A DNA stretch of 64,000 nt from Deltaproteobacteria bacterium (lineage in GTDB: Bacteria; Desulfobacterota; Desulfobacteria; Desulfobacterales; SpSt-501). The stretch covers positions 62,001 through 126,000 of the forward strand of contig JACRCN010000026.1 of the NCBI GenBank assembly GCA_016219005.1, written 5' to 3'. The position numbers were made by a program, and so were the translations under genes. Positions 1-64,000 of this stretch are shown in pieces; positions within the stretch are counted from its first letter, which is position 1; each line of letters begins with the position of its first letter. The notes below the pieces were generated by a model that did no database searches, was not told the DNA's origin, and saw nothing but the letters and a program-made list of their open reading frames with translations.

Positions 1-1
1 C

Positions 2-763
2 CGCGCCGACCTGTATTCCGTCGGCGTCACCTTATATCGGATGCTCACCGGAATGCTGCCGGCGCCCTATCCGCTCCCGGCGAGCACCTTCAACCCGGAC
101 CTGGACGCGGCATGGGATGCCTTCCTGCAGCAGGCCCTGGCCAGGGATCCGGGTGAGCGCTTTTCTAGCGCGGTGGCGATGCGAGAATCCCTCGATCACC
201 TCGAGCTGGCCTGGAGGGTCCAGCGTACCCGCATCTGCCAGCTGGTGCCGCCACCGGAGGCTGCGCGGCCTGGAATTCAACACCCCCTGCCGCTGCGCCG
301 GGCTGCGTTAAAAATCGACCCCCGGCATGCGCGGGTGGATTTCGGGGTGGACGGACTCTGGCGCCCCGCGGCCTTCGTGCAGAACGATCTGCACTCGCCG
401 GCCCCGGGGCTGCTCCGGGACGACGCCACCGGCCTGACCTGGCAGCAATCGGGCTCGCCGTACCCCCTCACCTGGCCGGAGGCGAGGGATTACGCGGCCG
501 CCCTGAACCGCCGGCGGTTCGCCGCGCGCACCGGTTGGAGGCTTCCGACCGCACCGGAGCTGATGTCGCTGCTCTCGCAAACGCCGCACAGAGAGGACTT
601 CTGCGTGGAACCGCTCTTCGATCCGGTTCAGAGCACGTTGTGGAGTGCTGACCGCCGATCGTATACAGCGGCCTGGTTTGTGAACGTCGAGATGGGGTTC
701 GTCGCCGGGCAGGATTTCAGCGCGCGGTGCTATGTGCGGGCGGTGTGTGATGAAATCAGATAA
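2..763 (+). CDS. C-terminal part of a Ser/Thr protein kinase fused to a DUF1566 (Lcl) domain
   Basis: The gene enters from outside the window; the reading frame is open from base 2. The first residues (RADLYSVGVTLYRMLTG) match kinase subdomain IX of Hanks-type Ser/Thr kinases, with the Asp-x-x-Ser-x-Gly core, and the helical end of the kinase lobe follows to about base 230. The second half carries a DUF1566/Lcl-type domain: TGLTWQQ, a WPEARDYAAALN stretch, the GWRLPTAPEL signature and a terminal YVRAVCDE. In the family this domain is an extracellular or sensor-like module of unknown ligand. No transmembrane segment is visible between the two parts, so its location is unclear. It converges on korC, with only 10 bases between the stops. 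Family calls are good; the substrate is unknown. Confidence 0.8.
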   Translation, partial: RADLYSVGVTLYRMLTGMLPAPYPLPASTFNPDLDAAWDAFLQQALARDPGERFSSAVAMRESLDHLELAWRVQRTRICQLVPPPEAARPGIQHPLPLRRAALKIDPRHARVDFGVDGLWRPAAFVQNDLHSPAPGLLRDDATGLTWQQSGSPYPLTWPEARDYAAALNRRRFAARTGWRLPTAPELMSLLSQTPHREDFCVEPLFDPVQSTLWSADRRSYTAAWFVNVEMGFVAGQDFSARCYVRAVCDEIR

Positions 764-773
764 CGGTTTGAGA

Positions 774-1319
774 TTACGCCTTGGCCGCGTTTCCCATCTC
801 GACACCCAGCTGCAGCGCCCTCTGGTTCATCTCCAGGAAATCCTTCGGAACGCGGCCCTCCAGCACCTTCATGATGGACTCGGGCCGGACGAGATCGGCC
901 AGCGTGATGACGACGCCGAGCATGCAGATGTTGAACACGATGGGTTTTCCGACCTGCTCCACCACGGTACGATACATGGGCAGCTCCCGCTGCTGAGCGT
1001 CCACTTTGCGCTGGACCTTGACGTAACGCGTGTCGGTGATCAGCAGCCCTCCGGGTCGGACGATCGACGCGAAACGGTTGTAGGCCTCCTGCGTGAGGCA
1101 GACCAGGACGTTGGGTTGCAGAACCTTGGGGTAGTGAATTCTGCCGTCGGCGATGATGACATCCGAGCGCGTGGCACCGCCCCGGGCCTCCGCCCCGTAG
1201 GACTGGGACTGCACCGCGTTGAGCCCCTCGCACAGCACCGCGGCTTCGGCCAAAAGGATGGCGGCCGTGATCACCCCCTGTCCGCCCGAGCCCGAAAAAA
1301 CCAGCCGGCATCGTTCCAT
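774..1319 (-). CDS. korC: 2-oxoacid:ferredoxin oxidoreductase, gamma subunit
   Basis: The 181-aa protein starts MERCRLVFSGSGGQGVITA, the glycine-rich opening of the gamma subunit of 2-oxoglutarate/2-oxoacid:ferredoxin oxidoreductases. Further family marks are SYGAEARGG (interface with the alpha subunit) and an NVLVCLTQEAYNRF stretch. The enzyme decarboxylates a 2-oxoacid with CoA and reduces ferredoxin. The start codon overlaps the korB stop by one base (TAATG), so translation is probably coupled. It is the last gene of a korD-A-B-C operon. The order and the separate small ferredoxin subunit fit the KorDABC/VorDABC type. 2-Oxoglutarate is the likeliest substrate, but branched-chain 2-oxoacids cannot be excluded from sequence alone. 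Confidence 0.88.
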   Translation of the reverse strand: MERCRLVFSGSGGQGVITAAILLAEAAVLCEGLNAVQSQSYGAEARGGATRSDVIIADGRIHYPKVLQPNVLVCLTQEAYNRFASIVRPGGLLITDTRYVKVQRKVDAQQRELPMYRTVVEQVGKPIVFNICMLGVVITLADLVRPESIMKVLEGRVPKDFLEMNQRALQLGVEMGNAAKA

Positions 1320-2125
1320 TACTTCCGCCCCTTCGTTGCGCGTTCGACGACTTTTTGATATTCTTCACAATATTCCGGCGCCGCGATCTGAACGAAGATC
1401 CCGCGTTCGATGAGCGCCGCATTTTCCTGTTTGGCCTTGGACCCGATGGGGGTGGTGTTGTCCTTGAACCACGTGATCATATCCGCCGCCCCGCCGATCT
1501 TGTTCTTGCGCCCGAAATAGGTCGGGCATTGCGTCAGGACCTCCACCACCGAGAACCCCTTGTGCGTTATGGCCTTCTGGATCGTCTCGGTCATCTGCTG
1601 CACGTGGTAGGTCGTGGAGCGGGCCACAAACGTGGCCCCTGCGGCCTTCGCCAACTCAACCACGTCGAAGCCCCGATCGATGGTGCGGTAAGGCGCGGTG
1701 GTGGCACTGATGTTCTCGCCCGAGAGCGGCGAGAACTGTCCGCCGGTCATGCCGTAAATGCGGTTGTTCATGACGATGGCGGTCATGTCCAGGTTACGCC
1801 GGGCGGCATGAATGAAATGGTTGCCGCCGATCGCCAGGGCGTCGCCGTCGCCCATGGGCACGATCAACTTCAACTCCGGCCGGGAGATCTTTACCCCGGT
1901 CGCGAACGCCAGGGCGCGGCCGTGGATGGTGTGCAGGGTGTGGAAATCCACGTAGCCGGAGATGCGCGACGAGCACCCGATTCCGGACACCATCACGATC
2001 TCGTTCTTGCTCAAGCCCAGGTTCTCAATGGCCCGGACCAGTCCGCCCAGCACTTCGCCGTGGCCGCAGCCCGGGCACCACATGTGCGGTAAAAATCTCT
2101 CCCTCAAGTAATCCTTGACTGCCAT
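1319..2125 (-). CDS. korB: 2-oxoacid:ferredoxin oxidoreductase, beta subunit (thiamine diphosphate)
   Basis: The 268-aa protein carries the thiamine diphosphate subunit signatures: WCPGCGHGEV near the N-terminus and GIGCSSR (cysteines for a 4Fe-4S cluster), then GDGDALAIGGNHFIHAARRN, with the GDG metal/TPP motif, and NNRIYGMTGGQFSP. Length is normal for KorB. The ATG has a strong AAGGGGG ribosome-binding site ten bases upstream and lies 3 bases after the korA stop. The product forms the catalytic centre of the cytoplasmic KorABCD complex that makes acyl-CoA, CO2 and reduced ferredoxin, or runs in reverse. This is a standard anaerobe enzyme with nothing unusual in the sequence. Confidence 0.9.
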   Translation of the reverse strand: MAVKDYLRERFLPHMWCPGCGHGEVLGGLVRAIENLGLSKNEIVMVSGIGCSSRISGYVDFHTLHTIHGRALAFATGVKISRPELKLIVPMGDGDALAIGGNHFIHAARRNLDMTAIVMNNRIYGMTGGQFSPLSGENISATTAPYRTIDRGFDVVELAKAAGATFVARSTTYHVQQMTETIQKAITHKGFSVVEVLTQCPTYFGRKNKIGGAADMITWFKDNTTPIGSKAKQENAALIERGIFVQIAAPEYCEEYQKVVERATKGRK

Positions 2126-2128
2126 CGA

Positions 2129-3277
2129 TCAAACCCCCTTGCCCTGGATGATCCGCAGGATGTTCATGATGTCACTGGGGGTGATAAAGTTGCTGTCGAT
2201 GCGGTTGGCGAGGAACACCCGCTCGGGATGCGCCACCGCCAGTTTCACCGACTGCATTATTTGCCCCATGTTCATTTCCACCACGACCACCGATTTGGCG
2301 TGGGCGCATTTCTGGCGCACCATCTCGGATGGAAAGGGCCAGAGGGTCTGCAGCTCCAGGAGTCCCATGCGCTCGCCTCGCTGCCGGCGGTTTTCCACCA
2401 CGTGCAGCGCGGAGCGCGCCGAGGACCCGTAGGAGATCATGACGATCTCGGCATCTTCAAGATGGTATTCCCTGTAGCGCGCTATTTCGTTGGCCCGATT
2501 CTCCAGCTTGTCCACCAAGTGCCGCAGCAGGCCGTGAACGGTCTGGGGGTCGGTCGACGGGAAGCCCCACATGTCGTGCACCAAGCCGGTGACGTTGTAG
2601 CGGTGCACCCCCCCGAAGTCCGACATGGGCAGCCGGCCGTCCTCGCGCGGCAGGTAGGGATGGTAATCCACCCCCTCCTTGACTGAAGTCCGCAACCGGT
2701 CCACCAGCGGGATCTCCCCGGCCGCGGGCAACACCAGCTTCTCCCGCATGTGGCCGACCACCTCGTCGAACAGCAGGATGACCGGGGTGCGGTAGGTTTC
2801 GGCCAGGTTGAAGGCCTCCACGGTCATGGCGAAGACGTCCTGGTGGTTCGAGGCCGTCAGAGCGATGATCGCATGGTCGCCGTGGGTGCCCCAGCGGGCC
2901 TGGTTGATGTCCCCCTGGCTCACGTGGGTGGGAATGCCGGTGGACGGCCCGCCGCGCTGCACGTTGGCGATCACGCAGGGGATCTCGGTCATGACGGCAT
3001 ACCCCAGGGCCTCCTGCATCAGCGAAAACCCCGGGCCGCTTGTGGCCGTCATGACCTTGCGGCCGGTCAGCGAGGCGCCGATGATGGCGCACAGCGAGGC
3101 GATCTCGTCCTCCATCTGGATGAACTTGCCGCCGATCTGAGGCAGGCGGTAGGCTAAGAGTTCGGCGATTTCGGTCGAAGGGGTGATCGGGTAGCCCGCA
3201 AAAAAATCGAGCCCCGCGTACAGGGCGGCCTCCACGCAGGCTTCGTTGCCTTGAACGAATTTTATGGTGTTTCCCAT
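2129..3277 (-). CDS. korA: 2-oxoacid:ferredoxin oxidoreductase, alpha subunit
   Basis: The alpha subunit (382 aa from the chosen start) has the pyrimidine-binding pattern FAGYPITPSTEIAE, the MEDEIASLCAIIGAS helix and TSGPGFSLMQEALGYA, all typical of KorA. I chose ATG 3277, which has an AGGAG site about 11 bases upstream. An in-frame GTG at 3289 overlaps the korD stop (GTGA) but sits directly against that AGGAG, so it is less likely. It lies between korD and korB with tight spacing. The protein pairs with KorB and binds the 2-oxoacid and the aminopyrimidine of TPP. The family assignment is secure; the exact substrate is inferred. Confidence 0.9.
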   Translation of the reverse strand: MGNTIKFVQGNEACVEAALYAGLDFFAGYPITPSTEIAELLAYRLPQIGGKFIQMEDEIASLCAIIGASLTGRKVMTATSGPGFSLMQEALGYAVMTEIPCVIANVQRGGPSTGIPTHVSQGDINQARWGTHGDHAIIALTASNHQDVFAMTVEAFNLAETYRTPVILLFDEVVGHMREKLVLPAAGEIPLVDRLRTSVKEGVDYHPYLPREDGRLPMSDFGGVHRYNVTGLVHDMWGFPSTDPQTVHGLLRHLVDKLENRANEIARYREYHLEDAEIVMISYGSSARSALHVVENRRQRGERMGLLELQTLWPFPSEMVRQKCAHAKSVVVVEMNMGQIMQSVKLAVAHPERVFLANRIDSNFITPSDIMNILRIIQGKGV

Positions 3278-3285
3278 GGTGCTCG

Positions 3286-3492
3286 TCACTCCTGGGTTTC
3301 CACTTCAATGGCGAAATCCGGGCAGCGCAGCTCGCACAGCCGGCAGCAGATGCAGTCCTGGGGGCGCGCGACGGTTACTTTTTCCTGCTCGTCGAGTTCC
3401 AGCACTTTCTTGGGGCACAGCTCGACACAGATCCCGCAACCCTTGCACCAGTCGCGATTGATGTGATGCCGCTTCAGCTTGGGTTTGGCCAT
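3286..3492 (-). CDS. korD: 2-oxoacid:ferredoxin oxidoreductase, delta (2[4Fe-4S] ferredoxin) subunit
   Basis: This 68-aa ferredoxin has two complete CxxCxxCxxxCP motifs, CKGCGICVELCP at residues 16-27 and a second CxxCxxCxxxCP in the C-terminal half (CICCRLCELRCP). It therefore binds two [4Fe-4S] clusters and passes electrons from the TPP subunit to external ferredoxin. It is the first gene of korDABC. The N-terminal LKRHHINRDW stretch before the first cluster is typical of KorD/PorD subunits. An AGAGG-like site lies ahead of the ATG. The region upstream contains the 145-bp inverted-repeat element described separately. Confidence 0.9.
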   Translation of the reverse strand: MAKPKLKRHHINRDWCKGCGICVELCPKKVLELDEQEKVTVARPQDCICCRLCELRCPDFAIEVETQE

Positions 3493-3860
3493 GTTTTAAA
3501 CCTCTGAAATCCGAGTGAGTTCCGCGCGCCACGCGGCTTAGCCCGGCGCGGGCTGAATTTTGAATGTAATTTAATGGTCACCACGATGTCAAGAAAAAGC
3601 GTTGGCGCCTTTGACAAGCAGCCGGTGCATCGCTTATGGTGGTAGGATCGGCGGGCCCGGTCGACCCGAACCGTTCACCCTTAGCAGGGTGCTGAAAAAC
3701 AAGCATCGGGCCGTCAGCCAAGACGCGGGCTGATTGGGAAAGCGCAGCAAATCCCCTCAAATGCGGGCAATTACTATAGCCAGGCAACGCCTGATCGCAG
3801 CCTGAGACGCCGTTTTTCGACAGCCTGCCCAAGCCATCATCCGCGGGGAGAGATTCCAGC
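3493..3860. other. Intergenic region between divergent korD and mltG
   Basis: No open frame here looks coding. The half nearest korD should hold the korDABC promoter, but I see no convincing -35/-10 or -24/-12 pair. The half nearest mltG is filled by an inverted-repeat-bounded element at 3684-3828. Confidence 0.6.
3684..3828. repeat. 145-bp element with imperfect terminal inverted repeats
   Basis: The left end GCAGGGTGCTGAAAAAC (3684-3700) and the right end GTTTTTCGACAGCCTGC (3812-3828) are inverted repeats matching at 14 of 17 positions. The element is 145 bp long and non-coding, and ends just before the mltG ribosome-binding site. Its size and architecture resemble the two-copy repeat at 16670-16814 and 46791-46934, though its internal sequence differs. 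It is probably a MITE/REP-like intergenic repeat. Confidence 0.55.
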
Positions 3861-4904
3861 GTGAGACGAGCCCTGATCCTTCTCTGTGCAATCGTGCTTG
3901 CAGTCGGCGCCGCGGCGGCGGCGGCCTATCTCGAACTGAAGACTTACGCCCTCACTCCTGCTTCGCCCAGCACCGAGGAAAAAGCGATTCTCGTCGAGCC
4001 CGGACAGCCCGTCTCCGCCACGGCCGAGATCCTGTTCCGCCACGGCCTCATCCAAAGCCCTTTGAAGTTCAGGCTGCTCGCCCGGATTCAGGGCTTCGAC
4101 CGGCGTTTGAAGGCCGGGGAGTATGGTCTGAAAGCGTCGATGACTCCCCTCGACATCCTCGAAATCCTCGGGCGCGGACAGGTCAAGCTCTACAAGGTCA
4201 CCCTCCCCGAGGGCCTCACCATTCAACAGATTGCGGACGCGGTGGAAAAGTCCGGCCTCGGCAGCGCCGCGGACATCGCCGCCCGCGCCGCCGACCCGGC
4301 CTTCGCCCGCAGCCACGGCATCCCTGCCGCCTCCCTTGAGGGCTATCTCTTCCCCGACACCTATTTGTTTCCCCGCGGTGCTTCGCCGGAAGCGATCCTG
4401 ACCACCATGCTCCAGCGTTTCCGTTCCGTCTTCTCGGCCGAATGGGAGCTTCGCGCCGCGCAGATCGGCCTCACGCTCCACGAAGTCGTCACCCTGGCCT
4501 CAATCATCGAAAAGGAAACCGGCGCCCCTTCCGAGCGGCCGCTGATCTCCTCCGTGTTTCACAACCGCCTGAAAAGAGGAATGCGGCTTGAGACTGACCC
4601 CACGGTCATCTACGGCATCCGGGACTTCGACGGCAATCTCACCCGCAAACACCTCGAAACCCCCACCCCCTACAACACCTATGTCATCAAAGGGCTTCCG
4701 CCCGGTCCGATTGCCAGCCCGGGCCGGGAAGCGATGGAGGCGGCTCTTTTTCCGGCCCAAGCGGAATATTTCTTCTTCGTTTCAAAGAACAACGGCACCC
4801 ATCACTTTTCAAGCAGCTTCGAGGAACACCAGACCGCCGTGCAGCGCTACCAGATCAAACGCGAAGGGAGCCGGCCGTCGCAAAACCGGTCCAAGACCCC
4901 CTGA
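3861..4904 (+). CDS. mltG: Endolytic murein transglycosylase (YceG-like)
   Basis: The 347-aa inner-membrane protein has an N-terminal transmembrane segment (RALILLCAIVLAVGAAAAAAY) and then a periplasmic YceG domain. The catalytic Glu lies in the conserved LASIIEKETG segment, followed by NRLKRGMRLETDPTVIYG and TPYNTY...GLPPGPIASPG, all diagnostic of MltG. The enzyme cleaves nascent peptidoglycan strands near the membrane and so terminates glycan chain growth. The start is GTG 3861, preceded by GGGGAGAG at suitable spacing. It appears monocistronic: about 115 bases follow before the next small gene. Confidence 0.9.
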   Translation: MRRALILLCAIVLAVGAAAAAAYLELKTYALTPASPSTEEKAILVEPGQPVSATAEILFRHGLIQSPLKFRLLARIQGFDRRLKAGEYGLKASMTPLDILEILGRGQVKLYKVTLPEGLTIQQIADAVEKSGLGSAADIAARAADPAFARSHGIPAASLEGYLFPDTYLFPRGASPEAILTTMLQRFRSVFSAEWELRAAQIGLTLHEVVTLASIIEKETGAPSERPLISSVFHNRLKRGMRLETDPTVIYGIRDFDGNLTRKHLETPTPYNTYVIKGLPPGPIASPGREAMEAALFPAQAEYFFFVSKNNGTHHFSSSFEEHQTAVQRYQIKREGSRPSQNRSKTP

Positions 4905-5020
4905 AAATCTCCGAATTGCCAGCAACTGAGACCCGCGGGCTTGACAGTGGCGCGACGGCTCTTTAAATTGGACCTCAGTCATCACCCCATCAGAGCCAAC
5001 CGCCCCGTATGGAGGATCAC

Positions 5021-5257
5021 ATGGCCGACCCCGCCCGCAAGAAACTCACCTATATGATGGACTTGGAGAAGCTCAACACCCTGAACGCCGAGGGCTGCCC
5101 CGCGTGCGGCCACAAGTTCACCCTTGGCGAAACGGTCGTTCTGGCCTGCGGCGCCTGGGAGGGCGGCCCGAAGTTGATCCACGAAAACGAGGCAGTCTGG
5201 GATTCCCGCAGCGGCTCATTTTTCGAGCGCGCATGCTACGCTTCCCGCAAAGACTGA
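5021..5257 (+). CDS. Small conserved protein with a CxxC zinc-ribbon-like motif
   Basis: A 78-aa protein of unknown function. I chose ATG 5021 because a GGAGG site lies 5 bases upstream; the earlier in-frame ATG at 5009 overlaps that ribosome-binding site. The visible motif is GCPACGHKFTLGE, a CPxCG half-knuckle, followed by an aromatic/acidic segment (AVWDSRSGSFFERACYASRK) with another Cys. It resembles small hypothetical proteins of deltaproteobacteria rather than any enzyme I recognise. It has no signal peptide or membrane segment. Confidence 0.6.
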   Translation: MADPARKKLTYMMDLEKLNTLNAEGCPACGHKFTLGETVVLACGAWEGGPKLIHENEAVWDSRSGSFFERACYASRKD

Positions 5258-5643
5258 TCGCCGACCGATTCCGTGCCCGGCACCGTCATCGGAACATGTA
5301 GGAATTACAGCCGATACATCATGTGCGGGAACGCGTTTTTTTCCTAATCTTTTGATCCATCCTGCCGATATCCTTCTCAAGCCGGTTCGCACTCTCGTCA
5401 TCCTCTGCACCTGAGCAGGCGCTAACTCGCCCGGCGGTGGGAAATGCATCGTCCCGAAGCCGGATTCAGACACATCGTCCGCCAAATCCACGGATCCGGG
5501 ATGGAGTGATGCGTGAAGTTATGCCGACGACAGCAGTGGCGGTATCGGAATTTTGACGCTCGACAGTTAAGGGACCGATCCAGGATCCGTCGTAAAATGG
5601 ACAACATTTTGAAATCAAATAATAATTTTTTGATCGATGTGGT
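5258..5643. other. Non-coding stretch before the small-RNA/leader region
   Basis: I see no gene, tRNA or clear riboswitch here. Open frames are short, lack ribosome-binding sites and have no recognisable motifs. Confidence 0.5.
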
Positions 5644-5660
5644 TTGGCACAGATATTGAA
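5644..5660 (+). promoter_or_regulatory. Candidate sigma-54 (-24/-12) promoter
   Basis: TTGGCAC-N5-TTGA (5644-5659) matches the YTGGCAC-N5-TTGC consensus except that the -12 GC is GA. Its spacing puts a transcription start near 5670, followed about 110 bases later by an intrinsic terminator. The -12 mismatch makes this a moderate call. Confidence 0.4.
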
Positions 5661-5669
5661 GTATAGTCA

Positions 5670-5815
5670 TCTCAGATTAGGCTTCTCTGGTGTGCGTGCA
5701 TCTTTTCTGGCGGGCTTCCACCAAACGGTTTGAGAAGATTTCCCCACGAATAAAACGGCATCGTGGGAAGCCGAAGATAAAAGGACAGGGTCATACGGCC
5801 CTGTCCTTTTTCTTT
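5670..5815 (+). ncRNA. Candidate small RNA or attenuated leader upstream of the GGDEF-EAL gene
   Basis: Between the candidate sigma-54 promoter and a strong intrinsic terminator lies about 145 nt that can fold. GGCTTCCAC near 5730 pairs with GTGGGAAGCC near 5765, enclosing an ACCAAACGGT mini-hairpin and an alternative CCACGA...TCGTGG stem. There is no open frame with a ribosome-binding site. It could be a free sRNA, or a leader that controls read-through into the diguanylate cyclase/phosphodiesterase gene at 5925. It does not match the conserved core of the c-di-GMP riboswitches. Confidence 0.35.
5779..5815 (+). terminator. Intrinsic terminator
   Basis: A perfect 12-bp stem (AAAAGGACAGGG / CCCTGTCCTTTT) with an 8-nt loop is followed by a T-rich run. 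It sits 110 bp upstream of the GGDEF-EAL start, so it either ends a small RNA or works as an attenuator for that gene. Confidence 0.85.
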
Positions 5816-5924
5816 GTGTGAATTCATAATTCCCCGCTGTCGCTGAATTTTCCTCAAGCCAGGGGCATCGCGTGACGATATAGGATTGGAATACCCGTCG
5901 ACCTGAACCACGGGGGCGTCTGCT

Positions 5925-7925
5925 ATGATGAAGATCAAGCGCCACACAACTCTGCTCGACAAGACCGGCATCCTCATCATCGGGACCGGGGCCTGTTTGT
6001 TCTATTATTACTTCGAGACGACCCTGCGCGGCGAAAACCTGAACATCCTGATCACGATCGGAATCATCCTGGTGATCAGCCTTTTCACGCAGTACCTGCT
6101 GAACGACATCAATAGCTCCAAGGGCGCCCTGCAACAGGCCAACGAAACCCTGGAACATCGCGTCAGGGAGCGCACGGAGGAGCTGCGCAACTCCGAGCTC
6201 AAGTACCGCACGATTTTCGAGAACACCGGCGCCGCAACGATCATCATCGAAAAGGACAAGAAGATCTCGCTCGCCAACTCGCGCTTTCTCGACATGTCCG
6301 GGTGCAGCCGTTCGGAGATCATAGACCGGAAAACCTGGGTGGACTTCATCGACGAAAAGAGTTACCGCAAGCTCTTCGGCGACGAGAAAAACCCCGTTGC
6401 TGAGATGCCGGGCGCGCATGGAAAGCATGTTGAATGTCAATTTGTTGACAAACACGAAAACCGCAAGGACATCCTGATCAGTTTCGCTCAGATTCCGGAA
6501 ACCGAAGCCAGCGTGGCCTCACTCACGGACATCACCGAACTGAAGGACGCCGAGCGCCGGATCTACTTCCAGGCCTTTCACGACGCCCTCACCCGTCTTC
6601 CAAACCGGGCCCTCTTTCTCGAACATCTCAGAGTGGCCATCAAGCGGACCAAGCGCCGTCCGGATTACCACTTCGCGGTCATCTACCTCGACATCGACCG
6701 CTTCAAACTGGTCAACGACAGCCTGGGGCATGGCGTCGGCGACGACCTGCTGGTGGCCTTCGCCGCCCGCATCCGCGAATTCCTGCGCGACATCGACATC
6801 CTGGCGCGGCTGGGAGGAGACGAGTTCGTCATCCTGCTTGAGGAGGTCTGCGACCCGGACTGCACCAACGCCATCATCGAACGGCTGCAGCAGGCCCTGC
6901 GCAAGCCGTTCGGGCTCCATGGCAAGGAGGTGTTTGCCCCGGCCAGCTTCGGCGTGGTCCTGAACACCCAGGACTACGAACAGCCGGAGATGATTATCCG
7001 CGACGCCGACGCCGCCATGTATCACGCCAAGGAGAGCGGCCGGGGCCAGGTCAAGGTGTTCGACAAGAAGCTGCACGCGAAGACGCTCCACCTGCTCCAG
7101 CAGGAAACCGACCTGCGCAATGCCGTTAGCAGGAACCAGTTCCAGAACCACTACCAGCCCATCGTGCGGCTGGACACCGCCTCCGTCGTGGGGTTCGAGG
7201 CCCTCATTCGTTGGAATCACCCGGAAACAGGCATGATCTCGCCGGACGCGTTCATCCTCACGGCCGAGGAAAACGGCCTGATCGTTCCGATCACGCGACT
7301 GACGCTGGAGCGGTCCTGCCGGGACCTGCAGGACTGGCAGAATATTCTGGGCAAAGCACCCGAGTTCACGGTGAGCGTCAACATTTCCTGCAGGCATTTT
7401 CTGCAACCCAGCCTGCTGGACGACCTGAAAGAGGTCCTGGAAAGGACCGGCCTGCCGCCCCACCTGCTGAAGCTCGAGATTACCGAAACGGCCCTGATGG
7501 ACGAGGCCGACGAAAGCATCCGCATGGCCCACCGCCTGCGGGAGTTCGGAATCCGCCTGATGATCGACGATTTCGGTACGGGTTATTCGTCCCTGAGCTA
7601 CCTTCAGCGGCTGCCGATCGACACCCTCAAGATCGACCGCAGCTTCATCTCCAAAATCCAAGAGAATCCCGAAAGCAACCGCAACATCGTCGAGGCCATC
7701 GTGTCGTTAGCCCACAAGCTGGACATGCACGTGGTGGCCGAAGGGATCGAAACCCCGGAACAGCACGCCATCCTGCTCGACATGAAGTGCGAGTTCGGCC
7801 AGGGTTTTCTCTTCTCGCGGCCCATGCCGAAGTCGGACGTCGACGCCCTGGTCAGACAGTTGGGGAGTTTCTGCCCGTCAAAGCGCGATCAGCCCTACTG
7901 CCTGACGACGGGCCTGCCGAATTAG
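5925..7925 (+). CDS. Membrane-anchored PAS-GGDEF-EAL cyclic-di-GMP enzyme
   Basis: This is a 666-aa protein. Two transmembrane segments lie at about residues 14-30 and 39-58, then a coiled coil (QQANETLEHRVRERTEELRNSE), a PAS domain (about 95-205), GGDEF (motif intact at 297-301, RLGGDEFVILL) and EAL (motif at 425-427, GFEALIRW). The EAL catalytic set is complete: LEITETALMDE, IDDFGTGYSS, DTLKIDRSFI and the VVAEGIET loop. Both synthesis and hydrolysis of c-di-GMP are therefore possible. The usual EAL-terminal QGYLFSRP appears as QGFLFSRP. It is preceded by the terminator-bearing leader at 5670-5815. The input signal is unknown. Confidence 0.9.
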   Translation: MMKIKRHTTLLDKTGILIIGTGACLFYYYFETTLRGENLNILITIGIILVISLFTQYLLNDINSSKGALQQANETLEHRVRERTEELRNSELKYRTIFENTGAATIIIEKDKKISLANSRFLDMSGCSRSEIIDRKTWVDFIDEKSYRKLFGDEKNPVAEMPGAHGKHVECQFVDKHENRKDILISFAQIPETEASVASLTDITELKDAERRIYFQAFHDALTRLPNRALFLEHLRVAIKRTKRRPDYHFAVIYLDIDRFKLVNDSLGHGVGDDLLVAFAARIREFLRDIDILARLGGDEFVILLEEVCDPDCTNAIIERLQQALRKPFGLHGKEVFAPASFGVVLNTQDYEQPEMIIRDADAAMYHAKESGRGQVKVFDKKLHAKTLHLLQQETDLRNAVSRNQFQNHYQPIVRLDTASVVGFEALIRWNHPETGMISPDAFILTAEENGLIVPITRLTLERSCRDLQDWQNILGKAPEFTVSVNISCRHFLQPSLLDDLKEVLERTGLPPHLLKLEITETALMDEADESIRMAHRLREFGIRLMIDDFGTGYSSLSYLQRLPIDTLKIDRSFISKIQENPESNRNIVEAIVSLAHKLDMHVVAEGIETPEQHAILLDMKCEFGQGFLFSRPMPKSDVDALVRQLGSFCPSKRDQPYCLTTGLPN

Positions 7926-8153
7926 CCTCCGCGGGTCATCCCGCCCGCACCATGGTGTTTTCTTGCCTGTAACGATCATCAATGGTAGTTTGCCGGTAAC
8001 TGCTCGGGTGTTCCGGCTGAAGACTGAAGGGCAATTTTGAGATGGCCTCTATCCGCGTTTGCCGGGAGACCTGGAAGATCGAAGGCGAAAAAAAATCGGC
8101 TTCACCGAGACTGCTCTCTCGTCAAACCTCGACCTCCATGGAGACTGTATGCA

Positions 8154-9155
8154 ATGGAATTCAACACCTGGACTGACGAGCAACTGGCCGGTCAGCGCCT
8201 GATGGCCGGCTTTGACGGCACGCACATGGATGCGGCGCTCGAGCACCTGGTCGCCGGCCTGCGCGTGGGCGGCCTCATCCTGTTCAAACGCAACATCGTC
8301 TCCCCAGAGCAGATCGCCGGGCTGTGCCGCTCGGCGCAGGCGTGCGCCCGCGGCAGCGGTCTGCCGCCGCTCTTCATCGCCATCGACCAGGAGGGCGGCC
8401 AAGTGGCGCGGCTCGGCCCGCCGTTCACCCAATTCGCCGGCAACCCGGCCATGCGGGGCGAAGCCGATGCCGCCCGTTTCGCAGAAATCACCGCGACCGA
8501 ACTCGCCGCCGTGGGCATCAACATGAACCTTGCCCCCGTCGTGGACGTGGCACCGGAGGGCATCGGCAGCATCATGGCCGCGCGCGCCTTCGGCTCCGAC
8601 CCCCGCGAGGTGGCCCGGCTGGGCGGCACGGTCATCGACGGGCTCCAGTCCCGGCGGATCATGGCGGTGGCCAAGCATTTCCCGGGCATCGGCGGCACCA
8701 TCCTGGACTCGCACCGCGACCGGCCGGTGATGGACGCGGATCTGACCGCCCTGGAAGCCTTCGACCTCGTTCCGTTCCGCACCGCCGTCGACCGGGCGGT
8801 GGCCGGCATCATGCTGGCCCACATCCTCTATACCCGCCTGGATCCGGAGTGGCCGGCAAGCCTCTCGCCGCGCATTGCCCGGGATCTGCTGCGAAAGCGC
8901 CTGGGCTTCAAGGGAATCATCATGACCGACGATCTGGAAATGGGGGCGATCGAGCGGCACTATGGGTTCGATGTCAGCGTGCGCCAGGTGCTGAAGGCGG
9001 ATATCGACATCGTCATGATCTGCCGCAGCCGCGAGAAACTGGATCAAGCCTTCGGGGTCATGGTCCGGAAGATCGGAAAATCCGAAACGCTCAGGCGCCG
9101 CGCCGAGGCCTCGGTTGCGCGCATCATGGCTCTGAAAATGCACTATCTCGGATGA
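8154..9155 (+). CDS. nagZ: Beta-N-acetylhexosaminidase, glycoside hydrolase family 3
   Basis: A 333-aa GH3 enzyme. The open frame extends to 8037, but homology begins at MEFNTWTDEQLAGQRLMAGF, so ATG 8154 (GGAG about 10 bases upstream) is chosen. The NagZ catalytic loop KHFPGIGGTILDSHRDRP carries the His/Asp dyad, and MTDDLEMGAI holds the Asp nucleophile. The cytoplasmic enzyme removes N-acetylglucosamine from 1,6-anhydro-muropeptides during peptidoglycan recycling and may generate beta-lactamase-inducing ligands. It converges with tsaD, with 22 bases between the stops. Length and motifs are normal. Confidence 0.9.
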   Translation: MEFNTWTDEQLAGQRLMAGFDGTHMDAALEHLVAGLRVGGLILFKRNIVSPEQIAGLCRSAQACARGSGLPPLFIAIDQEGGQVARLGPPFTQFAGNPAMRGEADAARFAEITATELAAVGINMNLAPVVDVAPEGIGSIMAARAFGSDPREVARLGGTVIDGLQSRRIMAVAKHFPGIGGTILDSHRDRPVMDADLTALEAFDLVPFRTAVDRAVAGIMLAHILYTRLDPEWPASLSPRIARDLLRKRLGFKGIIMTDDLEMGAIERHYGFDVSVRQVLKADIDIVMICRSREKLDQAFGVMVRKIGKSETLRRRAEASVARIMALKMHYLG

Positions 9156-9177
9156 TATATCTTTAAGGCCCCCTGGC

Positions 9178-10173
9178 TTACCGGTTGCGCGAGAACACAT
9201 CCGCATCCAGCCCGCCCCGCCGGCCGGACTGGATCAGATGATAGCCGGCCGCCGCCACCATGGCCGCGTTGTCTCCGCAAAGCTCTGTCGGCGGCACGTG
9301 GACCTTCAGGCCCTCCCGGCCAGCTTCCGCCTCAAGCCGCTCCCGCAGACGCCGGTTGGCCGCAACTCCGCCCACCATGGCGACCCGCTCGACCTGCCGT
9401 GCCCCGGCGGCCCGCACCAGCTTGTAGACCAGCACCTCCACCACCGCTTCCTGGAACCCGGCCGCAATGTCCGTTACCCGGCTTTTGAACTCCTCCCGGT
9501 TGACGGCGATGTATTTAGCCACGGCGGTCTTGATCCCGCTGAAGCTGAAGTCAAAACCCTCCTTGTCCAGGTAGGGCCGCGGGAAGCGGATCTTTGCCGG
9601 GTCGCCCTCCCGGGCGATGCGGTCGATCACCGCGCCCCCGGGGTAGCCGAGGCAGAGCATCTTGGCCACCTTGTCGAAGGCCTCTCCGGCGGCGTCGTCC
9701 CGGGTCTGGCCGATCCGCTGCATGCGCGTGGGCGAAATTACGTGGTAAAGGCCGGTGTGACCGCCGGAAACCAGCAGCACGACAAAGGGGAACTCCGGCG
9801 GGTCGCCGGACAGGTAGAGCGCGTGGACATGCCCCTCCAGGTGGTTCACGCCGACCCACGGGAGACCGCCGGCATAGGCCAGGGCTTTGGCGAACGAAAA
9901 ACCCACCAGGAGCGAGCCGATGAGCCCGGGCCCCTGGGTCACTGCCACGGCTTCAACCGCCGCAAGCCCTAAACCGGCCGCGTCGAGCGCCTCGCGCACC
10001 ACCCGGGTGATCGCCTCCAGGTGCTTGCGGGAGGCCAGTTCGGGAACGACCCCGCCGTAGCGGTGGTGCACCTCCACCTGGGAGGAGACCACCGAGGACA
10101 GGATCTCCCGCCCGTCGCGCACCAGCGCGGCCGCCGTTTCATCGCAGGACGACTCGATGCCAAGAACGATCAT
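9178..10173 (-). CDS. tsaD: tRNA N6-adenosine threonylcarbamoyltransferase
   Basis: The 331-aa TsaD/Kae1 protein has GIESSCDETAAALV at the start, GGVVPELASRKHL, TQGPGLIGSLLVG, the metal-binding NHLEGHVHAL motif, LVSGGHT and a C-terminal GGVAANRRLRERL and CGDNAAMVA. It transfers the threonylcarbamoyl group to A37 of ANN-decoding tRNAs and is universally required in most bacteria. It may share a promoter region with purM, from which 116 bases separate it on the same strand. Nothing unusual is visible. Confidence 0.95.
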   Translation of the reverse strand: MIVLGIESSCDETAAALVRDGREILSSVVSSQVEVHHRYGGVVPELASRKHLEAITRVVREALDAAGLGLAAVEAVAVTQGPGLIGSLLVGFSFAKALAYAGGLPWVGVNHLEGHVHALYLSGDPPEFPFVVLLVSGGHTGLYHVISPTRMQRIGQTRDDAAGEAFDKVAKMLCLGYPGGAVIDRIAREGDPAKIRFPRPYLDKEGFDFSFSGIKTAVAKYIAVNREEFKSRVTDIAAGFQEAVVEVLVYKLVRAAGARQVERVAMVGGVAANRRLRERLEAEAGREGLKVHVPPTELCGDNAAMVAAAGYHLIQSGRRGGLDADVFSRNR

Positions 10174-10289
10174 AGGAAAAAACCGGAAACGTCAATTGCG
10201 GGCGACGGAAGCCGAGGGTTCGAGGCAGGATAGGCTTACGTCTGAGGCCAGGGGATTTTCTTTACCGCGACGAGCGGTGAGCGCCGTCC

Positions 10290-11339
10290 TCAGGCCCAGA
10301 TCAGCCTTTCTCCGGCCGACCCGCGGTCTAAAATCTCCCCGATGAGAAAGGCTTTTTCGTTCATCGCCGCCAGCCGTTCGATCACTTCCGACGCGGCGTT
10401 CTCCGGGACCACGGCGACCATCCCAATCCCGTTGTTGAAAGTGCGCAGCATTTCCTCATCGGGGATGTTTCCGGCCTGTTTGAGGAAGCTGAACACCGGG
10501 GGCACCTCCCAGCTGTCCTTGCGGATCTGTACGCTGAACCCCTGGGGGATGATCCGGACGATGTTGTCCACAAGGCCTCCGCCGGTGATGTGGGCCAGCC
10601 CATGGATGGGCAGGTCCTTGAGCAGGCCATGGACGGTGTCGGTGTAAATCCGCGTGGGCGTGATCAGCTCCTGTCCCAGGGTTTTGCCCAGGTCCGGCAC
10701 GTGGGAGTCGACCGTCAGTTTCAGCACGTCGAAGCAAACCTTGCGCACCAGCGAAAACCCGTTGCTGTGAAGGCCGCTCGATGCGATCCCGATCAGTCTG
10801 TGCCCCAGGCGGATCGAGGTGCCGTCGATGATCTTGCTGTTGTCGACGATGCCGACCACGAATCCGGCCAAGTCGTATTCCCCGGGCGGGTAGAACCCCG
10901 GCATCTCGGCGGTCTCGCCGCCGATCAGGGCGCATTTGGCCTGCTTGCAGCCCTCGGCGACGCCGGTGATGATGGCTTCGGCACGAGCGCTCTCGAGCTT
11001 GCCCACGGAAAGATAGTCGAGCATGAAGAGCGGCTTGGCTCCCTGCACCAGGATGTCGTTGACGCACATCGCCACCAGGTCGATCCCTACGGTGTCGTGC
11101 CGGTCCATCAGGAAAGCGATTTTGAGCTTGGTGCCCACCCCGTCGGTTGAGCTGACCAGCACGGGGTGTTGCATTTCGGCGGTGTAGCGCGCGATGGAGA
11201 AGAGGCCGGCGAACCCGCCGATTTCGCTCATCACGCCGGGGCGGTTGGTCTGTTTGGTGATCCGGCTGATGGCGCTCACCAGGGTGTTGGCCTTCGCGAT
11301 GTCCACTCCGGCATCGGCATACGTGATCGGATCCGTCAT
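10290..11339 (-). CDS. purM: Phosphoribosylformylglycinamidine cyclo-ligase (AIR synthetase)
   Basis: The 349-aa PurM starts MTDPITYADAGVDI and contains GGFAGLF, STDGVGTKLKIA, the CVNDILVQGAKPLFMLDYL active-site stretch, GGETAEMPG and a terminal THITGGG-like segment (LAHITGGGLVDN). It performs the fifth step of de novo purine synthesis, ATP-dependent closure of FGAM to AIR, in the cytoplasm. The ATG is preceded by CAGGAGAG. It is divergent from alaC across a 191-bp intergenic region, which should contain both promoters. Confidence 0.95.
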   Translation of the reverse strand: MTDPITYADAGVDIAKANTLVSAISRITKQTNRPGVMSEIGGFAGLFSIARYTAEMQHPVLVSSTDGVGTKLKIAFLMDRHDTVGIDLVAMCVNDILVQGAKPLFMLDYLSVGKLESARAEAIITGVAEGCKQAKCALIGGETAEMPGFYPPGEYDLAGFVVGIVDNSKIIDGTSIRLGHRLIGIASSGLHSNGFSLVRKVCFDVLKLTVDSHVPDLGKTLGQELITPTRIYTDTVHGLLKDLPIHGLAHITGGGLVDNIVRIIPQGFSVQIRKDSWEVPPVFSFLKQAGNIPDEEMLRTFNNGIGMVAVVPENAASEVIERLAAMNEKAFLIGEILDRGSAGERLIWA

Positions 11340-11530
11340 TGCACTCTCCTGTCATCATCCGCGGGCATCACAAAAACCCTTGAAAAATAGCCTGATCCGG
11401 CTTAAAAGTCAAACCGAAACTGAGTCAACGTCATTGAGCGATACGGTCGATTTCGGGAAATCCCGCGCCGGCGCGCGGTTGAAAAACCGGTGCCGCCGGC
11501 CGGGCGTGAAAGGAGCATGCTGCCGCCGCT

Positions 11531-12697
11531 ATGAGCAAATTTGCGAGACTCGATCGTCTGCCGCCCTACGTGTTTGCCACCGTCAACCAGATCAAGATGC
11601 AGTCCCGGCGGAAGGGCCAGGACATAATCGATCTCGGCATGGGCAACCCTGACATGGGTACCCCGGACCACATCGTCGACAAGTTGGTCGAGGCTGCACG
11701 CAAGCCCCACAACCACCGCTATTCAGCCTCGATGGGCATCTCCAAGCTGCGCCTGGCTATCGCCAACTGGTACGGCCGCAATTTCGGAGTGGACATCGAC
11801 CCGGAGACCGAGGCCATCGTGACCATCGGAGTCAAGGAGGGCCTGTCGCACCTGGTGCTGGTGACCACGCGGCCGGGCGACGTGGTGTTCACACCCAACC
11901 CCACCTATCCCATCCACCCCTATTCGGCGATCATCGCCGGCGGGGACGTCCGCGGCATACCCGTCGGCCCGGGTCAGGACTTTTTCGAAAACCTAACGGC
12001 AGCCACCAAGCAGACCTGGCCGCGCCCGAAAATACTCATCATCAGCTACCCCCACAACCCGACGACCGAGGTCGTGACCCTGGACTTCTTCCAGCAGGTG
12101 GTGGATTACGCCAAGGAGAACGACATCCTGGTGATTCACGATTTCGCTTACGCGGACCTCACCTTCGACGGGTACAAAGCCCCGAGTTTCCTGCAGGCCA
12201 AGGGCGCCAAGGACGTGGGCGTCGAGTTTTTCTCGCTTTCCAAGAGCTACAACATGGCCGGCTGGCGCACGGGCTTCTGCTGCGGCAACCCGGAAACCGT
12301 GGCCGCCCTGAAACGCATCAAGAGCTATCTCGACTACGGGGTCTTCCAACCCATCCAAATCGCGGCCATCATAGCCCTGAACGGCCCGGATGACTGTGTG
12401 ACGGAGATCCGCAACACGTACAAGGCGCGCCGCGACGCCCTGATCCGGGGCCTGAGCGGCGCCGGCTGGAAGATTCCAAAGCCGAAGGGCACCATGTTCG
12501 TCTGGGGGCGGATTCCGGAAAAATACCGAAAGATGGGCTCGGTGGAATTCTCGAAGTTCCTGATCCGGGAAGCCCAGGTGGCGGTCTCGCCCGGCCTCGG
12601 GTTCGGGGAGTACGGGGACGAGTTCGTGCGCTTCGCACTGATCGAAAACCCCATGCGCATCAACCAGGCCGTGCGCGGGATCCGGAAAATACTTTAG
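11531..12697 (+). CDS. alaC: AlaC-type class I aminotransferase (alanine transaminase)
   Basis: The 388-aa PLP enzyme aligns along its length with E. coli AlaC/YfdZ as I recall it: [15 protein letters not shown] start, [44 protein letters not shown] and the PLP-lysine motif [14 protein letters not shown]. It interconverts pyruvate and alanine with glutamate/2-oxoglutarate. It lies 42 bases upstream of hom in the same direction. That arrangement is common in deltaproteobacteria, so the true amino donor/acceptor could relate to the aspartate family. Substrate assignment is moderately sure; the family is secure. Confidence 0.85.
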
Positions 12698-12739
12698 CTT
12701 TATTCATCAGCATATAAAACGGTTAAGGGGAATATCATC

Positions 12740-14059
12740 ATGCGTGAAATCAACGTTGGCCTGCTCGGCTGCGGAACGGTGGGCACCGGGGTGGCCCGGC
12801 TGCTGCTGAACAACCGCGACCTGATCGCCGCCCGCCTCGGCGCGGCGCTGAATCTCAAGCGTGTGGCGGACATCGACATCACCCGCGACCGCGGCGTGCG
12901 CTTCCCCGAGGGGGTCCTGGTCCGCGACGCTCGCAGGCTTGTCGCGGAGCCCGACATCGACATCGTCGTCGAAATGATCGGCGGCGAAGGCATCGCCAAA
13001 GAGTTGATCCTCTCCGCCATCGCCGGCGGCCGGCACGTGGTGACCGCCAACAAGGCACTGCTCGCCGCCCACGGCAACGAGCTCTTCCGGGCCGCCGCCT
13101 CCAAAGGAGTGGACCTCTACTTCGAGGCCAGCGTCGGCGGGTGCATGCCCATTATCAAGACTCTGCGGGAATCGCTCGTCGGCAACCGCATCTCCGCCAT
13201 GACCGGGATCCTCAACGGCACCTGTAACTACATACTGTCCAAGATCACGGACGAGGGCAGCACCTTCGAAGATGCCCTGGCAAATGCCCAGCAGGAGGGC
13301 TACGCCGAAGCCGACCCGACCCTGGACGTGGAAGGCCACGACACGGCGCACAAGATCGCCATCCTTAGCGCGCTCGCCTTCGGCATGGAGATCAACCTGA
13401 AGGACATCTACATCGAGGGCATCTCGCGCATCACGCCCCTGGACATCGAGTTCGCCGGCCAGTTCGGCTACCGCATCAAACTGCTGGCCATCAGCAAGGC
13501 GCACGCAGCCGCGGTGGAGACGCGGGTCCACCCCACCATGATCCCGTTCGACAACATCCTCTCCAATGTGAACGGTACCCTGAACGCCGTGACGGTGACC
13601 GGGGATGCGGCCGGCGACATCCTGCTCTACGGCCGGGGCGCCGGCATGATGCCCACGGCGAGTGCGGTGGTGAGCGACCTGGTCGACCTGGCGCGCAACC
13701 TGATAGCGGGGGGTGGGCCCGGCCGGCTGCCCGGCCTTGCCTACCAGATGCAGAACATCCGCCGAATACCGGTCCTGTCCATCGACGAGATTTCAACCCA
13801 TTACTACTTCCGCTTCTTGGCGCTGGACCGGCCCGGCGTCCTGTCGACCGTATCGGGCATCCTGGGCCGGCACGGCATCAGCATTCGGTCCGTGCAGCAG
13901 AAAGGGCGCAAGACCAACGGCGCCGTTCCGGTGGTGATGCTCTCCCACCGGGCCCGCGAAGCCGACGTGCGCCAGGCCTTGGCCGAAATCGGCGCGCTGG
14001 ACGTCGTCGCCGCCCGCCCGGCCTTGATCCGGATCGAGGACGACAAGTTGGTGGATTGA
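12740..14059 (+). CDS. hom: Homoserine dehydrogenase with C-terminal ACT domain
   Basis: The 439-aa protein has an NAD(P)-binding start (VGLLGCGTVGTGVARLL), the conserved NGTCNYIL and EADPTLDVEGHDTAHKIAIL catalytic segment, and an ACT domain (about residues 355-435, YYFRFLALDRPGVLSTVSGIL) for feedback control, usually by threonine. It reduces aspartate semialdehyde to homoserine. An AAGGGGAA site lies before ATG 12740. It is followed by thrH, so the operon covers the homoserine-to-phosphohomoserine step. It is a single-function enzyme, not fused to aspartokinase. Confidence 0.95.
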   Translation: MREINVGLLGCGTVGTGVARLLLNNRDLIAARLGAALNLKRVADIDITRDRGVRFPEGVLVRDARRLVAEPDIDIVVEMIGGEGIAKELILSAIAGGRHVVTANKALLAAHGNELFRAAASKGVDLYFEASVGGCMPIIKTLRESLVGNRISAMTGILNGTCNYILSKITDEGSTFEDALANAQQEGYAEADPTLDVEGHDTAHKIAILSALAFGMEINLKDIYIEGISRITPLDIEFAGQFGYRIKLLAISKAHAAAVETRVHPTMIPFDNILSNVNGTLNAVTVTGDAAGDILLYGRGAGMMPTASAVVSDLVDLARNLIAGGGPGRLPGLAYQMQNIRRIPVLSIDEISTHYYFRFLALDRPGVLSTVSGILGRHGISIRSVQQKGRKTNGAVPVVMLSHRAREADVRQALAEIGALDVVAARPALIRIEDDKLVD

Positions 14060-14149
14060 CTTTTCTGCGGTTGCGCGGCGACCGCATGCCGGTGGGGCGG
14101 GAATAGGGAGTTTTGGAATTGCGATGGATAACGTGAGGTGAAAAGAGAT

Positions 14150-14770
14150 ATGCATCTTGTATGCTCCGACCTGGAAGGCATTTTCCTGCCCGAGATCTGG
14201 ATCAAGTTCGCGGAGAAGACCGGCATCCCGGAGCTCAGGCTGACGACCCGGGACATCTCCGACTACGATGTCCTGATGCAGCACCGGCTGAACATTCTCA
14301 AACTGCACGGGTTGAAGCTTCCCGACATCCAGGCGGTCATCGCCACCATGGACCCCCTGGACGGGGCACTGGAGTTTCTCGACTGGCTGCGCTCGGTCAC
14401 CCAGATTCTGGTCGTCTCCGACACCTTCGTGCAGTTTGCCGGCCCTTTCATGCAAAAGCTCGGATTCCCGACCCTGCTCTGCAACAGCCTGGAAGTGGCA
14501 GCCGACGGCATGATCGCCAACTACGTCATGCGCCAGAAGGATGGCAAGAAAAAGGTCGCCCAGGCCATGCAATCACTCAATTATACGGTGATCGGTGTCG
14601 GCGACTCCTACAACGACATCGCCATGCTGCAGGCCGCCGACCACGGCATTCTCTACCGGCCGCCGGATAACGTGCGCCGGCAGTACCCGGCCTTTCCGGT
14701 GGCGTCCGGTTTCGATGAGCTCAAAGGCATGATTCAATCCATCATCGGTGGCGACGGAGGGCTGCAGTGA
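14150..14770 (+). CDS. thrH: ThrH: phosphoserine phosphatase / homoserine phosphotransferase
   Basis: A 206-aa HAD-superfamily protein highly like Pseudomonas ThrH. It has CSDLEGIFLPEIWIKFAEKTG (HAD motif I with Asp-x-Glu), TTRDISDYDVLM, VVSDTFVQF (motif II Ser/Thr), QKDGKKK (motif III Lys) and VIGVGDSYNDIAML (motif IV). The enzyme can move phosphate from phosphoserine to homoserine. Placed after hom, it can replace a classical homoserine kinase (ThrB), which is absent here. I chose ATG 14150 with GAGGTG upstream; an in-frame GTG 14138 overlaps that site. The stop overlaps the next start (GTGA), implying coupling. Confidence 0.9.
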   Translation: MHLVCSDLEGIFLPEIWIKFAEKTGIPELRLTTRDISDYDVLMQHRLNILKLHGLKLPDIQAVIATMDPLDGALEFLDWLRSVTQILVVSDTFVQFAGPFMQKLGFPTLLCNSLEVAADGMIANYVMRQKDGKKKVAQAMQSLNYTVIGVGDSYNDIAMLQAADHGILYRPPDNVRRQYPAFPVASGFDELKGMIQSIIGGDGGLQ

Positions 14771-15174
14771 AACATCGGACGACCTGCCGGGTGATCTACG
14801 GCGACACGGACCGTATGGGATACGCTTACAACGGCAATTATTTCCGCTGGTTCGAAATCGGCCGCACCGAGATGTTCCGCGCCCTGGGCCTGGCCTACAA
14901 GGCCATCGAGGAGCGGGGCATCTTTCTGCCGGTCTCCGAATGCCACGCCAGGTTCACCACGCCCGCCCAGTACGACGATCGCATCGTGATCGAGACCACG
15001 GTGGACGCTGCCGTCAAGGGGGGCGTCAAGTTCGACTACCGGATTTACCGCGAGGATGGCGGTGCGCTTCTAGCCGAGGGGTACACGAAACACGCCTGTG
15101 TCGATCGCGACGGCCGGGTGGTGCGGCCGCCGACGTTCATCCGGGACTTGGTCGGCAAGCGCCACAATAGTTAA
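14767..15174 (+). CDS. YbgC/4HBT-family acyl-CoA thioesterase
   Basis: A 135-aa hot-dog-fold protein. The motif YGDTDRMGYAYNGNYFRWFEIGR is the 4-hydroxybenzoyl-CoA thioesterase signature, with the catalytic Asp in GDTD. Other marks are LPVSECHARFTTPAQYDDRI. It hydrolyses acyl-CoA or acyl-ACP thioesters; the physiological substrate is not evident. The start is GTG 14767, overlapping the thrH stop, and its own stop TAA overlaps a possible ATG at 15174 of the next frame. That is typical of a compact operon. It has no signal peptide. Confidence 0.85.
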   Translation: MKHRTTCRVIYGDTDRMGYAYNGNYFRWFEIGRTEMFRALGLAYKAIEERGIFLPVSECHARFTTPAQYDDRIVIETTVDAAVKGGVKFDYRIYREDGGALLAEGYTKHACVDRDGRVVRPPTFIRDLVGKRHNS

Positions 15175-15197
15175 TGTGTAGCTTTAAATTTATATCC

Positions 15198-16643
15198 ATG
15201 AAGCCCGATTTCTCGACGTTTGAACGGTGTCGCCTACTCGTCGTCGGCGACTTGATGGTGGACGAGTACGTCTGGGGACACGTGGAGCGGATTTCGCCCG
15301 AAGCCCCGGTGCCCGTGGTCTCGGTGCTGAACGAGGAGTTCACCCTCGGGGGGGCCGCCAACGTGGCCAAGAACCTCTGCCTCCTGGGAGCAGGCGTTGC
15401 GGTGGCCGGCGTGGTCGGCTCGGGACCCCAGGGCAGCCGGCTGCGGTCAGAACTGGTTAAGCTGGGAGTGGATGTGGGTGCGGTGGTCGAAGAACCCGGC
15501 CGGCCGACCACCCGCAAAACCCGCATCATCGCCGAACACCAGCAGGTGCTGCGCATCGACCGCGAAACCTCGCACGAAATTTCCAGGACCTCCGAGCAGG
15601 CCCTCATGTCCAAGGCGCTGGAACGGGTTCCCGACGTGGACGTGGTACTGATATCCGACTACGGCAAAGGGGTGGTCACCCGCGCGCTCATTGGCGGCCT
15701 GTCCGCGCAAGCGCGATCCGCAGGCAAGCTCGCCATCGCCGACCCCAAGGGCATGGATTTTTCGAAGTACGCGGGACTCACGCTGATCACCCCCAACAAG
15801 AAAGAGGCGGCACTCGCGGCCGGTATCGAGGTCAGGGACGAGGCCGGCCTGCTGGCGGCAGGGCAACGGCTGCTCGAAACAGTGGCCATCGACAAGCTTC
15901 TCATCACCTGCGGCAAGGACGGCATGGTGTTCTTCGAGCGCGGAGTGGCCCCGCTCAAGATCGGCACCCGGGCACTCCAGGTCTACGACGTCACCGGCGC
16001 CGGGGACACGGTGGTGGCGGTGCTGGGCCTGGGGCTTGCCGCGGGCCTCTCCTACCCGGATGCCATTGCCATGGCCAATGCCGCCGCTGGCGTCGTCGTT
16101 GGCAAGGTCGGCACCGCCGGCGCGTCGCGCGCCGAGCTGGCCGAAGCCCTGCAGCCGTCGACTGACACTTCCGTGGTCAAGCACCGCAGCCTGGCCGAAC
16201 TGGCCGATATTGCCAGGCAACTCCGCCGGATGGGCAGGCGCATCGTCCTCACCAACGGCTGTTTCGATCTCCTGCATGTGGGGCACATCCGGCTCTTCAC
16301 GGTTTCCAGGACGATGGGGGATGTGCTGATCGTCGCCGTGGACGACGATGAATCCGTGCGAAAGCTCAAGGGACCTGGCCGTCCCTTGATCCATGCCGCC
16401 GAACGCGTGCGCATCCTGAGCGCCATGGACAGCGTGGACTACGTCGTCGTGTTTCCAACACAGGAGCTCGACCGGGTGATCGAGGCCGTCCGCCCGGACG
16501 TGCTGACCAAGGGCAGCAACTATGAGAAGGATGAAGTGCTGGGCCGCGAGGTGGTCGAACGTTGCGGTGGCCGGGTCGCACTGATCCCCGTGACCGAGAG
16601 CATCTCCGCCAGCCGCATCATCGAGACGATCAAGAGGGTCTGA
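15198..16643 (+). CDS. hldE: Bifunctional heptose-7-phosphate kinase / heptose-1-phosphate adenylyltransferase
   Basis: This two-domain enzyme makes ADP-heptose for the lipopolysaccharide core. The kinase (about residues 1-320, RfaE-I) has VVGDLMVDEYVWGHVERISPE, GGAANVAKNL and the PfkB motif DVTGAGDTVVAV. The cytidylyltransferase-like domain (about 345-480, RfaE-II) has TNGCFDLLHVGHIRLF with HxGH and ends in ESISASRIIETIKRV. ATG 15198 is the homology start; an in-frame ATG 15174 overlaps the upstream stop (TAATG) and would add 8 residues. Neither has a clear Shine-Dalgarno. It implies a Gram-negative envelope with heptose. Confidence 0.93.
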   Translation: MKPDFSTFERCRLLVVGDLMVDEYVWGHVERISPEAPVPVVSVLNEEFTLGGAANVAKNLCLLGAGVAVAGVVGSGPQGSRLRSELVKLGVDVGAVVEEPGRPTTRKTRIIAEHQQVLRIDRETSHEISRTSEQALMSKALERVPDVDVVLISDYGKGVVTRALIGGLSAQARSAGKLAIADPKGMDFSKYAGLTLITPNKKEAALAAGIEVRDEAGLLAAGQRLLETVAIDKLLITCGKDGMVFFERGVAPLKIGTRALQVYDVTGAGDTVVAVLGLGLAAGLSYPDAIAMANAAAGVVVGKVGTAGASRAELAEALQPSTDTSVVKHRSLAELADIARQLRRMGRRIVLTNGCFDLLHVGHIRLFTVSRTMGDVLIVAVDDDESVRKLKGPGRPLIHAAERVRILSAMDSVDYVVVFPTQELDRVIEAVRPDVLTKGSNYEKDEVLGREVVERCGGRVALIPVTESISASRIIETIKRV

Positions 16644-16955
16644 GGCAAGGAATCTGCGGGTTCCAATGTGAAGCCATCTCAAAAATAGCAGATCACAACC
16701 GAGGGCAAGGCGCACGCCGATTAAAAAGCGCCGCAACCGCGACGGGTTGTGAGCTTATTTCAGAGGCGTGCAACGCCGCCATCGACTGCCGGATGCATTT
16801 CTTGAGACAGCTTCGTGTCTGTTGTGCCTTTCGAGCCTGTCGAAGCTATCGGGTTTGTTGAGCCAACCGTAAACGGGTCAGGGCACACGGCACATGCAAA
16901 ATAGACTACAAACGCATCGTATTTCTCCTTGTGCCTTGCGCCGTGAGACGTTTTT
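16644..16955. other. Intergenic region after hldE
   Basis: This region is almost entirely the 145-bp dispersed repeat (16670-16814), followed by a short TTCGA...TCGAA palindrome near 16829-16845. No gene is visible. Confidence 0.6.
16670..16814. repeat. 145-bp dispersed intergenic repeat, copy 1
   Basis: Long shared blocks with 46791-46934 are AATAGCAGATC, CGAGGGCAAGGCGCAC, GCAACCGCG, GCCGCCA and GAGACAGCTTC, in the same order and spacing. Its ends are inverted repeats (AAGCCATCTCAAAAATAG versus CATTTCTTGAGACAGCTTC), and CACAACC/GGTTGTG can pair internally. It is non-coding and MITE/REP-like. Reverse-strand conceptual translation of both copies gives the same GVRLALGCDLLFLR string, which confirms their relatedness. 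Confidence 0.8.
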
Positions 16956-17270
16956 ATGCTCTCCATCCAAAACCATCCGGCGGGCCTGACTTTTAAAATC
17001 CGCGTTCAGCCGCGGTCCTCCCGGAACATGATCGTCGGCCTGCTCGGCGACGCTCTCAAGGTAAAGCTCACCGCGCCGCCGGTCGAAGGCGCGGCCAACA
17101 CGATGTGCATCGAGTTCCTGGCCCGGTGCCTGGGAGTCTCCCGGTCTGCGGTCGAAATCCGCGCGGGAGAGACCGGGCGCATCAAGCAGATTCTCATCCG
17201 CTGTGACCCCGCCGACAGGCCGCGCCTGCGCCAATGCATTGCGGGTCTTGCCTCGCATGAATCCGGCTAA
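16956..17270 (+). CDS. DUF167 / YggU-family protein
   Basis: A 104-aa member of the conserved YggU family. It shows FKIRVQPRSSRNMIVGLLGDALKVKLTAPPVEGAANT, with the PPVEGAAN core, then FLARCLGVSRSAVEIRAGETGRIKQI. The molecular function of the family is not established. It is often near yggT and is sometimes proposed to bind nucleic acid. It is a free-standing gene just upstream of tRNA-fMet. The length is normal. Confidence 0.85.
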   Translation: MLSIQNHPAGLTFKIRVQPRSSRNMIVGLLGDALKVKLTAPPVEGAANTMCIEFLARCLGVSRSAVEIRAGETGRIKQILIRCDPADRPRLRQCIAGLASHESG

Positions 17271-17333
17271 CCAATTTCAAATTGGAGCCATGGGCTTTTT
17301 CACCGGCCGGCAGAAAACGCTTTGAGAAACACC

Positions 17334-17362
17334 TTGACTTATCAACAGGTATTGTTTATGTT
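17334..17362 (+). promoter_or_regulatory. Sigma-70 promoter of tRNA-fMet
   Basis: TTGACT (17334-17339) and TATGTT (17357-17362) are separated by 17 bp. The predicted start is a few bases before the mature tRNA 5' end at 17377, as expected for a stable RNA gene. Confidence 0.6.
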
Positions 17363-17376
17363 CGGGATTCAATTGC

Positions 17377-17454
<78 letters not shown>

Positions 17455-17461
17455 CAAAATC

Positions 17462-17496
17462 AAGGGGTTGCGGTGAAAATCGTAACCCCTTTTTTA
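17462..17496 (+). terminator. Terminator of tRNA-fMet
   Basis: A hairpin AGGGGTT/AACCCCT with a 14-nt loop followed by seven T residues, directly after the tRNA. It is the counterpart of the terminator at 21699-21734 behind attR. Confidence 0.8.
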
Positions 17497-17827
17497 TTTG
17501 CCAAATTTACTTCCACTCGTATTTCCACTTTCGTGGAAGCTCAAAAAGCTAGACCTGCAAAGGGTTTACCCGGTTTTGCGCTCAACCCATAGCCTCCCCG
17601 TAATCAATATTTTTCGGAAAGGTGCAGCTGTCCGGCCAGGGAATTGTGAGAGTCCCCTCATAACTTGGCCCCTCTTTTTTTTGGGGGTGCATCTTCTTCT
17701 TTCCTTCTCAACCGTTGACCTTGGTATCTTTCGAACTGTTACTGGTGGCCGCTGTGGGTTGATGCCCCCTATCCTTCGCTCGCCTATGATGGTTGATCGT
17801 GGGGCCACTGGCGGGGTCGGTCCAGAA
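17497..17827. other. Left arm of the element, no supported gene
   Basis: An open frame reads through on the plus strand (17498-17935), but it lacks a ribosome-binding site and any domain and ends in low-complexity basic residues, so I do not call it. The TTCCACTCGTATTTCCAC block near 17511 resembles sequences at 18163 and 21751. Confidence 0.4.
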
Positions 17828-18013
17828 TTAAAAGACCATAGAAACCAAAATCAGAAAAAACCCCACACAAAAAGACACTATCCCCGAATAAAAAAGCCAG
17901 CGCGACAACAGAAAATCTTTAGTTGCCCTGTCTGAAGCTGTGCCGGTTTTGTCGCCGTAATAGATCAAAATCGCTCCGCCTAAAAAATTCAGAATCAACC
18001 CTATGATCGCCAT
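17828..18013 (-). CDS. Small two-helix membrane protein
   Basis: A 61-aa protein with two hydrophobic segments (MAIIGLILNFLGGAILIYYG at residues 1-20, and WLFYSGIVSFCVGFFLILV around 39-57). A basic/acidic loop lies between them. AGGGGG lies 4 bases ahead of the ATG, and only 8 bases separate it from the upstream gene, so the two are probably cotranscribed. Small membrane proteins of this kind are common cargo in integrative elements; I do not recognise the family. Confidence 0.55.
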   Translation of the reverse strand: MAIIGLILNFLGGAILIYYGDKTGTASDRATKDFLLSRWLFYSGIVSFCVGFFLILVSMVF

Positions 18014-18021
18014 AAGGCCCC

Positions 18022-18288
18022 CTATTCTTTCTTTGAGGGTATAATGCCTTTAATTTTGCCCCTTGTAGGGTCAACTATCTGTAGCTCGTAGACTCTATCA
18101 TTTTCATAACTCATATCCCAAACGCGCCCATTATATGAAAATCGTAACCCCTTCTCTTTTAATTCCAACCGTATTTCCAACCCAAGAATAATCAATTGAG
18201 GATATCGAGTTGCTCGAGCGATGGGGTCGCCGCTACTACATGTTGTCGCGACAGTTTTGACAGTATTTCCGGGACGTGCCTCTGCCAA
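18022..18288 (-). CDS. Small hypothetical protein of the integrative element
   Basis: An 88-aa open frame ending VDPTRGKIKGIIPSKKE. The middle (LGLEIRLELKEKGLRF) is encoded by DNA that repeats the tRNA downstream flank (18136-18181). The N-terminal part may therefore be junction sequence rather than an ancestral gene. The true start could be the internal MSYENDR methionine, giving about 30 residues. No domain is recognised. It precedes the two-helix membrane protein by 8 bases. Confidence 0.35.
   Translation of the reverse strand: MAEARPGNTVKTVATTCSSGDPIARATRYPQLIILGLEIRLELKEKGLRFSYNGRVWDMSYENDRVYELQIVDPTRGKIKGIIPSKKE
18136..18181. repeat. Third partial copy of the att-flanking sequence
   Basis: TGAAAATCGTAACCCCTT (18136-18153) is identical to 17474-17491 downstream of the tRNA. 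TTCCAACCGTATTTCCAA (18163-18180) resembles 17511-17528 and 21751-21768. The tRNA half itself is missing. This marks a rearranged or nested insertion boundary inside the element. Confidence 0.6.
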
Positions 18289-18311
18289 TAGAAATGAAAG
18301 TTTAGAATATG

Positions 18312-18443
18312 TTATTTATCGCATTTGGGGCAGATGCATTCTACCTTTGACTTGTCGCAGGCGAAAAGCACCTCGATATCGTCGTCGGGGTTCGCTATTG
18401 TCTCTCGATGCTTCCCGGACGCGTTTCGTTTATTTGATGACAT
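18312..18443 (-). CDS. 43-aa protein with CxC-xx-C metal-binding tail
   Basis: A short frame from ATG 18443 encodes 43 residues beginning MSSNKRNASGKHRETIAN. It ends FACDKSKVECICPKCDK, with four cysteines placed like a rubredoxin-type or zinc-ribbon knuckle. The acidic middle (PDDDIEVLF) and the orderly C-terminus suggest a real protein, although the Shine-Dalgarno is weak. A GC-rich hairpin (18485-18515) lies just upstream. Function unknown. Confidence 0.4.
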   Translation of the reverse strand: MSSNKRNASGKHRETIANPDDDIEVLFACDKSKVECICPKCDK

Positions 18444-19033
18444 ATTCAAAAACTTCGATCAGGACAAAATTACAATAAACGAAACGGGCGACCCCAAATT
18501 AAGTGAGATCGCCCGGGTAATGCATTAATAATCAGGAATCGATTGGGTTTTAAGCTGTACCCACGTAAGGTTGTTGCTAACTCACCTTTTTGGCATCAGC
18601 CCCCAACCTCTTCCCCGGATCACGAGTTTCCCCGTCATCCAATCAAAACTTAGGGTTGGATGCCAGGCCTGTCAAGTAACAGCAGAAAAATATTTCAGAG
18701 GACCGGGATAACTGTGGCTGCACACGAGCTTGATCCTTGATAATCATAGGGAAACTGCTCATCTTTAGCTTAATGAAGGGAACGGTTACTGTGCCAAGAG
18801 GGCATGGACCCTTCCCTCATTTCCGCCTTTTTTAGAGCCCTCGCAAGCCTCATCTCACCGGCACCGGGGTTTGAACCTGCCCAGATGCACCAGAGGCTTC
18901 AATCGCTGGATGGGATGAATCTGCAATCGATTAGCATTCCCTCCAGATTGCCATCGCCTGACTTGAAGTGAACACGAAATAAAACGAAGAGGCCCACAGC
19001 ATACTCGCTGCAGGTCTCCTGATAACTTATAAG
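18444..19033. other. Non-coding interior of the element
   Basis: This stretch contains a CGGGCGA...TCGCCCG hairpin at 18485-18515 and a segment near 18938-18969 (CCCTCCAGATTGCCATCGCCTGA) that is repeated in diverged form near 19700-19735. I see no supported gene. Confidence 0.4.
18988..19020 (-). terminator. Terminator for the minus-strand genes at 19034-19455
   Basis: On the minus strand, AGGAGACCTGCAGC and GCTGTGGGCCTCT form an imperfect stem, followed by TCGTTTTATTT. It sits 13 bases beyond the stop of the CxxCxGxG protein. Confidence 0.5.
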
Positions 19034-19189
19034 TCAATGACCGGGAGATTGTTGAGTCCGGTCTTCCTGGTTTTGAGGATTTCTTATATTGGAGAGGCGG
19101 TATTCACCTCGGCCCTGACATTCGCGACATGCTTGTTCTCGATTTTTTTCTATGACGTACCCCTTCCCGTTACAGACCTCGCATATCAT
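19034..19189 (-). CDS. 51-aa DnaJ-type CxxCxGxG zinc-finger protein
   Basis: A 51-aa protein with two half-knuckles, CEVCNGKGYV at residues 3-12 and CRECQGRGEY at 21-30. This is the CxxCxGxG pattern of the DnaJ zinc-binding region. I chose ATG 19189 because AGGAGG lies 5 bases upstream. The C-terminal tail is polar (NPQNQEDRTQQ) and probably disordered. It follows a 62-aa gene on the same strand and is backed by the terminator at 18988-19020. Proteins like this are frequent small accessory genes in phages and integrative elements; a specific role cannot be given. Confidence 0.65.
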   Translation of the reverse strand: MICEVCNGKGYVIEKNREQACRECQGRGEYRLSNIRNPQNQEDRTQQSPGH

Positions 19190-19266
19190 TTCAGCCTCCT
19201 GGCTTTCCAGCCCTCGTGCCTGTAGAAACATGTAGACTTGAGAGATTAATATGGATTTGATTAGCG

Positions 19267-19455
19267 TTATAGATACCTCTGTTTCTCCTGCTCCCTAAGT
19301 TGTCGGCCATTAAAACAAAATTTAACAAACTTTTTTTCAGCTTCCCGAAAGTTCGTTGCTGAATAGTGGTTGAGGTTTTCAGGATTGCGGAATCTAATGC
19401 GACATTCTCTTACCAACAGTTCAATCCCTGTCGGTTTCTTGATTTCATCAGCCAT
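19267..19455 (-). CDS. 62-aa hypothetical protein
   Basis: A basic 62-aa protein starting MADEIKKPTGIELLVRECRI, followed by RFRNPENLNHY and a lysine/arginine-rich end. ATG 19455 has GAGAGGTGG just upstream. No domain is recognised and there is no membrane segment. It lies 77 bases upstream of the CxxCxGxG gene and is probably cotranscribed with it. Confidence 0.5.
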   Translation of the reverse strand: MADEIKKPTGIELLVRECRIRFRNPENLNHYSATNFREAEKKFVKFCFNGRQLREQEKQRYL

Positions 19456-19773
19456 AACCACCTCTCAAGTGAAGAATTGGAAGTTGAAAAGCCTGAAGAG
19501 GGCAGCTAAAAAGATTGAAAAGCAATTTCCATTCCAGACATTTGGTATATGCTAATCTTAATTGAATTCGATGAGTTGTATTTATAATCAACCGGAAGGC
19601 AACCATCTTTTGGGGTCTGGACTTGGCAATACTATGATTTCAGGTTCCTATGGATAGGCGAATAAAGAATCAACCGTAACTTCATTCCACCCCCGAACTC
19701 CCTGCAGATTGTCATTGCCTGCCTTCGTTCAACTTACCCAATTGGCTTCGGTTATCGACTTTCCAGCCAGGGC
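19456..19773. other. Degraded sequence downstream of the integrase remnant
   Basis: The integrase catalytic domain would be expected here on the minus strand, but no frame stays open and no R...HxxR...Y motifs are visible. Near 19700-19735 lies the diverged repeat of 18938-18969. Confidence 0.4.
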
Positions 19774-19974
19774 TTAACGCAAAACCTTAGAAGTCGGTAC
19801 AGACCTGCCCGGCTCAAAACCGAATTTCCCGAGCTGCAGTTGTGCGCTGATAGCCCTGGCGACAGCCTCGGCCGCCTTCTGGTCTCAAACCCTGCGGGTG
19901 GTCCGCTTCCCCTCGTGGGAAATAAACACCCACCAGGGTTCGCCTTTGCCTATTACCTTTTGTCGGTTTAGCAT
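19774..19974 (-). pseudogene. Tyrosine integrase, N-terminal remnant
   Basis: Read from ATG 19974, the frame gives MLNRQKVIGKGEPWWVFIS, then HEGKRTTRRV, a TGA at 19885-19887, then DQKAAEAVARAISAQLQLGKF, and stops at 19774. This is the N-terminal arm-binding pattern of tRNA-targeting integrases (WWVFIS-H-GKR ... KKAAE-VA--I-A-L-LG-F). The TGA replaces the residue between RRV and DQK, probably a former glycine codon. The core-binding and catalytic domains are missing. It is dead, and explains the flanking tRNA repeats. Confidence 0.75.
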
Positions 19975-20009
19975 TAAAGTTTTGATATCGGTTTGCCGAT
20001 AAAGCACAC

Positions 20010-20324
20010 ATGGAAAAGAGCGCTAACGGCTCTTTGTATGTTAAGAAAAAAGATGAAGCCGTCGGTATCTTTGGAGCGGACTCGTCCGTCGTTGCCGTTT
20101 TGCCTAAAAAGAAAAACGGTAATGATACGCGGATAGCAGAAGCATACCTTTTCGCAGCTGCTCCCCAACTCTTTGAGGTATGCCGGACAATCCATTCGAT
20201 TCTTGAAAACAGCCTCCTCGTTACTCCAGAAGGTTGGAAGATAAACTGCTCGGATCTAAAAATATCGCTACGCGATGCCATCCTGAGAGCCAAAGGATAT
20301 CGCAAAAGCCCTGATGAACCCTAA
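20010..20324 (+). CDS. Phage-type hypothetical protein
   Basis: A 104-aa protein with an N-terminal basic stretch, then RIAEAYLFAAAPQLFEVCRTIHSIL. This AA-APxLxExxK/R-type helix is seen in many small prophage and integrative-element proteins. It continues SLLVTPEGWKINCSDLKISL and RDAILRAKGY. No catalytic motif is visible. The ribosome-binding site is weak. It is the only plus-strand gene of reasonable length in the element. Confidence 0.5.
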   Translation: MEKSANGSLYVKKKDEAVGIFGADSSVVAVLPKKKNGNDTRIAEAYLFAAAPQLFEVCRTIHSILENSLLVTPEGWKINCSDLKISLRDAILRAKGYRKSPDEP

Positions 20325-20413
20325 CCCCGCCGCCAGCACCCTAACCTTGCGCTCATGGGGCGGACGACTATAGTATCGATCCCAATTTCCGATACAAAAC
20401 AGGGCGGTGTCCT

Positions 20414-20494
20414 ATGAGATCTTTCATAAAAAAAGCCTCGGCGATGATTGGCATCTGCATGTTGTGGTTCATCATCTCCGAGTTTTGGAAATAG
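20414..20494 (+). CDS. Candidate 26-aa membrane peptide
   Basis: ATG 20414, preceded by AGGGCGGTG, opens a 26-codon frame: three basic residues, a hydrophobic run (IGICMLWFIIS) and an EFWK end. The composition is that of a single-pass membrane microprotein. Support is limited to the start context and composition. Confidence 0.3.
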   Translation: MRSFIKKASAMIGICMLWFIISEFWK

Positions 20495-20786
20495 ATCTGT
20501 ACGCTAAATTATATTCCCTGTTGTTTTTTCTGGACTGCACAGACGTTGCGTAGAATAAGTCCGGTTAAAATAAAACAGCGGAGAACCATTTTTCCGTGTC
20601 GGACAGGGCAATCCCAGCAGTCTGTCATTCGGCCCCCCATATTACCCGTAAGTTTGTCAACCAAAGCATTTGTGAGCTTTTTAACGTTGAACCGGACCAG
20701 AGGAAAGCTGCAATTGCAACAGGGCGAGAAGAAAAAAAGAAAAGGCCACCCGAAGGCGGCCCGTAAATCACAAAGAGAGAAGTTGG
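20495..20786. other. No supported gene; contains a minus-strand terminator
   Basis: A basic low-complexity frame (20546-20812 plus) overlaps the terminator and the 3' end of the minus-strand gene and is not called. Confidence 0.4.
20729..20762 (-). terminator. Terminator of the gene at 20787-21341
   Basis: On the minus strand GGCCGCC-TTCG-GGTGGCC, a stem capped by a stable UUCG tetraloop, is followed by TTTTCTTTTTTTC. It lies about 25 bases beyond the stop. Confidence 0.85.
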
Positions 20787-21341
20787 TTACTTGCCGATAT
20801 TTTGGCGGGTGAAGGGCTTTCCGCCCAAGGTGCTGCAGCCGATGGAGTTTAAGAAGGTTGCCAGGTACCCATGAACAGCGTCTTCGCTATGCCCCGTGCC
20901 AGCCTGCACAGCGCCTATGATTTGCTGGATCATGGCTTTGTATTCTTTCTTGGCTTCGGTCAGACTATGAGAAAGCTCCTGATCCAGATCCCCCGATAAA
21001 CAGCCAATCGCTTTCTCTATTAGTCTTTGCTTGTCGATTGAATTTTCAAGGAGATATACCCTCCAAATCGCATCCAAATATTTTTTTAGCTCCCGGTTGG
21101 AATCCCTGGAGGAATTTCTCCCCGCTTTTATGGCCTTTTTGCATAACTCAACATGTTTCTTGGCTGCGTAAAGACCGATCACTCCAGCCACGACAACGGC
21201 CATGAGTGTTTCTTTTCTCCGGCAAAGTCTGGTTAGTTTGCCGTATGATTCTTTTCGGTATCCCGCTAATGCGAATGGTGCCACCCGGAGCCATGAATTA
21301 TTAACCCCTTGCGCCTCCAGGATACTAAGGATTTTTTTCAT
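20787..21341 (-). CDS. Hypothetical protein with one membrane segment
   Basis: A 184-aa protein. After a basic N-terminal region, one hydrophobic segment (TLMAVVVAGVIGLYAA, about 45-60) is followed by a helical, charged cytoplasmic part (KKHVELCKKAIKAGRN; KYLDAIWRVYLLEN; SLTEAKKEYKAMIQQIIGAVQ). GAGAGGG lies 8 bases before ATG 21341; an internal ATG at residue 47 would start directly at the membrane helix. A textbook terminator follows. The family is not recognised; its location beside attR marks it as element cargo. Confidence 0.55.
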   Translation of the reverse strand: MKKILSILEAQGVNNSWLRVAPFALAGYRKESYGKLTRLCRRKETLMAVVVAGVIGLYAAKKHVELCKKAIKAGRNSSRDSNRELKKYLDAIWRVYLLENSIDKQRLIEKAIGCLSGDLDQELSHSLTEAKKEYKAMIQQIIGAVQAGTGHSEDAVHGYLATFLNSIGCSTLGGKPFTRQNIGK

Positions 21342-21646
21342 CGCCGATCCCTCTCGGCCCCAGGTGGTTGTCTCCGGGGAAGCCGGTTTTCGGGAGCTGC
21401 CCTATCCCCGGAAAATTATCTTTTGATTGTTCCATTGCGGTCATGGATTCCTGAGAGATATTCCGATCTTTTACCAAGCGCACCTGGATGCTTCAAGGCC
21501 TAATTCACTATAGCACCGACTCGGCTAACAAACTACGCCAGCGGGTGCACCCGGGGTGCATTTTGTCATGAGAATTCATTACGATCCATCGTTCCAAGCC
21601 GCTGAAAATATAATAACTAACTGAAATAATTATATCTAAAATACGC
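21342..21646. other. Right end of the element, no supported gene
   Basis: AT-rich DNA between the last cargo gene and attR. No open frame with a ribosome-binding site and no motif. Confidence 0.4.
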
Positions 21647-21692
21647 CTCATAACCCGAAGATTTCAGGTTCAAATCCTGTCCCCGCTACCAA
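21647..21692 (+). repeat. attR: displaced 3' half of tRNA-fMet
   Basis: CTCATAACCCGAAG, then CAGGTTCAAATCCTGTCC and CGCTACCAA, match the 3' half of the tRNA gene at 17409-17454 with three differences, all within four bases of the variable region. There is no 5' tRNA half, so it is not a functional tRNA. It is the old chromosomal end of the gene. Confidence 0.85.
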
Positions 21693-21698
21693 ACAACA

Positions 21699-21734
21699 AC
21701 AGGGAGTTAGAGTAAAAACCCAACTCCCTGTTTT
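21699..21734 (+). terminator. Former tRNA terminator behind attR
   Basis: ACAGGGAGTT/AACTCCCTGT form a 10-bp stem with a 13-nt loop, followed by TTTT. The position relative to attR mirrors that of 17462-17496 relative to the intact tRNA. Confidence 0.8.
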
Positions 21735-21915
21735 ATTGCCTGAAATAAAACTCCAACTGCATTTCCAACCGGCGTCCAAGAAATAAAAAAGCCCCAGGCA
21801 GCCGTCCATGGATTCGATAAGGAGGGTCGGTTCATGCCCCCCCAGAAGGCATGGAGGGAATTCGATGCCTCGCAAGAGAAACCAAGATTCATGTCTATAT
21901 CGTTAACCCGCGAGG

Positions 21916-22986
21916 TCATGGCCTCCTGGTAAGTACGGCTTCGGCTACGAGCCGGCCGGTGGCCAGCACCTCGGGGCTGACATCCAGGCCTTGATCAGAG
22001 AGCTTTCCCTGCGACACGGTGATTCCCGATTGAAAAGGATGATTCTGGACCTTGGCGAAGCCGCTGGCCTCGATGGCCGTGGACAGGCCGCACTGCAAGT
22101 GGGCACGCGCTTCGAGGTGGTTGCCGAGGGCCGTCTGCACGCCGTTGCCATATATGATTTCGAGACCCTGGCGGCGAGCCTCCGCCACCAACGCACTTGT
22201 ACCGGACAGGCCCGGATGCTTGCAGAGTTTGAGTTTGACGTGCCTTGCCCCGCAATCCACAGCCCGCGCAATATCTTCCTTGGTCCAAATCGACTCGTCG
22301 AGCATGATCGGAAAGGTGGTGGACGATGTGAGTCGTGCGCACTCGGGCCACATCTCGGGTTCGAACGGCTGCTCCAAAAGCGCCACCTTACCGAGATCTT
22401 CTATGCGCCGGCACAATTCCAGGGCATCGCCATAGGAATATGCCTGGTTCGCGTCCAGGCGCATGCTCCCACCGGGCGGGAGTTCTCTGGCCACGGCCCG
22501 GACCAGATCTTCCTCGGTTTGCGGAGACCGGCCCGCTTTGAGTTTGAACACCTTGTAGCCGTTTGCGACCAGGCGCCGGGCCTCGGCCCCGATCTCCTCC
22601 GGGGTGTTGCCGGCGCACAGACCGGCCAGGGGCACCTTCGCTGGAAGCGGGACCAGAAAGGCATTGGCCTCTCCTTCGGTCCACGTCTCAAAGGCACATT
22701 TCAGCCCGCTGGCGGTGAACGGGTATTTGCGGGCGAGTTGAGCTGCGATCTCATCGGATGGCTTGCCGGCACCCAATTCACGCGCGGCCTCAGCCAGGGC
22801 CCCGGCCGCTTCTTGAACCGTCTCCCCGCCATATCCCGGCAGGGGTGTGATTTCGCCGAAGCCGGCCCTCCCCTCACCCTCCAGAGCCACATAGAAGGTC
22901 TCGAATCGCTCCAGGACTGTAAATGAGAGGCGGTAGGGCTTACGCAAAGGAAGAGAGTGGTGCCAGGCACGGAAGATCAGTTTCAT
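21916..22986 (-). CDS. Enolase-superfamily enzyme, MLE / dipeptide-epimerase subgroup
   Basis: A 356-aa protein with the capping domain (GFGEITPLPGYGGET) and a barrel carrying the subgroup set: YKVFKLKAG (first catalytic Lys pair), MRLDANQAYS (Asp), LLEQPFEP (Glu), MLDESIW (Asp), HVKLKLCKHPG (second Lys side) and GNGVQTALGNHLEA. Two lysines on opposite faces allow 1,1-proton transfer (racemase/epimerase), cycloisomerisation or dehydration. It is the last gene of the glutamate-mutase group, 11 bases after glmE. It is not the methylaspartate ammonia-lyase type (those are longer, with different motifs), yet it occupies the position where that enzyme would be expected. Substrate unknown. Confidence 0.8.
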   Translation of the reverse strand: MKLIFRAWHHSLPLRKPYRLSFTVLERFETFYVALEGEGRAGFGEITPLPGYGGETVQEAAGALAEAARELGAGKPSDEIAAQLARKYPFTASGLKCAFETWTEGEANAFLVPLPAKVPLAGLCAGNTPEEIGAEARRLVANGYKVFKLKAGRSPQTEEDLVRAVARELPPGGSMRLDANQAYSYGDALELCRRIEDLGKVALLEQPFEPEMWPECARLTSSTTFPIMLDESIWTKEDIARAVDCGARHVKLKLCKHPGLSGTSALVAEARRQGLEIIYGNGVQTALGNHLEARAHLQCGLSTAIEASGFAKVQNHPFQSGITVSQGKLSDQGLDVSPEVLATGRLVAEAVLTRRP

Positions 22987-22997
22987 AATTGCTCTCC

Positions 22998-24434
22998 TTA
23001 AACGCAGGGTTTGCAGATTTCCAGAATATCGTAACAGGCCAACTCGTAATCGACGTTGACGGCGCTTTTCTCTTCTCGCTCCTTGATCTTCGACGCGTTG
23101 TACTCCAGGATCTCCTTGCCGAAAGGCAGATTGCCGGTCCGAAGATACCGCACCGCTCCCTTTCCATCACGCACCGGAATGACCTCTCCCCGGGTGTGCA
23201 CATTGGGGGCCCATGGAATATCGATGGCGCCGGCCTCAAATCCGCGCACCACTCCAACGGCCACATCCCCGTCGCCCAACTCCAGCGCCTTATCGATGAT
23301 CGCCATGGCTTCCTTCCGGATCATTTCCATTTCCCCCTTTACTTCGTCATCCAGTGGTAATCTGAACTTTCGCATCATCTCGATGGCCTTGCGGGTCGTT
23401 CTCACCCCGGCGGCGTTGGCCTCCATGGAAGGGATGCCGATGGCCTCATGGGATGTCTTCGTGATGACCTGGGTGGCACCACCAAGGACGGCGATGATCG
23501 CACCCATGACGATCACGCTGAAGGCCTCCGCTTCGTGGGGCGGGAAGGCCTGCATCCACTGATGGGTGGCGACCGATATGAACATGTCGTTGATCCCGGC
23601 TTTCTTCAGATAATGCTGGCAGACTTCCTCATAGACCCTCAGGGCGGCAACATCCTGAGCGACGTCAAGGTTTTGGGCCAGGCCGACGCTGTAGTGGCGC
23701 ACACCCTGTCCGGCTGCCAGCAGAATTTCAAGGACGCCGACGGCAATACCGATGCCGGGCGGAATCAAAGTCCCGGTCAGGAAACCAGGCTGTTCACGAT
23801 GGATGAGTACCCCATGCTCGGCGTAATACGAGCAAAGACGATCCAGATACTGGTAATTTTTGATTCCTTCCTCCAGCTTCATGGACTTGATATAGGAACA
23901 GGGATAGGAAATGCCTGCCCCAAGGTATCCGGAGAAGCCGGCGGCAATCGTGATCTCGGAGGTCAGCCGGGGAAACGGCGTGCCGGAAAGAGCCATGATG
24001 GGTCGGTCTACGGCTTCGACTACCCGCCGGACTTTGCCGGGACCATAATTGACCACGGGAAGCCCATTCAGCATGGACCGACCGGTCGCGATGCTTTCCT
24101 CGATCCCCCTCTGGGCTTCATGAAACTTCATGTTTCGGGTGTAGGTATCCGTGGTGGCCGGCAGCAGATCGGCGCCGCCCTCGTCCTGCAGGCATCGCAG
24201 CAGCTTGATGTGTTCATCGATTAAGGCCACGCCTCCGCGAGGCTGCACCAACGTATGACCCTCCAACTTGGCCTTACGGACAACTTTTCCGTAGTTCTTT
24301 TCCTCCGGGAGGCTAAGATGATAGGCTATCACCTCTTCCGTATCGACCTCCCTGCCCGTGGGCCAAAGCGATAGCGCCTTTTCACGCTCCTTCTTGAAAC
24401 AGGCATCACTCCATCGTTTATTGGATAGCTCCAC
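22998..24434 (-). CDS. glmE: Glutamate mutase epsilon (catalytic) subunit
   Basis: A 478-aa subunit of the length of characterised GlmE/MutE. Landmarks are VQPRGGVALIDEHIKLL, LLPATTDTYTRNMKF, GRSMLNGLPVVNYGP, GTPFPRLTSEI, SYPCSYIKSMKLEEGIKNYQ and YAEHGVLIHREQ. With GlmS it forms adenosylcobalamin-dependent glutamate mutase, which rearranges L-glutamate to (2S,3S)-3-methylaspartate. Gene order glmS-glmL-glmE is conserved in glutamate-fermenting clostridia. It lies 10 bases after glmL. The cluster lacks a recognisable methylaspartate ammonia-lyase. Confidence 0.92.
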   Translation of the reverse strand: MELSNKRWSDACFKKEREKALSLWPTGREVDTEEVIAYHLSLPEEKNYGKVVRKAKLEGHTLVQPRGGVALIDEHIKLLRCLQDEGGADLLPATTDTYTRNMKFHEAQRGIEESIATGRSMLNGLPVVNYGPGKVRRVVEAVDRPIMALSGTPFPRLTSEITIAAGFSGYLGAGISYPCSYIKSMKLEEGIKNYQYLDRLCSYYAEHGVLIHREQPGFLTGTLIPPGIGIAVGVLEILLAAGQGVRHYSVGLAQNLDVAQDVAALRVYEEVCQHYLKKAGINDMFISVATHQWMQAFPPHEAEAFSVIVMGAIIAVLGGATQVITKTSHEAIGIPSMEANAAGVRTTRKAIEMMRKFRLPLDDEVKGEMEMIRKEAMAIIDKALELGDGDVAVGVVRGFEAGAIDIPWAPNVHTRGEVIPVRDGKGAVRYLRTGNLPFGKEILEYNASKIKEREEKSAVNVDYELACYDILEICKPCV

Positions 24435-24444
24435 GCGCTCCTCC

Positions 24445-25839
24445 TTATTCCACCTTCCGCAAGTACTTTTTTGCGATTCTCAAGGCCTTGTCTGGATAGG
24501 CCTCCGCCATCAAACCGATTGCGTACAGAATATATTTTTCATCGATGAAAAAACCGGGTTGCTTCGGCTTAAGCGAGAAGGGTTTAGCTTCTGAATGGAG
24601 CGTCTCCTTCAGAATCGTTTCCGGTTCAGCCCCGAAAATGAGCGGCCCGCCGGTGCCGATCACGGTCTTGATCCCGCGCAGATCCTTGCCGTACTGGATG
24701 TGAAACTGTCCCATGGGGCCATAGGCCGCCTCAATCACGCCGGCATGTCTTTCCATGGCCAGGCTGGCTGCGGCTCGGGCAAGCTCCACATCCAGCGTCT
24801 GTTCCGCCTCCGTTTCAGGAAGGCTTTCCGGTTTGAGGTTCAACTTCGCCACCGCTTGATCCAGATCGGATACGATCCCGAGCATCTGCCTGCAAAATTT
24901 CTCCTTTCCCGCCGCCTGAACGATTGTCGAGGCGTTATAACGCATGCCGAGGTCCCCTTCGACCGTCCTTTTCACATAAGGCTCGGGGAGGCCCTTTGGG
25001 ATGACACCGGCTTCGGTGGGGGTTCCCATACTGATGGAATGGATATCGGTCGTTGCCCCTCCAATGTCCACGATGACCAACTCTCCGATCCCCGGTTCAT
25101 TGGGGGTGCCTTCGGCCAGCAGCCTGGCCGCGTTCAACACGGCGGTAGGCGTCGGCATCAGAATGCTGTCTATGAAACGTTCCGCATTCTTGAGTCCCTT
25201 GGCATCGATAATCCGCTTGATAAAGAGATCCCGAATGATGGATCGCACCTGCTCCACTTGGAGGACTCCGATCCCGGGCATTACGTTTTCCGAGACCACC
25301 ACCTCCTTATTGCCGGCAATCAGTATCTTCCGGACTTCGTCAACGGCTGTCTTATTCCCGGCGAACACAATCGGCGCCTTCAGATCGGCCCTGCCAAGAC
25401 AGGTTGCATTGCCGATGACGTTCTCCCGATCGCCACCGTCCGTCCCGCCGGCCAGCAGGATGAGATCCGGAGATGCTTTTTCGAGTTCTTCGATCTCATT
25501 TTCGGTCAACCGGTAGGCATAGACGCCTACGACCTTGGCTCCGGCTCCAAGCACTGCCCTCTTGGCTGCCTCCACCGTCAAATCCGGGACCAGGCCGATC
25601 GCGACCATGCGCAAGCCGCCCGCAGCGCTGCTCGATGCCAGTTTGTGACGGTATACGGGGGCCTTGCCCAGAATCCGCCCGATATCGTCGAGGCCGCGCC
25701 TCAATCCGATGGTGATATCGGTCTCCACGGTGGACGGAGTCTGAATCCTGCCAAGCACGGTTTCGGCTTCAAGATCCACCAAGACGATCTTGGTAAAGGT
25801 GCTCCCGAAATCGACGAGCAGGGCGTGATCAGTCCTCAC
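24445..25839 (-). CDS. glmL: Glutamate mutase reactivating ATPase (MutL/GlmL)
   Basis: A 464-aa actin-like ATPase: the phosphate-1 loop [43 protein letters not shown] (phosphate-2) and [11 protein letters not shown] (adenosine loop). MutL proteins accompany B12-dependent aminomutases and are thought to exchange damaged cofactor. It overlaps the glmS stop by 11 bases, so translation is coupled. Alternative: the MutL of other aminomutases (ornithine, lysine), but the glmE and glmS neighbours settle it. Confidence 0.9.
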
Positions 25840-26248
25840 AGGCTATCCCCAGATCCTTCTTAAGATCAGAAATAACAGTCTTAATGGCAACGCCGGGCGG
25901 GTAGACACGATTGAACCCCATTTTCAGGAATCGGTCATGAACGCTCCCCCACTCCTGTTTTCCCACCACCAGGTTTCCACCCACCACCAGGTGGATGTTC
26001 CCCTTGCCGGCCTCGATGCATTTTTCTTTGAATCCTTGGCAATCCAGTTCGCCGTGCCCGCACAGGGACCCGATCATGATGGCGTCGGCGTTGGTCTCAA
26101 TGGAGGCGTTGATGAAGTCCTCCTGAGACACGAACGTTCCGATGTTAACCACGTTGAATCCGGCATCTCTCAGGGCTTGGGCAATAATCTTGTTTCCAAC
26201 CACGTGTGCATCGACGCCGACAACGCCTAGGATAACGGTCTTTTGCAT
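25829..26248 (-). CDS. glmS: Glutamate mutase sigma (cobalamin-binding) subunit
   Basis: A 139-aa subunit with the base-off B12 motif [11 protein letters not shown] (Asp-x-His-x-x-Gly), then [13 protein letters not shown] and [11 protein letters not shown]. Start ATG 26248 is preceded by GGAGGAGC; the open frame extends further, but the added residues are not homologous. The GlmS subunit carries adenosylcobalamin lower-ligand His and joins GlmE to form the active site. It opens the glmSLE block, 159 bases after tctA. Confidence 0.92.
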
Positions 26249-26407
26249 GCTGCTCCTCCAATGCAGGCCTTTAGCCGAAATCATACCCATGATGGACTGA
26301 TGAATGCCGAACGCGGGATATCGAACCACGAAGTCTGCTCTCCGAAGTCTTCCCTTCGACCTTGGACTTTCGACATCGGATTTTCCGCGGTTCGCTTTCT
26401 AACTTCT

Positions 26408-27952
26408 TCATCCTTCCTCAACCCGCGTCATCTGCCCTTGCATCACCAGTTCCTCCAATGCGGATCGCCGGCCTTTGACTGCCTTCATGATCGCCCACAG
26501 GACCAGGAGCACTCCAATCCCGAGGATGATCGCACTCACAGGGCGCGTCACGAAGACGCTCAGGTCATTTTGATTCGCCAGCATGCTGGTCAGGAAGTAC
26601 TGCTCGGCCATGGGTCCGAGGATCAGGCCCATGACCAGCGGTGCGATCGGGAGGTCATAGCGCCGCATCACGTAGCCCAGGACGCCAAACAGCATCGTCA
26701 TCCAGACATCCGCCAAGTCGTTGCGGAGCGCGTAGCCGCCGAGGAAACAGAAGACGACGATAAAGGTGTTCAGAATGGCCGCCGGGACCTTCATCAGCGT
26801 GGCGAACGAGAACGCCGCGACATAGCCCATGAAAATCATGATGATATTGGCGAGGATCATCCCGGCGATGATCGTGAAGACCTCCACGGGCTGTTTGGTA
26901 AAAAGCAGAGGCCCGGGCTGTATGCCATGCAGGAGGAAGGCGCCCATCATTACTGCGGTAGCGGCGCTGCCGGGGATGCCAAGACAAAGGAGATGGACCA
27001 TCGCCCCGCCGGTTGAGCCGTTCACCGAGCTCTCCGATGCCACCAGCCCTCCCGCATGGCCCTTCCCGAACAGCTCCGGGGTCTTGGAGACCTGTCTTTC
27101 AAGCCCATACGAGACGAACGACGATACGGTTGCTCCTGCACCGGCGAGGCCGCCCACGACTACGCCGACCGCGGTTCCGCGTACGAGAGGCCAACGCAAC
27201 GGCCACAGATCGAGAAGCGGGAGGCGCGGCATCGCCTTCCTGACCGAGGTCTCTGGAACGGACTCAGGCGCAGCGCCGACAAGCTGTTCGAGCACCTCGC
27301 CGATCGCGAAGAGGCCGATAAGGACCGCCACGAAATCCACCCCCGAACTGAGAAAGGGCAGCCCGAAGGTGAAGCGCTCTACGCCATACTGGGCCTCGGT
27401 GCCGATCGTCCCCAGAAACATCCCAGCGAATAGCGAGATGAGGGCCGTGGTCATCGAGGAACTGCCGAGCACCGACACGCTCGCAAGTCCAAAGACGACC
27501 ACCGAGAAGAACTCCACGGTGGAAAACCCGAGCGCAAACTTGGCAAAGGGCGGCGCGAAGAAAGCGAGGCAGAGTGCACTCACGAGGCCGCCGAAGGCCG
27601 AACTCATGATCGCCAGACCGAGGGCATATTGGGTCTTGCCCTGACGGTTGAGCCGGTAGCCCTCCCAGGTGGTTGGGACGTTCATCGGGTCCCCGGGGAT
27701 ATTGAAGAGGATTCCCGTGATGGACCCTCCGAAGACTCCACCACAGTAGACGCCGATCATGAGGAGCAAGGCGGGTACGATCCCCATCAGGTACGTAAAG
27801 GGCAGCACGAGCACGATCGAGTTGATCATCGTAATGCCGGGGAGGGCTCCGGCGATGATGCCGATCAACAGGCCGAGGCTAATCATGAGAAAATTCATCG
27901 GTTGGACGGCATTGGCAAAACCGATCACAAGGTTCGCGAAGATATCCATCAT
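26408..27952 (-). CDS. tctA: Tripartite tricarboxylate transporter, large membrane subunit
   Basis: A 514-aa TctA-family permease with about twelve hydrophobic segments. Family motifs include GIIAGALPGITMINSIVLVLPFTY, IGVYCGGVFGGSITGILFNIPGDP and HLLCLGIPGSAATAVMMGAFLLHGIQPGP. The start is ATG 27952, or 27949 next to it, with AGGAA upstream. Together with TctB and the periplasmic TctC it forms a secondary, ion-driven, binding-protein-dependent importer for carboxylates (citrate in Salmonella; many other carboxylates in proteobacteria). The neighbouring enzymes suggest a C4-C6 acid or glutamate-related substrate. Confidence 0.92.
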   Translation of the reverse strand: MMDIFANLVIGFANAVQPMNFLMISLGLLIGIIAGALPGITMINSIVLVLPFTYLMGIVPALLLMIGVYCGGVFGGSITGILFNIPGDPMNVPTTWEGYRLNRQGKTQYALGLAIMSSAFGGLVSALCLAFFAPPFAKFALGFSTVEFFSVVVFGLASVSVLGSSSMTTALISLFAGMFLGTIGTEAQYGVERFTFGLPFLSSGVDFVAVLIGLFAIGEVLEQLVGAAPESVPETSVRKAMPRLPLLDLWPLRWPLVRGTAVGVVVGGLAGAGATVSSFVSYGLERQVSKTPELFGKGHAGGLVASESSVNGSTGGAMVHLLCLGIPGSAATAVMMGAFLLHGIQPGPLLFTKQPVEVFTIIAGMILANIIMIFMGYVAAFSFATLMKVPAAILNTFIVVFCFLGGYALRNDLADVWMTMLFGVLGYVMRRYDLPIAPLVMGLILGPMAEQYFLTSMLANQNDLSVFVTRPVSAIILGIGVLLVLWAIMKAVKGRRSALEELVMQGQMTRVEEG

Positions 27953-27962
27953 GCCTGTTCCT

Positions 27963-28472
27963 TTAAAAAAGGTACAGCGCCCGGTAGAGCGCAAGGGTGA
28001 AGCTCTCAAACAGTCCGTCGCCCTTAGGTAAGGGCAGGTACACGAACTTGATGAAAACGTAGAGCAGCAGCACGGTTCCCACGGCCACATTACCTGCGAT
28101 CATGGGAACGGAGCGTGCTCCCGAGAGCCACATGAAGGCGGCGATGAACCCGACGGTCGCCAGAACGAAGCCGATGAACGGGGCCAACAGCACGTAGAGG
28201 CCGATGAACGCGATGCCGGCGACGAGCCTCGCGCGCGACACGGGTGGGGGAAGCGCCGGACAGACGTCTCTTTCGCCGTAGGCGAAACGCACGTCCACGA
28301 TGAGTTTCGCAACGCAGGCGAGCGCAAGGCCAATGAGCGCCAACCGCGGCCAGAAGCCTGGCCCAAGCTGGCCGGGTTGCGCGATCTCGTTAAGACTTCC
28401 TGCCTGGAAGAAAAGCGCCGTGGATAGCAAGATGCCGGCAACAGGGGCCGGGGCGGTCCTGGTAAGTTTCAT
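27963..28472 (-). CDS. tctB: Tripartite tricarboxylate transporter, small membrane subunit
   Basis: A 169-aa protein with four hydrophobic segments and the usual TctB layout, including SLNEIAQPGQLGPGFWPRLALIGLAL and AFIGLYVLLAPFIGFVLATVGFIAAFMWL. TctB proteins are poorly conserved; the assignment rests on size, topology and its place between tctC and tctA (gaps of 7 and 10 bases). Confidence 0.88.
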   Translation of the reverse strand: MKLTRTAPAPVAGILLSTALFFQAGSLNEIAQPGQLGPGFWPRLALIGLALACVAKLIVDVRFAYGERDVCPALPPPVSRARLVAGIAFIGLYVLLAPFIGFVLATVGFIAAFMWLSGARSVPMIAGNVAVGTVLLLYVFIKFVYLPLPKGDGLFESFTLALYRALYLF

Positions 28473-28479
28473 CTTTCCC

Positions 28480-29478
28480 TCACTTTCGGAGACCGAACTC
28501 TATTATCAGCTTATTGAGGATCGCCACCTCACCGGCTACCCATTTCTCATACTCCTGTCGCCCCAGGTAGCTGTCGGGACGGATGTACCAGTCCTCGGCG
28601 AACTTCTTCCACTCCTGGGTCTCCATCGCCTTGCGCATCGCTTCCGCGATGGTCTGGGCGCAGTCCGCAGGCAGTCCCTTCTTCGCCACAATGCCTCGAA
28701 ACTGCGGCAAGGTGATGGAAAGGCCAAGTTCCGCCGAGGTCGGCACGTCCGGAAACGCCGGGAGCCGCTTTTCCGCAAAGATGATCAGGGGCCTGAGCTG
28801 GCCGGCCTCCAGGTACTGCTTCACATCGCCAGCCTGTTCGTAGAGCACCTCCGTGTGGCCGCCGAGAGCGGCGGCGTAACGCTCGCCAGGCTTCGGATAG
28901 GGGATGGTCGTCATCTTGTAGCCCTTCTTCTCGAGATATCTCACCGTCACGTCGTCGGGAGTCCCGAAGCCGGTCGCGGCCACCCGGAGTTTGCCGGGGT
29001 TGGCCTTGGCATACTCGAAGAGGTCTTGTACGGTTTTAAACGGGCTGTCACCCTTGACGAACAGGAAAGAGTCGGCTACCTGCGTGCGGACGAGCCACTC
29101 GAGGTCCTCGACCTTGTGGCGCGCCAGTCCCATCGGGATCGTCATCATCGTGTCCTGAACGTAGGCCGCGATCGTGTAGCCGTCCGCTTTCGAGCCGAGG
29201 AGCTGAGTAATCGCCACGTTTCCCGCGGCCCCGGGGAGGTTGGAGACCGGGAGTGCGACGCCGAGGATCGGCTGCGTCAGGCTCGAGAGCTGACGGGCCA
29301 TGGTATCGAGCCCTCCACCCGCACCAAAGGTACAGATCAGATCTATGGGCCGGGACGGGTACTTCTCGACCGTTTGTCCGCGGCACTCCTCGGCAGGAAT
29401 GCCAGCCATCAGGACAGCGGAGAACAGCAAGTATACGACAACACTCAGACACCTGCCGGGTTTCATTCTTTCTCTCAT
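28480..29478 (-). CDS. tctC: Tripartite tricarboxylate transporter, periplasmic binding protein
   Basis: A 332-aa Bug/TctC protein. It has an N-terminal signal peptide (CLSVVVYLLFSAVLMAGIPA), then YPSRPIDLICTFGAGGGLDTMAR and LPGAAGNVAITQLLGSKADGYTI, RVAATGFGTPDDV, GERYAAALGGHTEVLYEQ and the FPDVPTSAELG motif typical of Bug proteins. It binds a carboxylate in the periplasm and hands it to TctAB. GAAGGGGGGA precedes the ATG. A good sigma-54 promoter lies about 35-50 bases upstream (29512-29528), so tctCBA-glm has its own promoter. Confidence 0.92.
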   Translation of the reverse strand: MRERMKPGRCLSVVVYLLFSAVLMAGIPAEECRGQTVEKYPSRPIDLICTFGAGGGLDTMARQLSSLTQPILGVALPVSNLPGAAGNVAITQLLGSKADGYTIAAYVQDTMMTIPMGLARHKVEDLEWLVRTQVADSFLFVKGDSPFKTVQDLFEYAKANPGKLRVAATGFGTPDDVTVRYLEKKGYKMTTIPYPKPGERYAAALGGHTEVLYEQAGDVKQYLEAGQLRPLIIFAEKRLPAFPDVPTSAELGLSITLPQFRGIVAKKGLPADCAQTIAEAMRKAMETQEWKKFAEDWYIRPDSYLGRQEYEKWVAGEVAILNKLIIEFGLRK

Positions 29479-29511
29479 GGCGTCCCCCCTTCATGCTATC
29501 TCGCCTGCACC

Positions 29512-29528
29512 GGCAAGACAGCTGCCAG
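29512..29528 (-). promoter_or_regulatory. Sigma-54 promoter of tctCBA-glmSLE
   Basis: On the minus strand CTGGCAGCTGTCTTGCC fits YTGGCAC-N5-TTGC: GG and GC are spaced exactly as required and only the C after GGCA differs. The predicted start is near 29501, about 23 bases before the tctC start codon. A sigma-54 activator gene lies at 39088. Confidence 0.65.
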
Positions 29529-29596
29529 ATGGTTGATAAGGACACTGAATTCCGAGATATCTCCAACGAAAATGACCGGGTATTCGCACTCGCCAT

Positions 29597-30589
29597 TCAA
29601 TGATCGACCCGCAGCAGCAGCTTACCCTTGCTGCCCCTGGCTTCCAGCAATTCATGGGCTTGCCGAGCGTAATCCAGTGGAAATTCCCGGTCAATGGTGA
29701 CCGTTAACTTCCCGTCCTCCACCGCTTTGAACAGATCGGCTGCCCGCCAACGAACTTCTTCCGCCGTGGCAGTGTAGTCGGCCAGATGCGGGCGGGTAAA
29801 AAAAATCGAACCCGCTTCCGCAAGCTCCAGGGGCTCGATGGCGGCCACCTGACCCGAGCTCGCGCCGTACATGATGCAAAGCCCCCGCCGCTTCAGAGAA
29901 CGAATACTGTGATGGATGGTGTCCTTGCCGACCGAGTCATACACCACCTCGACTCCTTTGCCTCCCGTGATATCCATGACGGCCTCACGAAAAGCATTTT
30001 CACGATAGAGGATCGTATGATCCGCACCGCGTGCCCTTGCAATGTCGGCTTTTTCCTTGCTTCCGACCGTGGTGATGACCGCTGCACCCCTCAGCTTGGC
30101 CATTTGAATCAGCAATTGACCGACGCCGCCCGCTCCGGCATGGATCAGACAGGTATGGCTGGGTTCGAGGGCAAAGGCGGAGTGTGTCAGGTAATGGGCG
30201 GTGGAACCTTGCAGCATCAGAGCCGTTGCCACGGGCAGCGGCAGCCGATCGGGAATTTTTACGAGGCGCCAGGCTGGTACAATAGCGTATTCGGCGTAGC
30301 TACCCCGGGAAAGGCAATAAGCAACACGATCGCCCGCCACGAGACCATCCACGCCTTCTCCCAATTCGGCCACGGTTCCACCCCCTTCCATGCCGAGACT
30401 CATGGGCAGCGGGGTCTTGTAGGTATTTGACCGGACATAGTTCCCGCTGCGCATGTAAACGTCTATGAAGTTAACGCCGGCACAGGCGATTTTTACCAGG
30501 GCTTCGCCTTTTCCGGGTCTGGGCCGTTCAGCTTCTGTAATAAAGAGCTCTGCGGGACCGCCGAAGTTTTTAATATGGATCAATTTCAT
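29597..30589 (-). CDS. MDR-family NADPH:quinone (enoyl) reductase
   Basis: A 330-aa zinc-independent medium-chain dehydrogenase/reductase of the quinone-oxidoreductase (Qor) type. It has GEALVKIACAGVNFIDVYMRSG, MEGGGTVAELGEGVDGLVAGDRV, HAGAGGVGQLLIQMAKLRGA (dinucleotide-binding) and GKGVEVVYDSVGKDT. I chose ATG 30589 with GGAGGAATTCC upstream. It probably reduces an activated double bond or quinone with NADPH. It sits between the fumarase genes and tctC, separated by 118 bases from tctC. Family sure; substrate unknown. Confidence 0.85.
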   Translation of the reverse strand: MKLIHIKNFGGPAELFITEAERPRPGKGEALVKIACAGVNFIDVYMRSGNYVRSNTYKTPLPMSLGMEGGGTVAELGEGVDGLVAGDRVAYCLSRGSYAEYAIVPAWRLVKIPDRLPLPVATALMLQGSTAHYLTHSAFALEPSHTCLIHAGAGGVGQLLIQMAKLRGAAVITTVGSKEKADIARARGADHTILYRENAFREAVMDITGGKGVEVVYDSVGKDTIHHSIRSLKRRGLCIMYGASSGQVAAIEPLELAEAGSIFFTRPHLADYTATAEEVRWRAADLFKAVEDGKLTVTIDREFPLDYARQAHELLEARGSKGKLLLRVDH

Positions 30590-30663
30590 TGGAATTCCTC
30601 CAGAAAAGGCTCCCGTGGTCAAATAAAGGGCTTCTTTCTCCTTTTGACCTTCCAGGCAAAACC

Positions 30664-31251
30664 TTAAGCGAGTAGCTTTTCATATATTCCAGGCAGCCTG
30701 CGTTCAGCTTCCGCCTTGACCTCGAAATAGCGGTGACCGCCATGGCTGTCCATCGCCACGGTCAAGGGGCCGAAGTCCTTCACCTTGAACTTGTAAAGCG
30801 CCTCGGGGTGCAGGTGCTCCCAAAAAACCTCCTCCACCTCCTGGATCTGCTCGGTTTCCAGAGAGGCGGCGCCGCCGACGATTGCCAGATAAACCGCTCC
30901 GAACTTGCCCATTGCGTCCAGGCTTTGCCGATACTGGCCGCCTTTGCCGATAATGGCGCGTACCCCGCATTTCTCAAGCAGCCTGGGAGTGAAGCGGTCC
31001 ATGCGGGAGCTGGTGGTCGTGCCCACGCATATCTTTTCCCACTTGTCGCCGACCTTGCGAAGGCTGGGTGCGGTGTGGATAACCGGGTGACCCGCCATGT
31101 CCACCGGCGGCTCGTGATTCTGGTCAAACATGTAGATTTGGGTAAGATCCCGTATCCCGAAAAGGGTCCCGTCAAAATAGACAATATCGCCGATTTTGAG
31201 CTTTCGTATCGCTTGCTCGGAAAAGGCAGTTTCCAAATGATAGGTAGCCAT
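30664..31251 (-). CDS. Class I fumarase-type hydro-lyase, beta subunit
   Basis: A 195-aa C-terminal-type subunit of iron-sulfur hydro-lyases (fumarase/L-tartrate dehydratase). Landmarks are LKIGDIVYFDGTLFGIRDLTQ, PPVDMAGHPVIHTAP, VGTTTSSRMDRFTPRLLEKCGVRAIIGKGG and the terminal GPLTVAMDSHGGHRYFEV. I chose ATG 31251 (AGAGG upstream) over GTG 31269. With the alpha subunit it hydrates fumarate, or mesaconate or tartrate. Next to glutamate mutase, a mesaconate hydratase role is attractive but unproven. Confidence 0.88.
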   Translation of the reverse strand: MATYHLETAFSEQAIRKLKIGDIVYFDGTLFGIRDLTQIYMFDQNHEPPVDMAGHPVIHTAPSLRKVGDKWEKICVGTTTSSRMDRFTPRLLEKCGVRAIIGKGGQYRQSLDAMGKFGAVYLAIVGGAASLETEQIQEVEEVFWEHLHPEALYKFKVKDFGPLTVAMDSHGGHRYFEVKAEAERRLPGIYEKLLA

Positions 31252-31268
31252 AGCGCCTCTTTCTGACA

Positions 31269-32150
31269 CTAAAATCCGTATTCAATGTCACCGCTGGGGT
31301 GAATGATCGCGCGCGCGCGGCGGGCGGGCCAACACTGGGTGTTCACGGCCACGGGATTTTGGGTGATATGGGTGTAAGCCCACTCTATGTGCACCGCCAG
31401 GGTGGAGATGTCGCCGCCCAACCCCATGGGGCCGATCCCCGTGGCGTTGATGGCATCCTCTAATTCTTGTTCCATCTGAGCGATTAAAGGTTGCTGGCTG
31501 CGTTCGCCCACGGGCCGGGCGATGGCCTCTTTAGCCAGGCGCATTACCAGGTCGGCGGTGCCCCCGATGCCCACACCGATGATTCCCGGAGGGCAGGGGT
31601 TGCTGCCTGAGGCCACGAAGGCATCCAGCACAAACTTCTTCAGAGCGGCCTTGCCGTCGGCTGGGATGAACATCTTCATGGTGCTCATGTTCTCCGAGCC
31701 GGAACCCTTGGGTACCATCAGCATCTCCAAGCTATCGGAGCCCTCGACGAAATCCCAGTAGATGACCGGAAGGCCGCGACCCACCGAATCTTGAGGATTT
31801 ATCCTGGTGAGAATATGGGTGGAACTGCCCCGGAACGGAAACTCCAAGGTGGCGCGGCTGGCACCCTTGGACAGCCGCTTTTTGATCTCGGCCCCATTCC
31901 AGGGAAAATCGCTGCCTATCTTTACCATGTATATGGGAAGGCCGGTGTCCTGGCAAACCAGGGTCTTTTTCCGGTCCGCGATCTCTATGGCTTTGAACAT
32001 GGCCTTGAAGATTTCCCTGGCTGGGGGCTGGCTCTCGCGTTCATAGGCCCGTTTCAGGGCTCCGCGCACATCAGGGGGCAAGTCGGTCAACGCCTTGATA
32101 TAAACCTGCTTGGCAGCTTCTTCCACGGTGTTGTAGTCAAATTTCCGCAT
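31269..32150 (-). CDS. Class I fumarase-type hydro-lyase, alpha subunit ([4Fe-4S])
   Basis: A 293-aa alpha subunit. Three cluster cysteines are visible, in KTLVCQDTGLP, SGSNPCPPGIIGVGIGG and VNTQCWPARRARA. Other marks are SGSENMSTMKMF and GIGPMGLGGD. Start ATG 32150 has GGAG ten bases upstream. The two-subunit form is typical of anaerobes. Reaction candidates are fumarate/malate, mesaconate/citramalate and tartrate/oxaloacetate. It is oxygen-sensitive by family. Confidence 0.9.
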   Translation of the reverse strand: MRKFDYNTVEEAAKQVYIKALTDLPPDVRGALKRAYERESQPPAREIFKAMFKAIEIADRKKTLVCQDTGLPIYMVKIGSDFPWNGAEIKKRLSKGASRATLEFPFRGSSTHILTRINPQDSVGRGLPVIYWDFVEGSDSLEMLMVPKGSGSENMSTMKMFIPADGKAALKKFVLDAFVASGSNPCPPGIIGVGIGGTADLVMRLAKEAIARPVGERSQQPLIAQMEQELEDAINATGIGPMGLGGDISTLAVHIEWAYTHITQNPVAVNTQCWPARRARAIIHPSGDIEYGF

Positions 32151-32271
32151 GGCAGTTGTCTCCAACGATCAGGTAATCGCAATCGGCCATCTTGTGAGTT
32201 CCCTGCTCACGATGCCGCCGAATGGCCCGGCTCAAGAAACGCCCATCGGGGTTATGCGGCAGTTTTGCCAC
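32137..32271 (-). CDS. Candidate 44-aa small protein between the lyase genes
   Basis: GTG 32271, with GGAGG 9 bases upstream, opens a 44-codon frame. It begins (M)AKLPHNPDGRFLSRAIRRHR and ends DYLIVGDNCHAEI, and its stop overlaps the fumarase alpha start by 14 bases. The basic first half and the strong start context favour a real translated leader or small protein. There is no recognised family. Confidence 0.35.
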   Translation of the reverse strand: MAKLPHNPDGRFLSRAIRRHREQGTHKMADCDYLIVGDNCHAEI

Positions 32272-32321
32272 GGTCGGCGCCTCCGTGGGAAATAGGCAGC
32301 ATTCGGCGGCATCGATACCGG

Positions 32322-33485
32322 TCAGGCACTCTCGTAGAGCTTGGTGAGCACGAATTCTTCGTGACCGAGCACTTCCTGAGCAGTCAGCCGGCCGTTGCAG
32401 GTGCGCACCAGCATGTCCAGCAACTGGTCGCCGGCATCGTCCAAGGTCAGTTCACCGCGCAGAATTGCCGAACAGTCGTAATCGATGTGCTCGACCATGT
32501 CCTTCACCGTGCGTGGATTGGCCGAAAGTTTGATCACCGGCTCGATGGGGTTGCCGATAATGTTGCCCTGGCCGGTCGGGAACAAGTGTGCCACGAAGCC
32601 GCCCGCGGCCCACAGGGTCACGGCCTCTGCTGCGGCGCTGGAAGTGTCCATGTACCACAGCCCGGGCCCGGTGGGACTTACGGCCTTGTCCAGCACGCCC
32701 ACATAGTTGGCCTTCTTGCCGATTTTCTGCAGGTTGCCGAAAGCCTTTTCCTCGATGGTGGTCAACCCCCCGGCAATGTTGCCTTTGGTCGGCTGGCTGC
32801 CGGAAAGATCGTCTGTTTTATTGCGGTCGATCATTGCCGCGTAGCGATCGAACATCGCCATGAAGGCTTCGCCTAATTCGGGCGTGGCCCCCCGCGCCTT
32901 GCAAACCATCTCAGCGCCGGTAATTTCGGAGGTCTCCCCGAAAGAGCAGGTGCCCCCCATGGCCACCAGCTTTTCGACGGCGTTGCCAACGGTGGGGTTG
33001 GAGGCTAGCCCGGAGGTGGTGTCGCTCTCGCCGCATTTGACGCTCACCCAGACTTCGCTCAGGTCGCATTCCTCGCGCTTGAGCTCGCTGGCCCCGTGCA
33101 TGAATTCCTTGGCCTTCCAGCTGGCCATCTCCACGGTCTTGATCTCGCCGTAGCGTTCAATGGAAAATCCAGCCACCGGCTTGCCGGTTTTGGCGATGCC
33201 TTCCACGATGACGTTGGTCCACTGCGGTTCGATGCCGATGACCACCACTGCGGCCACGTTGGCGTTGGAGCCCGTGCCGATCATGGTGCGGAAGAACAAG
33301 GCCAGGTCTTCACCGAATTGCAGCCGTCCATAGGCGTGCGGGATCGCCTTGCAGCCCTTGACGTTGTGGGCCACCTTCCCGCAGGCCGAATTGCTCAGAT
33401 CGTCCAACGGCAGGATCACGACGTGATTGCGGATGCCCACCCGCCCGTTTTCGCGACGGTAGGCCATTACTTTCGGAGTCGCCAT
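32322..33485 (-). CDS. UxaA/SuyB-family lyase, large subunit ((2R)-sulfolactate sulfo-lyase-like)
   Basis: A 387-aa protein of the altronate dehydratase/UxaA C-terminal family: [105 protein letters not shown] and [19 protein letters not shown]. As I recall, its separate small SAF partner and length fit SuyB of sulfolactate sulfo-lyase better than single-chain altronate dehydratases. The enzyme eliminates water or sulfite from a 2-hydroxyacid. It follows the SAF subunit by 3 bases. The substrate is inferred only. Confidence 0.75.
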
Positions 33486-33488
33486 TTT

Positions 33489-33767
33489 CTACCACCTCCT
33501 GGTCTTGAGGTTATGAACGTGAACGTGGTCCCCCTTGCCGAAGGCCGTGACCACCCGACCGATATCGTGGCCGTATTTGATCACTCCGTCGTTCACGGCG
33601 TGACCCTTGAGGCCGATCTTGTGGCCCAGGGGAATGTCGTGGTTGGCCTTGAGCCGGATCTTCGCCTGGCTGTCCATGAAGAGACCCTCGGCGGTCTCGC
33701 CGGCCTTAATCTCCACCGTGGCAACGCCTACCGTGTCGGCCTGCTCGTGCACCAAGAACTGAATCAT
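33489..33767 (-). CDS. SAF-domain small subunit of a UxaA/SuyAB-type lyase
   Basis: A 92-aa SAF domain protein: FLVHEQADTVGVATVEIKAGE, HDIPLGHKIGLKGHAVNDGVIKYGHDIGR and the terminal DHVHVHNLKTRRW. This is the N-terminal domain of UxaA, here a free subunit as in SuyA. Its ATG overlaps the cytochrome b-c stop (ATGA), which ties this lyase translationally to the respiratory genes. It should form a heteromer with the 387-aa protein that follows. Confidence 0.78.
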   Translation of the reverse strand: MIQFLVHEQADTVGVATVEIKAGETAEGLFMDSQAKIRLKANHDIPLGHKIGLKGHAVNDGVIKYGHDIGRVVTAFGKGDHVHVHNLKTRRW

Positions 33768-35233
33768 CTGTTTCCTCCTTTGATGATGGGATGGGGTTTA
33801 ATACCTTCCGGCGCGCTGATCGCACCGGTTCGTTGCTGGATCTTGCCTGCGCGGACGTCCTCGGCCGTTGCGATCCGATGGCGACCCTGGCCTGGATTCA
33901 GCGACAGTATGAATTCGGCCAGCCCTTGCAGTTGTTCGGGGGGCAGGTCGTACTTGGGCATGATGGACAGGCTGCTGACCTTCTGCGGGTTCTTGATGAA
34001 CTCCATCATCGCATCCACTGTGCGTTTCTTGGCGGCCATGTTGGCCAAATCCGGGCCTTCACGCCGTCCGCCTTGGTTGCTGATGTTATGGCAGTAAGCG
34101 CATTCGCGCTCCACATACACCTCAAGGCCCCGGAGCTCGACCGGCGTCAGCGCTCGATCCGGTATGGGCACGACCTGGCCGTACGGCTGCACCCCGGAAA
34201 ATGCGGTGACGGTCAGATAGACCACGGCTACAACGCCGCTGACGCCGCAAGCGGCGGCCAGGGGTCTGTCCGCGAGGCGCCGCAAAGGCCAGCGGCCGAG
34301 CCAGGGAACGGCAAAGAGCATCGCCACCCCGGCCAGAGGTATGGCCAGAGAACCTACCGCTTCCCAGCGGCCGGAAAAGTAGGTCAGCAGTTGAAAGAGC
34401 CACATGTAGTACCACTCGGGGCGCGGCAGGTAAGCCGGGTCCACCGTGCCGGCCATCTTTTCCAGCGGCACATGGCCTAAGGCCGACAGCCCCGCCAGGG
34501 CGGCGAGCACCAACGCAAAAGCCGTCGAGGCCCTGGCCAGGTGCTCCGGATAGAAGCGGTAAATCCGTCCGGAGGTGGAATCCGATTGGCTGTCCGCGGC
34601 CATTCCGTGAAGGCGCACCAAGTAGATGTGCACGGCTGCGGATGTTAGCATCAAAGTCGGTAGAATCAGCATGTGGGTGGCGTAAAAGCGCGACAGGGTC
34701 AGCCCCGACACGCGATCGCCACCCAGCAGGACGCGGGTGACCACATCCCCTATAATCGGGATGTCGCGTGGAACGTTGCTGGACACCACCGTGGCCCAAT
34801 ACGCCTTCTGGTCCCAGGGCAGCAGGTACCCGGTAAACCCCATCCCCAGCGTGAGCAGCAACAGCATCGTGCCCACGACCCAGGTCATCTCCCGAGGGGC
34901 TTTGAAACTTCCGGTGAAGAAGACGTGCAGCAGGTGGCAGGCCACCAGAAACACCATGGCCCCGGCGCCCCAGTGGTGGATGCCGCGCAGGAGCCAGCCT
35001 AACTGGACGTCTTCCATGATGTACTGGATCGAACGATAGGCCAGATCCGGGGACGGGGTGTAATACATGGCCAGAACCATCCCCGTAACGGCCTCGACTG
35101 CAAAGGTCAGCGCGCACAGGCTGCCCAGGGTCGCTGACCAGCCGACCCCCGAGGGGAGTTTTTTGTAGAGGAAGGGGCGCAGATAAGTCTCCCAGCCGAA
35201 ACGATGGGCGAGAAATGCCGTCAACTGTGACAT
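33764..35233 (-). CDS. Cytochrome b (b6 plus subunit IV type) fused to a C-terminal cytochrome c domain
   Basis: A 489-aa membrane protein. The N-terminal part is cytochrome b with four haem-b histidines (H86/H187 and H100/H202, with FYATHMLILP and ACHLLHVFF contexts). The quinol-oxidation motif PEWY is at 272-275 (LPRPEWYYMWLFQLLTYF). After the last helices (about 330-347), residues 360-450 form a monohaem cytochrome c: CAYCH at 378-382 and an axial Met in SIMPKYDL. It is the quinol/cytochrome c part of a bc-type complex. It starts one base after the SdhB-Rieske stop and overlaps the SAF gene, so the operon is coupled. No separate cytochrome c1 gene is present. Confidence 0.88.
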   Translation of the reverse strand: MSQLTAFLAHRFGWETYLRPFLYKKLPSGVGWSATLGSLCALTFAVEAVTGMVLAMYYTPSPDLAYRSIQYIMEDVQLGWLLRGIHHWGAGAMVFLVACHLLHVFFTGSFKAPREMTWVVGTMLLLLTLGMGFTGYLLPWDQKAYWATVVSSNVPRDIPIIGDVVTRVLLGGDRVSGLTLSRFYATHMLILPTLMLTSAAVHIYLVRLHGMAADSQSDSTSGRIYRFYPEHLARASTAFALVLAALAGLSALGHVPLEKMAGTVDPAYLPRPEWYYMWLFQLLTYFSGRWEAVGSLAIPLAGVAMLFAVPWLGRWPLRRLADRPLAAACGVSGVVAVVYLTVTAFSGVQPYGQVVPIPDRALTPVELRGLEVYVERECAYCHNISNQGGRREGPDLANMAAKKRTVDAMMEFIKNPQKVSSLSIMPKYDLPPEQLQGLAEFILSLNPGQGRHRIATAEDVRAGKIQQRTGAISAPEGIKPHPIIKGGNR

Positions 35234-35234
35234 G

Positions 35235-36566
35235 TCAAACCACCTCCACCATCAGGCATCCGTTCTCCACCTTGAACCGGTAGGTATCCAGGGGCCGGGG
35301 GGGCGGCCCGGCGATGACCCGACCCTCGTGGTCGAATTGCCCGCCGTGGCAGGCGCAGACGTAGATGTTTTTGCCCGCGTCCCAGCGGACGGTGCAGCCC
35401 AGGTGGGTGCAGGTGGTGTTGAAGACAACCATGTTGTTGACATCGGCCCGTCGGCAGATCATCACCGGCTTGACCACCGTCTCCTTGTGGAAGCCGCTGG
35501 TCACCTCGTAACGCATGGTCACGGTTGAAACCTGGGCGGGCGCCAGGTCGTCCATGGGGCTGATGGGGATCCAGCGTCCTGGGGTCTTGGTCAGGGTGGG
35601 CCCAACCGCCGCCGTCGCCAGCAGTCCACCCACGCCCAGGGCGCTGGCCGCGCCGATCCCCATGATGACCCGCCTGAAAAACTGGCGCCGGGATGGATCG
35701 TCCGGCAATCCGCCGGCGGCAGCCACGGAGCAGGCCCCGGCGACGCAACCTGCGTGCTGCAAGACCGGCTCGAACGGGACTACCGCCACGGGCGGCGCCG
35801 GTTCTTCGGTCGCATTCGTCATTCCAGCCGGGCGGCTCAACTCGCCCAGGTGCTTGAGGGCCAGGCGCTGGATGTATTTGATAGCCCGAGTGGGGCTCAG
35901 CTCCTTGGGGCAGACTTCGGTGCAATTAAACTCGGTGCGGCAGTTGTAGCAGGACTGCAACACTGCCCGCAGGCGCTCCGCATTGCGGCCTTCGCGGCTG
36001 TCGGCCAGCAGCGTGAAGGCGCGGTTAAGCGCCGCCGGGCCGGCATAACCGTCGTGGTAGTTCACCATGGAGCAGCTCGACACGCAGCAGCCGCACTGGA
36101 TGCACTCGGTGGCCAGACCGATGTCCTGCCGCTCCCGTGCATCGGGGGGAATAACGGCTGGCTCGGGTTCGATGGTCCGGGGGCTGAAAAAGGGCATGGC
36201 GTCTTCGTATTTCTTGAAGAACGGCGTCATGTCCACCACAAGATCCTTCACCACCGGGAAGTGATTCAGAGGCCGAAGGGTGATATCCCTGTCGGGCGGA
36301 AGATCGCAGACATTGGTCTTGCAGGCCAGCCCCTCGCGGCCGTTGATCACCATGCCGCAAGAGCCGCACATGTTCACCCGGCAGGCGTACCGGAAGGCCA
36401 CGCTGGGGTCCTGCTCGCGCTGGATCCGAATGAGAATGTCGAGCATGGTGGTGCTGTTCGGGTGCGCAACATCCATCTCAAAGCGGTCATAGTGACCGTC
36501 GCCGCCGCGGGTCGGGTCGTAGCGAAAGACTTGGATAACTCTTCGTTGGTGGGCTGAGGTTGCCAT
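35235..36566 (-). CDS. Fusion of succinate dehydrogenase iron-sulfur subunit (SdhB) and Rieske protein
   Basis: One uninterrupted 443-aa frame. Residues 1-240 are SdhB: [2Fe-2S] cysteines C62, C67, C70 and C82 (ACRVNMCGSC...C), 4Fe-4S CIQCGCCVSSC (155-165), and the third cluster with C209, C215 and C219 in a NCTEVCPKELSPTRAI context. After a Pro/Ala linker, SRRQFF (292-297) plus a hydrophobic helix (about 298-324) form an internal Tat-type signal anchor. The C-terminus is a Rieske domain: CTHLGC (386-391) and CACHGGQFD (404-412). The expected topology has SdhB in the cytoplasm and Rieske outside. ATG 36566 has GGAG upstream; GTG 36578 is the alternative. An internal ATG at 35822 lacks a good ribosome-binding site. 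Confidence 0.88.
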   Translation of the reverse strand: MATSAHQRRVIQVFRYDPTRGGDGHYDRFEMDVAHPNSTTMLDILIRIQREQDPSVAFRYACRVNMCGSCGMVINGREGLACKTNVCDLPPDRDITLRPLNHFPVVKDLVVDMTPFFKKYEDAMPFFSPRTIEPEPAVIPPDARERQDIGLATECIQCGCCVSSCSMVNYHDGYAGPAALNRAFTLLADSREGRNAERLRAVLQSCYNCRTEFNCTEVCPKELSPTRAIKYIQRLALKHLGELSRPAGMTNATEEPAPPVAVVPFEPVLQHAGCVAGACSVAAAGGLPDDPSRRQFFRRVIMGIGAASALGVGGLLATAAVGPTLTKTPGRWIPISPMDDLAPAQVSTVTMRYEVTSGFHKETVVKPVMICRRADVNNMVVFNTTCTHLGCTVRWDAGKNIYVCACHGGQFDHEGRVIAGPPPRPLDTYRFKVENGCLMVEVV

Positions 36567-36581
36567 ATGCCGCTCCACAAA

Positions 36582-36923
36582 TCAGTAGATGCCGGTCCAG
36601 ATGATCGCCACCATCACAACGCCCAGGACCGCCAGGCCTGCGATAAGCGCCTTCTGGTACTTGACGTTGACCAGGTTGAAGTCCAACAGGATTACCCGCA
36701 GACCCAGCACGGCGTGGAAGATGACCACCGTCAACAGCAGGAACTGGACCAGGGGTTTGTAGGTCAGGGTGATGTGCAGCCCGAGCAAAAATACGATAGC
36801 AATGGCCGAGATTCGCTGCCAGATCCACGCCCACATGCCGACCGGTGTGCTTTGCCGCCGATTTGGGTCGAGTTCGCCCCACTGCAGTGCTGGGCGATAG
36901 TGCAAGTTTACTTCATGTGCCAT
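36582..36923 (-). CDS. sdhC: Succinate dehydrogenase membrane-anchor subunit
   Basis: A 113-aa protein with three hydrophobic helices (about 33-50, 57-75 and 91-110). The patterns WIWQRISAIAIVFLLGLHI and IFHAVLGLRVILLDF are the anchor signatures: Gln-Arg-x-Ser on the first helix and His-x-x-x-Gly-x-Arg-x-x-x-x-Asp on the second, with His residues that could bind haem b. Only one small anchor gene is present instead of the usual sdhC/sdhD pair. AGGAGG precedes the ATG. It sits between sdhA and the SdhB-Rieske gene. Confidence 0.8.
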   Translation of the reverse strand: MAHEVNLHYRPALQWGELDPNRRQSTPVGMWAWIWQRISAIAIVFLLGLHITLTYKPLVQFLLLTVVIFHAVLGLRVILLDFNLVNVKYQKALIAGLAVLGVVMVAIIWTGIY

Positions 36924-36975
36924 CGGATGCCTCCTGGTTGTGCCCCGGCCTGCGGGCCGGGAACGGCAATCGGAT

Positions 36976-38724
36976 CTATTTGTTCACCTTGGGGGGCCTC
37001 TTGGAGTATTGCTGGCACTCCGCGAGGCTCTTGTGGACAAAGGCTACCGGCTGCCGCACTATCGCCGGCCGGCCGTCGGCGCCGCGCGTCAGCGTCACGT
37101 TGAACAGATACTGTTCGTCGTTTTGCTCGGGATAATCGATGCGGAAGTGGGCTCCGCGCTGCTCCTTGCGCTCCTGGGCCGAGGTGGCCACCATGCGCGA
37201 CACATCGATCATATTGAGCAAGTCGATGTAGGTCTGCCAGGGCATGTTGTAGGCGGCATGCCCCTCAACGGACACCGTTTCGCACGCCTCGGCGATAGCC
37301 TCGAACTCCGCGATAGCCTCGGATAGATCCTGCTCCCGGCGCGTCACTCCAACCTTGTTCCAGTTGGTCTCGCGGATCTGATCGCGCAGCACGAAGACGC
37401 GTTCGCCCGAAGAGCGTTCCAGCGGCCGCTCGTAGCGTGCGCACAGTTCTGCCACGCGGGCGGCATCCGGATGGGGCACCGCACCCCGCTCCGCTGTCAA
37501 GAACCGGGCTATGGACTTGCCCGCCTGGCGGCCGAAGACGCACGAGTCACAAACGCCGTTGCCGCCCAGGCGGTTGGCGCCGTGCACGCCCCCGGCGTCC
37601 TCGCCGGCGACAAAAAGCCGCTCCAAAGTCGTGTGGCAGTCCTTGTCGATTTGAGCCCCGCCCATGACGTAGTGGGCCGTAGGCGAGACAGGCACCTTAC
37701 CTCGCGCCAGGTCATATTTGAACTGCCGGCAGCGGGCTGCCATGCCGGGAAAATTCTTCTCGACGAACTCCGGCCCCAGGTGGGCGGCCACAATATGGAC
37801 CCCACCCTCGGCACAGGCCCGACCGGCCTGCATTTCCAGGTAGGATGAACGGCTCATAACGTCGCGGGTGGTGCGCTCCATTCGCGCCGGATCGTAGTTC
37901 GCCATGAATCGCTCGCCATTGCCGTTGAGCATGTAAGCACCGCAGCCGCGCAGCCCTTCTTCCAGAAGTGCGCCTGCCACGACGCTGCCCGGAATGATCA
38001 TGCCGGTGGGGTGAAACTGAACCATTTCCATGTCCCGCATGCGCACCCCGCTCCGGTAGAGCATGCCCAGGCCATCGACCGATTTTTCAGGGCCCGGAGC
38101 GTGAAAGCGGTACTGGGTCGGCCCGCCGCCGGTAGCCACCAAGGTGGCGCGAGCCTGCACCTGCACAAAGGCGCCGTTGCGCATGTTCAGCAGCAGGGCG
38201 CCTACCACCTGGCGGCCCTGCGCATCGGTGAGCAAGTCCAGTGCCCGGTGTTCTTCGAGTACCGGAATGCGGCGCTTCATGATCTGTTCGGTGGTACGAC
38301 TTATGATTTCAATGCCCGTCAGGTCACCCTTGTGAACGGTTCGGTCGAAGGACTGGCCGGCAAAGGCTTTTTGATGGATGGTGCCGTTGGGATTGCGGTC
38401 GAAGAAGCATCCATAGAGGGTTTCCATCTCTTTGATAGTCGGGGTGGCCTGCTCGACCAGCGTCTTGGCCAGATCCTGATCGTTGATGTACTGACCGCCC
38501 TTAAGAGTATCCATCAGGTGCATCTCGTGACTGTCGTCATCGTTGAGCACCGCGTTGAACCCGCCTTGGACCATCCGGGTACATCCGCCCTTGCCCTTGA
38601 GCGCCTTACAAACAATGAGGATTTTCAAAGACGGGTCGGCGTCGAACGCGTTCAGGGCGGCCAATTGACCAGCGCCCCCCATCCCGATAATCAGCACATC
38701 CGCATGTATCTTCTCGATGGTCAT
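36976..38724 (-). CDS. sdhA: Succinate dehydrogenase / fumarate reductase flavoprotein subunit
   Basis: A 582-aa flavoprotein: FAD-binding IIGMGGAGQLAALNA, substrate motifs HPTGMIIPGSVVAGALLEEGLRG, NGERFMANYDP, AHYVMGGAQID and GVHGANRLGGNGVCD. The residue that normally carries covalent FAD (His of SHTxxAQGG) is replaced: the sequence reads GCTRMVQGG, with Cys48 at that place. FAD may therefore be bound non-covalently, as in aspartate oxidase. I chose ATG 38724 (AGGA upstream); the longer frame runs into the promoter. It is the first gene of the Sdh-Rieske-cytochrome b operon, under a sigma-54 promoter. Confidence 0.9.
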   Translation of the reverse strand: MTIEKIHADVLIIGMGGAGQLAALNAFDADPSLKILIVCKALKGKGGCTRMVQGGFNAVLNDDDSHEMHLMDTLKGGQYINDQDLAKTLVEQATPTIKEMETLYGCFFDRNPNGTIHQKAFAGQSFDRTVHKGDLTGIEIISRTTEQIMKRRIPVLEEHRALDLLTDAQGRQVVGALLLNMRNGAFVQVQARATLVATGGGPTQYRFHAPGPEKSVDGLGMLYRSGVRMRDMEMVQFHPTGMIIPGSVVAGALLEEGLRGCGAYMLNGNGERFMANYDPARMERTTRDVMSRSSYLEMQAGRACAEGGVHIVAAHLGPEFVEKNFPGMAARCRQFKYDLARGKVPVSPTAHYVMGGAQIDKDCHTTLERLFVAGEDAGGVHGANRLGGNGVCDSCVFGRQAGKSIARFLTAERGAVPHPDAARVAELCARYERPLERSSGERVFVLRDQIRETNWNKVGVTRREQDLSEAIAEFEAIAEACETVSVEGHAAYNMPWQTYIDLLNMIDVSRMVATSAQERKEQRGAHFRIDYPEQNDEQYLFNVTLTRGADGRPAIVRQPVAFVHKSLAECQQYSKRPPKVNK

Positions 38725-38840
38725 GTCATCATCCTGCAAGGAAGCCCGGCCCAGGAGGTGGATGCTCGGATTCGCATGAAAGGGCCTACATTTAGTCGTC
38801 GCGGGCCGAAGCTGCACCGGCCGTCTTTTGCATAATTCAT

Positions 38841-38860
38841 AGTGCAACGCCGATGCCAAA
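38841..38860 (-). promoter_or_regulatory. Sigma-54 promoter of the sdh-bc operon
   Basis: Minus-strand TTTGGCATCGGCGTTGCACT matches YTGGCAC-N5-TTGCW with one difference (T for C after GGCA). GG and GC are correctly spaced. The start is predicted near 38832, giving a leader of about 108 nt before sdhA. Confidence 0.75.
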
Positions 38861-38873
38861 GTAATCGGATTAC
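38861..38873. promoter_or_regulatory. Palindrome GTAATCGGATTAC beside the -24 element
   Basis: A perfect 6-1-6 palindrome directly upstream of the sigma-54 promoter. It is too close for a typical enhancer site, so it could bind a repressor or a second regulator. Confidence 0.4.
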
Positions 38874-38950
38874 ATGCCGTCAATCATATCCACAGGTTAC
38901 ATAGAGAGAGGCAGCGCTGAACCCAAACCATTGAACCCAATTTTCGTATG

Positions 38951-38970
38951 CAAACCCAAAATTAGGTTTG
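38951..38970. promoter_or_regulatory. Inverted repeat CAAACC-N8-GGTTTG, possible activator site
   Basis: A perfect 6-bp inverted repeat about 90 bp upstream of the sdh -24 element and overlapping the -35 of the regulator promoter. The position suits both enhancer binding for sdh and autorepression of the activator. Confidence 0.45.
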
Positions 38971-38995
38971 ACACCTTGATGTTCCGGGCTATACT
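38968..38995 (+). promoter_or_regulatory. Sigma-70 promoter of the sigma-54 activator gene
   Basis: TTGACA (38968-38973), 16 bp, TATACT (38990-38995); the predicted start is near 39002, 86 bases before the gene. The close match to consensus suggests steady expression. Confidence 0.65.
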
Positions 38996-39087
38996 GCGGC
39001 CACAAACACCCATGCCGACGGGCGTTGCGGAGTCCATGAGAGGGACGAAGGACGGCGGAATGGGACCAAAGGGAGGATTGTGGCGAC

Positions 39088-40638
39088 ATGATGAACACGA
39101 AAAAATGGAATGCCGCTATACGATATGAATTCCTTCTGACGATCACAAACGCCGTGGTCACCCAAACCGACCGGGAAGCCCTTTTTTCTTCTCTCGCCAG
39201 CGAGATGAAAAAATACATCGAATACGACAGGTTGAGCATTTACATCCTGGATCAGGAGGCCAAGGCGATCAGCTACTTCGCCAAGGCCGACGGTGTTGTC
39301 CCCGAAGGCATGGGCAATCCTTCGGGTCGCCCCTTGGATAAGGCATCCATCGCCCAACTGGTCATCGACACCGGGAATCCGGTCATCATAGGCGACCTGG
39401 ACAGATATACGCGGTTCTCAACGGTTCCGGACATGCGAAAGGCCGGGCTGGTATCCACCATGGCCTTTCCGCTCATCACCCGCAACAGGGTGTTGGGAAC
39501 CATGCACATCTCATTCAAGCGCAAGCCTCGGGATTTCGCCGATCTCTCGACCGTACTCAACGACCTTTCCAAACAGGTGGCCATTGCCGTGGACAACATG
39601 CTGGCCCACACCCAGTTGCGCAACCTCAATGAAAATCTGGAGGTTCAGAAGCGCTACCTGCAGGCTCAGGCCAAATTGGAGCACACAAAGGATGTCTTCG
39701 TATTCACCTCCGAAAAGATGCGCCGAATCATGGAGCAGGCATCTATGGTGGCCCAATCCGACGCCTCGGTGATGATATCCGGAGAAACCGGAACCGGAAA
39801 GGATCTGCTCGCCCATCATATCCATGACACCAGCCCATTTGGCGATAACCTGTTTGTCAAGGTCAACTGCCCGGCCTTGGCGTCCGGCCTGTTCGAGAGC
39901 GAGCTTTTCGGGCATGAAAAAGGCGCATTCACGGGGGCATACACGCGCAGGATCGGCCGGTTCGAGATGGCCAATGGCGGCAGCGTGTTTCTGGACGAGA
40001 TCGGCGAGCTCCCTCTGTCGCTCCAGGCCAAACTCCTCCAGGTCTTGCAGGACGGCACCTTCGAGCGGGTGGGTGGCTCCAAATCTCTGAAGGCCGAGTT
40101 CAGGGTCATCGCCGCTACGAATCAAGACCTGCAGGAGGCGATGAATGCAGGACGCTTCCGAAGGGATTTGTACTACCGCCTGGCAGCAATGACCCTTCAT
40201 CTGCCCCCGCTGCGTGAACGTGCAGACGACATTGCCTTTCTCATTAAAAAATTCAGCACCTTCGAGGCTGCCAACGCGAGCCAGCCGGCCCCCATATTCA
40301 GCCCGTCGGCCATAGACGTTCTCTGTCGATACCCATGGCCGGGCAACGTGCGGGAGTTTAAGAGCTTCGTCAAGAAAATGTTCGTCTTGATGCCGGGGAA
40401 GGAGCTGACGGCTTCGGAAATCTCGATGTTTCTGGGTGAGTGCAGCGCCACGGGATGCGGGGAACTGACTGCACTGCTTGATCGCGAGAAGAAGATCATC
40501 GAAGAGACGCTGATGGTTTGCAGGGGGGTCGTCGGCGGGTCGCAGGGAGCTGCCAAGAAGCTGGGTTTGCCCACCTCAACCCTTCAATATCGATTGAAGA
40601 AGTTCAAGATCGACCCTAAGGATCCCAGACATGGATAA
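39088..40638 (+). CDS. GAF-domain sigma-54-dependent transcriptional activator
   Basis: A 516-aa regulator. A GAF sensor domain spans about residues 20-165, then a short coiled coil. The AAA+ domain has Walker A GETGTGKD, the sigma-54-contacting loop KGAFTGA, Walker B GGSVFLDEIGE, FRRDLYYRL and the arginine-finger region. A Fis-type HTH lies at the end (GAAKKLGLPTSTLQYRLKKFKI). It is divergent from the sdh-bc operon, and two -24/-12 promoters read into that cluster, so it is the likely activator. The GAF ligand is probably a substrate of the pathway. GGGAGG precedes ATG 39088. Confidence 0.92.
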   Translation: MMNTKKWNAAIRYEFLLTITNAVVTQTDREALFSSLASEMKKYIEYDRLSIYILDQEAKAISYFAKADGVVPEGMGNPSGRPLDKASIAQLVIDTGNPVIIGDLDRYTRFSTVPDMRKAGLVSTMAFPLITRNRVLGTMHISFKRKPRDFADLSTVLNDLSKQVAIAVDNMLAHTQLRNLNENLEVQKRYLQAQAKLEHTKDVFVFTSEKMRRIMEQASMVAQSDASVMISGETGTGKDLLAHHIHDTSPFGDNLFVKVNCPALASGLFESELFGHEKGAFTGAYTRRIGRFEMANGGSVFLDEIGELPLSLQAKLLQVLQDGTFERVGGSKSLKAEFRVIAATNQDLQEAMNAGRFRRDLYYRLAAMTLHLPPLRERADDIAFLIKKFSTFEAANASQPAPIFSPSAIDVLCRYPWPGNVREFKSFVKKMFVLMPGKELTASEISMFLGECSATGCGELTALLDREKKIIEETLMVCRGVVGGSQGAAKKLGLPTSTLQYRLKKFKIDPKDPRHG

Positions 40639-41046
40639 GATCTATCGCATGGCCTTTGTCAGCAGCCCTGCAAGAATCGAGCTCCAGGAAAAGCGACTGC
40701 AGAAAAAATGCGGCAAGATGCGGTAAGGCGGAAATCAGGGGCTCATACCCCGAAGGTCATGCGTTGAATCATTCCAAAATGGAATCGTACTTCGACTAGA
40801 CTCCACCTTGCCGGATGCTGCTTCGCGTTCTGAATTTCCATTTGACTCGAGTTCGTCTCTATATTAAATACGTCTGTATTCCAATGAAATACGCAAGCGG
40901 CCATTTTTTGCCACCCCCGTTTCTGCTTTTGTTGGCATAAGAGTACGTGAAGGCTAAAAAGCGGGTGGTATTGGAATCTGACATGCTAAATCTACAGTGG
41001 GCCGCCACGCTTTGATTCAACCTCAACATGGGTCGCTGAGGCCGCC
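40639..41046. other. Intergenic region before the IclR gene
   Basis: No gene is supported. Near 40737-40770 a piece resembles a tRNA-Met anticodon arm (GGGGCTCATACCCCGAAGGTCA) without the rest of a cloverleaf. A palindrome lies at 40771-40785, and several GGAAT/ATTCC blocks follow. Confidence 0.5.
40771..40785. promoter_or_regulatory. Palindrome ATTCCA-N3-TGGAAT, possible IclR operator
   Basis: A perfect 6-3-6 inverted repeat upstream of the IclR-family gene. IclR-type regulators often bind short palindromes near their own promoter. Distance to the gene (about 260 bp) weakens the call. Confidence 0.3.
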
Positions 41047-41823
41047 GTGGAAAAAAAAACCAAGTATTATCAGATCGGCTCTCTCAAAAAAGGGATCAGA
41101 ATTATCGACCTCCTTTCCAAACGCGGGACCCTGTCCCTGTCCGAGGTTTCCGGTGAATTGAAACTGGATCGAAGCGTGTGCCATCGCTATCTGCTGACGC
41201 TGCGCGATTTAGGCCTTGTGTCCCAACCCGGCGGATCCGGTTACCGCTTGACCATGGCGCTCTTTGAGATGTCCATGCGCATGATCAACCAATTGGAAAT
41301 CAAGAAGATCGTAAGGCCCTTCATGGAGGACATGTCCCTGCAATACAGGGAAACCGTGAACCTCGGAATAAAAGACGGGGATCAGGTGGTATATTTGGAT
41401 AAGAGCGAGAGCACCCAACTACTTCGCGCCGAGTTGGCCGTCGGAGCACGCATCCCCATTTATTGCACGGCCTTGGGCAAGGCCATCTTGGCCTTTCGGC
41501 CGGAAAACGAACAAGTCGCTTTTTGTTCCGGGAGTGGGTTCACGGCCCATACACCTCGAACCATTACCTCTCCCAAAACCCTCGCCCGGGAACTGACTGC
41601 CATTCGCAAGAGAGGCTTTGCCGTCGACGATGAAGAACATTTTTTAGGGCTGCGTTGCGTGGCGGCACCTCTCGTGGATTACTCGGGGTTTCCCAACTAT
41701 TCGCTGAGTGTCGCCGGCCCCAGTTCACGTTTGTCGACCAAACGAATGATGGAGATCGGATCCAACTTAAAAAACGTCTGCGAAAGAATCTCAAAGATAC
41801 TCGGTGAAATCCGCACCGGATGA
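41047..41823 (+). CDS. IclR-family transcriptional regulator
   Basis: A 258-aa regulator. The winged HTH (YQIGSLKKGIRIIDLLSKRGTLSLSEVSGELKLDRSVCHRYLLTL, written here only as its boundaries: residues about 6-60) is followed by the IclR effector domain, with VNLGIKDGDQVVYLDKSES, IYCTALGKAILAF, RGFAVDDEEHFLGLRCVAAPL and NYSLSVAGPSSRL. The start is GTG 41047. It heads the plus-strand panB-larA-panB-MFS set and probably controls it in response to a carboxylic acid ligand. Family certain; ligand unknown. Confidence 0.9.
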   Translation: MEKKTKYYQIGSLKKGIRIIDLLSKRGTLSLSEVSGELKLDRSVCHRYLLTLRDLGLVSQPGGSGYRLTMALFEMSMRMINQLEIKKIVRPFMEDMSLQYRETVNLGIKDGDQVVYLDKSESTQLLRAELAVGARIPIYCTALGKAILAFRPENEQVAFCSGSGFTAHTPRTITSPKTLARELTAIRKRGFAVDDEEHFLGLRCVAAPLVDYSGFPNYSLSVAGPSSRLSTKRMMEIGSNLKNVCERISKILGEIRTG

Positions 41824-41871
41824 TTCTGCGGTCCCTGTTTTTTTAACCCCATATAATTCAAGGAGAACAGC

Positions 41872-42726
41872 GTGGTTGAAAAACCCCATACCAAACAGAA
41901 GCGTCTGATCCCATCCTTTCGCGAATCCAAGCAGCGCGGGGAAAAAGTCACCATGATCACGGTCTACGATTACCCGATGGCCCGGCTGGTAGACCAGTCA
42001 ACGGCCGAACTGATCTTGGTAGGGGACTCCCTCGGCATGGTCATCCAGGGGCTGGAGCACACCAACCCGGTCACACTGGATGAAATGATCTACCATGTTA
42101 AAGCAGTGCGGCGCGGGGCGCCCAACACCTTGATCGTAGGGGATCTTCCGTTCATGAGCTATCAGATCAGCCCCGAGCAGGCGCTGATGACCGCCGGAAG
42201 AGTCGTGAAGGAAGGCGGGGCGGATTGCGTCAAGCTGGAGGGAGGGATCCATATGGCGCACCAGGTGGAGCGCATTGTCCAAGCCGGCATCCCGGTGATC
42301 GGGCACATCGGCTTGACGCCTCAGAGCGCGTCCGCCCTGGGGGGCTTCAAAGTTCAGGGCCGGACCCAGGCGGAAGCCGAACGACTGATTCTGGATGCCA
42401 AGGCTCTCGATGCCGCCGGAGTCTTCGCCATGGTCCTGGAATGCATCCCCGCCGGAGTCGCCAAGGCCATCACCACTTCGGTCAATCCCCTGACGATCGG
42501 CGTCGGTGCGGGGCTTTTCACGGATGGGCAGAACCTCAATGCCTACGATCTGCTGGGCATTTTCGATCGCTTCGTGCCCAAGTTTGCCAAGCAGTATTGC
42601 AGCATCGCTCCGCAAATCCGGGAGACCTTCAATTCATTCACAGACGAGGTCCGTTCGGGGACATACCCCGCCCCGGAAAATTGCTTCACGGGCAGCGATG
42701 AAATTCGAAAACTATATCCTGTTTGA
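41872..42726 (+). CDS. PanB-family enzyme (ketopantoate hydroxymethyltransferase-like), paralogue 1
   Basis: A 284-aa TIM-barrel protein of the PEP mutase/isocitrate lyase superfamily, PanB branch. Active-site positions of PanB are retained: VGDSLGMVIQG, VGDLPFMSY (Asp), DCVKLEGG (Lys), GHIGLTPQS (His) and MVLECIP (Glu). The GTG start has AAGGAG upstream. No panC or panD lies nearby. A second PanB paralogue follows two genes later, with a LarA homologue between them, so a catabolic retro-aldol type reaction on a branched 2-oxoacid is as plausible as pantothenate synthesis. Confidence 0.82.
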   Translation: MVEKPHTKQKRLIPSFRESKQRGEKVTMITVYDYPMARLVDQSTAELILVGDSLGMVIQGLEHTNPVTLDEMIYHVKAVRRGAPNTLIVGDLPFMSYQISPEQALMTAGRVVKEGGADCVKLEGGIHMAHQVERIVQAGIPVIGHIGLTPQSASALGGFKVQGRTQAEAERLILDAKALDAAGVFAMVLECIPAGVAKAITTSVNPLTIGVGAGLFTDGQNLNAYDLLGIFDRFVPKFAKQYCSIAPQIRETFNSFTDEVRSGTYPAPENCFTGSDEIRKLYPV

Positions 42727-42752
42727 TAAATCTTGAATGCAGAGGTGAAAAG

Positions 42753-44060
42753 ATGGCGTTTAGATCATTTTCGTTGCGCTACGGCAGGAGCAACGTTTCC
42801 TTCGAGTTGCCGGAGGACCAGATTTCCACCGTCATCACCGGCAGGGAAGTCAAGGCCATCGACAATCTGGAGGAAGCCTATCTCCACGCCCTGGACCACC
42901 CCATCGATTCCGCTCCTCTCCGCTACATGGTCAAACCCGGCGAGACCGTGGCGATCGCGGTCAGCGACATCACGCGTGTCTGGCAGAAAAACGACCAGAC
43001 CCTGCCGCTGCTTCTGAATTACTTGAACGATGCCGGGATACCCGACGAGAATATCCGCGTCATCATCGCCGTCGGCGGGCATCGCCAGAACACAGATGCC
43101 GAGTTCCAGGAGATCTGCGGCTCTGATGTCTGCCATCGCGTGCGGGTGGTCAATCACCAGTCCTGGGAAACGGAAGACATGGTTCCCATCGGCCGGACAA
43201 GCAGGGGCACGCAGGTTTCGATCAACAAGATTGCGGCCTCAGCCGACCGGATTCTCCTGACAGGCGGAGTGGTTTACCATTACATGGTGGGCTACGGCGG
43301 AGGCCGCAAGTCGGTCATCCCGGGCATTTGCTCGCTCGATACCATCAAGCAAAACCACCTCTGGGTGCTGGGGCAAAAAGTCGGTGCGGGAACCAATCCG
43401 CTTTGTGCCTCCGGGTCGACTGCAGACAATCCTTTGCACGAGGACATGATGGAAATCGCCGCCCTGGTGCGCCCTGACTTTTTGATCAACATCGTGCCGA
43501 ATTTGGCCGGTGAAATCGCCGGGATTTTCGCCGGGAACTGGGCCTCCGCCTGGTGGAAAGCGACCCGAATGGTGGACGATATCTTCGGTGTACCCATCGA
43601 AGAAGAGTCCGATATCGTCATCGCCACCGCCGGTGGTTACCCCAAGGATATCAACCTCTACCAGAGCCAGAAAACCATTGACAACGCCTGGCACGCCATG
43701 AAGCCGAATGGAGTCGCGATCATTCTCGCGGAGTGCCCGGACATAAGAGAGCCCAAGGAGTTTTTCGACTGGTTCGAGCACCGGGATCGCCTGGAAATGG
43801 AAAAGGCCTTGCGGGCGAACTACGTGTTGGCCGGATGGCTTGCGTTCCACCAGTTCGAATACCGTGACAAGGGGTTGATAATTCTGGTAACGCGCGAAGA
43901 AAATTTCCGCCATGCGGAGAAGGCGCAGCTGTATCCGGTCGCCTCCATCGAAGAAGCGCTACGGGTGTCGTACTCCCATTGTGGCACACCCAAGCCCCGC
44001 ATCACCGTGATGCCACAAGGGGCTAACACATTGCCGTTGCTGAAGAAGCGGTATGCGTAA
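42753..44060 (+). CDS. LarA-family (nickel-pincer) 2-hydroxyacid racemase/epimerase homologue
   Basis: A 435-aa DUF2088/LarA protein. LarA landmarks are present: DITRVWQKN, VGGHRQNTDAEF, YHYMVGYGGGRKSVIPGIC (the Lys that tethers the nickel-pincer cofactor and a catalytic His region) and NPLHEDMMEIA. The family racemises or epimerises 2-hydroxyacids using a nickel pincer nucleotide made by LarBCE, whose genes are not in the window. ATG 42753 has GAGGTG upstream. It is flanked on both sides by PanB paralogues, 26 and 43 bases away. Substrate unknown. Confidence 0.82.
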   Translation: MAFRSFSLRYGRSNVSFELPEDQISTVITGREVKAIDNLEEAYLHALDHPIDSAPLRYMVKPGETVAIAVSDITRVWQKNDQTLPLLLNYLNDAGIPDENIRVIIAVGGHRQNTDAEFQEICGSDVCHRVRVVNHQSWETEDMVPIGRTSRGTQVSINKIAASADRILLTGGVVYHYMVGYGGGRKSVIPGICSLDTIKQNHLWVLGQKVGAGTNPLCASGSTADNPLHEDMMEIAALVRPDFLINIVPNLAGEIAGIFAGNWASAWWKATRMVDDIFGVPIEEESDIVIATAGGYPKDINLYQSQKTIDNAWHAMKPNGVAIILAECPDIREPKEFFDWFEHRDRLEMEKALRANYVLAGWLAFHQFEYRDKGLIILVTREENFRHAEKAQLYPVASIEEALRVSYSHCGTPKPRITVMPQGANTLPLLKKRYA

Positions 44061-44103
44061 TCGTCTAGACATTAGAAAACCAAAACCAAAAAAGGAGAAT
44101 CGT

Positions 44104-44976
44104 ATGAAAAAGAAGCTGACCCGTTTCGACCTGCAGCAGATGAAGGAAAAGGGTGAAAAGGCCGTGTGGATGACGGCCTACGATTTCACCACGGCCCAGC
44201 TGGCCGAAAGGGCCGGCATGGACATGCTGCTCGTGGGCGACAGCCTGGGCATGGCCGTTTACGGCTACCCGGGGACCATCCCCGTGACGCTTGATCAGAG
44301 CATGTACCACACCGAGGCCGTGCGTCGCGGCGCGCCCAACACCTTCGTGATCGGCGACATGCCCTTCGGTTCCTACCACGGCAGCGTCAACGACGCGGTT
44401 CAGAACGCGGTGCAGTACCACAAGAAGTGCGGGGTGGACTGCATCAAGCTCGAAGGCGGCACGCGGGTGGCCCACATCATCCGGGCGATATCCGACAGCG
44501 GCATGCTCGTCATGGGCCACGTCGGTCTGACCCCCCAGAGCACGGGGGCTCTCGGCGGGTTCAAGGCCCAGGGCCGCACCGCCGAAGCGGCCCTCGCCAT
44601 CATGGAGGATGCGGAGGCGGTCTACGAGGCCGGCGCTTTTGCCATGCTGGTGGAGGCCGTCCCGCCCGAGGTCACCCGGATCATCGCCAAGGAGCTGCCC
44701 ATCCCCATCTACGGCATCGGCGCGGGGGTTGATTGCGACGGCCAGGTCATGATCGTCTCGGACATCCTCGGCATCTTCCAGGCCTTCACGCCCAAGTTCG
44801 TCAAGAAGTACGCAAATCTCGGCGCCGAGATGTCGAAAGTGTTCGAGGCCTACATCCATGACGTGCGCACGGGCAAATTCCCGGCCGAGGAGCACACCTA
44901 CCGCATGATCGACGGTGAGCTCAGGAAGCTCACGGCCCTGCGCAAGAAAGGGCACTCAAAAGGAAAAAAACAGTAG
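44104..44976 (+). CDS. PanB-family enzyme, paralogue 2
   Basis: A 290-aa PanB homologue with the catalytic set VGDSLGMAVYG, IGDMPFGSYHG, DCIKLEGG, GHVGLTPQS and LVEAVPPE. It ends with the EEHTYRM tail seen in PanB proteins (paralogue 1 lacks it). ATG 44104 has AAAGGAG upstream. The two paralogues clearly differ in sequence, so this is not a recent duplication; they may act on different substrates or as a heteromer. One may be the housekeeping panB, but no pantothenate neighbours are seen. Confidence 0.82.
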   Translation: MKKKLTRFDLQQMKEKGEKAVWMTAYDFTTAQLAERAGMDMLLVGDSLGMAVYGYPGTIPVTLDQSMYHTEAVRRGAPNTFVIGDMPFGSYHGSVNDAVQNAVQYHKKCGVDCIKLEGGTRVAHIIRAISDSGMLVMGHVGLTPQSTGALGGFKAQGRTAEAALAIMEDAEAVYEAGAFAMLVEAVPPEVTRIIAKELPIPIYGIGAGVDCDGQVMIVSDILGIFQAFTPKFVKKYANLGAEMSKVFEAYIHDVRTGKFPAEEHTYRMIDGELRKLTALRKKGHSKGKKQ

Positions 44977-44990
44977 AGATCAAGGATCGT

Positions 44991-45049
44991 GAAGCCGGAG
45001 ACTTTGGACAAGGCCATGTTCTGCCCCGCAACTCTAAGCCTCCGGCTTC
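44991..45049. repeat. 10-bp perfect inverted repeat between panB paralogue 2 and the MFS gene
   Basis: GAAGCCGGAG (44991-45000) and CTCCGGCTTC (45040-45049) could form a stem with a 39-nt loop. There is no T-run, so it is not a classical terminator. It may affect differential expression within the operon or be a small mobile scar. Confidence 0.4.
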
Positions 45050-45165
45050 AAGCTTCAACGCCCTTTTCACAAAGCTTCAAACCAGTTAGGGCTTTTTCCC
45101 AAGGTTTTGTATTGGAAGCCATGTAACCATTCCTCTCGAATTTGAGTAGGAGATCTCAAGAGTTG

Positions 45166-46422
45166 ATGATAGATATCAACAAAAAACCTTCCTCCGCAGG
45201 AGATCGAAATCAAAATGGGACGGTGCCAAGAGGCCTTCCAACATCCGGGGTTATCCTTCCGGTAGTACTCACTCTATTGGTCCAGGCTTCGGTTTCAATG
45301 AGCGCGGTAGCCATTCCGGTGTTTATGCCAGTGGCGGCCGGCGAATTAAATATCCCCCCCAGCTATGTCGGGATCTTCATGTCTTTGATCTATTTGGCTG
45401 CGACAGCTTTCGCACCGGTCAGCGGATATTTTATCGACCGGTTCGGGCCAATTTGCGTAAGCCAATTTTGCCTGATCTTATGTGCTCTGGGATTGGGGGC
45501 ATTTTCAATCCCGGCTATCCCCATGATGATCATCGGGGCATTGATCATGGGAATCGGTTACGGACCTGTGACACCGGCCAGTTCCCATTTGCTGGTCCGA
45601 ACCACGCCTTTTTCGATGATGTCCGTCGTCTTTTCTATTAAGCAGACCGGGGTACCCATCGGCGGGGCCATGGCCGGCGCGATTGTCCCGCATCTTGTTA
45701 TTTTCTGTGGTTGGAAAATGTCAGCATTAGTGGTGGGGGCATTGAGTTTGATCCTTAGCATTTCCCTGCACCATTATCGAAAACAGTTCGATACAGAGCG
45801 TTCCAAACTATCCCGGCTTTCCTGGAAAAATGTAATGGAGTCTATAAAAATGACGGTTGTCCACCCGGAATTGCGCTATATCGTCATCGCTTCATTTTTC
45901 TTTTCCACGATGCAATTGTGCCTGGTTTCCTTTATCGTTACTTATTTAATAGAAGACGTGCAGATGACGCTGATCCAGGCTGGGATTCTCCTGGCCACGG
46001 CCCAAGCCGGTGGAATCATCGGGCGAATCGTATGGGGTGCGTTGGCCGATCGGTGCGTAAAGCCCCGTCTGATGCTTGGTATTTTAGGCATTGCCATGAC
46101 TGCCGGTGCGCTGTCATCGGCTGCTTTCTCACTACAATGGCCCTTTTTTGCAGTGTTGATAGTCTGCGCTCTTTTCGGAGCCGCTGCAATCGGTTGGAAC
46201 GGTGTCTTTCTCGCCGAGGTCGCCCGCGTTGCAAAGCCTGAGCTTACCGCGATGGCGACCGGCGGATCCCTTTTCTTCACATTTGCCGGCATCTTGGTCG
46301 GGCTTCCTGCTTTTTCTTTGATTGTTGAAAAAAGCGGCAGCTACCCGCTCGGATTCGGCATCACTGCAGTCGCAACATTTGTCTGTGGCATGGTTCTGTT
46401 GTTTTCTCATAAATCGCGCTGA
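45166..46422 (+). CDS. MFS transporter, monocarboxylate-porter-like
   Basis: A 418-aa protein with twelve hydrophobic segments in two halves. The loop GYFIDRFGP after helix 2 is the MFS motif, with a counterpart GALADRCVKPRLML in the second half. The profile resembles oxalate/formate or monocarboxylate-type MFS carriers (SVSMSAVAIPVFMPVAAGELNIPPSYVGIF). I chose ATG 45166; TTG/GTG-type upstream starts are possible, with AGGAG at 45148. It likely imports the acid handled by the PanB/LarA enzymes. Confidence 0.85.
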   Translation: MIDINKKPSSAGDRNQNGTVPRGLPTSGVILPVVLTLLVQASVSMSAVAIPVFMPVAAGELNIPPSYVGIFMSLIYLAATAFAPVSGYFIDRFGPICVSQFCLILCALGLGAFSIPAIPMMIIGALIMGIGYGPVTPASSHLLVRTTPFSMMSVVFSIKQTGVPIGGAMAGAIVPHLVIFCGWKMSALVVGALSLILSISLHHYRKQFDTERSKLSRLSWKNVMESIKMTVVHPELRYIVIASFFFSTMQLCLVSFIVTYLIEDVQMTLIQAGILLATAQAGGIIGRIVWGALADRCVKPRLMLGILGIAMTAGALSSAAFSLQWPFFAVLIVCALFGAAAIGWNGVFLAEVARVAKPELTAMATGGSLFFTFAGILVGLPAFSLIVEKSGSYPLGFGITAVATFVCGMVLLFSHKSR

Positions 46423-46450
46423 AGATAATTCCATCCGGGAGGAGGCCAAA

Positions 46451-46642
46451 ATGTCGGCAGACTACGGCAAGGTCATTGTGACGGACATCAAGATCCCTTT
46501 TAGTTCAATGGTCGTTCTTATGGTCAAATGGGCGGTGGCAACCATACCGGCATTGATCATTTTGATTTTGATTGGATCGATCGCATTTGGGATCATCAAT
46601 GCGCTCTTGGGCAGCGGGCACATGAGGATGTGGTGGATGTGA
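46451..46642 (+). CDS. 63-aa single-pass membrane protein
   Basis: ATG 46451 has a very strong GGGAGGAGG site. The protein (MSADYGKVIVTDIKIPFSSM...) has one long hydrophobic segment (TIPALIILILIGSIAFGIINALL, about residues 32-54). It lies 28 bases after the MFS gene and is probably cotranscribed. It could be an accessory to the carrier; no family is recognised. Confidence 0.65.
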   Translation: MSADYGKVIVTDIKIPFSSMVVLMVKWAVATIPALIILILIGSIAFGIINALLGSGHMRMWWM

Positions 46643-47136
46643 ACAGTTGGGGGTTTGCAGTCTGACTCCCGTGCGTCTTCTTCCTTCTCCTCGGGCTCAC
46701 CTACTTCTCCCCCAACACCCACATCCCTCGTTTTGCAGCTTAAAATGTGCTTGTCGGGAGGAATAGGTGAACGTCCCCCGCTTTCCTCTAACAGTCATCT
46801 CAGGAATAGCAGATCGCAGCCGAGGGCAAGGCGCACACCGCAGGAAAAGCGACGCAACCGCGCCAGGTCGTGAGCATTTTTCAGAGACGGGCCACGCCGC
46901 CAGCGACTGTCAGGTGCATTTTTGAGACAGCTTCCCATAAGATTAGGTTCCCGGCTTTTACCAGGGTGCTCTCGGTCGGTTGCGCGCGGCGGCAAGCCTG
47001 ATTATATTCGACAACTCTTGGAGATCGACTGCACCGGGGCTCGAGTCGACATGTGTGATCGCCGGTGTGAGACCGGCTCAAGCAATGCGGCAGGAGATTC
47101 GACTGCGGGGGAAATCATCCCGGGATGGAGACCAAA
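46643..47136. other. Intergenic region holding the second 145-bp repeat
   Basis: Apart from the repeat at 46791-46934 and the region before lemA, I see no gene or RNA here. Confidence 0.5.
46791..46934. repeat. 145-bp dispersed intergenic repeat, copy 2
   Basis: The same orientation and the same ordered blocks as 16670-16814 (AATAGCAGATC, CGAGGGCAAGGCGCAC, GCAACCGCG, GCCGCCA, GAGACAGCTTC). By eye the copies agree at about four of five positions, with a one-base length difference. Terminal inverted repeats are retained. Confidence 0.8.
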
Positions 47137-47724
47137 ATGAAAAAGAGGATATCCGTTTTGGCAGTGATGGCGGCCGCGGTGATGGCACTTGTCAGCTGCG
47201 GCTACAACACCATGCAGCAACAGGAAGAAAAAGTCTTCAAGTCCTGGGGGGATGTGGAAGCCAGCCTTCAGCGGCGCGCGGATCTGATCCCCAACCTGGT
47301 GGAAACCGTCAAGGGCTACGCCTCTCATGAGCGCGAAACCCTCGAGGCGGTGATCAATGCCCGCGCCAAAGCCACTTCGGTCAAGCTGTCCGCCGACGAC
47401 CTCGGCGATGCGGCCGCGCTGCAGCGGCTGCAGCAATCCCAGGCAGAGCTCTCCTCGGCACTCTCGCGGCTGCTGGTGGTGGTTGAGCGGTACCCTGACC
47501 TCAAAGCCAACGAAAACTTCAAGGACCTGCAGAACCAGCTCGAAGGCACTGAGAACCGGATCAACGTCGCACGCCAGCGCTACAACCAGGCCGCCGAAGA
47601 GTTCAACAGCTCGATCCGCAGCTTCCCCAACAGCCTCACCAACAGCCTGCTGCTGCACCTTAAACGCAAGGAGTACATCAAGGCCGATGAAGCGGCCAAG
47701 GCCGCACCCAAGGTGAAATTCTGA
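47137..47724 (+). CDS. lemA: LemA-family lipoprotein
   Basis: A 195-aa protein. The signal peptide ends in a lipobox (MALVSCGYN, Cys modified), followed by the LemA helical domain: [30 protein letters not shown] and the C-terminal [12 protein letters not shown]-like segment. LemA proteins sit at the envelope, with unclear function. ATG 47137 has GGAG 6 bases upstream. It is followed 13 bases later by a TPM-domain gene; LemA-TPM pairs are a recurrent arrangement. Confidence 0.88.
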
Positions 47725-47737
47725 AACGGTACGGGCC

Positions 47738-48655
47738 ATGATCGCCAAATCGACCATAGCTCGATCCCTGCGTGCCGCCATCGTCGCAGCACTGAGCGTG
47801 GTGGTGCTGGCCTACAACAGCCTTGCCATGGATGTTCCGCCGCTGCGGGGACGGGTCAACGACTTCGCCGGGTTGCTCTCGACGGGGGTTGTGAACCAGC
47901 TCGATCTCCTCTTGAAGGATTTCGAACAGAAACAGTCCACCCAGATCGTAGTGCTCATCGTCCCGTCATTGGAGGGGGATTCCCTGGAAGATTTTTCCAT
48001 GCGGGTGGCCGAGCAGTGGAAGATCGGGCACAAGGGCCTCGACAACGGGGCCATCTTGCTGATCTCTCGGGCGGACCGCAAGGTCCGGATCGAGGTGGGC
48101 TACGGGCTCGAAGGCAGGCTCACCGATCTCAAGGCGGGACGCATCATCCGGGAGGTTATTCTTCCAAAATTCCGGGCGCAGCGCTTCGATCAGGGGGTGG
48201 CAAACGGCGTGCAGGCCATGATCGACAGCGTGACAGGCGAGTTCAAGGCGGATCCCCGCAAAGACACCGGCGGCTTCGACCCGAGGACACTGAGCGATGC
48301 CATCCCCTTTCTGATCCTGTTCATTTTCCTGGTGTATTCCCTGGGCCGGGTGAGCAGGGCTTTGGGCACGGCCGGCGGGGGGGTTCTCATGCCGTTGCTG
48401 GGTCACATGGCGTTTTCGCCAGGGATGGGAATTTCGATCGCTTTGACGGGCATCGGGCTGGCTTCCGGTTTCATCATTTCTCTGATGGCCGGTTTGGCGC
48501 ATGCAGGGAATGTGCGTAATTACGGCCGGCGACCCCGGCGACCCGGTGGATGGGGCGGCGAATTTCCATTTGACGGGGGATTTTCCACCGGCGGAGGTGG
48601 ATTCTCCGGCGGCGGCGGCGGGTTCGGGGGCGGTGGCGCCTCCGGCAGTTGGTGA
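47738..48655 (+). CDS. TPM-domain membrane protein (YgcG type) with Gly-rich tail
   Basis: A 305-aa protein. It has a signal peptide (residues about 10-30), then a TPM domain: RGRVNDFAGLLSTGVVNQLDLLL, TQIVVLIVPSLEGDSLEDFSMRVAEQWKIG, NGAILLISRADRKVRIEVGYGLEGRLTD. Two hydrophobic segments (about 185-200 and 215-252) precede a glycine/serine-rich C-terminus (GGGGFSGGGGGFGGGGASGSW). TPM domains are found in envelope and thylakoid proteins, and this subfamily commonly partners LemA. The exact role is unknown. Confidence 0.85.
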   Translation: MIAKSTIARSLRAAIVAALSVVVLAYNSLAMDVPPLRGRVNDFAGLLSTGVVNQLDLLLKDFEQKQSTQIVVLIVPSLEGDSLEDFSMRVAEQWKIGHKGLDNGAILLISRADRKVRIEVGYGLEGRLTDLKAGRIIREVILPKFRAQRFDQGVANGVQAMIDSVTGEFKADPRKDTGGFDPRTLSDAIPFLILFIFLVYSLGRVSRALGTAGGGVLMPLLGHMAFSPGMGISIALTGIGLASGFIISLMAGLAHAGNVRNYGRRPRRPGGWGGEFPFDGGFSTGGGGFSGGGGGFGGGGASGSW

Positions 48656-48667
48656 GCAGGGGAACAG

Positions 48668-49330
48668 ATGAAAAGGCTGGTAGAGCGCTTTCTTCCTCAG
48701 TCGGAGCAGCAGAAAATCGAATCCTGCATTCGCGAAGCGGAAAGCCGCACGCGCGGCGAGATCATGGTCCTGGTGGAAGCGTCCAGCTACCATTATCCCG
48801 TGGCCGATCTCCGTGCTGCGGCGGCCTTGGCCTTTCCCATCGCCCTCGCCCTGACACCCTTTTGGGGAGGGCTCTTCTGGGCCGGCCCGTCCAACCTGTG
48901 GATCTTCATGGGGACGCTGATTCCCCTGTTTCTGGTTTTTCATGCTATCGTCAAGCACGTCCCCCCCTTGAAGCGCATTTTCATTTCCGACATGGAAATG
49001 GAAGCGGAGGTGCAGGAGGCCGCCGAAATCCAGTTCTATAAAAAAGGCGTTTACCGGACGCGCGAGGAGACCGGAGTGCTAATTTACGTTTCCGTGTTCG
49101 AACGCAAGGTCCGGGTGCTGGGCGACCGGGGTCTCAACGCCAGAATCCCCGAGGGGTACTGGAAGGACATCGTTGCCACGATCGTGCCGGGGTTCCGCAA
49201 AGGACGGCCGGCGGAAAGCATCTGCCAGGCCGTTGCCAGGATTTCGGATGTGCTGGAAGAAAAGTTCCCGGTGAGGATGGGTGACAAGGACGAGCTTAAG
49301 AACCTGATAGTGGAAGACAGGCGTGCATGA
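48668..49330 (+). CDS. Second TPM-domain membrane protein
   Basis: A 220-aa protein without a signal peptide. An N-terminal TPM half (ESCIREAESRTRGEIMVLVEASSYHYPVADL) is interrupted by two membrane helices (about 56-75 and 77-98). The TPM domain then resumes: EIQFYKKGVYRTREETGVLIYVSVFERKVRVLGDRGLNARI, with an extended C-terminal helix. It lies 12 bases after the first TPM gene, overlapping the start of the aminotransferase gene by 4 bases (ATGA). Probably part of one LemA/TPM envelope module. Confidence 0.82.
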   Translation: MKRLVERFLPQSEQQKIESCIREAESRTRGEIMVLVEASSYHYPVADLRAAAALAFPIALALTPFWGGLFWAGPSNLWIFMGTLIPLFLVFHAIVKHVPPLKRIFISDMEMEAEVQEAAEIQFYKKGVYRTREETGVLIYVSVFERKVRVLGDRGLNARIPEGYWKDIVATIVPGFRKGRPAESICQAVARISDVLEEKFPVRMGDKDELKNLIVEDRRA

Positions 49331-50670
49331 GGCATAAAATGGCTAAAATTCCAGGTGCGGTATTTCCCCGGCAGTTGGACAAAGTGCTTCCCTTGGCCGT
49401 AAGCTCCAAGGGCGTGTGGATTGAAACCAGCGACGGCAAGCGTTACCTGGACGCCAGCGGCGGGGCCGTGGTCGTCAACGTCGGCCACGGCCGCGAGGAA
49501 ATTGCGCAGGCGGTCTTCGAGCAACTGCGCAACCTCTCCTACGTGCACGGCACCATGTTCACCTCGTCCGCGCTCGAGGACCTCGCCCGGGCCCTGGCTG
49601 CCCGCACACCGGACGGACTGAACCGGTTCTATTTCATGACCTCCGGCTCCGAAGCGGTCGAGACCGCCGTCAAATTGGCGCGCCAGATTCAACTGGCACG
49701 AGGCTGCGCCGACCGGCAGGTGCTGATCTCGCGCTGGAAATCTTACCATGGCCTGACGCTGGGGGCCCTGGCCGCCGCAGGCCGCACCTCCTTCCGGGTG
49801 CCCTTCTACCCGATGATCCGCGACGCGGTGCACATTCCGCCGCCCTACTGCCTGCGCTGCTCCTACGGGCTCACCTACCCCGGCTGCCGCCTGCGCTGCG
49901 CCCTGGCGCTGGACGAGACGATTCACAACATCGGGCCGGGCGTGGTTTCGGCCTTCATCGCCGAAACCGTCGGCGGCGCGAGCATCGCCGTCTGCCCACC
50001 GCCCCCGGGGTACTGGCCGCTGGTGCGCGAAATCTGCGATCGCCACCAGGTCCTGCTCATCCTGGACGAGGTGATGTGCGGCATGGGCCGCACCGGAAAA
50101 TGGTTCGCCGCCGAGCATTACCAGGTGGTGCCGGACATCATGGTCCTGGGCAAGGGGCTTTCGGGCGGCACCATCGCGCTTTCAGCCGTGGCGACCTCCA
50201 CCGCTCACATGGAGACGGTCGCCGAAAACGGCGGCAGTTTTGCGCACGGGGGTACCTTCAGCCACAATTCCGTTGCCTGCGCCGCCGGGCTGGCCGCCGT
50301 GCGCATTCTGGAGCACGACGGCCTGGTGGAGCGCGCCGCCCGCGTGGGCGGGCAGATCGGCCGCAGGCTGAAAGAAAACTTGGGCGCATCGGCTCACGTC
50401 GCCGACATCCGCGGCCTCGGCATGATGTGGGGGATTGAGCTCGTCAAAGACCGGCAAACCCTTGCGCCGTTCCCGCGTGCAGAAAAAATCACGGAACGGT
50501 TGTATCGAGCGCTTTTCGAGCAGGGGATCATTCTCTACAAATCGGTCGGCATGGCCGGCACGGACGGCGACGGCCTTATCGTGGCCCCGCCGTTTGTCAT
50601 CACCGAAGAGCAGATCGACCTGGTCGTGGACAAACTGCGCCGGGCAATCGACACGATCCTGGGATCATAG
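49327..50670 (+). CDS. Class III PLP-dependent aminotransferase
   Basis: A 447-aa aspartate-aminotransferase-family (class III) protein: YLDASGGAVVVNVGHG, FMTSGSEAVETAVKLARQ, SRWKSYHGLTLGALA, LILDEVMCGMGRTGKWFAAEH and the PLP-lysine motif VLGKGLSGGTIALSAVATS. The insert CLRCSYGLTYPGCRLRCALAL, with four cysteines, is seen in a subset of these enzymes. The substrate cannot be read from sequence; 4-aminobutyrate-, ornithine- and omega-amino acid-type enzymes belong to the same fold. The start overlaps the TPM stop (ATGA). Confidence 0.85.
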   Translation: MRHKMAKIPGAVFPRQLDKVLPLAVSSKGVWIETSDGKRYLDASGGAVVVNVGHGREEIAQAVFEQLRNLSYVHGTMFTSSALEDLARALAARTPDGLNRFYFMTSGSEAVETAVKLARQIQLARGCADRQVLISRWKSYHGLTLGALAAAGRTSFRVPFYPMIRDAVHIPPPYCLRCSYGLTYPGCRLRCALALDETIHNIGPGVVSAFIAETVGGASIAVCPPPPGYWPLVREICDRHQVLLILDEVMCGMGRTGKWFAAEHYQVVPDIMVLGKGLSGGTIALSAVATSTAHMETVAENGGSFAHGGTFSHNSVACAAGLAAVRILEHDGLVERAARVGGQIGRRLKENLGASAHVADIRGLGMMWGIELVKDRQTLAPFPRAEKITERLYRALFEQGIILYKSVGMAGTDGDGLIVAPPFVITEEQIDLVVDKLRRAIDTILGS

Positions 50671-50783
50671 CGCTCAATTGCCATCCGCAGCCCGTCCTCG
50701 GCCTCCCCGAGGGTTTGGCTTCGGTGCGGACGCGCGAGAGATGTCCCCCCGATCGATCGGACCATGCCAAACGTGCGATCCGG

Positions 50784-50969
50784 TCAGGGGGTTAAGGGAA
50801 CATCGTTCCCCTCTGGGGATGAGTTCACGGCTGCATCCTGAGGCAAGTCGGAGCTATCATCGGGTCTGACTGTGTTTTTTTCCAGTTTGCGCTGCCTTTT
50901 CTCTTCTTGCTTCTTTTTCTTTGCCAATTCTTTCTGACGTTTTTCGGATTGAAATTTCGTTCTGGCCAA
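50784..50969 (-). CDS. Small lysine-rich conserved protein
   Basis: A 61-aa protein beginning (M)ARTKFQSEKRQKELAKKKKQ, strongly basic and helical, with an acidic Pro/Ser tail. I chose TTG 50969 because GGGGGTGA lies 5-7 bases upstream; the longer frame has no homology feel. Similar short KFQ-EKRQKELAKK proteins occur widely in deltaproteobacteria. RNA or ribosome binding is a guess from composition only. Confidence 0.6.
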   Translation of the reverse strand: MARTKFQSEKRQKELAKKKKQEEKRQRKLEKNTVRPDDSSDLPQDAAVNSSPEGNDVPLTP

Positions 50970-51145
50970 TAGGTCACCCCCTACTCTTTTATTTTCAATA
51001 ACGCATATGGATACTCCACTATACTTCAGAAGGGACATCGAGCACAAGGTATTGCAGCCTCCGGCGGCCAAGCCCACCTCCCCCAGAGGCCGCTTCATAC
51101 TCACGGGTTCCGGTTGCGGTTTGCGGCAGCCGGCACCCTTCAAAC

Positions 51146-52975
51146 TCACGCAGGCGGAGTTTCATCCTCTTTGGACAACTGCTCGCGCAGTGCCTCCAGT
51201 TCCCCCCAGCGCTGGTATAACCGCCGCACTTTCCCCTCCGCTTCCGTGAGCTGCGCATACAGTATTCCCAGCCGCTCGGCGTCGCTCATGATCGCCGGGT
51301 CCTCGAGTTGCTCCCGAATGGCTGCCGCCTCGGTTTCGGCCTTTTCGATGGTCGCCTCCATCCGGTTCAGCTCGCCCTGCTCCTTGTACGGCAATTTTCG
51401 GGCCTTGTCTTTGCGCAGCTTGACTGTTTTTTTCCCGGAGGCCGCCGGCAGGGCTGCCATGGTTTCGGCCGAAAGCCACTGATCGTAGTCCGCAAAGAAT
51501 TCCGCCCGCCCCTTTCCGTCCAGGAACAGGAGCCGGTCGCTCAAGTTGCCCAGCAGCAGCCGGTCGTGGGTGATGAGCACAATGGCCCCCGGGAATTCCT
51601 GCAGGCTCTCCTCGAGCACTTCCAGGGTGGGGATATCGATGTCGTTGGTGGGCTCATCCAAGAGCAGGATGTCCGCACTCCTCAGCATGAGGCGGGCGAT
51701 GAGCAACCGGGCCTTCTCGCCACCGGAAAGCCGGGCCACCGGCAGCGTCAGCTGCCCGGGTGCAAAAAGAAACCGCTTGGCCCAGGACACGACGTGCAGC
51801 GGCCGGCCATGGAACACGACCATGTCCGCGGACGGGCACAGGGCCTCTTTCAAGGTCTGGTTTGGATCGAGCTGCTCCCGCTTCTGATCGAAGAGCACCA
51901 TCTTGGCCCCGTACGCCCGCTCGATGGTGCCGGAGTCAGGGGCGAGGTCGCCGTAAAGCAGGTGCATGAGGCTGCTTTTGCCCGATCCATTCCGGCCCAT
52001 GATGCCCAGGCAGGACCCGGGGGAAAGGGTCAAATCCAGGTTCGCGAAGAGCCGCCTTCCGCCGCGCTCCAAGGACAGCCGCTCCGCATGCAGCAGTTTC
52101 TTGGTCTTCCGCCCCGTGGCGTCGAACTCGATCTGGGTCACCCGGTTCTGGGCGTTTCGGGCACTGACCGCACTCAGCTCATCCTGAAGCTCGTGCGCGC
52201 TGTCGATGCGATATTTGGCCTTGGTGCTCCTGGCCTTGGGGCCGCGGCGCAGCCATTCGATCTCCCGGCGGACCTTGTTGGACAAGACCTCCTGCTGCTG
52301 GTCCTGGGCCCGAGTGAACGCCTCCCGCCTTTCGATGAACGTGGAGTAGTTGCCTTCCACCCGCAGATACCCTTCGGGGTAGAGCCGGTTCAGCTCCACG
52401 ATGCGGTTGGTCACATTTTCCAGGAAGTATCGGTCGTGGCTCACCAGGACAAAGGCAAAGGAAGGCGATTTCAGCAACCCCTCCAGCCACAGGATGCCTT
52501 CCAGATCCAGGTGGTTGGTGGGTTCGTCTAAAAGCAGCAGGTCCGGCTGCTGGATCAAGGCCCGGGCAATGGCCAACCGCTTGCGCCACCCGCCCGAGAG
52601 CGTGCCCACGAGCTGGTCCGTCCGGGCAAACTCCATCTGCGAGGCCATCTCCCGGATGCGCTGAAAGCCTTCCGCATCCCCGACCGCACCGGGAAGGGCC
52701 GCCATCAGCGTCTGCTCCACGGTCGTGCCCGGATCGAAGCGGTCCGCCTGGGGCAGGTAAACCAGTCGGGTGTCCCGTCTTGGGGTCACCATCCCGGCAT
52801 CCTGGGTCTCCAGGCCGGCCAGGATCTTGAGCAGCGTGGACTTGCCGGAGCCGTTGGGCCCGATCAACCCCATGCGCTCGTTCTCTGAAAAGCTCAGGCT
52901 GATGGAACTGAACAGCGGATAAATCGTGTAGGACTTGCTGATGGCGTGGCAGTTGACGAGAATTGTGGGTGCCAT
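51146..52975 (-). CDS. uup: ABC-F family ATPase, Uup type
   Basis: A 609-aa duplicated ABC ATPase without membrane domains. First half: GPNGSGKSTLLKIL, LSGGWRKRLAIARALI, LLLDEPTNHLDLEGILWLE. The linker has RRGPKARSTKAKYRI, typical of Uup. Second half: GRNGSGKSSLMHLL, LSGGEKARLLIARLML and LLLDEPTNDIDIPTLEVLEE. The coiled-coil C-terminal domain (LNRMEATIEKAETEAAAIREQLE) is the Uup DNA-binding-like tail. ABC-F proteins act on ribosomes; Uup is also linked to transposon excision and replication fork processing in E. coli. Confidence 0.92.
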   Translation of the reverse strand: MAPTILVNCHAISKSYTIYPLFSSISLSFSENERMGLIGPNGSGKSTLLKILAGLETQDAGMVTPRRDTRLVYLPQADRFDPGTTVEQTLMAALPGAVGDAEGFQRIREMASQMEFARTDQLVGTLSGGWRKRLAIARALIQQPDLLLLDEPTNHLDLEGILWLEGLLKSPSFAFVLVSHDRYFLENVTNRIVELNRLYPEGYLRVEGNYSTFIERREAFTRAQDQQQEVLSNKVRREIEWLRRGPKARSTKAKYRIDSAHELQDELSAVSARNAQNRVTQIEFDATGRKTKKLLHAERLSLERGGRRLFANLDLTLSPGSCLGIMGRNGSGKSSLMHLLYGDLAPDSGTIERAYGAKMVLFDQKREQLDPNQTLKEALCPSADMVVFHGRPLHVVSWAKRFLFAPGQLTLPVARLSGGEKARLLIARLMLRSADILLLDEPTNDIDIPTLEVLEESLQEFPGAIVLITHDRLLLGNLSDRLLFLDGKGRAEFFADYDQWLSAETMAALPAASGKKTVKLRKDKARKLPYKEQGELNRMEATIEKAETEAAAIREQLEDPAIMSDAERLGILYAQLTEAEGKVRRLYQRWGELEALREQLSKEDETPPA

Positions 52976-53099
52976 AGGGAATCCGGAGACCGTGAAACGC
53001 TGACGCCTGGAACCGATAGGCGCCGTGCAACAATGGACACGAATCGGGCAAACGTCAACCGCCCGAGGCTGAACCTCCTACGCAAAGCGCAACATCCGA

Positions 53100-53117
53100 A
53101 TCGATCGGGCGATCGAT
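53100..53117. promoter_or_regulatory. Palindrome ATCGATCG-GG-CGATCGAT upstream of uup
   Basis: A perfect 8-2-8 inverted repeat in the 257-bp gap between the FadH-like gene and uup, both on the minus strand. It could be an operator or a methylation-rich site (GATC occurs twice). No promoter is obvious. Confidence 0.3.
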
Positions 53118-53232
53118 CCGAGGCCGATGTTGAGCCCATAATCCCATGGCCGCCTCCGGCAACCCGGACCGACCCTGCGGCGGCAGGAAGTTGAGCACCG
53201 CCAAAACAATCCATGCAGCCTCTTGCATCAGG

Positions 53233-55161
53233 CTAAAGCGCCCGGCCCAGTTCGTCGGCTTCGGCGGTGATTTCCAGCAGGGTCCGGGGAGACTTGGCGT
53301 CGCCCAGGAAATGGGTTTCGATCCCCAACCGGACGAACATCTCGGCCGCACGGCGTTCCGGTCGGAAACCTTCGGCGATGACCAAGTCCCGGAATCCGGT
53401 CAGGGCTTCCCGACCGTTCTGGTGCTCGATGATCAAGCCGTCGGCCATAAATTCCCGGATGAACGCCCGCTTGTAGAGTCTCACCCCGGCCTTGTCCAGG
53501 CGCCGGCGCAGGGAGGTGCGGTCGTTGGGAGCCAGTTCCGGAGCAAAGTGTTCGCCGCCCAGCACCGCCACCGCGCGCGGGCCTTGGGCCAGAAAGTCGG
53601 CCGTGACCATGGCCGCCTGGTCGGAACCCAAAACCACCACGCGCGGACCGGGTGCGACTTCGCCGGAGAGCACATCGAGAACGGTGGACAGGTTCAAGCC
53701 GGAATCAAAGAGCCCTGGCAGTTGCGGCAGTCTGGGGTTGGCCCCGCTGGCCACCACGACTACCCCGGGAGCCAATTCGCGCGCCATCGCCTTATCGATG
53801 ATGGTCTTGAGCCTGATTTCCACACCCAGGCGCTTGAGTTCGGCCAGGAAATACTCAATCATTTCCCAAAGCTCGCCGCGCCCGGGGGGTTTCGAGGCAT
53901 ACACCAGGGCGCCGCCCGGCCGATCCCGCTCCTCGACCACCACCACCCGGTGGCCGCGCAATGCAAGGAGCCGGGCGCAGGAGAGACCCGCCGGCCCGGC
54001 GCCTACTACAAGGATTCTTTTCGATTGCGGCGCGTGCGCCGCCGTTTTCCCCAAGAGATACTCCCGCCCCATCTCCGGGTTCATCACGCAGGTGGCCTCC
54101 TCCAGGGCCAGCACACTCTCGATGCAGCCCCGGCAGCAGCCGATGCAGGGCCTGATCTCTTGCAGCCGACCCTGAGCCGCCTTGGCGGCTAACTCGGGGT
54201 CGGCGATGTGAGCTCGTCCCATGGACACCAGGTCCGCCTTTCCCTCTGCAATGAGCCGGTCGGCCATCACCGGGTCCTTGATCCGGCCCACGGCGATCAC
54301 CGGGATGGACACTACCTGCTTGACCGCCTCGGCCAGGTGGGCAAAGCAGCCGAACGGTTCGTACATGGATGGAATGGTCACCGGCTGGGATCCGTAAACT
54401 CCGGCCGAGACGTGCAGCCAGTCGGCCCCAGCCGTTTCGAGCAGAGGCCCCAACCTTAATGCCTCGCGCAAGATCCATCCTCCGTCCACGTAGTCTTCGC
54501 CGTTGTAGCGCACACCCATGGGGTAATCCGACCCGCACCGGTCCTTGATGGCGGCCAGAATCTCCAGCAGAAACCGGGTCCGGTTTTCGAAGGAACCGCC
54601 GTAGTCGTCGGTCCGTTGGTTGGCGTTGGGTGCCAGGAACTCGCTGATCAGGTAGCCGTGGGCGGCATGGATTTCGACGAAATCGAATCCGGCGTCGCGG
54701 GCACGCCGGGCGGCCTCGGCGTGGCAGGCCACCAACTCTTTGATCTCGTCTCGCTTCAGCTCCCGCGGCACGCCCTTGACCACAGCCAAAGAAGGTAGAG
54801 CCGAGGGCGCCACGCGGCGACCATGGAAGGCCTGGCGTCCTCCGTGGAGCAATTGCAGGCCGATCCGGGCCCCGTGTTTTTTCACCTCGGCAGCCAGGCG
54901 GCTCAAACCGGGGATGAAGCGGTCGTCCCAGACCCGGGGCATCTTGGGCAGGTCCAGACCGTCGGGGTGGACGGCTCCGCCGCCCACGACGATCATGCCC
55001 GTGCCGGCCATGGCCCGAACGGCCAGGTAGGTCCAGTGGCGCTCGGTGACGAAGCCCTGCTCGTCCACTCCGAAATTGACGCTCATGGGCGGCATGACCA
55101 GCCGGTTGCGGACTTCCATCCGTCCCAGACGAATGGGTGAAAAGAGATGTTCAAGATGCAT
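53233..55161 (-). CDS. FadH-like NADH:flavin oxidoreductase (old yellow enzyme plus FAD/NAD domain)
   Basis: A 642-aa protein. The FMN barrel (1-370) has FSPIRLGRMEVRNRLVMPPM, LHGGRQAFHG and EIHAAHGYLISEFLAP followed by NQRTDDYGGSFENRTRF. A 4Fe-4S site, CIGCCRGC plus ATCVMNPEMG, follows. The C-terminal FAD/NAD(P) part has ILVVGAGPAGLSCARLLALRGH and VVVLGSDQAAMVTADFL. This is the architecture of 2,4-dienoyl-CoA reductase and trimethylamine dehydrogenase-type enzymes. ATG 55161 has GGAGGAGAAGG upstream. It likely reduces a conjugated enoyl-CoA or enone. Confidence 0.88.
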   Translation of the reverse strand: MHLEHLFSPIRLGRMEVRNRLVMPPMSVNFGVDEQGFVTERHWTYLAVRAMAGTGMIVVGGGAVHPDGLDLPKMPRVWDDRFIPGLSRLAAEVKKHGARIGLQLLHGGRQAFHGRRVAPSALPSLAVVKGVPRELKRDEIKELVACHAEAARRARDAGFDFVEIHAAHGYLISEFLAPNANQRTDDYGGSFENRTRFLLEILAAIKDRCGSDYPMGVRYNGEDYVDGGWILREALRLGPLLETAGADWLHVSAGVYGSQPVTIPSMYEPFGCFAHLAEAVKQVVSIPVIAVGRIKDPVMADRLIAEGKADLVSMGRAHIADPELAAKAAQGRLQEIRPCIGCCRGCIESVLALEEATCVMNPEMGREYLLGKTAAHAPQSKRILVVGAGPAGLSCARLLALRGHRVVVVEERDRPGGALVYASKPPGRGELWEMIEYFLAELKRLGVEIRLKTIIDKAMARELAPGVVVVASGANPRLPQLPGLFDSGLNLSTVLDVLSGEVAPGPRVVVLGSDQAAMVTADFLAQGPRAVAVLGGEHFAPELAPNDRTSLRRRLDKAGVRLYKRAFIREFMADGLIIEHQNGREALTGFRDLVIAEGFRPERRAAEMFVRLGIETHFLGDAKSPRTLLEITAEADELGRAL

Positions 55162-55384
55162 GGACCTTCTCCTCCGGACGCGCGCGGGTCCGGTCTGCAA
55201 CGGATTGCGGATGGAACGGAACGTTCGAACCGAAACGGAAGCCGGGGCTTCGAATTTGCAGAGGAGTTGGGTTTTAGTCTAACACAAGCGAGGTCAGCGC
55301 AATCCGGCAGATGAGCGTTTTTCGAAAGCCCCTCCCCTTTATAAACATCAAGCTGCCGGCACGGTCAAGCGGGTTTTTTCGGCG

Positions 55385-56008
55385 CTATGGCAAAAGCAGC
55401 CGGATCAGCATCAAAAGCACCCAGCGGAAAAAGGCGATAAGGGGATCGAGGACCCCGAAATAAAGGAGGCCGATGATGATGAAAAACCCATAGCGCTCAA
55501 GGCCGACCAGGAATCGCTGGAAGGCTCCGGACGTGACCCCCAGCAGTATCTTGGAGCCGTCAAGCGGTGGAATCGGGATCAGGTTGAATGCTGCCAGCAT
55601 GATGTTGACCTGCGCCATGTAATAGAGCAGCGGCGCCAGGACCCCCGCTGGGGGGGGTGATAAAAGACGGTTCAGGAGGAACGCCGTGAAGGCGAGCAGC
55701 GTGTTGGCTGCGATACCGGCGGCCGAAACGAATACGATCCCCTTGCGCGATCCACGCAGATTGCCGAAATTAACCGGCACCGGCTTCGCCCAGCCGAATC
55801 CGACCACAAAGAGCATCAGGGTTCCGATCGGGTCGAGATGTTTGAGCGGATTAAGGCTCAGCCGGCCGAGGAGCTTTGCGGTCGGGTCTCCCATCTTATA
55901 CGCCACCCAGCCGTGAGCCAACTCGTGGAAGATGATGGAATACAGCAGCGGGATGGATAGCAGTATGAAGGTTACCGGGTCGTTCAGCAGAAGACTGAGC
56001 AGTCCCAT
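55385..56008 (-). CDS. Site-2-protease-type zinc metallopeptidase (M50)
   Basis: A 207-aa membrane protein: the zinc site FHELAHGWVAYKMGDPTAK (HExxH) in the first helix region and the second motif NLIPIPPLDGSKIL (Asp ligand). About five hydrophobic segments. This is the short stand-alone S2P subgroup (YwhC-like) without a PDZ domain. It cleaves within the membrane; its target is unknown. It is a single gene, divergent from the MBL-fold gene, with 131 bases between starts. Confidence 0.88.
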   Translation of the reverse strand: MGLLSLLLNDPVTFILLSIPLLYSIIFHELAHGWVAYKMGDPTAKLLGRLSLNPLKHLDPIGTLMLFVVGFGWAKPVPVNFGNLRGSRKGIVFVSAAGIAANTLLAFTAFLLNRLLSPPPAGVLAPLLYYMAQVNIMLAAFNLIPIPPLDGSKILLGVTSGAFQRFLVGLERYGFFIIIGLLYFGVLDPLIAFFRWVLLMLIRLLLP

Positions 56009-56139
56009 TTACGTTTTAACTCCCTGCAGATGTATGCACGGATCGTTGACTCTTTCAGCGCCGAGCCGTAAGTTACCCTATCGCGGCTGCTCAAGCGAAA
56101 GGTGACCGCAGCCACGAAAACCCATAAGGAGAAAACCTG

Positions 56140-56742
56140 ATGATCATCAGGCAACTCGAGGTCGGTCACATGGACAACTTCTGCTACCTGGTCGGTTGCG
56201 AGAAGACCCGCAAGGCCATGACGATCGACCCCGGTGCGGATGTCGAACGGATCATGGCCGAGGCGAAAAAGGAACGTCTTTTAATAGAGACCATCGTTAA
56301 CACCCACGGCCACGGGGACCATACCGCCGGCAGCGCCAGGCTCAAAGCCCTGACCGGCGCCCGCATCATCATGCACGCCCTGGATGCGGCAGCGGTCCCC
56401 GAGGTGGACGTCCGCCTGACCGGCGACCCGGACCTGCAGTTGGGTGCGATCAGGTTCAAGGTGATCCACACTCCCGGCCACACTCCGGGCGGCATCTGCC
56501 TTTACGCCGAAGGGCAGCTCTTTACCGGGGACACCCTGTTTGTCGGCGACAGCGGCCGCACCGACCTGCCCGGAGGCCACCGTCCGACCCTGGGAGCCTC
56601 CATTCGCCGCCTGATGCAGTTACCCGATGACACCGTTATCTGGCCGGGTCATGACTACGGCCCCACCCCGTCCTCAACGATCGCATGGGAAAAACGCCAC
56701 AATGTCAATGCAAGCGAATACGGCTACTACGTGAGGAACTAG
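56140..56742 (+). CDS. Metallo-beta-lactamase-fold hydrolase (glyoxalase II-like)
   Basis: A 200-aa protein with the metal motif NTHGHGDHTAGS (HxHxDH), further ligands in IHTPGHTPGGICLY and FTGDTLFVGDSGRTDLPGG, and the terminal WPGHDYGP. It matches the small hydroxyacylglutathione hydrolase-like family, which hydrolyses thioesters. The start ATG 56140 follows AAGGAGAAAACC. Substrate not known; a persulfide dioxygenase is less likely from the length. Confidence 0.85.
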   Translation: MIIRQLEVGHMDNFCYLVGCEKTRKAMTIDPGADVERIMAEAKKERLLIETIVNTHGHGDHTAGSARLKALTGARIIMHALDAAAVPEVDVRLTGDPDLQLGAIRFKVIHTPGHTPGGICLYAEGQLFTGDTLFVGDSGRTDLPGGHRPTLGASIRRLMQLPDDTVIWPGHDYGPTPSSTIAWEKRHNVNASEYGYYVRN

Positions 56743-56823
56743 CCCCGTCCGCTTCGGCGGAAGAAGCACCCTGTGCCAAAACTAATTGCTTGCGCCTGTT
56801 ATGGAACTCCCCTCGCCCCGCAA

Positions 56824-57630
56824 TCAGTCCGGATCCGGCCGCTTCCACTGGTAGGGCAGTTCCTGAATGCTGCCCGGCACGCTCATTGTCTTTAGTGCCG
56901 CCAGCGCATCCAGAATGATGCGCCGCTGGCGCTTCACATGGCCCGGTTCTCCGAGCATGCTGCCGCGCGCGAACTTGACGCGCAGGGCCCGCGGCGGCTT
57001 GATCTTGGCCATCCGCTCGGCCTCGTTGCCCAGGGAGATGGTGCAGAGCCCCGCCTCCTCTGCCAGATGCTGAATCAGACCCACGGTCTGATGGCACTTG
57101 GGTCAGACCGGCACCAGAAAGAGGACATCGACTTCGGCGGCCTTGAGCCGGGAAATGAGTTTCGGAACCGACTCGGTGACCAGGCGCACGATGTCGTTGA
57201 CATAGCTGAAGCTGTAGTGCGTATCCGCCACCCGGCCGATGATGTTTTCCCTTTCCAGCTCAATGAAGCGCTGGATCGGAAAAATCACGTTGATGTCCTG
57301 CTCCGCCAGGCTGTGATCATAATGGGCGTGGGCAATGCCGAGCTCGTCCGGCCGGACGGTCTTGGGGATTTCTCGAAAGGAGGAGTCACCGTGAATTGAA
57401 ACGGTGTCAAAGGGCGGTTGACGGTCCTTGAGATAGAGGCCGCCGCTGGTGATCAGGGCGAAGGTCTGCTCCGACGGCGAACCGGTGTAGGCCGTCCAGG
57501 GCACGTCTTCGGAAACAATGAGAGGATACTTCTTCACGATTTCCTTCACGTTGCCGGCCTGGTAATCCGGCAGGCTTTCCTCGACCCATTTTTCGTAAGC
57601 CGGTTTGAACTTGTCCAGATCGATCGGCAT
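56824..57630 (-). CDS. Selenoprotein of the glycine/sarcosine/betaine reductase B (GrdB/PrdB) family
   Basis: A conventional reading splits this gene in two at TGA 57103-57105. Both parts are in one frame, and the junction reads LFLVPV-U-PKCHQTVGLIQHL, where U is selenocysteine in a UxxC redox motif. The full product is 268 aa. N-terminal marks are PWTAYTGSP, FALITSGGLYLKDRQPPFD, REIPKTV, AHAHYDHS and DINVIFPIQR. A SECIS-like hairpin follows the UGA (57074-57092). The family reduces small substrates with a selenol/thiol pair; this short version lies outside any grd operon, so the substrate is unknown. AAAGGAAGAG precedes ATG 57630. Confidence 0.85.
57074..57105 (-). promoter_or_regulatory. 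UGA selenocysteine codon and bacterial SECIS hairpin (GrdB-like gene)
   Basis: After UGA (57105-57103) the mRNA contains ATCAGACC-GTG-GGTCTGAT, a perfect 8-bp stem with a GUG loop. The loop lies 18 nt after the UGA, within the distance used by SelB-binding bacterial SECIS elements (apical loop with a G and U). Confidence 0.75.
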
Positions 57631-57658
57631 CTGATTCTCTTCCTTTAATGTGAAGTGC

Positions 57659-57943
57659 CTATGGCTTGATTTTCCTTAACATCTCTTCGATACCGATACC
57701 GGTTGAAACCAGCCTTTCTTTTTTATGTTTCGACAGCCGCTTCACCCGGATCTCAATTTTCAGGGCTAAACTATGCGAGTCGATCCGCTTTTTGAAAACC
57801 AGCTTCAAGCGCCCTTTTCCACGAAGGTACTTCGCACCCTTGTTGGCTTGATGGTCCGCAAACCGGCGTTCGACGTCAGTGGCAATGCCCGTGTACAAAT
57901 TGCCACCGCGGCATCTCACCATGTACAGGTACCATCCCGACAT
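57659..57943 (-). CDS. GIY-YIG domain protein (YhbQ/UPF0213 type)
   Basis: A 94-aa protein containing [29 protein letters not shown], where YLY...YTG corresponds to the GIY-YIG core, with conserved Arg and His, and [15 protein letters not shown]. It is the small single-domain nuclease-like family. Its activity in most bacteria is uncertain. It lies between the two selenoprotein genes with gaps of 9 and 28 bases, so the three are probably one operon. Confidence 0.85.
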
Positions 57944-57952
57944 GCGATCATT

Positions 57953-58423
57953 TCATCCGGGCATCTCTTCGACCACCAACTCGTCGCGGATGTCGATGCA
58001 ACCGATCACACTCTGAGCCGCGGGGCATCGCACCAAGTAGGAGGAAAAGGCTTCCCTTGCCTCTCCCGATTTTCCCGCCGGAACTTTCAGGTGACACTTA
58101 ACCCGGATAGACGTGATTTTCAGGACACCGTTTACATTTTCGATATCCCCTTCCACATCGGCCCAATAACGGTCTTCGGGTGTCGGGATTTTCTTTCCGG
58201 CCAGCACCGTGGCCAGTGTCCCCATCATTCAGCCCGCAGTTGCCGCCACAATATGATCAAGGGTGGCGGCGTGTTCCTTCTCCGGCTCGACTTTATAGAA
58301 GCTTTTGATTCCTCCGTGGACCCCGTAATAGATGGGTTCGTCAAACCCCTCGATCATGGCTCTGCGCGTGGGGCCTTTTTCCCGCACAATCTTGATCCGA
58401 GATGTGTGAACGAGTTCTCCCAT
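57953..58423 (-). CDS. OsmC-family selenoprotein
   Basis: Two adjacent in-frame pieces are joined by TGA at 58229-58231. Read through, the 156-aa protein is an OsmC/Ohr-fold peroxiredoxin-like protein: RRAMIEGFDEPIYYGVHGGIKS, then LDHIVAATAG-U-MMGTLATVL, where U replaces the cysteine normally found in the AAxxGCxxxTL helix. The second conserved cysteine region is IRVKCHLKVPAGK, with further Cys in YLVRCPAAQSVIGC. GAGGAG precedes ATG 58423. A hairpin after UGA fits a SECIS. OsmC-like selenoproteins are known from metagenomic selenoproteome surveys. It probably reduces hydroperoxides. Confidence 0.85.
58197..58231 (-). promoter_or_regulatory. UGA selenocysteine codon and SECIS-like hairpin (OsmC-like gene)
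   Basis: Downstream of UGA, CTGGCC and GGCCGG pair (six pairs including one G-U) around an ACGGUGCU loop 18-26 nt from the codon. The GGU in the loop resembles the SelB contact bases of E. coli fdhF. Confidence 0.6.
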
Positions 58424-58592
58424 GGTTTTCTCCTCTTCATTGGTAAGGGTTAACCGGCTCTATCCTTTTGCGACATACCCTAATGCCCCGAACCCCTTTC
58501 TTTAAAAAAGGCGACACGTTCCGTCCTGCCGATCTGCGTTCGCCATCTGCGATCTATTATCATCATCGGTAAAGCCGGGCAACCCGTCCCGG

Positions 58593-61500
58593 TCAGCCGA
58601 GCCCGTGCACGAACAACACAGCCTCATCGATGCGCGTCACCGCCAGTTCAACCAGGTGCCTGTGGTGCGTGAAAAAGATCACCTGGGTCTTGGCCGAAAT
58701 CTCCGCCAGCGCCTGCAGGGCGGCCGCGGCGCGGCTGTTGTCGAATTTGATCAGGATGTCGTCGACGATAAACGGCATGGGCTCGTTTTCATCGAGGTAG
58801 TGCTCGAGACCCGCCAGACGCAGGGCCAGAAAGAGCTGATCCGCCGTGCCGTCGCTCATGCCCTCCACCGGCACGATCTCCTTGCCGCCCGGCCGCACAC
58901 CCACGAGCACGGGGTTGCCGTCGGGATCGTGGTCCGCCCGGACGTCTTCGAAGGACCCGCAGGTGATTCGGCTGAACCGGTTGGAGGCCCTCTTTAAAAT
59001 CGGACCCTGGCTTTTCTGCCGGAAGCGCTCGATGGCCAGGTTCAAGACCCTTGTCGCGATTTTCAGGCGCGCGTACTGCTGCACATCCCTTTCCAGCCCG
59101 CCCAGGATGGACTGCATCTCCTCGGCGATCACCGCGGCCCGGTCGCCGCCGTCCATCCGGGAAAGCTCGGCGTTTTCCCTGCCGATGGCCTGGTCCAGCT
59201 CGGACTTCTCGGCGCTGATCTGCTGGATTTGCTCCTTCAGTCGTTCGATGTCGCCGGCGATGCCGTCGGGGTCGATCGCGGCGACCTCGCTGACGAATTC
59301 ATCAACCGCGGTCCCGCCGCCCAGCTGGAGCAGCCGCTCGTTCTCGTGGCGCAGCCGGGCCTCCAGCTGCAGGCGCTGAGCCGACCGCCGCTCCGCCTCG
59401 GGTAGATCGTCGCTGAGCCGGCACCCGGCCTCCATGCACATGCCTTTGAGCTGTGCTGCAATCTCGGCCATGGCGACCGCCGCCTGCTGCATTTTGACCT
59501 GGGCCTGGTCGCTCTGTTTCTGAAGCGTCTGCCGTTTGGACTGCGTCTGACGCGCTCCGGTAAGCCGGCGCTGCAGCTCGAGTGCGGCCTCGTCGGCCGG
59601 CCGGGCTGCCAAATCGGCCGCCACGGCACTTGCCAGCGCCTTCACCCTGCGCATGAACGCCTCGGCATCGCGTTCGATTCCGTCCAGGCGCTGTTGCAGG
59701 ACCTCGGCTTCCCGCAGTTTGTCGAAAAGGCTCTTCAACTCCTCCATGACCGCGTTGGCCGCGCCCGGCCGGACATCCGCCGCGAGGCCCAGGGGTTTGA
59801 CCGCCTGCTCCCAATCCTTCTGCCAGCGCCGGAGTTCCCCCTCGTTGGCTTGCAGGCGCGAGCTGGCCGATTCGAGTTCGTTTTCAAATCGGGTTTTTTC
59901 GCGAACAAGCTCCTCGCGCTGCCGGCCGAGCTGCTCCTCGGCCGCGACGATGCTGCGAACCCTCTTGACGCGGCCGGACAGCGTTTCAGCCTCAACGGCC
60001 GACGGCTCGGCCATCGCCTCCAGGCAGCGGCCCAGCTCCGAGCCTGCGCCATCGACTTCGGCTTGCAGCGCCTCGCACTGAACGCTGCGTTTCAAGGCTT
60101 CGGACGCCTTTTCGACCAGGGTTCTGAAATCCTGCAGCCATTGCCGCATTTCGCGCGGCGAGCGCGGCGTCGCCGAAAGCGGCCTCCACACGCCGGCCCA
60201 CTCGGCCGCCGCGGCTGCTTTTTCAGCCCGGCCGGCGGCGAGTTCCTCCCCGAGCTGTTTGACCTGCTCCGTGAATGCAGCCTGGTCGGCCAACAGCCGC
60301 GCCTTGACGGCCACGCGGTCGGCCTCGCGACGCAGCCGGTCCGCAAGCGCGTCGGACTTATCGATGCTTGCCGCGAAGGCAGCGGATAGAGACGCCGCCC
60401 CCGGAAACGAGCGCACGAATAATTGCTGCTCGTCCGCGGACACTGCTTCGCTTTCCAGCCGGCGGGCGATCAGCCCCCAGCCACGGCCGCGCAGCTTGCG
60501 GGCTGCCTCCAGATCCGCCTCGGTGGGCACCTCCCGCTCCAGCCGCACCTCTTCGAGCCGGTGTCCGGTCTCGGACAGGCTCACTGCGGTCTTGCGGGTT
60601 TCCTCTGCGAGGGTCGACAGGCGGCGCTCCAGGCTGTCGAAACGGTCCTCGAAGATACGGATGGTTTCAACCGCCGGCGCCTGAAGCCGCCCCAGTTCTT
60701 CCAGGGACGTTGCGGACAGACCGAGCCTTGCCCGGCTCTGTTCGCAGGCCTGCCGCAGCGCCTGCTTTTCGGTGCAAACGGATTTGAGCTGCTGCTCGAG
60801 TGGCAGGGCCTCTTCGCCTAAAGCGAGCGCCGCCTTCAGGGCGTCGACCGGCCGGGGCTTCGCCAAGGCGGAGAGCCGGGCCTCCACCCCGGCGATCTGC
60901 CGGGTGTACTCGGGAATTTTCTCCCGGCCGCTTTCGATGCGTGTCGCGATGCGCTCATACTCGGCCCCGAGTTCCTGTATCCGCACCGCCTCCGGCTTCC
61001 TGACCCGCAGCCGCTCGGCCTCCTCGATCGTAAGGTCCTCACGCAGGCTGCGCAGGATTTGGCGCGCCTCGGTCCGCAGCGTGTTTCGGCGGGTTTCGAG
61101 CGCGATGCGATCCTTGGCGGCCTTGCGCTGGCTTCCCAGCTCTTGGTGGAGTTCCTCGATCCCCTCGGCCTGATCGAGCAGCATCGCCGGGTCCTCCAGG
61201 CCGGCCACCGACATGCGCAGGTTCGAAAGCGCCGCGAGGGCCTGGTCCCTTTCGCTTTCCGAGACCCGCAGGCGGGTGAGGGCCTCCGTACGCCGATTGG
61301 CAAAGCCTTCGGGCAGCAGCGCAGCACCGGCAACGGCCTCGAGACCTTTAAGGATCTCCCGGCGTCGAGCCATGACCGGGTGCGCCTCGGCGATGCGCTG
61401 CAGCCTGTTCAGCTTGCGTTGGGCGATGCCAAGTTTTTCCTCCACCCCGGTCTTTTGTGCCTGCGCCGTCTTGAGCGCCCGGTCGTGGCGCGCCCACTCC

Positions 61501-62114
61501 TGCCCGGGGAGCTGAGATTCCTTCAGCACGGAGCGGTGCTGCTTCAGGCGGCCGACGGCTTCGTTGATCTTCTGCTTCTGGCCTGTCGGACGGAAAAGCG
61601 TATCGGCATCGGTCTGGAGCTCATCCAGCACTACTCCCAGGTTTGAGGCACCCGATCCGGCCGCGAAGATGAGTCTTCCCAGATCCCCGCCGCCCTGGAT
61701 GATCTCGCGGCCACCGCGCACGAGGTCCTCGTAGCCGATGCCGAACATCGTGGCGAAAAGGTCGGCATCGACCCCGTTCAGGAAGTGCTGCAACTCGGTC
61801 TCCTCGATCGCGGTCTTGTCGTCCGCGTGCCGCAGGGTGCTGCCGCGGCCCTTGCGCCGTACCACCTCCAGTGCTTCGCCCCTGGCGGACTTCAGCACCG
61901 CCCCGATCCGCATCTTGCTAAAGGGATGTCGGAAGGCGTCCGGCGTCCGTTCGGGTATCCCGTAGAGCAGGTGCCGCAGCGCGCGCAAAGCCGAGCTCTT
62001 GCCGGCCTCGTTGGGCCCATAGACGATGTGCAAACCCTCCGTCCCGGCGGCAAGATCGATAGCCGTATCGGTGAAGGGCCCGCAGGCGATGAGATCGAGG
62101 CGGAGGATCTTCAT
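58593..62114 (-). CDS. SMC/SbcC-like ATPase (YhaN type)
   Basis: A 1173-aa protein. The N-terminal ATPase half has Walker A VYGPNEAGKSS at 31-41, in MKILRLDLIACGPF..., then long coiled coils broken by a central region. The C-terminal half has GMSDGTADQLFLALRLAGLE (signature) and FIVDDILIKFDNSRAAAAL (Walker B). There is no CxxC zinc hook; this separates it from classical SbcC/Rad50 and fits the YhaN/AAA_27 family. The ATG overlaps the nuclease stop (ATGA), so the two are coupled. With the partner it should process DNA ends or hairpins. Confidence 0.9.
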   Translation of the reverse strand: MKILRLDLIACGPFTDTAIDLAAGTEGLHIVYGPNEAGKSSALRALRHLLYGIPERTPDAFRHPFSKMRIGAVLKSARGEALEVVRRKGRGSTLRHADDKTAIEETELQHFLNGVDADLFATMFGIGYEDLVRGGREIIQGGGDLGRLIFAAGSGASNLGVVLDELQTDADTLFRPTGQKQKINEAVGRLKQHRSVLKESQLPGQEWARHDRALKTAQAQKTGVEEKLGIAQRKLNRLQRIAEAHPVMARRREILKGLEAVAGAALLPEGFANRRTEALTRLRVSESERDQALAALSNLRMSVAGLEDPAMLLDQAEGIEELHQELGSQRKAAKDRIALETRRNTLRTEARQILRSLREDLTIEEAERLRVRKPEAVRIQELGAEYERIATRIESGREKIPEYTRQIAGVEARLSALAKPRPVDALKAALALGEEALPLEQQLKSVCTEKQALRQACEQSRARLGLSATSLEELGRLQAPAVETIRIFEDRFDSLERRLSTLAEETRKTAVSLSETGHRLEEVRLEREVPTEADLEAARKLRGRGWGLIARRLESEAVSADEQQLFVRSFPGAASLSAAFAASIDKSDALADRLRREADRVAVKARLLADQAAFTEQVKQLGEELAAGRAEKAAAAAEWAGVWRPLSATPRSPREMRQWLQDFRTLVEKASEALKRSVQCEALQAEVDGAGSELGRCLEAMAEPSAVEAETLSGRVKRVRSIVAAEEQLGRQREELVREKTRFENELESASSRLQANEGELRRWQKDWEQAVKPLGLAADVRPGAANAVMEELKSLFDKLREAEVLQQRLDGIERDAEAFMRRVKALASAVAADLAARPADEAALELQRRLTGARQTQSKRQTLQKQSDQAQVKMQQAAVAMAEIAAQLKGMCMEAGCRLSDDLPEAERRSAQRLQLEARLRHENERLLQLGGGTAVDEFVSEVAAIDPDGIAGDIERLKEQIQQISAEKSELDQAIGRENAELSRMDGGDRAAVIAEEMQSILGGLERDVQQYARLKIATRVLNLAIERFRQKSQGPILKRASNRFSRITCGSFEDVRADHDPDGNPVLVGVRPGGKEIVPVEGMSDGTADQLFLALRLAGLEHYLDENEPMPFIVDDILIKFDNSRAAAALQALAEISAKTQVIFFTHHRHLVELAVTRIDEAVLFVHGLG

Positions 62115-63370
62115 TCGGCCGCCCGCTTCCGCAAAAGGCGCTGGACCAGCATGGGCCGCACCTCGCTGAGCATGCCGGCAAGCCAGCCCGGCTCGTCCGG
62201 GCGCCACCCGTCCGTGCCTTCCCTGAATTCCCGGGGGAGTTTCTTCTCGAGCTCCGAAAGCTCGGAGCCCAGTCCGCGCAACGCCTCCGGGTCGGCGGCC
62301 AGCTCATCCATCAGGCTCAACAACTCGCCGAGCGCACCGTCTGGTTTTGCAAGCTTCGCGACCGGCGGCCGGGTGCGAAGCTTGACCTTTTCAACCCAAA
62401 CGTGGTCTCCGCCCTCGTCCACGGCAACGGAGCGTATTTCGTTTGCCCAGCGCTCCGGGTCCGCCTGAAGCTCATCGTGGGCGGCCGTTTCGCCATCGAT
62501 CAACACGCGCGCGACGCTGAGCACATCCGGGCTGCGCGCCAGGAGGGCTGAAAGGGTCGCGCGGAAACGGTCGACGACGTCATAGCCGCGCCCGGCCCCC
62601 CCGGCATCGATTACGGCGACTTCCCAGCGCACGACATCGAGCGGCCGGAAGTCGAGCGACAGGGGCTCTGAGCCGCCCACGCTCACCAGCATGCAGCCCT
62701 TGGGGCCGGTCTCGCGGGCGTGACGGCCCTGGGTGTTGCCGGCGAAGACGACCCAGGGGTTCTCCAGGAGCACCTCGCGCTGGTGCACGTGGCCTAAGGC
62801 CCAGTAGTCATAGCCTTTGTCGCGCAAGGCATCCAGAGTGCAGGGGGCGTAGGGCGCGTGCCCCTCGCGACCGTTCACGCAGGTGTGGAGCAGCCCGATG
62901 TTGAAGCAGCCCGGCACGGCGGGCGGGTACAGGCGCGAAAGATCGGTGGTGACGGCCGGGGAACCGAAGCTCTGCCCGTGGACGGCGACGTCAAGGCCTT
63001 TCATGCGGGCGGTGGCAGGCTGGTCGGCCGGGAACAGGCGCACGTTCTCGGGCAGGCGCAGGGACTTGGTGATGGTGCTCGCGGCGTCATGGTTGCCGGC
63101 CACCACAAATACCGGGATGCCGGCCTCGCGCAGCTTGCCCATCTGGGACACGAAATAGAGCCCCGTGTTGTAGTCTTTCCAGTCCCCGTCGTAGAGGTCG
63201 CCGGCGATCAGCACAAAGGCCACCTTCTCGTCAAGGGCCGTCTGCACGAGGTTTTCAAACGCGCGCCGGGTCGCTCCGCGGATCGCTCCCACCGGTGCTC
63301 CCTCGTAGGCATCGAGCTTCAAAAGCGGGCTGTCCAGGTGAATGTCAGCGGCGTGGATGAACTTGAACAC
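62111..63370 (-). CDS. SbcD-like DNA repair exonuclease (YhaO type)
   Basis: A 419-aa calcineurin-like metallophosphoesterase with all metal motifs: FIHAADIHLDSPL, IAGDLYDGDW, VVAGNHDAAST, GLLHTC and YWALGHVHQRE. The C-terminal third is the extra domain of YhaO/SbcD-like nucleases and likely binds the ATPase. It is the first gene of the pair. In Bacillus the yhaO-yhaN pair is known as an SbcCD-like set. No restriction or CRISPR genes are nearby, so general DNA repair is the likely role. Confidence 0.9.
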   Translation of the reverse strand: MFKFIHAADIHLDSPLLKLDAYEGAPVGAIRGATRRAFENLVQTALDEKVAFVLIAGDLYDGDWKDYNTGLYFVSQMGKLREAGIPVFVVAGNHDAASTITKSLRLPENVRLFPADQPATARMKGLDVAVHGQSFGSPAVTTDLSRLYPPAVPGCFNIGLLHTCVNGREGHAPYAPCTLDALRDKGYDYWALGHVHQREVLLENPWVVFAGNTQGRHARETGPKGCMLVSVGGSEPLSLDFRPLDVVRWEVAVIDAGGAGRGYDVVDRFRATLSALLARSPDVLSVARVLIDGETAAHDELQADPERWANEIRSVAVDEGGDHVWVEKVKLRTRPPVAKLAKPDGALGELLSLMDELAADPEALRGLGSELSELEKKLPREFREGTDGWRPDEPGWLAGMLSEVRPMLVQRLLRKRAAE

Positions 63371-63680
63371 GGGCGACGATCTCCGGGGAAAGTTCAGCGT
63401 TCCATGCTTTTCGATCCGGCGCAGGCGGTGAACACTCTGCTGAAAGCGATGTTAACACGACGGACTTGACAGTAAAAGGGTATTCCAATATTGACGGCCT
63501 GATGCTTCTTTTTCAACACCTTTGTACGAGCTTCTGGTGCCGGCTGCTGCCCGCAACGGACCGGAATGCGACCGGGCACTCTTCCTGCCCGGGGATTGCG
63601 TTGACGTCCAACCCTGCGGTAGTTACCATACAAACCGCTTCCCGACAAACACCCTCCAACCCGATAAAAGGATGGGCAGC
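63371..63680. other. Divergent intergenic region
   Basis: It lies between the nuclease (minus) and rhodanese (plus) starts. I see no RNA gene, clear promoter or repeat. Confidence 0.4.
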
Positions 63681-64000
63681 ATGCGCTGGAAACAGTTTTT
63701 TACCCCCGTAAGATCGTTCGATGCATCCGAGGCCAAAAATTACATGAATCACACGGCCGGAGACGCTTTCACGCTGCTGGATGTGCGGCAGCCCGCAGAG
63801 TATGAATCCGAACACCTTCCGGGAGCGAAACTGATTCCCCTGCCGGAGCTGGGCGGCCGCGTGCCGGAGCTTGATGCGGAGAAACCGACCATCGTGTATT
63901 GCGCGATCGGAGGCCGCAGCCGGGTGGCGTCCCAGGTGCTGGCGGCCAAAGGGTTCAGGGAGGTGTTCAACCTGACCGGGGGGATCAAGGCCTGGAACAG
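63681..64000 (+). CDS. Rhodanese-domain protein, cut by the window end
   Basis: ATG 63681, with AAAGGAT upstream, opens a frame that runs off the window (106 codons seen). It encodes a rhodanese domain: SFDASEAKNYMN, LLDVRQPAEYESEHLPGAKLIPLPEL, and the active-site loop YCAIGGRSRVAS with the persulfide-forming Cys, then NLTGGIKAWN. The family transfers sulfane sulfur. A second domain may follow beyond the edge. Confidence 0.88.
   Translation, partial: MRWKQFFTPVRSFDASEAKNYMNHTAGDAFTLLDVRQPAEYESEHLPGAKLIPLPELGGRVPELDAEKPTIVYCAIGGRSRVASQVLAAKGFREVFNLTGGIKAWN

Follow-up and report, generated by a model that had tools for sequence, protein, structure and literature searches.

One open frame in the window (the whole stretch of 64,000 nucleotides analyzed here) encodes the iron–sulfur subunit SdhB, a linker, a twin-arginine motif, a membrane helix, and a Rieske head in a single polypeptide. 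Complex II and complex III are normally separate enzymes. The fusion is real and conserved, and no description of it was found in the open-access literature searched; subscription journals lay mostly outside the scope of this search, and the fusion may have been described there or in other sources. The single frame, its conservation, the intact cluster ligands, the topology signals, and the operon are directly visible in the DNA. The preferred interpretation is a covalently tethered complex II–III that works as a dicarboxylate:cytochrome c oxidoreductase via quinone, with SdhB inside and the Rieske head outside. This reading is given a probability of roughly 0.6, as the assembly, activity, and direction are inferred.

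The open frame spans positions 35235 to 36578 of the minus strand, and the ATG at 36566 is preceded six bases upstream by GGAG. In the encoded protein, Pfam detects Fer2_3 (residues 15–121, E 9e-33), Fer4_8/Fer4_17 (residues 157–228), and Rieske (residues 367–433, E 3e-11). Matches in the PDB divide accordingly between E. coli and mitochondrial SdhB (residues about 15–242) and Rieske proteins (residues about 366–446). The AlphaFold model shows the helix at 293–325 and a confident Rieske head. The 4Fe (second) half of SdhB lies mostly below a pLDDT of 50, and the structure models are weak overall (mean pLDDT 60 and 61). For SdhB, the model is too poor to locate the point at which the linker departs. 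The coordinates of all features are collected in Table 1.

Table 1. Features of the fused gene, its operon, and its surroundings (positions in the window)
Feature	Position	Strand	Remarks
Fused SdhB–Rieske gene	35235..36566	-	443 aa from ATG 36566; 447 aa if GTG 36578 is the start
SdhB domain, residues about 1–240	35847..36566	-	Pfam and alignment; cluster-ligand Cys invariant
Linker region	35691..35846	-	26–71 residues, median 42, n = 26 sequences including the window
Tat motif SRRQFF (Arg-Arg at 35685–35690) and single membrane helix, residues 293–325	35592..35690	-	
Rieske head, residues 326–443, CTHLGC and CACHGG	35238..35591	-	Pfam, alignment, AlphaFold, structure matches
Cytochrome b (b6-type, His86/100/187/202, PEWY), subunit-IV-like part, and one c-heme domain (CAYCH)	33764..35233	-	
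SdhC, 113 aa, three predicted helices	36582..36923	-	Only membrane-anchor gene seen in the operon
SdhA flavoprotein	36976..38724	-	Start at ATG 38724 inferred (the longest ORF begins at 38883); Cys in place of the FAD-linking His
Sigma-54 type promoter-like site TGGCATCGGCGTTGCA	38843..38858	-	134 bases before sdhA
Divergent sigma-54 activator with GAF domain	39088..40638	+	Homolog in 13/25 family loci
UxaA/altronate-dehydratase-like protein (associated gene)	32322..33485	-	Homolog in 10/25 family loci
Class I fumarase alpha subunit (associated gene)	31269..32165	-	
Class I fumarase beta subunit (associated gene)	30664..31269	-	

The species-genome collection was scanned with two short peptide patterns, which gave 26 loci. 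One of them (L061, 37% identical and unfused) falls outside the family, and the family thus comprises at least 25 loci. Both domains share one frame in 24 of these; in the 25th (L057) a contig end interrupts the gene, and a Rieske–cytochrome b piece (L090) runs off the edge of another contig in the same genome. Imperfect among the 24 fused frames are L047 (no start), L055 (runs into a contig end), and L056 (contains a run of N). These loci and L057 are left out of the alignment A2, which has 22 rows (the window and 21 complete homologs). Fer2_3, Fer4_8, and Rieske are matched in all 22 rows, and the Pfam model of the PetC anchor in three. In the alignment, 103 columns are invariant in 22/22, including Arg293-Arg294 and the cluster-ligand cysteines and histidines. 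The linker varies in length across the 26 sequences compared (Table 1). Hydropathy predicts one helix directly behind the twin arginines in 24/26 rows, with L060 staying under the threshold and L057 being cut; L039 has one extra helix hit. The fusion is kept intact at 51–72% identity across several classes.

The carriers are scattered, mostly sulfate-reducer-like bacteria, and the spread is patchy. They include one isolate, Desulfovibrio cuneatus DSM 11391, as well as MAGs of Desulfobacterales, Desulfocapsaceae, Desulfarculaceae, and Syntrophaceae. Further MAGs are labeled Nitrospirae, Acidobacteria, and Sumerlaeota; some of the phylum labels may be binning errors. The fusion was not seen as a genus-level trait: in a sample of 57 further related genomes, of which six share the genus of the window, no hit extended over both halves, with not every frame read. 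It occurs in 5/388 other genomes of the class at E 1e-48, where sdhC and cytochrome b-c lie beside it in 5/5 and sdhA in 4/5, and in 5/394 other genomes of the phylum at 1e-55 (up to four candidates per genome scored in both samples). In the family of genome G660 (apparently Desulfovibrionaceae), 10/199 genomes carry it, nine at full length and one partially. It is found in 0/244 other genomes of the phylum of the "Nitrospirae" MAG, and no relatives were found in viral contigs. The class, phylum, and family counts overlap, with several genomes recurring between samples.

The fused gene is embedded in a conserved operon. On the minus strand of the window, the order is sdhA, sdhC, the fused gene, cytochrome b-c, a 92-aa ORF, the UxaA-like gene, and the two fumarase subunits. 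The upstream genes sdhA and sdhC were detected in 23 and 24 of the 25 loci, respectively, and the downstream cytochrome b-c gene in 23; contig ends or a run of N (sdhA in L042) account for the misses. In the cytochrome b, the second histidine pair (187/202) has b6-type spacing, and His86, His100, His187, and His202 are invariant in 16 rows. The Qo motif is present in 23/24 rows (PEWY in 20 and PDWY in three), the row of L038 ending before it. The c-heme motif CxYCH is present in 21/24 rows, and the other three end before it. Seven helices are predicted for the cytochrome b, which would place the c-heme domain on the Rieske side of the membrane.

SdhC proteins of the family have 112–118 aa, carry His50 and His70 invariant in 16 rows, and lack a conserved cysteine. 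In the window, sdhC is separated by 52 bases from sdhA and by 3 bases from the fused gene, which leaves no room there for an SdhD gene. SdhC is inferred to form a homodimer. A single SdhC is also encoded in the operons of the closest unfused relatives, so that completion of the anchor does not depend on the Rieske helix.

The original prediction, made from the sequence alone and without naming the strand, had claimed that one frame holds SdhB, a linker, a Tat motif with a helix, and a Rieske domain. ORF, Pfam, and alignment confirm this claim on the minus strand, and the proposed order of SdhB, linker, Tat signal-anchor, and Rieske holds in 22 complete aligned proteins. The proposed search for the domain order Fer2_3/Fer4 then Rieske finds it in one frame in 24 of the 25 family loci. 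The suggestion that SdhB stays in the cytoplasm and the Rieske head is exported is supported by the anchor and by the cytochrome b topology; it remains an inference from sequence. That no characterized enzyme has such a layout agrees with the open-access literature searched. The layout extends beyond this claim, as the conserved operon adds SdhA, a single SdhC, and cytochrome b-c. The fused protein thus appears as part of a complex II–III unit and no isolated oddity, which is inferred from sequence in the absence of protein, activity, or complex data.

In the preferred reading, SdhA and the SdhB half would form the cytoplasmic head that passes electrons between a dicarboxylate and quinone at SdhC. 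The linker would lead to an uncleaved Tat signal-anchor that makes a single pass through the membrane, and the Rieske head would be exported in folded form to the outside. There it would serve as electron carrier between the Qo site and the c-heme domain, both of which belong to the cytochrome b-c protein of the operon. The complete chain would comprise the dicarboxylate, FAD, the three SdhB clusters, quinone at SdhC, Qo, the Rieske head, the c-heme, and a periplasmic cytochrome. The fusion would fix a 1:1 ratio and keep the bc complex near the site where complex II handles quinone. The net reaction would most likely run from succinate to periplasmic cytochrome c; the direction is the weakest step. 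With menaquinone, which is assumed here, the first step would be uphill, and the attached bc complex would help by quick withdrawal of quinol. Each half is standard biochemistry, and the new element is SdhB and Rieske in one chain. One physical supercomplex, the topology in vivo, and any benefit are inferred from sequence, with no measurements on the protein, its structure, or its activity behind them.

Rieske proteins with uncleaved Tat anchors are known, and those of actinobacteria have a working internal twin-arginine motif between helices 2 and 3 (PMC5449189). The actinobacterial proteins are a partial precedent for Tat export behind other protein parts. The fusion itself provides a natural example in which a Tat signal follows a complete cytoplasmic iron–sulfur protein.

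A bolder version is possible. The enzyme would then be a hard-wired dicarboxylate:cytochrome c oxidoreductase, and in several bacteria the sole complex III would be a limb of complex II. An SdhC homodimer with two b hemes would transfer electrons across the membrane, and quinol would be passed within the assembly instead of through a free pool. If true, bc respiration would be obligatorily coupled to C4-dicarboxylates.

The SdhB half shares its cluster domains with SdhB/FrdB of complex II (150 bits for residues 15–242 against 1nek_B, the SdhB of E. coli), and the 2Fe-2S and 4Fe-type domains together with the SdhA and anchor genes alongside make it a member of this group. In contrast to SdhB/FrdB, the fused protein adds about 200 C-terminal residues with the membrane helix and Rieske head, and its partner SdhC is a single three-helix protein. 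The Rieske half has the Tat motif, the anchor helix, and the head with CTHLGC/CACHGG in common with PetC/QcrA of bc1/b6f complexes. Its top match by sequence and fold is a Chlorobaculum protein (8hn2), followed by b6f proteins. Two cysteine and two histidine ligands in a Rieske fold and an adjoining cytochrome b with four heme histidines and a Qo motif are both present, as in bc/b6f Rieske proteins. The Tat motif and helix are not N-terminal but internal (293–325), behind a complete SdhB. Serine and tyrosine raise the potential in high-potential Rieske proteins; the fused head reads CACHGG-x-F and lacks both of these residues.

Class F complex II (Mycobacterium smegmatis Sdh1, PDB 7D6V) also combines complex II with a Rieske-type cluster (PMC10238741), and the top PDB match for the SdhA in the window is the SdhA of this enzyme. 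The difference is that the class F cluster sits in a six-helix membrane subunit, whereas here a whole bc-type Rieske domain is fused to SdhB and has its own cytochrome b-c partner. The class F trait of a single six-helix subunit with a Rieske cluster is not met: SdhC has three helices and no conserved cysteine, and the ligands are in the fused head. Class A SdhC (M. smegmatis Sdh2, PDB 6LUM) is the best solved match of the SdhC family, and both histidine-bearing helices align. The pair of three-helix membrane subunits that bind two b hemes in class A is not found, as sdhC is the only such gene between sdhA and the fusion; a distant SdhD would fall outside the search. None of the six complex II classes that a 2023 review distinguishes by the membrane part fits the fused system, judged by its figure legend (PMC10238741). 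Supercomplexes with complexes II and III (Tetrahymena, 8gym; Perkinsus marinus CII2CIII2CIV2, 9fq7) likewise hold both enzymes in one assembly. These mitochondrial supercomplexes consist of separate subunits with non-covalent contacts.

Channeling of electron carriers between respiratory complexes is an open question, and so is the reason for the loose attachment of complex II in supercomplexes (PMC10238741). Because a peptide bond joins complexes II and III here and a named isolate is among the carriers, channeling, stoichiometry, and the succinate–menaquinone energy problem become testable in one enzyme.

In 11/26 fusion genomes, no Rieske match other than the fused gene was detected. One of these is G410, in which the fused gene is split by contig ends. 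G409 is not counted, since its single Rieske match is a separate unfused gene and its fused copy is masked by N at the second ligand motif. Most of the fusion genomes are MAGs, so that a missing Rieske gene may reflect incompleteness; D. cuneatus is an isolate. The window's genome (L001, G000) holds a second, separate 179-aa Rieske gene on contig C97; its neighbors are an apparent fragment of a cytochrome b and a CxxCH-containing protein. A second strong Fer2_3 (SdhB/FrdB-like) match is found in 22/26 fusion genomes. The heme-copper oxidase COX1 is present in 18/26 fusion genomes and 74/147 controls (p 0.09; the control sample contains at least two fusion genomes). As it is not clearly enriched, no terminal acceptor is identified. 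At E below 1e-100 the numbers are 9/26 and 18/147 (p 0.008), but this cut was chosen post hoc and is confounded by lineage. The link to oxygen respiration is a lead only.

In the SdhB-domain tree, the 28 fused rows and the cut L057 form one clade (support 100/97). The Rieske-domain tree does not firmly show a single origin (53/67). The next SdhB relatives, weakly placed (85/55), belong to an unfused family of which three loci were read (L076–L078). Their operons run Rieske-cytb-sdhA-sdhC-sdhB, and the next gene encodes a CxxCH motif. Since their cytochrome b shares about 31% identity with the one in the fused operon, the pairing of complex II and bc may have arisen more than once, which is a possibility that the Rieske tree leaves unresolved. 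The Rieske proteins of these loci have CPCHD in place of CxCHG, and in L077 one heme histidine of the cytochrome b is apparently a tyrosine.

G409 contains, besides the fused operon (L056), a separate unfused sdhC-sdhA-sdhB-Rieske-cytb set (L098, contig C76, 7130–11438). Here, sdhB and Rieske overlap in different frames, SdhA keeps the FAD-linking histidine, and succinyl-CoA synthetase-like genes adjoin (by eye). The SdhB is 38% identical and lies outside the fused clade. Because this unfused operon is also present, the fused complex may have another role in G409. Complex II and bc genes therefore share operons in at least three SdhB lineages (L076–L078, L098, and the fused clade) and are fused into one protein in one of them. 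The unfused shared operons in two other lineages, one of them beside succinyl-CoA synthetase-like genes, indicate that coupling of complexes II and III is useful.

The most serious alternative is the same tethered complex acting as a fumarate reductase, with the bc part reversed or sharing quinol and with electrons running from periplasmic cytochromes or quinol to fumarate. It is ranked well behind the preferred reading and falls clearly short of even odds. In its favor, a cysteine occupies the position of the FAD-linking histidine in 23/23 covering SdhA rows of the family and in all six SdhA sequences read from unfused relatives, within a motif (GKGGC[ST]RMVQGG) that these relatives also have. 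Possibly this cysteine means non-covalent FAD, although the FAD chemistry is only inferred from the residue. Studied homologs with non-covalent FAD reduce fumarate and do not oxidize succinate (PMC9557727). The conserved FAD-linking histidine of succinate-oxidizing complex II is thus missing, which keeps fumarate reduction open; a cysteine-linked FAD is not excluded. The SdhA also keeps HPTG, EGLRG, HYVMGG, and NRLGGN, which are motifs known from FrdA. Its best NCBIfam score is for the fumarate reductase TfrA, below the cut-off (527.7 of 718 bits). Class I fumarase genes lie near the fusion in 18/25 loci. Finally, the second, histidine-type complex II of G409 with its unfused bc operon could be the succinate oxidizer there, and this locus raises the alternative and slightly lowers the preferred reading.

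Against the fumarate reductase, cysteine can bind FAD covalently in other flavoenzymes, so that the direction cannot be read from this residue. In addition, a bc complex with a Qo motif and a Rieske protein normally oxidizes quinol, and the second SdhB/FrdB-like match in most fusion genomes could serve the other direction. Succinate oxidation by the tethered complex II–III is therefore retained without a strong commitment on direction, mainly because of the cysteine site and the fumarate-only activity of enzymes with non-covalent FAD.

A real fusion without functional coupling, in which read-through of two operon neighbors is merely tolerated, is unlikely. The overlapping frames of sdhB and Rieske in L098 imply that a frame change could fuse such neighbors, and the genes of L076–L078 share an operon in another order. 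Against it stand the distance of the L098 SdhB from the fused clade, the unbroken fusion at the divergence given above, and the 11 genomes in which the fused gene is the only Rieske match.

It is likewise doubtful that the protein is split after translation, or that an internal start yields a separate Rieske protein, leaving two ordinary complexes. In-frame start codons occur in or near the linker in 23/26 sequences, and the variable linkers could serve as protease sites. However, a Shine-Dalgarno-like sequence is found at the internal starts in only 2/26, compared with 18/26 at the genes' own starts. This control is generous, as every start codon within the first 30 codons was tried. The internal-start scan covers L036 and L047 only partly (measured to the wrong Arg-Arg), and the linker and start scans leave out L055, L056, L057, and the duplicates L082 and L083. 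The original prediction had named 35822 as a possible start; a separate Rieske protein from this position is rejected, as the ATG is not conserved in six aligned proteins and lacks a Shine-Dalgarno-like sequence. The sole row of the fused clade without a Rieske half is the contig-cut L057.

An assembly or sequencing artifact is all but excluded: the genome that holds the window is a draft in 106 contigs, but nothing in favor was found at the junction itself, an assembly join is rejected by the frame shared in all family loci except the contig-cut one, the identical junction recurs in 24 records (some near-copies) including an isolate, and no aligned fused row contains an X except inside the Rieske head of L056.

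Upstream of sdhA, a sigma-54 site with at most one mismatch is found in 8/22 loci including the window (0.04 expected from mononucleotide shuffles); L037 and L038 in this count are near-copies. Over the whole window, such sites are no commoner than chance (4 vs 4.5), and the site before sdhA is the only perfect match to a looser sigma-54 pattern. TctA and TctC transporter genes (26408–29478) lie near the fumarase genes, which suggests that carboxylate uptake belongs to the same pathway. The 92-aa ORF that precedes the UxaA-like gene (both within 32322–33767) has no Pfam match. A cytochrome bc–fumarase fusion in L040 was rejected, as it bridges a run of N. A threonyl-tRNA synthetase in the place of sdhA (L042/L033) was also rejected, as it lies across a run of N and a scaffold join is most likely. 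At 41872–44060, a ketopantoate hydroxymethyltransferase-like gene and then a LarA-like lactate racemase gene follow behind an IclR regulator, which is an odd pairing.
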